From: Novosphingobium sp.
Lineage (GTDB): Bacteria > Pseudomonadota > Alphaproteobacteria > Sphingomonadales > Sphingomonadaceae
Assembly: GCA_015657645.1 (NCBI GenBank)
Contig: JACDQK010000153.1
Location: forward strand, 1 to 36,198
DNA: 36,198 bases
Direction of reading: 5' to 3'
Shown here in pieces: positions 1 through 36,198 of this stretch. The notes beneath the pieces were generated by a model. That model was not told the origin of the DNA and did not search any database. It saw nothing but the letters and a program-made list of their open reading frames with translations. The number at the start of each line of letters is the position of its first letter. The first letter of the stretch is position 1. Both the position numbers and the translations under genes were made by a program.

Positions 1-124
1 ACCAGCTTTATCCAGCTTGATCCCCAAGGCGCTGAAGGCCATCGGCCCCCGCCGCGATCGAGCTGGCCCAAATGCCGAGGGCCTGACCGCCCCATGCGCG
101 CTCAATCGAAGTGAGACTGGGAAT

Positions 125-568
125 ATGAGCAAGTCCAAAGCCCGCCCCGCCGCCCGCCTCGCGGCCGTGCAGGCGCTTTATCAGCACGCGATGGAAGGAA
201 CGCCGCAGGCCTCTCTGCTCGACGAATTCCACCGCCACCGGCTTGGCGCGGAGATCGAGGGCGACCAGTACGCTGCGGCCGAAGTCGCCTTCTTCGATGC
301 CATCGTCCAGGGCGTGATCGCTCGCTACGAGGAAATCGATGACCTGCTCGAGGCGCGCCTGGCCGAGGGCTGGAAGCTGGAGCGGCTCGACAAGACCATG
401 CTCCAGATCCTGCGCGCCGGGACCTGGGAACTGCTCGCCCGCCCCGACGTGCCGACCGGCACCGCGATCAGCGAATATGTCGACGTCGCCCACGCCTTCT
501 TCGAGGCGCGCGAGGCGAAGTTCGTCAACGGCCTGCTCGATGCCGTGGCCAAGGACGTGCGCGGCTGA
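125..568 (+). CDS. nusB: Transcription antitermination factor NusB
   Basis: ORF 17..568; the likely start is the internal ATG at 125 (MSKSKARPAARLAAVQALYQHAMEGTPQ...). NusB-like RxxAVQALYQ and C-terminal VNGLLDAVAKDVR motif. Confidence 0.93.
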   Translation: MSKSKARPAARLAAVQALYQHAMEGTPQASLLDEFHRHRLGAEIEGDQYAAAEVAFFDAIVQGVIARYEEIDDLLEARLAEGWKLERLDKTMLQILRAGTWELLARPDVPTGTAISEYVDVAHAFFEAREAKFVNGLLDAVAKDVRG

Positions 569-1438
569 ACCGCGAAGCTGCCTTCATCGCTGCCCTGCGT
601 GGTTTGGCCACGCATCCCGCCGCGCGCGGGCTGGTTGATGACTGTGCCGTGCTGGAGCTGGGCGGCGAAGCGCTGGTGCTGTCGCATGACGCCATGGCGG
701 AGGGCGTCCACTTCCTGCCCGGGCAAGATCCGGCCGATGTCGCCTGGAAGCTGGTCGCCAGCAATCTGTCCGATCTCGCCGCCAAGGGCGCGGAGCCGCT
801 TGGCGTGCTGCTGGGCTACCAGTTCGGGGCGGACGACCAGCGCTTCCTGGATGGGCTGGCCGAGGTGCTGGAGCATTATGGCGTCCCGCTGCTCGGCGGC
901 GATACGATCAGCGCCAGCGGGTCGCAGGTATTGGGTCTGACCGCGCTGGGCCGCGCGACCCATCGCCCGGTGCCGGCGCGCAGCGGTGCAAGCCTTGGCG
1001 ACGGTCTCTGGATTACCGGCCCGGTCGGCGCAGCCATGCTGGGTTTCGAGGGCTTGCGCGATGGCTCCGGGGCAGACAGCACCGCCTTTCGCCGTCCGCT
1101 GGCCCTGCTGGCCGAAGGCTGGGCGCTCGCCCCGCTGGTCACGGCGATGATGGACGTCTCGGACGGGCTGCTGCTCGATGCCAGCCGCATGGCCCGTGCT
1201 TCCGGCGTCAGTTTCGGGATCGACAGTGCAGCGGTGCCGATCGCCACGCCCGAAGCCCGCCGCGCCGAAGCGCTGCGCTGGGGAGAGGATTACCAGCTGC
1301 TGTTTACCCTCCCGCGGGGTGGAGCCGCCGGTGAAAGCTTACCGGATCGGCGAGGCTGTGCCGTCAGCGCAAGCGCCAATCCTGCTCGACGGACAGCCGC
1401 TCAGCGAAGAAACCGGCCTCGGCTACGAGCACCGCTAA
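565..1438 (+). CDS. thiL: Thiamine-monophosphate kinase ThiL, frameshifted near 1316-1319
   Basis: Frame 1 encodes HPAARGLVDDCAVLELGGEALVLSHDAMAEGVHFLPGQDPADVAWKLVASNLSDLAAKGAEPLG...GEDYQLLFTLP. The C-terminus continues in frame 2 (VEPPVKAYRIGEAVPSAQAPILLDGQPLSEETGLGYEHR*, stop 1438). The 5' end is placed at CTG 565 because no ATG/GTG/TTG lies in frame upstream of TTG 604. Confidence 0.85.
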
Positions 1439-2381
1439 AGCGGCGAAACGTCCACGCCGCGCGCCTTCAGGATCGGCTTGAGCGCGTAATAGGCTTCCTT
1501 GGTCCGGTGGTTCGGGATGCCCGGATAGAGGTGGTGGACGATGTGGTACTGCATCCCCATCGACAGGATATGGCCGACCCGGCTCTTGAACAGGTTGGTG
1601 TTCTCATAGCGGCCAGTCTTGCCCTCACGCGGATGGTGCGGGGCCCAGGACAGGAAGAAGCGGATATAGCTGAGGCCGATGTGGCGCGGCAGCCACCAGA
1701 TCAGCGCGGCTTCGATCGCATAACCGTTCCAGGCCATGGTGAAGAGCGTGGCCATGAAGAACAGCTGGAGCACCATGGTTTCCACCAGCGCGCGGCGCGC
1801 CTCAGGCGTGCCCATTTCGGCCAGGATCCGCTTGTAGTGATGGATCGAACCATCGACGCCGGGCTGGCGGTTGTACCAGGTCTTGTACCAGGCCAGCCAC
1901 ATGTTGGGGGCCTCATCGGTATAGTCCGGGTCCTTCTCGGGATGGTTGGTGTGGTAGTGATGCTCAAGGTGCATCAGCCGCGCCATCGAGAAGGGGAACA
2001 CGATCGGCAGGGTCGAGACCGCGCCAACCGCCTCGTTCAGCCAGCGATACTTGGTGCCCGCGCGCCGATGTTCGAATGCATCGCTTCATGGCTGGTGACA
2101 TAGCCGCCAACACAGAAGAAGCATGACAGGACGAAGGCCAGCGGCAGGTTGAGCTGGCCCATGATCGCCAGCGGGAAGAACGACAGCCAGACCGCAAAAC
2201 CCAGGAAGGCCGCCACGGAATAGGGCCACATCGTGCCGCCATGATACTGGCGGGCAATCGCGATCTCTTCCTTGCGCAGGTCGCGCCGGGTGTAGCGGTC
2301 CATCCCGTCCGGGCCGAGCGGGAGGGCGGCGCGATCCTGTGCCGGAGTGTCTGATCGGAGCAGCAGATCCTGTTCGCTCAC
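1435..2381 (-). CDS. Fatty acid desaturase (membrane di-iron, CrtR/DesA-like), frameshifted near 2055-2062
   Basis: Two minus ORFs (2037..2381 and 1435..2001) join across a frameshift: ...TSHEAMHSNIGAR / GTKYRWLNEAVGAVSTLPIVFPFSMARLMHLEHHYHTN...MQYHIVHHLYPGIP. Three His boxes: HEAMH, HLEHH, HIVHH. Confidence 0.8.
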
Positions 2382-2572
2382 AGCCAGCGCCCCCTGATAT
2401 TTGCGACGAGTCCCCAGGTGCCGCCGATGATCAGGCCAAAGGCAATGTTGCTGATCCCGAAGGGTGTGGGCACATCCCAGACCGCCATCAGTTGTGCGAT
2501 GAGCGGAGCGATAAAGCCGATGCCGAAGAAGAACGGCATCCAGGCAAGCACTTGTTTGAGAACGGTGGCCAT
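2378..2572 (-). CDS. Small hydrophobic membrane protein (64 aa), upstream of and overlapping the desaturase
   Basis: ORF with two predicted TM segments (MPFFFGIGFIAPLIAQLMAVW; FGISNIAFGLIIGGTWGLVANI). Its end overlaps the desaturase ATG by 4 nt (ATGA). Confidence 0.6.
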   Translation of the reverse strand: MATVLKQVLAWMPFFFGIGFIAPLIAQLMAVWDVPTPFGISNIAFGLIIGGTWGLVANIRGRWL

Positions 2573-2685
2573 GGCGTTAACTTCTCACAAACCATCCAAA
2601 CACGCAAGATTCCTTGGATTCGCCCTGCTGTCCCATCTGGATACGCCCCTAGCGGAAGTGGCGGGGAAAAGGCCGCGCGAAATTA

Positions 2686-2714
2686 TTGCATGGCCGGAAA
2701 ACGTGCTCTAGCGT
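2686..2714 (+). promoter_or_regulatory. Candidate sigma-70-type promoter for hppA
   Basis: TTGCAT (2686-2691), 17-nt spacer, TAGCGT (2709-2714), about 55 nt before the GTG start. Confidence 0.35.
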
Positions 2715-2770
2715 CCCGCCCAGCCCCGCGTTCGCGGGGTTCCTACTAAGATATAAGGGGGAGCGAACTC

Positions 2771-4888
2771 GTGGATCTCGTCACGCTCGCAATTATCCTT
2801 GGCCTGGTAGCCGTGCTGTACGGCTTCATTACCAGCCGCCAGGTGCTCGGCGCATCCGCCGGGAATGCCAAGATGCAAGAAATCGCCGCCGCCATTCAGG
2901 AAGGGGCGCAAGCCTATCTGAAGCGGCAGTACACCACCATTGCCATCGTCGGCGCGATTGTCGCGGTGATCGTGTTCTGGGCGCTGGGGGCCGTTTCGGC
3001 TGCCGGCTTCCTGATCGGCGCGATCCTGTCGGGCGTTGCCGGCTTCATCGGGATGAACATCTCGGTGCGCTCGAACGTGCGCACAGCCGCCGCTGCCCAG
3101 ACCGGGCTGCAGGCGGGTCTGACCCTGGCCTTCCGCGCCGGTGCCATCACCGGCATGCTGGTGGCCGGCCTCGCGTTGCTCGCCATCGCGGTGTTCTATT
3201 ACTACCTGACCACCGTGGCCGGCTACACCGTGGGCGGCGATGACCGTACCGTGATCGACGGCCTGGTCGCCCTCGCCTTCGGTGCCTCGCTGATCTCGAT
3301 CTTCGCGCGTCTCGGCGGCGGGATCTTCACCAAGGCTGCCGACGTCGGCGCCGACCTGGTCGGCAAGGTCGAAGCGGGCATTCCCGAAGACGATCCGCGC
3401 AACCCGGCCGTGATCGCCGATAACGTGGGCGACAACGTGGGTGACTGCGCCGGCATGGCTGCCGACCTGTTCGAAACCTATGTCGTCACCGTCGGCGCCA
3501 CCATGGTGCTGACCGCGCTGCTGCTGAAGGGCCTCGGCGACATGCTGATGCCGATGATGGCCCTGCCGCTGCTGATCGGCGGCGTCTGCATCGTCACCTC
3601 GATCATCGGCACCTACTTCGTCCGCCTGGGTGGCGGCACGAACATCATGGGCGCCATGTACAAGGGCTTCCTGGTCACGGCCGTTCTCTCGATCGGCGCG
3701 ATCTGGTGGGCGATTTCCTATGCTCTGGGCAGCATGGAAACCGTGATGAGCTACACCGTCCTCGACACCACGGTGAACTTCACCGGCCGCGTGCTGTTCT
3801 ACTGCTCGCTGCTGGGCCTGGTCATCACCGGGCTGATCATCTGGATCACCGAGTACTACACCGGCACGAATTATCGTCCGGTCCGCTCGATCGCCAAGTC
3901 GTCGGAAACCGGCCATGGCACAAACGTGATCCAGGGTCTGGCGATCAGCCTTGAATCGACTGCGCTGCCCACGATCGTGATCTGCGCCGGCATCATCATC
4001 GCTCACCAGCTCGCTGGCCTGATCGGGATTGCCTATGCGGCAACCGCGATGCTGGCTCTCGCCGGGATGGTCGTTGCGCTCGATGCCTATGGTCCCGTCA
4101 CCGACAATGCCGGCGGCATTGCCGAAATGGCCGGCCTCGACGATTCGGTCCGTGAAAAGACCGACGCGCTCGACGCGGTGGGCAACACCACCAAGGCCGT
4201 GACCAAGGGCTATGCCATCGGTTCGGCCGGTCTGGCCGCGCTGGTGCTGTTCGCAGCCTATACGACTGACCTTCGCGAGTTCTTCCCTGATCTGGTCGTC
4301 AGCTTCAGTCTGGAGAACCCCTACGTGATCGTCGGCCTGCTGCTCGGCGCGCTGCTCCCGTACCTGTTCGGTGCGATGGGCATGACCGCCGTGGGCCGCG
4401 CCGCCGGTGACGTGGTGAAGGACGTGCGCGACCAGTTCGCCAACGACAAGGGCATCATGGCCGGCACTTCCAAGCCGGACTATGCCCGCACCGTCGACCT
4501 GGTGACCAAGGCGGCGATCAAGGAAATGATCGTTCCGTCGCTGCTGCCGGTGCTGGTGCCGATCGTGGTCTATTACGTGATCACGGCCGTTGCCGGTCAG
4601 GCCAATGGCTTTGCCGCACTCGGCGCGCTCCTCCTGGGCGTGATCGTCGGCGGCCTGTTCGTCGCGATCTCGATGACCTCGGGCGGCGGCGCATGGGACA
4701 ATGCCAAGAAGTACATCGAAGACGGCCACCACGGCGGCAAGGGCTCTGAAGCCCACAAGGCTGCGGTGACCGGTGACACGGTCGGCGATCCTTACAAGGA
4801 TACTGCCGGTCCGGCCGTCAACCCGATGATCAAGATCACCAACATCGTCGCGCTGCTGCTGCTCGCGGCGCTGGCCGGGGGGCACTGA
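2771..4888 (+). CDS. hppA: Membrane-bound H+-translocating pyrophosphatase, probably K+-independent type
   Basis: 705 aa, GTG start. Signature [47 protein letters not shown] and C-terminal [37 protein letters not shown] carries Lys at the position typical of the K+-independent subfamily. Confidence 0.97.
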
Positions 4889-4928
4889 GGCGGCACCAGC
4901 CACCTCGCCCACCGCCGGGTGAAGAAGA

Positions 4929-4959
4929 CCCCGTCCGGAGCGATCCGGGCGGGGTTTTT
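4929..4959 (+). terminator. Rho-independent terminator after hppA
   Basis: CCCCGTCCGG-AGCGAT-CCGGGCGGGG followed by TTTTT. Confidence 0.88.
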
Positions 4960-5060
4960 CTGTTGGGATTAGGTCCTTTGGCCCATTGCAAGCGCCCCGC
5001 GTTTCGGTAGGTTCCCCACATTCGGGTTGCACTGGTCGCGCCCTATCGGAGGTTTTGGAA

Positions 5061-7172
5061 GTGCTTGGAAAGAACATCCTGCTCGGCGGCGCACTGGCTG
5101 CCGTGCTCAGCCTGTCGCTGTCTGCCCCCGCTGCAGCGCAAACCACGCCGGGGACCCCGGTTGCCACCAAGGTTTCGCTCAGCGTCCTGACTGAACTGCC
5201 GGCCCTGTCGCAAGTGCGGATGTCACCCGACGGGACCAAGGCAATGGTCACCCTGGGCGGCGGCAATGACTTCGTTTATGCCCTGCTCGACCTGATCAAT
5301 GGCGGCAAGCCGAAGGTCATCGCCTCAGCCGAAACCTACAAGGAAGCCGGCCAGAGGGCCATTTCCAGCTATCGCTGGGTCGGCAACCGCTACATCCTGT
5401 TGACACTCAACTCGCGCGAGGCAATCGGCGGGCGGCGCGTCGATCTGTCGCGGCTGGTGTCCTACGATACCGAGACCGGAACGAGCACGCCGGTCGCCTG
5501 GCGCGATTCAACCGGCGGCGCGGCAAATGTCCTTTACGTCGATGAGAAGAACCTGCGCATCCTGCTCGCGCGCGGTGTTGATACCGGCAACACCGAAATG
5601 ATGTTCCGCGATCGCGTCGAATGGGTCGACATTGTATCGGGCAAGCCGATCGAAATCGTCCAGCAACCAAACCCGATCGTCGGCGGCTGGGCGGCTGACA
5701 GCAACGGCGTGGTCCGGCTCGGCTTTGGCGGCGACCGCGACACCGGCGAAGAACGGTATCTGTACCGCTCCAAGGCAGGTGAGCCGATCCAGACCGTACA
5801 GAAGGTAATCGACAAGGACTTCGCCGGTGGTGGCCTGCGCCCGGCGATGTTCCTTCAGGAACCCGACATGGCTATCGTGACTAGCAATCACGAAGGCTTC
5901 AACGCGGTCTACAAGGCCAACATGCGCACGATGCAGATCGTGTCGAAGATGTTCTCGGCTCCGGTCGGCTATGAAGTCGATGGCGTGATTACGGGCGAGA
6001 ACGGCAGCAAGCTGCTGGGCTACGCGTTCACCACCGATCGCCCGCGCCAGTACTTCGTCGATCCGCAGCTCAAGCAGATTAAGGCCTTCCTTGACGAAAG
6101 CTTCGGCAAGGACAACGCGCAGATCGTCTCGCGCGGGGAGAAGAACCAGAAGCTGATCGTGGCCCTGTCGCAGCCGCGCCAGCAGCCGGCCTATTACACT
6201 TACGATACGATCTCCGGACAGATGCAGCTGATCGGCTATGCCAGCCTGACGATCAAGGACGGGTTGATGAACCCGGTCGAGGCGATCCGCTACAAGGCCA
6301 GCGACGGACTGGAAATCGAAGCAATTTTGACCCGCCCCCGGCTGCGCGCCGGCCAGGGCAAGCTGCCGATCGTGGTCCTGACCCATGGCGGCCCCTATGG
6401 CGTGCGCGATGACGCGGTTTACGATCAGTGGGCCCAGTCGATTGCCGAACAGGGCTATGTGGTAGTCCAGCCGAACTATCGCGGTTCGGGTGGCTATGGC
6501 CGTCAGTTCCTCAAAGAAGGCCGCAAGGACGGCTTCGGCACGCGGATGCAGGACGATCTCAATGACGTAGTCGATCATCTCGCCGCCAAGGGCGAAGTCG
6601 ATCCGGCCCGCGCCTGCATGATGGGCTGGTCCTATGGCGGCTATGCCTCGGCCCGCGCCGCCCAGCGCGATCCGCAGCGCTGGCGCTGCACCATCGCCGG
6701 AGCGGGCGTCTATGACCTGCCGATGATGCGCTCCTACGACCAGGGCTACCTTGGCTCGTTCGGCGCGAACTACCTCGCCAAGGGTGCAAACTCACTGCAG
6801 GACGTTTCGCCGGCGCTGCAGACCAAGACCAGCTGGTCACCGATCCTCGTCGTCCACGGCGTGCGCGATCCGCGCGTGCCGATCGCCCAGAGTCGCACCC
6901 TGGTTTCCAGGCTGCGCTCTTCGGGCAAAGTCGAAGGCGTCGATTTTGCCTATATCGAGCAGCCCAAGAACGGCCACTACGGGATCTTCTTCACCAAGGA
7001 AGAGCGGATTGAATGGCTGGGTGGCACTGCTGCCTGGCTCAACAAGTTCAACCCAGCTTACGTGCCGAGCGATGCCGACTATGCCAAGACGCCCGAGCCC
7101 GATCCCGAAGTCGTGAAGATGGCGACCCGGTTGTTCGGCGGCAGTGGCGGCACGCCCAGCGCGAGCAAATAG
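5061..7172 (+). CDS. Exported S9-family prolyl oligopeptidase/dipeptidyl aminopeptidase
   Basis: Likely GTG start at 5061 followed by a signal peptide (VLGKNILLGGALAAVLSLSLSAPAAAQ). Catalytic motif GWSYGGYAS, plus VHGVRDPRVP and NGHYG. Confidence 0.9.
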   Translation: MLGKNILLGGALAAVLSLSLSAPAAAQTTPGTPVATKVSLSVLTELPALSQVRMSPDGTKAMVTLGGGNDFVYALLDLINGGKPKVIASAETYKEAGQRAISSYRWVGNRYILLTLNSREAIGGRRVDLSRLVSYDTETGTSTPVAWRDSTGGAANVLYVDEKNLRILLARGVDTGNTEMMFRDRVEWVDIVSGKPIEIVQQPNPIVGGWAADSNGVVRLGFGGDRDTGEERYLYRSKAGEPIQTVQKVIDKDFAGGGLRPAMFLQEPDMAIVTSNHEGFNAVYKANMRTMQIVSKMFSAPVGYEVDGVITGENGSKLLGYAFTTDRPRQYFVDPQLKQIKAFLDESFGKDNAQIVSRGEKNQKLIVALSQPRQQPAYYTYDTISGQMQLIGYASLTIKDGLMNPVEAIRYKASDGLEIEAILTRPRLRAGQGKLPIVVLTHGGPYGVRDDAVYDQWAQSIAEQGYVVVQPNYRGSGGYGRQFLKEGRKDGFGTRMQDDLNDVVDHLAAKGEVDPARACMMGWSYGGYASARAAQRDPQRWRCTIAGAGVYDLPMMRSYDQGYLGSFGANYLAKGANSLQDVSPALQTKTSWSPILVVHGVRDPRVPIAQSRTLVSRLRSSGKVEGVDFAYIEQPKNGHYGIFFTKEERIEWLGGTAAWLNKFNPAYVPSDADYAKTPEPDPEVVKMATRLFGGSGGTPSASK

Positions 7173-7210
7173 CCCGCGTTAGCCAATCCTTGGGATTTCA
7201 AGGTTAAAAC

Positions 7211-7254
7211 TCCCGGTTGCGGCGCCTTCTGGCCGCAGTAACCGGGGGTTTTTC
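7211..7254 (+). terminator. Rho-independent terminator after the S9 peptidase
   Basis: CCCGGTTGCGGC...GCCGCAGTAACCGGG inverted repeat followed by GGTTTTTC. Confidence 0.8.
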
Positions 7255-8430
7255 TTGGCAAGCAGCGCACCGCTGGTCCTGCCTGACACGACGCGGCCCA
7301 GTGCCGCCCCCCTTGCTGCGCCCGCAGTTGACGTAAGCGTCACCGACTGGCGCGGCGCCGACAGCCCGGATTTCCGCGCCGCCTGGGACGCCCTGGCCCG
7401 CCACGCGGCCGATCCCAATCCATTCTTCGAAAGCTGGTACCTGCTGCCGGCCCTGCGCGCCCACGATCCGGCTGGCGAAGTGCGGCTATTCTGCCTTCGC
7501 CAGAACGGTGAGCTGGTCGGGCTAATCCCGCTGGCCCGCCTGCCGCGCTATTACGGCAAGCCGATCCCGCACTGGTCGGTCTGGATCCACGGCAACTGTT
7601 TCCTTGGCGCGCCGCTGGTCGCCAAGGGTCATGAAGCGGCATTCTGGCAAGCGCTGCTCGATTGGGTCGACGGCCATGCCGCTGCCGGCCTGTTCCTGCA
7701 CCTGCCGCACTTGCCGCTGGATGGCCCCAACCACCGCGCACTCTCCGCACTCTGCACCGAACAGCGCCGCCCGGCCGGGCTGGTCCACCGCGAGGAGCGC
7801 GCCTTGCTCGCTTCCGACCTCGCGCCCGAGGCCTATCTCGAAGCCGCGCTGACCGGCAAGAAGCGCAAGGAACTGCGCCGCCAGTTCGCCCGCCTGTCCG
7901 AACTGGGCGAACTGACGATCAGCCACAGCCGCGACGATGCGGGCCTCGAGCAATGGATCGAGGACTTCCTCGCGCTCGAGCACTCCGGCTGGAAGGGCAG
8001 CGCCGGATCGGCCCTCGCTTCGCACCACACCACCGCGCAGCTGTTTCGCGAGGCCCTGCCCGGCGCCGCCGCGCGCGGGCGGCTCGAGCGGCTGACCATG
8101 GCGCTCGATGGCGAGCCGCTGGCCATGCTGGTCACCTTCCTGACCGCACCGGGCGCCTTCTCCTACAAGACCGCGTTCGACGAGCGCTTCGCCCGCTTCT
8201 CCCCCGGCGTGCTGCTACAGCGCGCCAACCTGGCCATGCTGGATGATCCGGCGATTGCCTGGACTGACTCATGCGCCGCGGCCGACCATCCGATGATCGA
8301 TCACATCTGGGGCGAGCGCCGCGCAATCGGGCGGATCTCGCTCGGCATCGGCGGCGTCGCTCGCCGTCTGACCTTTTCCGCCCTGCTCCGGCTGGAGCTG
8401 GGCCGCCATCCTGCAGGACTGGACCGATGA
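7255..8430 (+). CDS. FemAB-like/BioF2-like GNAT-fold acyltransferase
   Basis: 391 aa; GKKRKELRRQFARLSELGELTISHSRDDAGLEQWIEDFLALEHSGWKGSAGSAL...; FSYKTAFDERFARFSPGVLLQRANL is typical of this family. Start is probably TTG 7255 or a nearby alternative, so the 5' end is uncertain. Confidence 0.75.
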   Translation: MASSAPLVLPDTTRPSAAPLAAPAVDVSVTDWRGADSPDFRAAWDALARHAADPNPFFESWYLLPALRAHDPAGEVRLFCLRQNGELVGLIPLARLPRYYGKPIPHWSVWIHGNCFLGAPLVAKGHEAAFWQALLDWVDGHAAAGLFLHLPHLPLDGPNHRALSALCTEQRRPAGLVHREERALLASDLAPEAYLEAALTGKKRKELRRQFARLSELGELTISHSRDDAGLEQWIEDFLALEHSGWKGSAGSALASHHTTAQLFREALPGAAARGRLERLTMALDGEPLAMLVTFLTAPGAFSYKTAFDERFARFSPGVLLQRANLAMLDDPAIAWTDSCAAADHPMIDHIWGERRAIGRISLGIGGVARRLTFSALLRLELGRHPAGLDR

Positions 8431-9266
8431 CCGTCTTTTCCCCCGCCGAACGCGAACGTTTCGCCGCGCACTATCCGGAAGTGCCGCACAAGCTGGCCCA
8501 TGCCCTGGGCCGCCATCCGCTGCTCGAGCTGGATGCCCTCGCCCGCCTGGCCGAAGCGCTGCCGGCGGAATCGATCGAGTACAACCAGGCTGACCTGCCG
8601 ATCGGCATCGACGGCAAGCCCGACCCGACCGGCATCCCGATCGGCGAAACGATCCGCAAGATCGAACAGACCGGGTCCTGGGCCGCGCTCAAGAATGTCG
8701 AGCAGGTGCCCGAATATGCCGCGCTGCTGGCCGACCTGCTGGCCGAAATCCAGCCGCAGATCGAGGCGAAGACCGGGCGGATGATGAAGACGCAGGCCTT
8801 CATCTTCATCACCAGCCCGAACGGCGTGACGCCCTATCACTTCGATCCGGAGCACAACATCCTGCTGCAGATCCGCGGCTCCAAGGTGATGACCCAGTTC
8901 CCGGCGGGCGATGCCGCCTATGCCCCGGACGAGGTCCACGAGGCCTACCACACCGGCGGCGGGCGCGAGCTGAAGTGGCGCGACGAGCTGCTGGCGGGTG
9001 GTACCGAATTTCCGCTCAAGGCCGGCGAGGCGCTGTTCGTGCCGGTGATGGCCCCGCATTTCGTCCGCAACGGGCCGGAGCCGTCGGTCTCGCTCTCGAT
9101 CACCTGGCGCTCGGAATGGTCATTTGCCGAGGCCGATGCGCGGGCCTTCAATTCGGTCCTGCGCCGGATCGGCCTCAGGCCGCGTCAACCGGGCCGCTGG
9201 CCGCATCGCAACGTTGCCAAGGCGCTGGGCTGGCGGGTGGTGCGGCGCTTGTCGCTGCGGGCTTAA
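8427..9266 (+). CDS. Cupin-like/JmjC-like putative Fe(II)/2-oxoglutarate oxygenase-fold protein
   Basis: ATG 8427 overlaps the upstream stop (ATGA). YHFDPEHNILLQIRGSKVMTQFP gives an HxD facial-triad candidate; distal His in ALFVPVMAPHFVRNG. Confidence 0.65.
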   Translation: MTVFSPAERERFAAHYPEVPHKLAHALGRHPLLELDALARLAEALPAESIEYNQADLPIGIDGKPDPTGIPIGETIRKIEQTGSWAALKNVEQVPEYAALLADLLAEIQPQIEAKTGRMMKTQAFIFITSPNGVTPYHFDPEHNILLQIRGSKVMTQFPAGDAAYAPDEVHEAYHTGGGRELKWRDELLAGGTEFPLKAGEALFVPVMAPHFVRNGPEPSVSLSITWRSEWSFAEADARAFNSVLRRIGLRPRQPGRWPHRNVAKALGWRVVRRLSLRA

Positions 9267-9321
9267 CCGACCGGCTAAAACCGGATTGACGGGCGCGGAC
9301 GCCGCCCGCAAAGGGCATGAC

Positions 9322-10215
9322 ATGGCTGATGCTGATCCTACGCCCCAAGAGCTCGTTCGCTGGCTGGTCAAGCTGCTGGACGTCAAGCACGTTAGCGGAG
9401 ACGAGTTTACCGGGCGCCGCAAGCGCGGAGGGATCGGACGGGTGTTCGGCGGTCAGGTCATCGCCCAGGCGCTCGCCGCTGCGGAACGGACCGTATCGGA
9501 AGACCGCTCGGCGCACTCCCTGCACGCCTATTTCCTGCGCGGCGGCAGCGAAGATCATGAGATCGAGTTCTCGGTCGCGCGGGACTTTGACGGCAAGTCC
9601 TTCTCCAACCGGCGCGTCGTGGCCAGCCAGCAAGGCAACCCCATCCTGAACTTCACGGCTTCGTTCCAGCGGCACCAGGAAGGCTTGCACCACCAGGAAT
9701 CGTCCATGCCGGACGTGCCTGGACCCGAAGAGCTCCCCTCTGAAGCAGACCTGCGCCGCCAGATTGCGGACAAGATGGATCCGGCCCAGCGGCACCAGTT
9801 CCTGCAGCCGCGGCCGATCGAATTGCGCGGTGTCGAAGGACGGCACTGGCTCAACGACGGGCCTGCCCCGCCCTATGCCAATTCCTGGTTCCGCGCAGTT
9901 GCACCGCTGCCCGACGATCCGCGCATCCACCGCGCCGTGTTGGCCTATGCCAGCGACATGACACTGCTTGGCACTTGCGCCCTGCCGCACGGCCTGTCGT
10001 GGTCCCGCGGCGAAGTGGTCAGCGCCAGCCTGGACCACGCGGTGTGGTTCCACGATGATTTCCGCGCCGACGAATGGCTGCTCTATGCCACCGACAGCCC
10101 CTGGTCCGATCGCGGCCGCGGCTTTAACCGCGGCCGGATTTTCACGCAGGACGGCCGCCTGGTCGCCAGCGTCGCGCAGGAAGGCATGATCCGCCGGGCC
10201 ACGCCCAAGGCCTGA
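9322..10215 (+). CDS. tesB: Acyl-CoA thioesterase II
   Basis: FTGRRKRGGIGRVFGGQVIAQALAAAERTV...; SLHAYFLRGG; GLSWSRGEVVSASLDHAVWFHDDFRADEWLLYATDSPWS...GRGFNRGRIFTQDGRLVASVAQEGMIR. Start taken at the internal ATG 9322. Confidence 0.92.
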   Translation: MADADPTPQELVRWLVKLLDVKHVSGDEFTGRRKRGGIGRVFGGQVIAQALAAAERTVSEDRSAHSLHAYFLRGGSEDHEIEFSVARDFDGKSFSNRRVVASQQGNPILNFTASFQRHQEGLHHQESSMPDVPGPEELPSEADLRRQIADKMDPAQRHQFLQPRPIELRGVEGRHWLNDGPAPPYANSWFRAVAPLPDDPRIHRAVLAYASDMTLLGTCALPHGLSWSRGEVVSASLDHAVWFHDDFRADEWLLYATDSPWSDRGRGFNRGRIFTQDGRLVASVAQEGMIRRATPKA

Positions 10216-10226
10216 GGCCGATCGCG

Positions 10227-10610
10227 TCAGGGCTGGTAGGGCTTAGGCTCCCACAGCTCGATCTTGCGGCCTTCGGGGTCCATCAGGTGCGCGAAGCGGC
10301 CATTGCCTTCGTCGGGGAACAGCTTGACCGGTTCAACCCCCGCCGCTGCAGCCTGGGCCAGCATGCCGTCGAGATCGTCGACCATCAGGTTGAACATGAA
10401 TTCCTTGTCGGACGGCGCGAAGTAATCGGTTTCGGCTGAAAAGGGTGAGAACACCGTGCCGGCGCCCGGATGGGCAGCAGCAAGATCGGGCGTGAAGAAG
10501 GCGCCCCATTCGTCGCCGGCAATGCCCAGCACGCGGTTGTACCAGTCACGCGTTGCCGCCGGATCGGCCGACTTGAAGAACAGGCCGCCGAGGCCAAGAA
10601 CTTTCGCCAT
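10227..10610 (-). CDS. VOC family (glyoxalase/bleomycin resistance-like) protein
   Basis: MAKVLGLGGLFFKSADPAATRDWYNRVLGI...FNLMVDDLDGMLAQAAAAGVEPVKLFPDEGNGRFAHLMDPEGRKIELWEPK. Start chosen at the internal Met of ORF 10227..10670. Confidence 0.9.
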   Translation of the reverse strand: MAKVLGLGGLFFKSADPAATRDWYNRVLGIAGDEWGAFFTPDLAAAHPGAGTVFSPFSAETDYFAPSDKEFMFNLMVDDLDGMLAQAAAAGVEPVKLFPDEGNGRFAHLMDPEGRKIELWEPKPYQP

Positions 10611-10629
10611 TTCAGACTCCTGCTGTGGT

Positions 10630-12564
10630 TCAGCCACCTGGATGGTAGAAGTCATAGACTGTCTGGGCAACCGTCCCGCTCACCCCCGGCGCGCGCTGCA
10701 GGTCTTCGAGGCTCGCCGCGCGGACCTTGCTGGCCGTGCCGAAGTGCAGCAGCAGCGCGCGCTTGCGGGCCGGGCCGATGCCGGGGATTTCATCGAGCGG
10801 TGATGCGGTGATCGCGCGGCTGCGCTTTTCGCGATGCGCCCCGATGGCAAAGCGGTGAACCTCGTCGCGCAATCGCTGGAGGTGGAACAGCAGCGGCGAA
10901 TTTTCGGGCAGCATCTTTTCGCGCCCGTCAGGGAAGTGAAACACCTCGCGCCCGTCGCGCCCGTGGTGCGGCCCCTTGGCGATGGCAATCAGCGGCACGT
11001 CCTCGATCCCGAGGTCCTCCAGCGTATCGCGCGCAGCTGACATCTGGCCCTTGCCGCCGTCAATCAGGACCAGATCGGGCCACATCCCGCTGTCGCGATC
11101 CGGGTCCTCGTCCTGGACGCGGGCGAAGCGGCGCTGGAACACTTCGCGCATCATCGCGAAGTCATCGTTGGTCTGGGCGGTCTTGATGTTCCACTTGCGG
11201 TACTGGCCCTTGATGAAGCCATCCGGCCCGGCCACAATCATCGCGCCCAGCGCCTGGGCGCCCTGAATGTGGCTATTGTCGTAGACCTCGATCCGCTGGG
11301 GCGGCTCCGGCAGCTCCAGGAACTCCGCCAGTTCGCGATTGAGCCGGGCCTTGGTGCCGCTCTCCGCTGCCCGGCGATCCAGCGCTTCAGTCGCATTGCG
11401 CTGGGCCTGCTCCATCAGCCGCCGCCGGTCGCCGCGCTGCGGGACTGACAGCTCGACCTTGCCGCCGGCCGGTCCGGCAAAGGCCTCCGCCAGCAGGTCA
11501 GCCTCGGGCAGCTCGCGGTCGACCAGGATCAGCCGCGGCGGTGGCACCTCTTCATAGAACTGGGCGAGGAAGGCGGTCAGCACTTCCTCTGCGCTCAGGC
11601 CATCGGTGTGGCCGGGGAAGAAGGCGCGGTGCCCCCAGTTCTGCCCGCCGCGAATGAAGAAGGCCTGGATCCCGAACTGGCCACTCTTCTCGGCAATCGC
11701 GAAGACATCGGCATTGCCGACGCCCTCGGCATTCACGGCTTGGCTGCCCTGAATGAAAGTCGCGGCGCGCAGCCGGTCGCGCAACATGGCCGCGCGTTCG
11801 AAGTCGAGCGCTGCGGCGGCTTCCTCCATCTGGGCATTGAGCTTCGCCTGGACTGCCGAGCTTTTACCGCCGAGGAAATCCTTCGCCTCGCTGACCAGCT
11901 CATCATAGCCCGCAGCGTCGATTCGCCCGACGCAGGGGGCCGAACAGCGCTTGATCTGGTAAAGCAGGCACGGCCGATCGCGGCGGCTGAAAAAGTTGTC
12001 AGTGCAGGACCTTAGCAGGAACAGCTTCTGCAGCGCGTTAATCGTGGTATTGACCGACCCCGCGCTGGCGAAGGGGCCATAGTAATTGCCCTTGGCCTTG
12101 CGCGCGCCGCGATGCTTGGTGATCCGCGGGAAGTCGTGATCGGCGCGCAGCAGGATGAAGGGGAAGCTTTTGTCGTCGCGCAGCAGGACGTTGTAAGGCG
12201 GGCGATAGCGCTTGATCAGCTGTGCTTCGAGCAGCAGCGCCTCAGCCTCGGAATTGGTGGTGACAATCGTCATCGCCCGGGTCTGGCTGACCATCCGCTT
12301 GAGCCGCAGCGGCAGCCGCTCGACCTGGGTATAATTCGCTACCCGGTTCTTCAGCGCCCGCGCCTTGCCGACATAGAGCACATCGCCGCGCGCATCGAGC
12401 ATGCGGTAGACCCCCGGCTTGGGCTTCAGCGTCGCCTGCACCTCGCGGATCGCAGCCACGCCAGCCTCCAGATCGGGCTGGCTGCCCTTGACCGTATAGG
12501 TCGCGCGCTCCTCGTTGAAGCGTTCGGCGGCATTGGGTTGGTCAGGACGTCCGGCGCGGGCCAT
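10630..12564 (-). CDS. uvrC: Excinuclease ABC subunit C
   Basis: PGVYRMLDARGDVLYVGKARALKNRVANYTQ (GIY-YIG), RCSAPCVGRI, IEVYDNSHIQG, IDGGKGQMSAARDTLEDLG, C-terminal HhH IPGIGPARKRALLLHFG. Confidence 0.98.
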   Translation of the reverse strand: MARAGRPDQPNAAERFNEERATYTVKGSQPDLEAGVAAIREVQATLKPKPGVYRMLDARGDVLYVGKARALKNRVANYTQVERLPLRLKRMVSQTRAMTIVTTNSEAEALLLEAQLIKRYRPPYNVLLRDDKSFPFILLRADHDFPRITKHRGARKAKGNYYGPFASAGSVNTTINALQKLFLLRSCTDNFFSRRDRPCLLYQIKRCSAPCVGRIDAAGYDELVSEAKDFLGGKSSAVQAKLNAQMEEAAAALDFERAAMLRDRLRAATFIQGSQAVNAEGVGNADVFAIAEKSGQFGIQAFFIRGGQNWGHRAFFPGHTDGLSAEEVLTAFLAQFYEEVPPPRLILVDRELPEADLLAEAFAGPAGGKVELSVPQRGDRRRLMEQAQRNATEALDRRAAESGTKARLNRELAEFLELPEPPQRIEVYDNSHIQGAQALGAMIVAGPDGFIKGQYRKWNIKTAQTNDDFAMMREVFQRRFARVQDEDPDRDSGMWPDLVLIDGGKGQMSAARDTLEDLGIEDVPLIAIAKGPHHGRDGREVFHFPDGREKMLPENSPLLFHLQRLRDEVHRFAIGAHREKRSRAITASPLDEIPGIGPARKRALLLHFGTASKVRAASLEDLQRAPGVSGTVAQTVYDFYHPGG

Positions 12565-12686
12565 GGGTCCCCATTAGGGACGATGTGGGCTAGGCAAAAG
12601 GCCAATGTTGACGCCGGGGGATCGTCTGTTAGGCTCTCCCGCAATTACAGGCCGTTGCACCGGTCGGATGCAGGAGGGGATCAGGT

Positions 12687-14276
12687 TTGCGTCAGCTCCA
12701 GGGGATGGATGCGTCGTTCGTGGCGCTTGAGACGCGCAACTCGCCGATGCACATCGGCTCGATCCTGATCTACAATCCTGAAACGGCCCCGGGTGGCTTT
12801 GTCCGCTTTAAGGATATCCTAGCCTTCATGGAAAGCCGGATGCAGCTGTCGCGCACCATGCGGCAGCGGCTGGTGCGGGTGCCGTTCGATCTCGACTATC
12901 CGTACTGGATCGAGGATCCGGATTTCGATCTGGAATACCACGTCCGCCACGTCGCCCTGCCCAAGCCGGGTGACTGGCGCCAGCTGTGCATCCAGGCTGC
13001 GCGGGTCTTCGCCCGGCCGCTCGACCTCACACGCCCGCCGTGGGAATTCACGGTGATCGAAGGGCTCGACAACATCCCCGGCGTGCCCAAGGGCAGCTAC
13101 GCCATGGTCACCAAGGTGCACCATGCGGCGATCGACGGGATGAGCGGGATCGACCTGATGGAGGCGCTCCATACGCTGCTGCCCGACACGCCCCCGCCCT
13201 CCGAGCCGGACAACTGGCAGCCGGAAGCGGTCCCCAGCCCGGCCTCGCTGATCGCCAAGTCCTGGCTCAATGCCGTTGCCAATCCGGTCCGCCAGCTTGA
13301 AGTTGCCGCCAAGGCCATGCCGGGCCTCGCCCGCGCTGTGAAGGGTCTCGCGACCAAGGATTTTGCCCTCCACGGCGAGATGATCGCCCCGCGCACCCGC
13401 TTCAACCAGGTGATCTCGACCAGCCGCGTGGTCGAAGGCCGCTCGGTCCCACTGTCCGATATCAAGGCGATCCGCACCGCGGTGGAAGGGGCCAAGGTCA
13501 ACGACGTGTTCCTGACCATCATCGGCGGGGCCATGCGCAAGTACCTTGAGGCCAAGGACGACCTGCCGGACAAGACCCTGACCGCGATGGCGCCGATTTC
13601 GGTGCGCGGGAAGGACGAAAAGGGCGACATGGGCAACCAGGTCGCGGCGATGATCGCGCCGCTGGGCACGCACCTGGCCGATCCGATTGACCGGCTCGAA
13701 TACGTCTTCTCGCAGACCGCCAATTCCAAGGCCATGACTGACGCGCTCGGCGCCCGCAACATGACCGAGATGAGCAAGGTCAGCCCGGCACTGTTCATGG
13801 CGCTGGCCGCCCAGGCCTATACCCGCCTTGGCCTCGCCAACCGGGTCGCCCTGCCCTTCACCACGGTGGTGACCAATGTTCCGGGTCCGCCAGTGCCGAT
13901 CTATTCGGCCGGGGCGCGGCTGGAAAGCATGATGGGCCTGCTGTGCCTGACCGATGGCTTGGGCCTGGGTCACGTCGTGCAGAGTTATGTCAAGGAGGCG
14001 ACGATCGCCTTCACCGCCTGCCGCAACCTGCTGCCCGATCCGGAGTTCTACGCCCAGTGCATCGAAGACAGCTTCCACGAGCTGCGCGAAGCCGCGGCGA
14101 AGATGCCGGAACCGCGCGTTCCCTCGGCAAAACCCGTCAAGCCAGCAAAGGCCGCAGCCAAATCGGCCAAGCCCACCGCGAAGCCAAAAGCCGCGCCCAA
14201 AGTGAAAACCACAACGACAAAGAAGCCGGCCACCAAGAAGCCGGCCACCAAAAGCAGGAAGGTCGCCAAAAAATGA
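12687..14276 (+). CDS. Wax ester synthase/diacylglycerol acyltransferase (WS/DGAT) family protein with Lys/Ala/Pro-rich C-terminal tail
   Basis: MRQLQGMDASFVALETRNSPMHIGSILIYNP; catalytic KVHHAAIDGMSGIDLM (HHxxxDG); FTTVVTNVPGPPVPIY. Tail SAKPVKPAKAAAKSAKPTAKPKAAPKVKTTTTKKPATKKPATKSRKVAKK. TTG start at 12687. Confidence 0.9.
   Translation: MRQLQGMDASFVALETRNSPMHIGSILIYNPETAPGGFVRFKDILAFMESRMQLSRTMRQRLVRVPFDLDYPYWIEDPDFDLEYHVRHVALPKPGDWRQLCIQAARVFARPLDLTRPPWEFTVIEGLDNIPGVPKGSYAMVTKVHHAAIDGMSGIDLMEALHTLLPDTPPPSEPDNWQPEAVPSPASLIAKSWLNAVANPVRQLEVAAKAMPGLARAVKGLATKDFALHGEMIAPRTRFNQVISTSRVVEGRSVPLSDIKAIRTAVEGAKVNDVFLTIIGGAMRKYLEAKDDLPDKTLTAMAPISVRGKDEKGDMGNQVAAMIAPLGTHLADPIDRLEYVFSQTANSKAMTDALGARNMTEMSKVSPALFMALAAQAYTRLGLANRVALPFTTVVTNVPGPPVPIYSAGARLESMMGLLCLTDGLGLGHVVQSYVKEATIAFTACRNLLPDPEFYAQCIEDSFHELREAAAKMPEPRVPSAKPVKPAKAAAKSAKPTAKPKAAPKVKTTTTKKPATKKPATKSRKVAKK
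14220..14249 (+). repeat. Exact 15-bp tandem duplication (AAGAAGCCGGCCACC x2) encoding KKPAT-KKPAT
   Basis: Read directly from the sequence at 14220-14234 and 14235-14249. Confidence 0.9.
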
Positions 14277-15069
14277 CAGCAGCCAGTGCCGCATTCCCGC
14301 AGCCGAGCCATGCTCGGCCGCCCTCGCGCCTGTTCGCCTTTGCCGAGCCGCGCGCCTTGCTGGAACTGGCGGCGTTCTATGCGGTGCGGCCCTATCTTTC
14401 CAACCTGCCGGAAGGCGATGGCCACCCGGTGCTGGTCCTGCCGGGCTTCCTGGCCTCCGACAGTTCGACTGCACCTTTGCGCAAGCTGCTCAAGCAGCTT
14501 GGCTATGATGCGCGCGGCTGGGGCATGGGCCGCAACGTGCGGATCGACGCGCCGCGCGTGCACGAGATGGAATCGATGCTGCTGCGGATCTACCGCGAGA
14601 CCGGCCGCAAGGTCTCGATCGTCGGCTGGAGCCTGGGCGGCGTCTTCGCCCGCGAGCTGGCCAAGGCCCACCCCGAAGCGGTCCGCTGGTGATCTCGCTC
14701 GGCAGTCCGATCTCTGACGACCGCCGCCATTCCAACGCCGCGCGCTTGTTCGAATATCTCAATGGCCGCGATCCGGAGCCGATCCGCCAGGGCCGCTTCG
14801 TCGATCTCCACCGCGCGCCGCCAGTGCCGACCACTTCGATCCTGACCAAGACCGATGGCGTGGTCCACTGGCGCGGTTCGGTGCAGAAGCGCTGCGCCCA
14901 TCCGCACACCGAAAACATCGAGGTGCTGGCCAGCCACTGCGGTCTGGGCTTCAATCCCAGCGCGGTCATCGCCATCGTCGACCGCCTGTTGCAGCCCGAG
15001 GGTGAGTGGAAGCCGTTTGAGCCGCGCCTGTCGCAGCGCTGGATGTTCCCCAAGACCAGCCTGCAATAG
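14273..15069 (+). CDS. Alpha/beta hydrolase, frameshifted near 14686-14692
   Basis: MTAASAAFPQPS...GHPVLVLPGFLASDSST...VSIVGWSLGGVFARELAKAHPEAVR (14273-14692) continues as LVISLGSPISDDRRHSNAARLFEYLNGRDP...MFPKTSLQ* in the ORF ending 15069. GWSLGG nucleophile elbow. ATG 14273 overlaps the WS/DGAT stop. Confidence 0.8.
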
Positions 15070-15074
15070 ACTCA

Positions 15075-16016
15075 ATGTCTACCCGTCACCTGGTCGATCC
15101 CGAGCTGCTGCCGCTGCTCGATCTGCTGCCACCGACCGATCTGGCGGCAATGGACCTGGGTGAGCTGCGCGTGACCAGCAACGCGCGCTATGCTTTCCTG
15201 GGCGCCCCGCCGCTTGCCCCGGTTGTCCACACCATCGCCGGACCGGGCGGTCCGCTGGAGATCTATCTCTACGATCCGGCGCCCGGCGCACCCGGACGGG
15301 CCGCGCTGCTCCATATCCATGGCGGCGGGATGATCATGGGTTCGGCCAGCGTGATGCAGGCCGGGCCTGCGGCCATGGCGCAGGCGCTGGGGATCCCGGT
15401 TGCCTCGGTCGAGTACCGGCTCGCCCCGGAGCACCCCTTCCCCGCCCCGCAGGAAGATTGCCTCGCCGCACTGAAGTGGCTGGCCGGACTTGCCGAAGTC
15501 GATCCCGAACGGATTGGCATCACCGGTGAAAGCGCCGGCGGCGGCCTGGCCGCAGCGGTCGCGCTGATGGCCCGCGATCTGGGTGGTCCGCAGCTGGCCG
15601 CGCAGTTCCTGACCTATCCGATGCTGGACCACCGCACCGGCAGCGCCAATTGCCCCTATGACAACGCGACGACCGGGGAGTTTGTCTGGACCCGCTCCTC
15701 GAACCGCTTTGGCTGGGGCGCCTTGCAGGGGACTTACCAGCCGACCGACGAACGGCGCGGCTGGTACTCGCCCACCCTGGCGGAGGACTTGTCCGGCCTG
15801 CCGCCGACCTGGATCGGCATGGGCAGCCTTGACCTGTTTTACGACGAAGACCTCGACTTTGCCCGCCGCCTCGTCGCGGCCGGGGTGCCGGTTGAGCTCC
15901 ATTCCTATCCCGGTGCGATCCACGCTTTCAACGCGGTCGCGGAAAGCCGCCTGGCCAAGGCCTATGGCCGCGATCTGATGGGCGCCATGGCGCATTGGCT
16001 GCAGGTCGCCAGATAA
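15075..16016 (+). CDS. Alpha/beta hydrolase, hormone-sensitive-lipase-like esterase
   Basis: LHIHGGGMIMGS (HGGG oxyanion hole), VEYRLAPEHPFPAPQEDC, GITGESAGGGLAAAV (GxSxG), C-terminal GAIHAFNAV. Confidence 0.92.
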   Translation: MSTRHLVDPELLPLLDLLPPTDLAAMDLGELRVTSNARYAFLGAPPLAPVVHTIAGPGGPLEIYLYDPAPGAPGRAALLHIHGGGMIMGSASVMQAGPAAMAQALGIPVASVEYRLAPEHPFPAPQEDCLAALKWLAGLAEVDPERIGITGESAGGGLAAAVALMARDLGGPQLAAQFLTYPMLDHRTGSANCPYDNATTGEFVWTRSSNRFGWGALQGTYQPTDERRGWYSPTLAEDLSGLPPTWIGMGSLDLFYDEDLDFARRLVAAGVPVELHSYPGAIHAFNAVAESRLAKAYGRDLMGAMAHWLQVAR

Positions 16017-16021
16017 GCAAA

Positions 16022-16056
16022 AGGGCCGCGCGAGCTTCCCCGCACGGCCCCTTCCT
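16022..16056. terminator. Possible bidirectional terminator between convergent genes
   Basis: AGGGCCGCGCG...CGCACGGCCCCTT imperfect hairpin located between the stop of the esterase and the stop of the minus-strand gene; weak T tracts. Confidence 0.4.
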
Positions 16057-16070
16057 TCATTTCCGTCCGA

Positions 16071-16586
16071 TCAGATCGCCTGGCCGTCCACGTTGACGTT
16101 GCGGATTCGGCCGTCGCGGTCGATCACGCAGCTGAAGCTGCCATTGCCGGTAGTCGTACCGGCAACCCGCCAGCCGCCATCGGCGCGGTTGACACTCTCG
16201 ACCTCGCCGACGCGGGTCTTGCCGCGGTTCACTTCATCGATGCAGCGGTTGATTGCGCTGTCGATGCCGGTGCCTTCGCGCCATTCGGGGCGATCGTCGT
16301 CGCTGCCATAACGCGGCGCTTCCTCGCGATCGCGGGGGAGCGGCTGGCGATAATCGTCCTGCTGCTGGCGCTGCTTGTTGGCCTTGCTGGCGGCGCTGGC
16401 GATCGCGGCGATCCCGCCGATGATCAGAATGCCGGCGAGGATATCGCCGCCATCGACCCGGTCGTGGTTGCGGTAATGCCCGCCCCAGCCGCCACCCCAG
16501 CCGCGTGCCATGGCTGGCGTTGCGGCCATCGAAAACGATGCTGCCAGCGCCAGGGCGGCTGCGCTCCGCTTGAACTTACCCGTCAT
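16071..16586 (-). CDS. Small exported protein with single glycine-rich TM motif, paralog of the 16691..17305 gene
   Basis: Signal peptide KRSAAALALAASFSMAATPAMA; GGDILAGILIIGGIAAIASAASK; C-terminal GSFSCVIDRDGRIRNVNV. Start chosen at internal Met (MTGKFKR). Confidence 0.75.
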   Translation of the reverse strand: MTGKFKRSAAALALAASFSMAATPAMARGWGGGWGGHYRNHDRVDGGDILAGILIIGGIAAIASAASKANKQRQQQDDYRQPLPRDREEAPRYGSDDDRPEWREGTGIDSAINRCIDEVNRGKTRVGEVESVNRADGGWRVAGTTTGNGSFSCVIDRDGRIRNVNVDGQAI

Positions 16587-16690
16587 CTGCTTGACCCCTT
16601 CCACCGCGCGACTCGCGCCAATGCTAACAAGGACTTGGGCGATTCAGGCTTTCGCTTGCCTGAACCGCCCGTCGTCCGGATGCTCAGCGG

Positions 16691-17305
16691 TTAGAGGCCG
16701 CGGATCCCGTTGTAGTCGAGGTCGACAATCCGGCCCCGCTCGATCCGGCACTTGAACGAGCCGGAGTCATAGCCGCGCAGGTTGTCGTTCCAGCCGCGGT
16801 AGTCACCGCCCCAGCCCCGGCCATAGTTGCCATCGCCGCGGCGCCAGTCGCGCCCGTTGCTGTTGACCGCGATCCGCCCGCGCACTTCATAGCCATAGCG
16901 GGTTTCACGAATGTCGCGGACGTCGGTCACGTCGGCGCGGCCATAGCTGTAGCGCGCGGCGTTGCGCTCGGCGGCAAAGACGCACTGTTCAACAGCGCGG
17001 CGCGGGTTGCCGCGGCGGACATTGTCATCGCGATAGCCGTAGCCCTGGTTATAGCCATAGTCATTGCCGTAACCGGCCCGGTCATAGCGATAATCGCGAT
17101 CGTAGCGGTCATTGTTCTTGCTGGCTGCCGAAGCGACGGCAGCGATGCCGCCGATGATCAGGGCGCCGGCAATTACATCGCCCGCGCTGACACCGTCGCG
17201 ATCGCGGCGATCGGCAAAAGCCGGAGTGGCCGAAGCGAGTGCCATCGCGCCAGCCGCAACGGTGGCAATGGTGCCCTTGGCCAGAGCTTTGGACATGGTC
17301 TTCAT
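16691..17305 (-). CDS. Small exported protein with Tyr/Asp/Gly/Arg-rich segment, paralog of the 16071..16586 gene
   Basis: Signal peptide ALAKGTIATVAAGAMALASATPAFA; AGDVIAGALIIGGIAAVASAASK; DRYDRDYRYDRAGYGNDYGYNQGYGYRDD; C-terminal GSFKCRIERGRIVDLDYN. Confidence 0.78.
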   Translation of the reverse strand: MKTMSKALAKGTIATVAAGAMALASATPAFADRRDRDGVSAGDVIAGALIIGGIAAVASAASKNNDRYDRDYRYDRAGYGNDYGYNQGYGYRDDNVRRGNPRRAVEQCVFAAERNAARYSYGRADVTDVRDIRETRYGYEVRGRIAVNSNGRDWRRGDGNYGRGWGGDYRGWNDNLRGYDSGSFKCRIERGRIVDLDYNGIRGL

Positions 17306-17466
17306 GGCTTGGTTCCTTCACTGCGCCGGAGCAATGTCGTCCGGCCATGAAGGTGGTCTAGCGACTCGTCCGTGGCACGAAGCTGAACCCTGCTGTTAGG
17401 CGACGTTCAGATTCAAGGGCATTTACATGAACGAGGATTTTAGCAGTCCATTAAGCATGAAAGCCT

Positions 17467-18201
17467 ATGATTCCGGCCATGCCTGATTGGTTCGTGTTCT
17501 ACTCAGCCCCTGCGGTCGCGCTGATCCTCATCGCCTGGGAGCGACTTATCGGGGCGCCTTCAACCGATTGGCTGATCAACCTGCAATCCTGGGCACTCAA
17601 GCTGCTGGGCGCGTTCACGGTCTACGAAGTGGTTCGCGCCTGGGATGGCCCGGCCCTGATCGATGGCGCCGCCCTGCCCACCTGGCTGGCAGTGATCCTT
17701 TACGTGCTGGTCTATGACCTGGCCGAGTACCTGTTCCATCGCATGCAGCACCGGGTGCCGCTGTTGTGGGCGATGCATTCGCTGCATCACTCCGATCCGA
17801 ACATGTCGGTGCTGACGACCAACCGCCACTTCTGGGCCGATCCGCTGTTCAAGTCGGTAACGGTCTGGTCGGCGGCAGCCCTGCTGATCTCACCCACGCC
17901 GACGGCGCTGGCGGTCTATACCGTGCTGAGCCTGTTGAACTTTGTCTCGCACTCGCAGCTGCCGCTCAACCTGGGCAAATGGTCATGGGTGATCAACACC
18001 CCGGCCTATCACCGGCGGCACCATTCGGCCCTGCCTGAGCATTACGACAGCAACTTCGCCGCGATCCTGCCGATCTGGGACGTGCTGTTCGGAGACTATA
18101 ACCGGCCGGAAGGCATGCCCCCGACCGGTTATTCAACCCGCCCGCGCAACCTGCGCGAGCAATTGTTCTGGCCGCTCTACCACGGCCGCAACGGGGCCTA
18201 G
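17467..18201 (+). CDS. Sterol desaturase/fatty acid hydroxylase superfamily protein
   Basis: His-rich boxes HRMQHR, HSLHHSDPNMSVLTTNRHFW and HRRHHS. ATG 17467, alternative ATG 17479. Confidence 0.88.
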   Translation: MIPAMPDWFVFYSAPAVALILIAWERLIGAPSTDWLINLQSWALKLLGAFTVYEVVRAWDGPALIDGAALPTWLAVILYVLVYDLAEYLFHRMQHRVPLLWAMHSLHHSDPNMSVLTTNRHFWADPLFKSVTVWSAAALLISPTPTALAVYTVLSLLNFVSHSQLPLNLGKWSWVINTPAYHRRHHSALPEHYDSNFAAILPIWDVLFGDYNRPEGMPPTGYSTRPRNLREQLFWPLYHGRNGA

Positions 18202-20402
18202 CGCGCGGGCACCTGCAGCCCGCTCCATTGGGCCAGGAAAGCCAGCACGTCGGCTCCTTCAGCCACGGCCTTGTCGGTCGGTTTGCCCGAGCCGTGGCCG
18301 GCGCGGCTTTCGATCCGGATCAGATGCGGCTTGTCCCCGGCCTTGGCGGCCTGCAGCGCGGCGGCGTACTTGAAGCTGTGGCCCGGCACCACGCGGTCAT
18401 CGGTATCGGCCGTGGTCACCAACATGGCCGGGTAATTCACCCCCACCTTGATGTTGTGATAGGGCGAATAGGCCCGCAGCACGCGCCAGTCGGCTTCCTT
18501 GCTGGGATAGCCGTAGTCATCGACCCAATAGCGCCCGGCGGTGAAGCGATCGAAGCGGAGCATGTCCATCACGCCGACCGCGGCGTTGCCGGCCGCGAAC
18601 AGGTCGGGCCGCTGGTTGACCACCACGCCGACCAACAAACCGCCGTTCGAACCGCCCTGGATAGTCAGGCCGCTCTTGGGCGTGATCCCTTCGGCGATGA
18701 GGTATTCGCCGGCTGCGATGAAGTCATCGAAGACGTTCTGCTTGTTGCCCAGCCGACCGGCATCGTGCCAAGCCTTGCCGTATTCGCCGCCGCCGCGCAG
18801 GTTGGCGAGCGCAAAGGCCCCGCCCGCTTCCAGCCAGGCCATCCGCGCGGCGGAGAAGCCCGGCGTCAGCGAGATGTCGAACCCGCCATAGCCATAAAGC
18901 AGCGTCGGCACCGCCTTGCCGGCCTGGGCCACGTCCTTCTTGCGCACCACGAACATCGGCACGCGCGTGCCGTCCTTTGAATTGTAGAAACGCTGTTCGA
19001 TCGCGTAGTCGGCCGGATTGAAGGTCAGCTTGGGCAGCGCGAAGGGCTCGCTCTTTCCGGTGCGGGTATCGAAGCGGAAGATCCCGCTCGGCTGGTTGAA
19101 GCTGGAGAAGGAATAGAAGGTCTCCGGATCGCCCGGCTCACCGCTGAAGCCAGAGGCTGTGCCAATGGCGTTGAGCGCGATCTGCTGGACCGGCTTGCCA
19201 TCGAGCGAGCGAACCTCTGCCACCGATTTGGCATCCCTGAGATAGGCCAGGATCAGCCGATCACCCACGATCTCGGCGCGCTCCAGCGTTTCGGCACGTT
19301 CAGGGATGATATCGGTGATTTCTGGCCGAGGCTCGAGGCAAACGTCATCGGCCTTGGTCGAGTCCGCGCAGGGAATGCGATACAGCGCCTGCTTCTTCAG
19401 ATCGACCCGCACCACCTTCATCCGTGGCGCATCCTTGTTGGTCACAAAATACAGTGCATCGCCCATACCATCGATCAGGTTCCAGGCATGATCAAGGCCG
19501 CCGATCAGGGTCTTCGCTTGCCATTTGCGGTCCTTGCGCAGGGGCAGGATGTGGACTGCGTAGCGGCTGTCCGTCCCTTTCGATGTGGTCACCACAACCC
19601 AGCGACCATCGTGCGTAACCTGCGCGCTGTGACCCAGCTCCGGATCGTTCGGCGTGGAATAGACCAGCTCGTCCTGCGACTGCGGCGTGCCGATGCGGTG
19701 GAAGTAGACCGCCTGGTTCTTGTTGAGCGACTGGAATTCCGCCCCCGGCTGCGGCTCGGGGAAGCGCGAGTAGAGGAAGCCCTCGTTGCCGACCCAGGCG
19801 ATATTGGTGAACTTGGCCCACTTGACCCCATCACCCAGCACCTTGCCGGTGGTGGCATCCAGCACCTTGATCGTCCGCCAGTCCGACCCGCCATCCTGGA
19901 TCGAATAGGCCAGCAGCTTGCCATTCTTCGATGGCACCCAGGCATCAAGCGCAGTGGCGCCGTCCTTGGCCCAGGTGTTGGGATCGATCAGCAACCGCGG
20001 CTTGCCGTTCAGCCCCTTGCGGACGAACAGCTGCGACTGGTTCTGCAGACCGGAATTGCGCATGTAGAAGTAATTGCCGCCAGCCTTGCGCGGCAGGCCG
20101 AAGCGTTCGTAGTCCATCAACGCCTTGATCCGCTGGGCGAACCACTGGCGCTGGGGCAGCTGGGCGAGATAGCCCTGGGTCAGGGCATTCTGCTGCGCCA
20201 CCCAATCGGCCACCGCTTTGTCCGTGCGGACATCGTTTTCCAGCCAGCGATAGGGATCGGGGACCGCTTCGCCGAACTGGGTCTCGACCAGGTCGAGCTT
20301 GCTGGTCTCAGGGTAGGACAAGGTCATCTTTTCGGCGGTGACGGGAGATACGAGCGACAAGGCAAGGATGGCGGCCAGGGTGGCCGGAATGCGGCGCGAC
20401 AT
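18198..20402 (-). CDS. Exported prolyl oligopeptidase (S9A)
   Basis: Signal peptide; DPYRWLENDVRTDKAVADWVAQQNALTQGYL; IQGGSNGGLLVGVVVNQRPDLFAAGNAAVGVMDMLRF; RAGHGSGKPTDK. Confidence 0.95.
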   Translation of the reverse strand: MSRRIPATLAAILALSLVSPVTAEKMTLSYPETSKLDLVETQFGEAVPDPYRWLENDVRTDKAVADWVAQQNALTQGYLAQLPQRQWFAQRIKALMDYERFGLPRKAGGNYFYMRNSGLQNQSQLFVRKGLNGKPRLLIDPNTWAKDGATALDAWVPSKNGKLLAYSIQDGGSDWRTIKVLDATTGKVLGDGVKWAKFTNIAWVGNEGFLYSRFPEPQPGAEFQSLNKNQAVYFHRIGTPQSQDELVYSTPNDPELGHSAQVTHDGRWVVVTTSKGTDSRYAVHILPLRKDRKWQAKTLIGGLDHAWNLIDGMGDALYFVTNKDAPRMKVVRVDLKKQALYRIPCADSTKADDVCLEPRPEITDIIPERAETLERAEIVGDRLILAYLRDAKSVAEVRSLDGKPVQQIALNAIGTASGFSGEPGDPETFYSFSSFNQPSGIFRFDTRTGKSEPFALPKLTFNPADYAIEQRFYNSKDGTRVPMFVVRKKDVAQAGKAVPTLLYGYGGFDISLTPGFSAARMAWLEAGGAFALANLRGGGEYGKAWHDAGRLGNKQNVFDDFIAAGEYLIAEGITPKSGLTIQGGSNGGLLVGVVVNQRPDLFAAGNAAVGVMDMLRFDRFTAGRYWVDDYGYPSKEADWRVLRAYSPYHNIKVGVNYPAMLVTTADTDDRVVPGHSFKYAAALQAAKAGDKPHLIRIESRAGHGSGKPTDKAVAEGADVLAFLAQWSGLQVPAR

Positions 20403-20420
20403 GCGGTACTCCGAAATGCG

Positions 20421-20459
20421 AAAAGGCGGGGGTGACCGTAGCAGTCACCCCCGCCTTTG
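20421..20459 (-). terminator. Rho-independent terminator downstream of rplQ
   Basis: Minus strand: AAGGCGGGGGTGAC-TGCTACG-GTCACCCCCGCCTTTT, a perfect long stem with a 3' T run. Confidence 0.85.
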
Positions 20460-20488
20460 CAACTGGACCAAAGGTCGCAGCGAAGCGC

Positions 20489-20902
20489 TTATTCGGCGTC
20501 GTCGGCCATCATGACCGGGCCCGAATCCTGGCCCTTGGCCGAGGTGTCACGGTCAACCAGTTCGATCACCGCGAGCGGGGCAGCGTCCGAAGCGCGGATG
20601 CCGGCCTTGATCACGCGGGTGTAGCCGCCCTGGCGATCGGCGTAACGCGCGGCCAGGACTTCAAACAGCTTCTTTTCCTGGGCTTCGTCGAGCAGACGAG
20701 CATGGGCCAGACGGCGGTTCGACAGGCCGCCATGCTTGGCCAGCGTGATCAGCTTTTCCAGGTACGGGCGCAGTTCGCGTGCCTTGGGCAGCGTGGTGGT
20801 GATCTGTTCGTGCTTGATCAGCGCCGCCGACATGTTGCGCAGCAGCGCCTTGCGGTGGCTGGAAGTACGGTTGAGCTTACGCCCGCCAACTTTGTGACGC
20901 AT
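20489..20902 (-). CDS. rplQ: 50S ribosomal protein L17
   Basis: [56 protein letters not shown]. Confidence 0.98.
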
Positions 20903-20982
20903 GGGTCATTCCTTCGTTCGTTAGGGGCCCGTATCAGGTAGCCCGTAGCTGGCAGCAGTCGCGGTCGCCGCCGATTACCGTC

Positions 20983-21002
20983 GGGGCACCCGAAGGTGCC
21001 CC
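20983..21002 (-). other. Stable cUUCGg tetraloop hairpin in the rpoA-rplQ intergenic region
   Basis: Minus strand GGGGCACC-TTCG-GGTGCCCC, perfect 8-bp stem with C(UUCG)G loop. Confidence 0.85.
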
Positions 21003-21010
21003 GTATCTGG

Positions 21011-22069
21011 TTAGCCCAGCAGCTCTTGTTCGAGCTTCTTGGCCATTTCTTCGATGTTTTCCGGCGGCCAGCCAGGGATGTCCATGCCGAGGCGCAGGCC
21101 CATCGAGCTCAGGACTTCCTTGATCTCGTTGAGGCTCTTGCGGCCGAAGTTCGGCGTGCGGAGCATCTCGGCCTCGGTCTTCTGGACCAGGTCGCCGATG
21201 TAGATGATGTTGTCGTTCTTGAGGCAGTTGGCCGAACGCACCGACAGCTCGAGCTCGTCGACCTTCTTGAGCAGGTAACGGTTGAGCTGGTTGGTATCGC
21301 TTTCCTCGGCCGGAGCAGCGGCGATGCCGATCATCGGCGAGGAACCCATCGGCACGGCATCGTCGAAGTGGACGAACAGCGAGAGCTGGTCCTGAAGGAT
21401 CCGCGCGGCAAAGGCCACGGCATCTTCCGGGGTAACCGTACCGTCGGTTTCGACAGTCAGGTTCAGCTTGTCGTAGTCCAGCTCCTGCCCGATGCGGGCG
21501 TTGTCGACCTTGTACGAAACCTGACGGACCGGCGAGTAGAGCGAATCGACCGGGATCAGCCCGATCGGCGCGTCAATCGGACGGTTGCCGACGGCCGGGA
21601 CATAGCCCTTGCCGGTGTCGGCGGTCAGTTCCATGTTGAGCGTCGCACCTTCGTCGAGGTGGCAGATCACGAGGTCCTTGTTCATGACCTCGATGTCACC
21701 CGAGACGGCAATGTCGCCAGCCTTGACTTCGGCCGGACCGGTTGCCGAGAGCTGCAGACGCTTCGGGCCTTCACCCTGCATCTTCAGTGCGATCTGCTTC
21801 ACGTTCAGCACGATGTCGGTGACATCTTCACGCACGCCGGCCAGCGACGAGAATTCGTGCAGCACGTTCTCGATCTTGATCGACGTGATGGCCGCGCCCT
21901 GCAGCGAGGACAGCAGCACCCGGCGCAGCGCGTTGCCCAGCGTCAGGCCGAAACCACGCTCCAGCGGCTCGGCGACGAAAGTGGCGCGGCGCTTGGGGTC
22001 GTTGCCCGGCTTCACCTCGAGGGCGTTGGGCTTCTTGAGTTCCTGCCAGTTCTTGATGTTGACAGTCAT
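21011..22069 (-). CDS. rpoA: DNA-directed RNA polymerase subunit alpha
   Basis: [58 protein letters not shown]-terminal domain [47 protein letters not shown]. Confidence 0.99.
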
Positions 22070-22175
22070 GGACTTCCCCTAGGGTCTTGTTTTGGCGGGA
22101 CCGGCCACTGCGCTTCTCAGCGCTGCGACCGATCCTGAACTGCGGCGATGGGGCCCCATCACCGCGATAGCATGA

Positions 22176-22565
22176 TCAGACGCGGCGACGCTTCGAAGGC
22201 CGGACCCCGTTGTGCGGGATCGGCGTAACGTCGCGGATCGAAGTGATCGTAAAGCCGACGGCCTGGAGGGCACGCAGCGCGCTTTCACGGCCCGAACCGG
22301 GGCCCTTCACTTCGACTTCCAGGGTGCGCACGCCGTGTTCGGCGGCCTTCTTGCCGGCATCGTCCGCAGCCACCTGAGCGGCATACGGGGTCGACTTGCG
22401 GCTGCCCTTGAAGCCCATCATGCCGGCGCTGGACCAGGAAATCGCATTGCCCTGGGCGTCGGTGATGGTGATCATGGTATTGTTGAAGCTGGCATTCACA
22501 TGCGCGATGCCGCTGGTGATGTTCTTCCGCTCGCGGCGCTTAATGCGCTGGGGTTCGCGTGCCAT
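22176..22565 (-). CDS. rpsK: 30S ribosomal protein S11
   Basis: [52 protein letters not shown]-type core; C-terminal [18 protein letters not shown]. Confidence 0.98.
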
Positions 22566-22622
22566 TTGGTTGTCCTACTCGAATATCGGGAAGGGAAAGC
22601 TGCTAGGCCTGAGGCCTGCTGC

Positions 22623-22991
22623 TTACTTCTTCTTGCCGGCGATGGGCTTCGCCTTACCCTTGCGGGTGCGGGCGTTGGTGTGGGTGCGCTGACCGCGAAC
22701 CGGCAGCCCCTTACGGTGACGCAGGCCGCGATAGCAGGCCAGGTCCATCAGGCGCTTGATGTTCATCGCGGTCTCGCGGCGGAGGTCACCCTCAACCGTG
22801 TGCTCGGCGTCGATCGATTCGCGAATGTGCAGAACTTCCTGGTCGGAAAGGTCCGAAACGCGGCGGGCATGGTCAATACCCAGCTTGTCGATGATCTGGC
22901 GGGCCTTGAAGGGGCCGATACCGTGAATGTAGGTGAGCGCGATAATCACGCGCTTGTTGGTGGGGATGTTTACCCCGGCAATACGAGCCAC
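22623..22991 (-). CDS. rpsM: 30S ribosomal protein S13
   Basis: [34 protein letters not shown]...[26 protein letters not shown]. Confidence 0.98.
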
Positions 22992-23135
22992 TTACTTCTC
23001 CATGCTCCACAGAAGGCGGCAGAGGATCCGCGACCTTCCATCTCAACGCTCATTCGTCAGAACGGCAAAAAGCCCGGTTGGCGCGCCAATGGCCCTCGCC
23101 TTCCGGACTTATCCGTTCATGCCGAATGGACCGGG

Positions 23136-23164
23136 CGCTTAAGGCGATTCGCCCCGCCTGTCAA
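23136..23164 (-). promoter_or_regulatory. Candidate sigma-70-type promoter upstream of rpsM
   Basis: Minus strand TTGACA, 17-nt spacer, TAAGCG, located between the SRPBCC gene stop and rpsM. The spacer contains inverted repeat GGCGA-T/A-TCGCC. Confidence 0.65.
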
Positions 23165-23184
23165 CGCCGCAGTTCCCCGTGGTT

Positions 23185-23757
23185 TCAGGGCTTCGGCGGG
23201 TCGACGGCTTCCTTGGCCGGTGCCGCCTTGTCAGCCAGGCGCTGAACCTGCTCGGCCAGCACCTTGTCGACCAGCGGCGCCAGCTCGGCCGGCTTGCCTT
23301 GCCATACGCCGCCCACGACATAACGCCACTTGACCTGCGTCCCCTCACCCACCCGCTTGAGGGTGATTGTAAGAACGCCGTGGACCGCTTCACCCTGCAG
23401 CGGCCCCAGGCCGCCGGTCATCCGCAGCACCCCGCGCTGGGGATCGGCATAGACGACGTGCATGTGCTCGACGCTGCCCATCCGCTGCCCCTCGGGCGCG
23501 TCAGCCGGCTTGGGCAGCTTCTCGCAGAAGCAGCCGGTCGCCTGGGCATCGAGGTAGAGATTGGCAGCGTCGCCCGAATAGGTGTGGCTGGGCGACCACC
23601 ACTGGTTTGGGGCGACCAGGACCTTCCAGACCGCCGCAGGATCCGCCGCAACAGTGGCGACATGATCGCTGACAAAACCGGTGTCGGATGAGGCGGTCAG
23701 TTCAGCCTGCAGCGGTGATGCCAGCAGGAGTGCCGTAGTGGCCAGTAAACGGTGCAT
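23185..23757 (-). CDS. Exported SRPBCC (START/Bet v1-like) family protein
   Basis: Signal peptide MHRLLATTALLLASPLQA; VATVAADPAAVWKVLVAPNQWWSPSHTYSGDAANLYLDAQATGCFCEKLP...GVLTITLKRVGEGTQVKWRYVVGG is typical of activator-of-Hsp90/SRPBCC-like folds. Confidence 0.72.
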   Translation of the reverse strand: MHRLLATTALLLASPLQAELTASSDTGFVSDHVATVAADPAAVWKVLVAPNQWWSPSHTYSGDAANLYLDAQATGCFCEKLPKPADAPEGQRMGSVEHMHVVYADPQRGVLRMTGGLGPLQGEAVHGVLTITLKRVGEGTQVKWRYVVGGVWQGKPAELAPLVDKVLAEQVQRLADKAAPAKEAVDPPKP

Positions 23758-23781
23758 CGCTCTTCCCTCCCCCTGGCAGGA

Positions 23782-24429
23782 TCAGGAAGCGATAACCTGT
23801 TCGATTGCCGCCGTCACCTGGTCCATGTCGGCCATGCCGTCAACGCGCGCGACAATTCCGCGCGCTTCGTAGATCGGCAGGATCGGCGCGGTCTTGGCGC
23901 GATACTCGGCCATGCGGGTCCGCACGGTTTCTTCGTTGTCGTCCGGACGGCGCTTGAACTCGGTTGAGCCGCACTTGTCGCAGGTGCCATCAACCTGCGG
24001 CCGCTCGAACTTGTCGTGATAGCCCTTGCCGCAATTGGCGCAGGTGAAGCGACCGGTGATGCGCTCAACCAGCGCGTCCTCATCGACCGCCAGTTCGATC
24101 ACGTGGTTCAGGGTGCGACCGCGCTGGCCCAGGATCGCGTCGAGCGAATGGGCCTGTGCCTCGGTCCGCGGATAGCCATCGAAGATCGCGCCGGTTTCGG
24201 AACCCATCGCGTCCAGTTCTTCGCCGATCAGCGCCGAGACGATTTCATCCGAGACGAGTTCGCCGCGTTCCATCACCGCCTTGGCCTGGAGGCCGACCGG
24301 AGTAGCGGCCTTGACCGCCGCCCGGAGCATGTCGCCGGTTGAGAGCTGGCGCATGCCGTGCCGCTCTACCAATCGCTGCGCCTGAGTGCCCTTGCCCGCA
24401 CCCGGGGGGCCCAGAAGGATGATGTTCAC
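23782..24429 (-). CDS. adk: Adenylate kinase with Cys4-type LID
   Basis: MNIILLGPPGAGKGTQAQRLVERHGMRQLSTGDMLRAAV; LID CANCGKGYHDKFERPQVDGTCDKCGSTEFKRRPDDN. Confidence 0.98.
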   Translation of the reverse strand: MNIILLGPPGAGKGTQAQRLVERHGMRQLSTGDMLRAAVKAATPVGLQAKAVMERGELVSDEIVSALIGEELDAMGSETGAIFDGYPRTEAQAHSLDAILGQRGRTLNHVIELAVDEDALVERITGRFTCANCGKGYHDKFERPQVDGTCDKCGSTEFKRRPDDNEETVRTRMAEYRAKTAPILPIYEARGIVARVDGMADMDQVTAAIEQVIAS

Positions 24430-24451
24430 GTCAGCTACCCCCGAGTATCGA

Positions 24452-25819
24452 TCAGCGAATGCGGCCTTTCAGCTTCGCCTTCTTGATAAGGTCGCCATAC
24501 TGGTGCGCCAGCAGGTGCGACTGGATCTGGGTGATCGTATCGACTGTCACGTTGACCACGATCAGCAGGCTGGTGCCGCCCAGGAACATCATGTTGAGCC
24601 CGGTCGAGGCGATCCACCATTCCGGGATCACGCAAACCACGGTGATGTAAAGCGCGCCGATCACCGTGATCCGGGTCAGCACGTAGTCCAGATAGGTGGC
24701 CGTGCTCTTGCCCGGGCGGATGCCGGGGATGAACCCGCCATTGCGCTTCAGGTTGTCGGCGGTTTCTTCCGGATTGAACACCACGGCGGTGTAGAAGAAG
24801 CAGAAGAAGATGATGCCGAGCGCATAGAGCGTCATGTAGAGCGGCTGGCCATGCGCCAGGTACTGGTTCAGCGTCACGATCGCGCTGCCCATGGTCGTAT
24901 CCGGCGAAATCGAGTTGCCGGCAAACTGGCTGATCGTCAGCGGCAGCAGCAGCAGCGAGCTGGCGAAGATCGGCGGGATAACGCCTGCGGTGTTGATCTT
25001 GAGCGGCAGGTGGCTGCGATCGGCCTGCATCATGCCGTGCTGGCTGGCACGCTTCGGATACTGGATCAGCAATCGCCGGGTCGCGCGTTCCATGAAGCAG
25101 ATGAACAGGATTAGCACCACGACCACGCCCACCGCCATCGCGATGGTGAAGCCGCTGATCGAGCCCGAACGCCCGCCTTCAAACAGGTTGGAAATGAAAG
25201 TCGGCATCTGCGCAACGATACCGGCCATGATGATCAGCGAAGTGCCGTTGCCGATCCCGCGGCTGGTGATCTGTTCGCCCAGCCAGAGCAGGAACATCGT
25301 CCCGCCGATCAGGCTGATCACGGCCACCACCTTGAACATCATGCCCGGGTTGACCACGGCCTGCAGCCCGCTCGAAGCGCCATAGGCTTCAAGCCCCGAA
25401 GCGATGAACCAGCCCTGCACTGCGGTCAGCAGCACGGTGCCATAGCGGGTGAACTGGTTGAGCTTCTTGCGGCCGCTTTCGCCTTCCTTCTTCAGCGCCA
25501 TCAGCGAGGGATGGAGCGAAGCGGCCAGCTGAATCACGATCGAGGCGGTAATATAGGGCATGATGCCAAGCGCGATGAGGCTCATGCGCTCAAGGCTGCC
25601 GCCCGAGAAAGTGTTGAAGATATCGAGGATGCCACCGCGCGTCTGGGCATAGAGCTGCTCGAGCACCAGCGGGTTGACCCCGGGGAGCGGCACGAAGCTC
25701 AGGAAGCGGAAGACAATCAGGGCACCCAGCGTGAACCAGATGCGGTTCTTCAGCTCGGTCGCCTTGGAGAAATTCGCGAGATTGAGATTGCTCGCAACGT
25801 TATCGGCACGTGAAGCCAT
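24452..25819 (-). CDS. secY: Preprotein translocase subunit SecY
   Basis: RFLSFVPLPGVNPLVLEQL; GIMPYITASIVIQL; TRYGTVLLTAVQGW; GNGTSLIIMAGIVA; HLPLKINTAGVIPPIFASSLL. Confidence 0.99.
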   Translation of the reverse strand: MASRADNVASNLNLANFSKATELKNRIWFTLGALIVFRFLSFVPLPGVNPLVLEQLYAQTRGGILDIFNTFSGGSLERMSLIALGIMPYITASIVIQLAASLHPSLMALKKEGESGRKKLNQFTRYGTVLLTAVQGWFIASGLEAYGASSGLQAVVNPGMMFKVVAVISLIGGTMFLLWLGEQITSRGIGNGTSLIIMAGIVAQMPTFISNLFEGGRSGSISGFTIAMAVGVVVVLILFICFMERATRRLLIQYPKRASQHGMMQADRSHLPLKINTAGVIPPIFASSLLLLPLTISQFAGNSISPDTTMGSAIVTLNQYLAHGQPLYMTLYALGIIFFCFFYTAVVFNPEETADNLKRNGGFIPGIRPGKSTATYLDYVLTRITVIGALYITVVCVIPEWWIASTGLNMMFLGGTSLLIVVNVTVDTITQIQSHLLAHQYGDLIKKAKLKGRIR

Positions 25820-25868
25820 CGGGTAAGTGAACCTTGCTTTGGGTCCGCCCCGGACCGCTGATCAGCCC

Positions 25869-25896
25869 CATATAGGGAGCGTGCGGCGAAGTCCAA
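25869..25896 (-). promoter_or_regulatory. Candidate promoter for secY-adk
   Basis: Minus strand TTGGAC (25896-25891), 16-nt spacer, TATATG (25874-25869; also readable as alphaproteobacterial-type CTATAT), immediately downstream of the rplO terminator. Confidence 0.6.
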
Positions 25897-25902
25897 ACCC
25901 TG

Positions 25903-25941
25903 CAAACAAATCCATCCCCGCCTGAGCGGCGGGGATGGATT
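25903..25941 (-). terminator. Strong hairpin terminator/attenuator between rplO and secY
   Basis: Minus strand AATCCATCCCCGCC-GCTCA-GGCGGGGATGGATT followed by TGTTTG; perfect 14-bp stem. Confidence 0.75.
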
Positions 25942-25946
25942 CGAAA

Positions 25947-26465
25947 TTACTTCGCAGCCTTGTTGGCTTCGCGGCGAGCAGTCTTCTTCTCGTGCTCGCT
26001 CGGCTGTTCAGCCGGGAGTTCAACCGAACCGCCGGCCTTCTCAACCGCAGCGACCGCGCCCTTGCTGGCGCCGGTGACTGCAAACTTGACCTTGGCGGTG
26101 AACTCACCCTTGCCGAGCAGGCGGACGCCATCCTTGCCGCCACGGGCCAGGCCGGCGGCCTTGAGCGCGGCGTGATCGATCACGGCCTTGATGTCGAGCT
26201 TGCCCGCGTCGATGAACTTCTGGATCAGGCCCAGGTTCACTTCGGCATAGTCCTTGGCGAAGATGTTGTTGAAGCCGCGCTTCGGGATCCGCATGTGCAG
26301 CGGCATCTGGCCGCCTTCGAAGCCGTTCACCGAGACGCCCGAACGAGCCTTGGCACCCTTCTGGCCGCGGCCAGCAGTCTTGCCCTTGCCCGAACCGATA
26401 CCACGGCCGACGCGCATGCGACCCTTGCGGGCGCCCTTGTTGTCAGAGATTTCGTTGAGTTTCAT
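25947..26465 (-). CDS. rplO: 50S ribosomal protein L15
   Basis: [44 protein letters not shown]. Confidence 0.98.
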
Positions 26466-26536
26466 GTCGTTGCACTCGCTTTCGCTTTAGTCGCGCTGAA
26501 AGAAACATCCCGGCCGAAGCCGGGATGCTGGATTGG

Positions 26537-26713
26537 TCAATCGACCACAGCCACCATATGCGGCAGCTTGGCGATCGCGCCGCGCACTTCGGGAGTATCT
26601 TCCAACTCCACCACGCGGTGCATCTTGCCCAGGCCCAGGCCGACCAGAATCTTCTTCTGGCTTTCCGGGCGACGGATCGGCGAACCGATCTGCTTGATCT
26701 TGATCTTCGCCAT
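26537..26713 (-). CDS. rpmD: 50S ribosomal protein L30
   Basis: Too short for the supplied ORF track. Manual minus-strand translation: [58 protein letters not shown]. Confidence 0.96.
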
Positions 26714-26719
26714 GTCAGC

Positions 26720-27444
26720 TTACTCCGTGATCGCGCAGCTTCGGCTTCCGCCTCGGCTGCGCTCGCACCGCCGCGACCCAGCAGGTCGGCAACCTTCTTG
26801 CCGCGACGCTGGGCGACCGACTTCGGCGAAGTCTGGCTAACCAGAGCGTCGAAGGTGGCGCGGATCATGTTGTAGGGGTTCGAGGTGCCGACCGACTTGG
26901 TCACCACGTCGGCCACGCCCAGGCTTTCGAAGACGGCGCGCATCGGACCACCGGCGATGATCCCGGTCCCGGCCGGAGCCGAACGGACATTCACCTTGCC
27001 GGCACCGAAACGGCCCTTGCCGTCGTGATGCAGGGTGCGGCCTTCCTTGAGCGGAACGCGAACCATCTTCTTCTTGGCCGAGGCAGTCGCCTTGGTGATG
27101 GCTTCCGGCACTTCGCGCGCCTTGCCATGACCGAAGCCAACGCGGCCCTTGCCATCGCCAACCACGACCAGCGCGGCGAAACCGAAGCGCTTGCCGCCCT
27201 TGACGGTCTTAGAGACGCGGTTGATGTGGACCAGCTTTTCGATCAGCTCTTCGCCACCGTCATCGTCGCCGCCACGGCCACGACGATCGTCACGGCCACG
27301 GCCACGACCGCCACGGTCATTGCCGCCGCGGTCATTGCCGCCGCGACCACGGCCACGGCCGCGGGCTTCGCGCTGCTCGCCACCTTCGGTGGCACCGGTC
27401 GCCTCGACGGCGACTTCGTTTTCCATATTGGTTTCGTCAGCCAT
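26720..27444 (-). CDS. rpsE: 30S ribosomal protein S5, apparent -1 frameshift near the C-terminus
   Basis: [50 protein letters not shown]...; N-terminal RG/RGG-rich extension. As given, the ORF runs through rpmD out of frame to 26443. Restoring one base near 26733-26737 gives a ...EAEAA-A-ITE* ending at TAA 26720-26722. Confidence 0.93.
27315..27344 (-). repeat. Exact 15-bp tandem duplication in the rpsE N-terminal extension
   Basis: GGTCATTGCCGCCGC at 27315-27329 and 27330-27344, encoding repeated GGNDR on the minus strand. Confidence 0.9.
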
Positions 27445-27446
27445 CG

Positions 27447-27788
27447 TCAGAACTCCAGCCCGCCTTCACGGGCGGCATCAGCCAGCGCCTTGACGCGGCC
27501 ATGGAACAGGTACCCGCCGCGATCGAACACGACGGAAGTGACGCCAGCCTTCTTGGCAGCTTCGGCGAGGGTCGAACCGACCTTGGCCGCAGCGTCGACG
27601 TTGGAACCGCCCTTGCTGCCCAGGGTCGATGCGGCTGCCAGCGTGCGGCCGGCGGCATCGTCGATGATCTGGGCATAGATGTGGCGGCCCGAACGGTGCA
27701 CCGAAAGCCGCGGACGGCCACCGGCGCGCGCCTTGAGCGCGGTGCGAACGCGCCGACGACGGCGCTCGAACAGGGAAAGCTTGGCCAT
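27447..27788 (-). CDS. rplR: 50S ribosomal protein L18
   Basis: [47 protein letters not shown]. Confidence 0.98.
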
Positions 27789-28321
27789 TACTTCTTCTTC
27801 CCTTCCTTGCGGAAGATGAACTCGCCGCGGTACTTGATACCCTTGCCCTTGTAAGGCTCGGGCTTGCGCCAGCGGCGGATCTCGGCCGCAACCTGGCCGA
27901 CCTTCTGCTTGTCGATCCCAGAGATTTCGACCGTGGTGTTATCCGGGGTCTTGATCTCGATGCCTTCCGGCACGTCGAAGTTCACGTCGTGGCTGTAGCC
28001 GAGCTGCAGCTTCAGGATCTTGCCCTGAGCCGTGGCGCGGTAGCCAACACCGGTGATCTCGAGGACCTTGGTGTAGCCCTGGGTGACGCCGGTCACCAGG
28101 TTGTCGACGAGAGTGCGCTGCATGCCCCAGAAGGCACGCGCCTGCTTGCTGTCATTGGCCGGCAGCACCGAAATGCTGTCACCTTCGACCTTGTAGGCGA
28201 TCTCGTCGCGCAGACCCAGCGTGAGGGTGCCCTTGGGGCCCTTCACGGTGAGGGTGCCGTTCGCGATTTCGGCGCTAACGCCGCTCGGGATCGACACCGG
28301 ACGCTTACCGATGCGGCTCAT
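27788..28321 (-). CDS. rplF: 50S ribosomal protein L6
   Basis: [33 protein letters not shown]...[24 protein letters not shown]. Confidence 0.98.
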
Positions 28322-28716
28322 CAGAACACCTCCGCCAGCACTTCGCCGCCGACGTTGTGAGCGCGCGCTTCGGCATCCGAAAGCACGCCACGCGGCGTCG
28401 AGACGATGGTGATGCCAAGACCGTTGCGGATCACCGGCAGCTCCTTGCTGCCCGAGTAGACCCGGCGGCCCGGCTTCGAGACGCGAGCGACGTGCTTGAT
28501 CGCCGGTTCGCCCTCGAAGTACTTCAGTTCGATCCGCAGCTGCGGGTGGGCGCCAGTGGCGTCCTCCGAGTAACCACGGATATAGCCTTCGCGCTGCAGG
28601 ACTTCGAGCACGCGGGCGCGCAGCTTCGAAGCCGGCGAAAGGACGGAGTCCTTCTTCGCCCGCTGGCCGTTACGGATACGGGTGAGCATATCACCCAGGG
28701 GATCGGTCAGTGCCAT
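28321..28716 (-). CDS. rpsH: 30S ribosomal protein S8
   Basis: [46 protein letters not shown]...[29 protein letters not shown]. Confidence 0.98.
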
Positions 28717-28726
28717 CTCTAGGTCC

Positions 28727-29032
28727 TTACCAGCTCGACTTCGTCACGCCCGGAATCATGCCCTTGTTGGCAAGATCACGGAGTTCGATGCGGCAGAGGC
28801 CGAACTTGCGGTAGTAGCCGCGCGGGCGGCCGGTGGTGGCGCAGCGGTTGCGAACCCGGGTCGGGTTGCCGTTGCGCGGGATTTCCGCCAGCTTCAGACG
28901 GGCGATCAGACGCTCGGTTTCGTCGAGCGACTTGTCGTCAGCCTGCGCCTTGAGGGCAGCATACTTGGCTGCATACTTCTTCACGAGCTGCTTGCGGCGC
29001 TCGTTCTTGTTCACGGAACTCAGTTTCGCCAT
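28727..29032 (-). CDS. rpsN: 30S ribosomal protein S14
   Basis: [29 protein letters not shown]...[50 protein letters not shown]. Confidence 0.98.
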
Positions 29033-29052
29033 GGACTTAAGCTCTCTTTATC

Positions 29053-29631
29053 TCAGGCCGCTTGCGCAGCTTCGGCTTCCGCCGGGAACGGGAAACCAAA
29101 CAGACGCAGCAGCTCGCGCGCTTCGTCGTCGGTCTTGGCAGTGGTAGTGACAATGATGTCCATCCCACGCACCTTCTCGATCTGGTCGTAGCTGATCTCT
29201 GGGAAGATGATCTGCTCCTTCAGGCCCATGGCATAGTTGCCGCGGCCGTCGAACGACTTGGCGTTGAGGCCACGGAAGTCGCGGATGCGGGGCATTGCCA
29301 CGGTGATCAGGCGATCGAGGAATTCGTACATGCGTTCCCGGCGCAGGGTAACCTTGCAACCGATCGGCATGCCTTCACGCAGCTTGAACTGCGCGATCGA
29401 CTTCTTCGCCTTGGTGATCACCGGCTTCTGGCCAGCGATCAGCTCCATTTCGGCGGCGGCAGTCTGGACCTTCTTCTTGTCCTGGCTGCCTTCGCCAACG
29501 CCCATGTTGAGCGTGATCTTTTCGATCTTCGGAACTTCCATCACGTTGGCGTAACCGAACTTCTCGGTCATCGCCTTGGCGATCTGCTCGTCGTACTTCT
29601 TGCGAAGACGGGGCACGTACTTATCAGCCAT
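29053..29631 (-). CDS. rplE: 50S ribosomal protein L5
   Basis: [24 protein letters not shown]...[31 protein letters not shown]. Confidence 0.98.
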
Positions 29632-29944
29632 CGATGGTCTCCCCGGACTTCACGGCCACGCGGACCTTCTTGCCGTCCTTGTCTTCAAAGCGCACGCGGG
29701 TCGCCTTGCCGGTCTTCGGGTCGACGAGGCCGACCTTCGACATCGCCAGCGGCGCTTCACGGCGATCGATCCCACCCTGCGGATTGGCTTGGCTGGGCTT
29801 GCGGTGACGGGTCGCCACGTTCACGCCCTGGACCAGGACCTTGCCATCCTTCGGCATGACCTGAAGGACAGTGCCGGTGCGGCCCTTGTCCTTGCCCGAG
29901 CGGACAACGACGTTGTCACCCTTCTTGATCTTGGCAGCGGACAT
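29624..29944 (-). CDS. rplX: 50S ribosomal protein L24
   Basis: [59 protein letters not shown]. Confidence 0.98.
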
Positions 29945-30313
29945 TTAGAGGACCTCCGGCGCAAGGCTGATGATCTTCATGTAGCCCTTGCCGCGCAGTT
30001 CGCGGACCACGGGGCCGAAGATGCGGGTGCCGATGGGCTCGGCGTTCTTGTTGATCAGCACGGCAGCGTTGCTGTCGAAGCGGATCACGCTGCCGTCAGC
30101 GCGGCGCACGTCCTTGCGGGTGCGAACGATGACGGCGCGGTGCACGTCGCCCTTCTTCACCTTGGTGCGGGGCTGTGCTTCCTTGACCGACACCACGATG
30201 ATGTCGCCCACGCCGGCAGTGCGGCGCTTCGAGCCGCCCAGCACCTTGATGCACTGGACGCGCTTCGCGCCGCTGTTGTCAGCGACGTCGAGGTTTGATT
30301 GCATCTGGATCAT
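29945..30313 (-). CDS. rplN: 50S ribosomal protein L14
   Basis: [46 protein letters not shown]. Confidence 0.98.
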
Positions 30314-30376
30314 AGATCCGGTTCCTTCTCACTGGCTTGCCGGAACCAGTCCGGCAGTTCCAAAATGGGTGTCGAC

Positions 30377-30646
30377 TTAGACGTCAGCTTCGACCGCAGC
30401 GGTCTTGCCGGCCTGGACCCGCTCGATGACCTTCCAGGTCTTGAGCTTCGAAATCGGCGCCGATTCCTCGATGCGCACGGTTTCGCCGGTCTTGTAGGCG
30501 TTGTCTTCGTCGTGGGCGTGATACTTCTTCGAACGACGGATGATCTTCCCGTAGAGCGGGTGCTTCACCTTACGCTCGACCTTCACGACCACGGTCTTGT
30601 CGGTCTTGTCGGAAACCACAGTCCCGATCAGGATACGCTTGGGCAT
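30377..30646 (-). CDS. rpsQ: 30S ribosomal protein S17
   Basis: [47 protein letters not shown]. Confidence 0.98.
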
Positions 30647-30657
30647 CTGTGGGCTCC

Positions 30658-30861
30658 TTACTTCGCTGCGCGGGCGCGTTCGCCCTGCAACGTCTTGATG
30701 CGGGCGATGTCGCGGCGCACTTCCTTGATGCGCGCCGGGCGCTCAAGCTGGTTCGTCGCGGCCTGGAAGCGCAGATTGAACGCTTCCCGCTTCAGTTCGG
30801 CCAGGTCAGCGGTCAGCTGATCCTCGGTCTTGGCGCGGAGGTCTTCAACCTTGGCCATCAT
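30658..30861 (-). CDS. rpmC: 50S ribosomal protein L29
   Basis: [58 protein letters not shown]. Confidence 0.97.
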
Positions 30862-31292
30862 TCACCTCCCAGGTGCGAGGTGTCACCCAGGCGGGCGACG
30901 ACCTTGGTCTTGATCGGCAGCTTCATCGCAGCGCGGCTGAAGGCTTCGGCGGCCAGCGGGCCGGCAACGCCGTCCAGTTCGAACAGGATGCGGCCGGGCT
31001 TCACCCGCGCTGCCCAGTATTCGATCGAACCCTTGCCCTTACCCTGACGGACTTCGGCAGGCTTCTTCGAAACCGGCACGTCCGGGAACACGCGGATCCA
31101 CAGACGCCCCTGGCGCTTGATGTGGCGCGTGATCGCACGACGGGCGGCTTCGATCTGACGAGCGGTGATCCGCTCCGGCTCAAGCGCCTTGAGGCCATAG
31201 GACCCGAAGTTCAGGTCGGTACCGCCCTTGGCGTCGCCCTTGATGCGGCCCTTGAAGGCCTTGCGGAACTTGGTTTTCTTAGGTTGCAGCAT
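30858..31292 (-). CDS. rplP: 50S ribosomal protein L16
   Basis: [71 protein letters not shown]. Confidence 0.98.
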
Positions 31293-31295
31293 GAC

Positions 31296-32006
31296 TTAGT
31301 TCCTGCGGTCATCGCGCGCCGGGCGCACGCCGGAGGTCTGAGCCTCCATCATCAGGCGGTCCTGGGCCATCGGATCGTGGCCAAGGATCTCGCCCTTGAA
31401 GATCCAGCACTTGATGCCGATGATCCCATAGGCGGTCAGCGCTTCGGCTTCGGCGTAGTCGATGTTGGCGCGCAGGGTGTGCAGCGGCACGCGGCCTTCG
31501 CGGTACCATTCGACGCGGGCGATTTCAGCACCGCCGAGACGGCCCGAGCAGGTGATCTTGATGCCTTCGGCACCAAGACGGAGCGCGGACTGCACGGCCC
31601 GCTTCATCGCGCGGCGGAACGCCACGCGGCGGATCAGCTGATCGGCAATACCCTGGGCGACAAGCTTGGAATCGATTTCCGGCTTGCGGATTTCGACGAT
31701 GTTCAGCTTGACGTCGCTCGAGGTCATCGCGGCGAGCTGCGAGCGCAGCTTTTCGATGTCCGCGCCCTTCTTGCCGATGATGACGCCCGGACGGGCGGCA
31801 TAGATCGAAACGCGGCACAGCTTGGCCGGACGCTCGATGACCACCTTGGAGATCGCGGCCTGGGGCAGCGTTTCCATGATGAACTTGCGCATCTTGAGGT
31901 CTTCCTCAAGCATCTGCGCATAGTTCTTGCCTTCGGCGTACCAGCGGCTGTCCCAGGTACGGTTGATCTGCAGACGCAGGCCGATCGGGTTGCTCTTGTG
32001 ACCCAT
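31296..32006 (-). CDS. rpsC: 30S ribosomal protein S3
   Basis: [43 protein letters not shown]...[18 protein letters not shown]. Confidence 0.98.
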
Positions 32007-32008
32007 GA

Positions 32009-32386
32009 TCAGGCCTCCTCAACTTCACGGACCACGATCCGCAGCCGCGAGAACGGCTTCAGGATGCGGGTCGACTTGCCACGGCCACGGGTGTGGAACC
32101 GCTTCATGGTGACCGACTTGCCGACGCTGGCTTCAGCCACGACCAACGCGTCAACGTCGAGGTTGTGGTTGTTTTCCGCATTGGCGATCGCCGAAGCGAG
32201 CACCTTGCGGGCGTCGACAGCCATCGCCTTGGTCGAGAAGGCGAGGATGTTCATGGCCTCTTCGGCCTTCTTGCCGCGGATCAGGGCGGCGACCAGGTTG
32301 AGCTTCTGGGCCGAACCACGGATAGTGGTGCCGACCGACAGGGCTTCCTTTTCGCCAACGCGGCGCGGAGCAGCTTGCTTGCTCAT
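32009..32386 (-). CDS. rplV: 50S ribosomal protein L22
   Basis: [69 protein letters not shown]. Confidence 0.98.
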
Positions 32387-32664
32387 TAGCGCTTGCCCTT
32401 CTTGTCGGCAGCGTGGCCGGGGAAGCTGCGCGTGGGCGCAAATTCACCAAGCTTGTGACCGACCATGTCTTCGTTGACCGAGACGGGGATGAACTTGTGG
32501 CCGTTATAGACGTTGAACGTCAGGCCGACGAACTGCGGCAGGATCGTCGAACGACGCGACCAGGTCTTGATCGGTGCGGCGCGAGTGCCGGCGTCCTGCT
32601 GGGCTTCCGCCTTTTTCAGCAGGTGCAGGTCGACGAAGGGGCCTTTCCAGACGGAGCGTGCCAT
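32386..32664 (-). CDS. rpsS: 30S ribosomal protein S19
   Basis: [20 protein letters not shown]...[58 protein letters not shown]. Confidence 0.98.
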
Positions 32665-32670
32665 GGTGGC

Positions 32671-33507
32671 TTACCTCTTCTTCTTGGCGTGACGCGAACG
32701 GATAATCATCTTGTCCGTCTGCTTGTTATGGCGGGTACGAGCACCCTTGGTCGGCTTGCCCCACGGGGTAACCGGATGACGGCCACCCGAGGTGCGGCCT
32801 TCACCACCACCGTGCGGGTGGTCGACCGGGTTCTTGGCGACGCCGCGGGTCAGCGGACGACGGCCAAGCCAGCGGTTGCGACCGGCCTTGCCCAGGTTGG
32901 TGTTCTGGTTGTCGGGGTTCGAAACCGCGCCAACCGTGCCCATGCAGTCACCGCGCAGGTAGCGCTGCTCGCCCGAGTTGAGGCGAACGATCACCATCCC
33001 GCGGTCACGACCGACGACCTGGACGTAAGTCCCGGCCGAACGGGCGATCTGACCGCCCTTGCCCGGCTTCATCTCCACGTTGTGGCAGATGGTGCCGACC
33101 GGCATCTGGCTGAGCAGCATGGCGTTGCCCGGCTTAACGTCGGTCTTTTCACCAGCGACCACCACGTCACCGACAGCGAGGCGCTGCGGAGCGATGATGT
33201 AGGTCTGCTCACCGTCTTCGTACTTGACGAGCGCGATGAAGGCCGTGCGGTTGGGGTCATATTCCAGACGCTCAACCGTAGCCGGCATGTCCCACTTACG
33301 ACGCTTGAAGTCGATGAAGCGGTACTTCTGCTTGTGACCACCCGCGATCCCGCGCGAGGTCACATGGCCCTTGTTATTGCGACCACCGGTCTTGTGCTTG
33401 CCTTCGGTCAGCGCCTTGACGGGCTTGCCCTTCCACAGCGACGACTTGTCGACCAGGATCAGGCCGCGGCGGCCGGGGCTGGTCGGGTTATAGTTCTTGA
33501 GTGCCAT
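32671..33507 (-). CDS. rplB: 50S ribosomal protein L2
   Basis: [63 protein letters not shown]...[30 protein letters not shown]. Confidence 0.99.
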
Positions 33508-33516
33508 GGTTCAGCC

Positions 33517-33822
33517 TCAGATCCCGCTGGTGACGTCGATCGACTGGCCAGCAGCCAGCGTCACAACAGCCTTCTTCACGTCCGAGCGCTTGTAGGGCTT
33601 GCCCTTCCAGCGCTTGGTCTTGCCCTTCTGGGTCAGCGTGTTCACGCTCTTGACCTTCACCCCGAACAGCGCCTCGACGGCCGCCTTGATTTCGGGCTTG
33701 GTCGCCTTTTCGGCGACCTTGAAGACCACAGCGTTGTTCTCGCTGAGCAGCGTCGACTTCTCGGTGATGTGGGGAGCCACGATCACGTCGTAGTGACGCG
33801 TGTCGATTGCGTCCTTAGCCAT
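33517..33822 (-). CDS. rplW: 50S ribosomal protein L23
   Basis: [65 protein letters not shown]. Confidence 0.98.
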
Positions 33823-34441
33823 TGAAACGCGCCTCCAGCTTTTCGACCGCGGCGCGCGTCAGCACCAGCGTATCATGCTTCAGGATGTCATAGACGTTCG
33901 CGCCGATCGCCGGGAGGACGTTGATGCCATAGAGGTTGGCCGAAGCGCGGGCGAAGCCCTCGTTCACGGCGTCACCATCGATCACCAGCACCTTCTTGCC
34001 CCAGTTCGCCTTGGCGAGCTGTTCGGCAACAGCCTTGGTCTTGGCATCCTTGAGCTCAAGGGTGTCAACAACCACCAGGTTGCCGTTGGCCTTCGACGAC
34101 AGTGCCATCTTCAGACCGAGCGCACGAACCTTCTTGTTCAGCGAAACGTCGAATTCACGACGACGCGGACCCATGGCCTTGCCACCGCCGATGAAGATCG
34201 GGGCCTTGCGGTCACCGTGACGAGCCGTACCGCCGCCCTTCTGGCGACCGAACTTCTTGCCGGTGCGGGCCACGTCCGAACGCTCGCGAGCGGCGCGGGC
34301 GATGCCGCGGCGGTTCTCGAGCTGCCAGGTGACAACGCGGTGAAGGATGTCAGCGCGCGGCTCAAGGCCGAACACGTCATCGTTGAGTTCGATATCGCCC
34401 TTGGCGGCGGTGCCATCGAGGTTGGAAAGCTTGACCTTCAC
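33815..34441 (-). CDS. rplD: 50S ribosomal protein L4
   Basis: [95 protein letters not shown]. Confidence 0.98.
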
Positions 34442-34444
34442 GAC

Positions 34445-35206
34445 TTAGCCCTCCTGACCTTCGGTCGCTTCGACGGCCGCGGTGTCTTCCGCGGGGGTGT
34501 CGGCAGCGGCCGGAGTTTCGTTGCTGTTGGCGGCACCCTTGATGCCGGCCGGATAAGGCGCTTCGGCGTGGCGCGAGACCTTCACCGAGTCCTTGACGGT
34601 CAGCCAGGAGTTCTTAGCGCCCGGGACCGAACCCTTGACGAAGATCAGGCCGCGCTCATCATCGACGCGGACGACTTCGAGGTTCTGCTGGGTGCGGTTG
34701 CGGTCACCCATGTGGCCGGCCATCTTCTTGTTCTTGAAGACGCGGCCCGGATCCTGGCGGTTACCCGTCGAACCGTGGGCACGGTGGCTGATCGAAACAC
34801 CGTGGGTGGCGCGCATACCGCCGAAACCCCAGCGCTTCATCGCGCCCTGGAAGCCCTTGCCCTGGGTCGTGCCGGCAACGTCGACCATCTGGCCCGGCAC
34901 GAAGTGCGAGGCAGCGATCGTTGCGCCAACTTCCAGCACGGCATCATCGGCCACGCGGAATTCGACAACCTGGGCCTTCAGGGGAACCTGAGCCTTTGCG
35001 AAATGTTCACGCTGCGGCTTGGCAACGTTCTTCTGCTTGGCACTGCCGGCACCCAGCTGAACCGCGACGTAGCCGTCGGTTTCAGCGGTGCGCACGGACA
35101 CCACCTGGCAATCTTCCAGCGCCAGGACGGTCACGGGCACATGCCGGCCGTCCTCCTGGAACAGGCGGGTCATCCCCACCTTCTTGGCGATCACGCCGGT
35201 ACGCAT
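34445..35206 (-). CDS. rplC: 50S ribosomal protein L3 with acidic/Ala-rich C-terminal extension
   Basis: [37 protein letters not shown]...[56 protein letters not shown]; tail [28 protein letters not shown]. Confidence 0.98.
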
Positions 35207-35464
35207 GATCCGTTCTCCTACAGAGGCCTGCGAGGACCATCCCCGCAGGCGTGTTCAGCCCGAAATGTGAAACGAGCCCCGTCCGGGCTGAGTGCCTCCG
35301 GGTGGAGGCGAGACGGGGGACGCTGGCCCGGATAAATCCGGAGGTATCCCTTGTGTCCCCGACTATTGCCGGGGCTCTGTCTCGTCGCGGATTTCCCTGC
35401 TCGGGTTCCGCTAGGAGCCGGGTCGAAACCCGGTAATCAGCGGCCCTTAGGCCGCGCCGGCTGA
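35207..35464 (-). promoter_or_regulatory. Highly structured rpsJ-rplC intergenic region; candidate cis-regulatory RNA leader
   Basis: At least eight inverted repeats in 258 nt, e.g. 35226-35232/35244-35250, 35256-35262/35284-35290, 35294-35299/35304-35309, 35328-35333/35336-35341, 35357-35361/35370-35374, 35418-35423/35428-35433, 35436-35440/35461-35465. GAGAC/GTCTC closing pair at 35310-35314/35379-35383. Confidence 0.6.
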
Positions 35465-35776
<312 letters not shown>

Positions 35777-35806
35777 TATGTCCTGCTACCGATGAGAAAG
35801 AGCAAC

Positions 35807-35820
35807 GGGGGCTTACCCCC
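35807..35820 (-). other. Small GC-only hairpin in the rpsJ 5' leader
   Basis: GGGGG-TAAG-CCCCC on the minus strand about 30 nt upstream of the rpsJ ATG. Confidence 0.7.
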
Positions 35821-35840
35821 AAACAAATTCGAGCCGCGCC

Positions 35841-35868
35841 CCTACACAGGGTCCGGGATTCGCGCAAG
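35841..35868 (-). promoter_or_regulatory. Candidate promoter for rpsJ and the S10 cluster
   Basis: Minus strand CTTGCG (35868-35863), 16-nt spacer, TGTAGG (35846-35841), about 65 nt upstream of the rpsJ start. Confidence 0.45.
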
Positions 35869-35985
35869 CCCCTTTTCTTGCGCAATTGCGGCAATTCCGC
35901 GGGGTTGAGGCCTGCCCTTCCCGCCGAGTAAGAAAATGACTCAAAGCAAGCCTACCGCGTAACAGATGTGGCATCCGTCACAGAA

Positions 35986-36198
35986 TCAACGCCCCTTCTT
36001 CTTCCCGAGCGGCGCGTTGAAATCCGGGTCCTTGCCGGCCACCCAGGCGATGAACTTCTCCACGCGCGGCTCGATCCTTAGCAGGCTGGCATCCAGGCCG
36101 TAGCGTTGCAGTTCCGAATTGGAGAAGGTCGTGATCAGCATGTTCTGGCAGATCGGGTGCATCGGCACGGTATCGCGCCCGCCCCGGCTCTTCGGCAC
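35986..36198 (-). CDS. Partial protein at the window edge, HNH-endonuclease-like C-terminus
   Basis: PKSRGGRDTVPMHPICQNMLITTFSNSELQRYGLDASLLRIEPRVEKFIAWVAGKDPDFNAPLGKKKGR*. PKSRGG...VPMHPICQ resembles the C-terminal half of a compact HNH-like family. The 5' end lies outside the window. Confidence 0.5.
   Translation of the reverse strand: MPKSRGGRDTVPMHPICQNMLITTFSNSELQRYGLDASLLRIEPRVEKFIAWVAGKDPDFNAPLGKKKGR

Follow-up and report, generated by a model that had tools for sequence, protein, structure and literature searches.

The rpsJ-rplC spacer

In the Novosphingobium sp. sequence studied here, the genes rpsJ (S10) and rplC (L3) are separated by a gap of 258 nt (35207-35464, minus strand). 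Coordinates refer to the window, that is, the whole stretch of 36,198 nt that was analysed, and core position n corresponds to window position 35359-n. In the direction of transcription, the locus contains the following features:

35786..35803, minus strand: BoxA-like sequence GCUCUUUCUCAUCGGUAG just upstream of rpsJ, resembling the rrn-leader sequence GGCUCUUUGACAUUG of the family
35465-35776, minus strand: rpsJ (S10), upstream flank of the gap
35359..35464, minus strand: variable 5' half of the spacer with the hairpins stressed in an earlier note; conservation limited to close relatives
35207..35358 (152 nt), minus strand: conserved structured RNA element upstream of rplC (covariance model R1, 145 bits, E 3e-38), one copy in its own genome
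35347..35350, minus strand: P1 5' strand GGGA (core 9-12), pairing with UCCC 35317-35320; 382/387 cells paired
35343..35346, minus strand: UACC following the P1 5' strand, invariant in alignment A1
35328..35341, minus strand: P2 hairpin CCGGA-UUUA-UCCGG (core 18-31); 355/391 cells paired
35321..35324, minus strand: P1b 5' strand AGCG (core 35-38), partner CGUU 35271-35274 (core 85-88)
35317..35320, minus strand: P1 3' strand UCCC (core 39-42), the last two bases of which can instead extend P3 with GG 35277-35278
35312..35316, minus strand: P3 5' strand CCGUC, stem 1 of the pseudoknot (core 43-47), partner GACGG 35279-35283 (core 76-80); 482/484 cells paired
35294..35309, minus strand: P4 hairpin GCCUCC-ACCC-GGAGGC in the P3 loop (core 50-65); 425/478 cells paired
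35284..35291, minus strand: 5' strand of pseudoknot stem 2, UCAGCCCG (core 68-75)
35255..35262, minus strand: 3' strand of pseudoknot stem 2, CGGGCUGA (core 97-104); 710/768 cells of the stem paired
35226..35250, minus strand: P5 hairpin GCCUGCGGGGA-UGG-UCCUCGCAGGC (core 109-133); 773/825 cells paired
35220..35225, minus strand: CUC internal loop followed by UGU, which pairs with ACA 35252-35254 across a 1x3 internal loop
35215..35219, minus strand: rplC Shine-Dalgarno sequence AGGAG, the GAG of which could pair with CUC 35223-35225 (a short putative pairing)
34445-35206, minus strand: rplC (L3), downstream flank of the gap

The earlier note, made from the letters of the window alone, had pointed to the length of this gap and to its dense structure. 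Its coordinates are confirmed, and the gap folds at -132.4 kcal/mol, compared with -107.1 +/- 5.8 for shuffled sequences (z = -4.4). The inverted repeats named there (CCCCG/CGGGG, GGGGAC/GTCCCC and GAGAC/GTCTC) are all present in the sequence. An Rfam 15 covariance-model search of the whole window, a scan the note had proposed, gave no match above gathering, and nothing meaningful appeared around the gap at E <= 10; a described leader was thus not matched. We found no second copy of the spacer in its own genome, which rules out a dispersed repeat. Neither a sigma-70 promoter nor an intrinsic terminator was found inside the window spacer, and a leader peptide can be discarded, since there is no closed ORF in it.

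Spacers between rpsJ and rplC were gathered at four ranks, from the genus of the window up to its family, order and class. Among the long ones, the 3' 150 nt are strongly conserved and the 5' half is variable. The alignment of many spacers, likewise proposed in the earlier note, did reveal a conserved covarying structure, but one built from other pairings. The helices that had been taken as the meaningful structure are mostly confined to spacers closely related to that of the window. Of 165 homologous spacers, 10 have the GGGGAC-ACA arm before GGGATACC, 8 have the hairpin CCCCG..CGGGGACA, and 18 have GAGAC..GTCTC. The conserved structure occupies the 3' 152 nt of the gap and includes a pseudoknot that had been missed.

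In the window (35359-35464, minus strand) and in four near relatives only, the 5' half carries an additional module, CUCCUAG-[hairpin]-GACGAGACAGAGCC. This module contains ACAGAG, the complement of the near-invariant CUCUGU that follows P5; as a conserved structure, this pairing was rejected because it is restricted to close relatives.

A conserved, covarying and pseudoknotted RNA

From 5' to 3', the element begins with the hairpin domain of P1 and P2. An H-type pseudoknot follows (P3 and stem 2, with P4 in the loop), then P5 and the Shine-Dalgarno sequence of rplC, which P5 adjoins. The pseudoknot is classified as H-type because the 5' strand of stem 2 directly abuts the 3' strand of P3. The covariance model R1, built on 33 sequences, recovered every one of the 98 sources in a wider set. 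Across these 98 members, 94.2% of cells are paired in an alignment that was fitted to the model for P1-P5 and anchored on CCC/GGG for the pseudoknot, compared with 78.4% in shuffled and 41-58% in slid versions. The covariation score was 0.408, against 0.148 for shuffled and 0.05-0.07 for slid versions, and 23 of 28 pairs show two-sided changes (control, 16.6).

Changes on both sides of a pair were counted on a protein tree made from two short proteins, on which the event counts depend; by this count, there are 12 two-sided changes in P1 and no one-sided ones (GGAA/UUCC, GAGA/UCUC, AGGA/UCCU), 37 in P2, 7 in P3 (where one pair shows U-A, A-U and C-G types), 108 in P4, 26 in stem 2 and 101 in P5. 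Stem 2 varies in a concerted manner (CGACCC/GGGUCG, CAACCC/GGGUUG, CCAACCC/GGGUUGG and CAUGGCCC/GGGCCAUG), and the swap test for the pseudoknot is weak, as CCC/GGG is invariant. P1b can form at least 3 bp in 92 of 98 members, with UGAG/CUCA variants that preserve pairing. Next to P5, CUC is kept in 96 of 98 members and the outer ACA/UGU pairs are paired in 249 of 294 cells, including AUA/UAU and UCA/UGA variants. G-U cells outnumber A-C cells by roughly 10:1 (353 versus 35), and the structure therefore lies on the transcribed strand. The element is a conserved, covarying, pseudoknotted RNA on that strand.

The UCCC strand of P1 has two possible partners. Its last two bases can extend P3 with GG 35277-35278 (core 81-82) in 93 of the 98 members; the others show a gap or a mismatch at a single pair. 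The P1b pairing continues beyond this extension. Since P1 and the P3 extension are both pairable in nearly all members, the choice between P1 and extended P3 may constitute a conserved potential switch. The idea of mutually exclusive helices put forward in the earlier note thus holds for these competing pairings, but not for the pair it proposed (GGGGAC/GTCCCC against CCCCG/CGGGG), which is not conserved.

R1 matches 319 of 401 genomes of the order, once per genome and always within the family of the window (the sphingomonads). It found no match in about 284 alphaproteobacteria of the class outside the family, under strict filters that can lose weak matches. Every member locus with both flanks readable has the arrangement rpsJ-element-rplC. 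Spacers with the element measure 164-391 nt (165 loci); in a set of 66 other alphaproteobacteria, the range is 1-150 nt and the median about 12. The P5 motif is more widespread than the whole: it occurs in 163 of 164 long and 16 of 17 short spacers of the family (shuffles, 5.2 and 0.1), and the short-spacer relatives (Sphingosinicella, Pacificimonas and others) have kept only P5 and CUC-UG. In three of them, the P5-CUC-UG hairpin is duplicated in tandem, as would be expected of a protein-binding module. Outside the family, the motif was seen in 3 of 29 other alphaproteobacterial spacers (shuffles, 0) and in none of 19 in a second set, and is at most sporadic there. The three are from Aminobacter, Asaia and Aureimonas, where the P5-like motif (CA-n-stem-CUC-UG) precedes rplC; it is possibly an older alphaproteobacterial form or a product of convergence.

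Output, ligand and alternative readings

At least 21 divergent members carry a hairpin followed by U5-U7, that is, an intrinsic terminator, between the pseudoknot and P5, directly behind the 3' strand of stem 2 and 53-64 nt before the rplC start. These terminators vary by lineage and the pseudoknot is retained. Because the genes that follow are essential and the hairpin leaves hardly any space for a promoter behind it, the predicted terminator of these lineages would have to be an attenuator with conditional readthrough. In the lineage of the window, the junction of P5 and the Shine-Dalgarno sequence points to translational control.

The earlier note had suspected a regulatory RNA upstream of rplC-rplD, and conservation, covariation, synteny, the absence from Rfam and the terminators of divergent members strongly support one. 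In our view, the element is likely to act in cis within the S10 operon as a ribosomal-protein leader, exerting feedback on L3-L4 and the rest of the operon. As a rule, a leader is bound by a protein from the operon under its control, and a protein with precedent is to be preferred (PMC7247131); by position and by precedent, including that of E. coli, L4 is the first candidate for the ligand and L3 the second. If one of the ribosomal proteins from the downstream genes is in excess (L4 being the most likely and L3 the next), it would bind the folded element and stabilise the pseudoknot/P5 state. In the window lineage, this state would block initiation of rplC translation, and in the divergent lineages it would favour the terminator. 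In the free element, the pairings that compete around UCCC and CUC/SD would permit readthrough and initiation. Being upstream of the element, rpsJ would escape this feedback loop. At the sequence level, the best local alignments of the element with 23S rRNA are within the range of shuffles; a CCUCUG match in 23S was dismissed as mimicry, since it is expected by chance.

A gene that escapes the loop might be controlled in another way. The consensus of the BoxA-like site upstream of rpsJ in the family is GCUCUUUC(U/G)CAUCGGUAG, and a comparison of GCUCUUUC(U/G)CAU at rpsJ with GGCUCUUUGACAUUG before 16S in two family genomes shows a BoxA-like sequence common to both. All 164 genomes of the family that have the element also have the site (161 of them under the strict pattern), and none of the 16 that lack the element has it. 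On the phylogeny, this co-occurrence corresponds to roughly a single joint gain (minimum changes, 3 and 4), and the Fisher value is thus not independent evidence. S10 is identical to NusE, and the site suggests that S10 (NusE) together with NusB may control rpsJ separately. A terminator-like hairpin, GGGGGUAAGCCCCC followed by UUGCUCUUUC (35806-35821, minus strand), directly overlaps the BoxA-like site. Tentatively, at a little less than even confidence, we read the S10 operon as having two independent feedback loops that arose together: NusB/S10 repressing rpsJ through BoxA, and a pseudoknotted leader that senses L4 or L3 and controls the genes from rplC onward, by translation block or by intrinsic termination depending on the lineage. 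The position of the leader after rpsJ would then be explained by the separate control of rpsJ.

It is conceivable that the spacer is structured but contains no sensor, and that it tunes the expression of rpsJ relative to rplC onward in a constitutive manner, as a partial terminator, a site of RNase processing or a stability barrier. The strong stable folds and the terminators of some members would agree with this, as would the short-spacer relatives, in which P5 alone suffices. However, the invariant UACC and CUC, the covarying pseudoknot and the conserved competing pairings exceed the needs of a passive stem, and the terminators differ between lineages while the pseudoknot is constant; we regard such a spacer as unlikely. 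A structure due to chance, or to the single insertion of a repeat element, has practically no probability left: GC-rich sequence does fold readily, but the z of -4.4 and the single copy per genome argue against it, and the covariation with its controls refutes it.

Two further readings accept regulation and differ in the signal. A riboswitch, or a sensor whose signal is not a ribosomal protein but, for instance, a small molecule, tRNA or ppGpp, could govern the S10 operon, and a compact pseudoknot with invariant bases, with output via a terminator or the Shine-Dalgarno sequence, does resemble riboswitch anatomy. Yet rplC is the sole gene context, there is one copy per genome, and ribosomal-protein operons are normally regulated by feedback from their own proteins, which makes this quite improbable. 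Still less probable is attenuation by translation of rpsJ, in which terminating or stalled ribosomes would select between helices and couple rplC to S10 synthesis. The element does follow the rpsJ stop codon, and the S10 gene has its own BoxA; however, the conserved core begins about 105 nt past that stop codon in the window, this distance is highly variable, and the window spacer contains no closed ORF. A leader responding to L4 or L3 remains the reading we prefer.

Comparison with known systems

Ribosomal-protein operons are textbook feedback systems, and most of their known leaders come from few phyla. If our reading is true, a large and well-sampled family has a leader class of its own inside the S10 operon, and S10, which doubles as the transcription factor NusE, is uncoupled from the remaining ribosomal proteins. 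The series found in nature, of P5 alone, P5 with pseudoknot, and pseudoknot with terminator, would make the evolution of a regulatory RNA and of its output directly testable. No description of the element was found in the literature searched, a search that supplements and subscription journals lay outside. Judged by sequence, we regard it as a putative leader class absent from Rfam 15 and from that literature, with the position and covariation of a ribosomal-protein leader.

In E. coli, the S10 leader, through which L4 autoregulates the operon, precedes rpsJ and has S10 under its control as well. The target operon is the same in the sphingomonads, and transcription attenuation and translation control are both plausible outputs. 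Their element differs in that it follows rpsJ, an internal position already remarked on in the earlier note, has another structure with a pseudoknot and gives no Rfam match. Other predicted leaders in this gene cluster are an L4 leader upstream of rplC in Archaeoglobi and an L2 leader upstream of rplB in Alphaproteobacteria (Eckert and Weinberg 2020, PMC7247131); by their description they are set apart, belonging to another lineage or another gene, and Table 1 of that paper has no leader upstream of rplC in bacteria. The S10 leader of Firmicutes (PMC7247131) and the rpsJ motif of Peptostreptococcaceae (PMC11109978) are also leaders of S10 operons, but they are located upstream of rpsJ and belong to another phylum. 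For rpsJ itself, a BoxA upstream of the gene was predicted to be autoregulatory through Nus factors in three gammaproteobacterial genera (Baniulyte 2017, PMC5725501). The BoxA-like site of the sphingomonads likewise lies close upstream of rpsJ (NusE), but here almost all members of an alphaproteobacterial family have the predicted site, and it is coupled to the rplC element.
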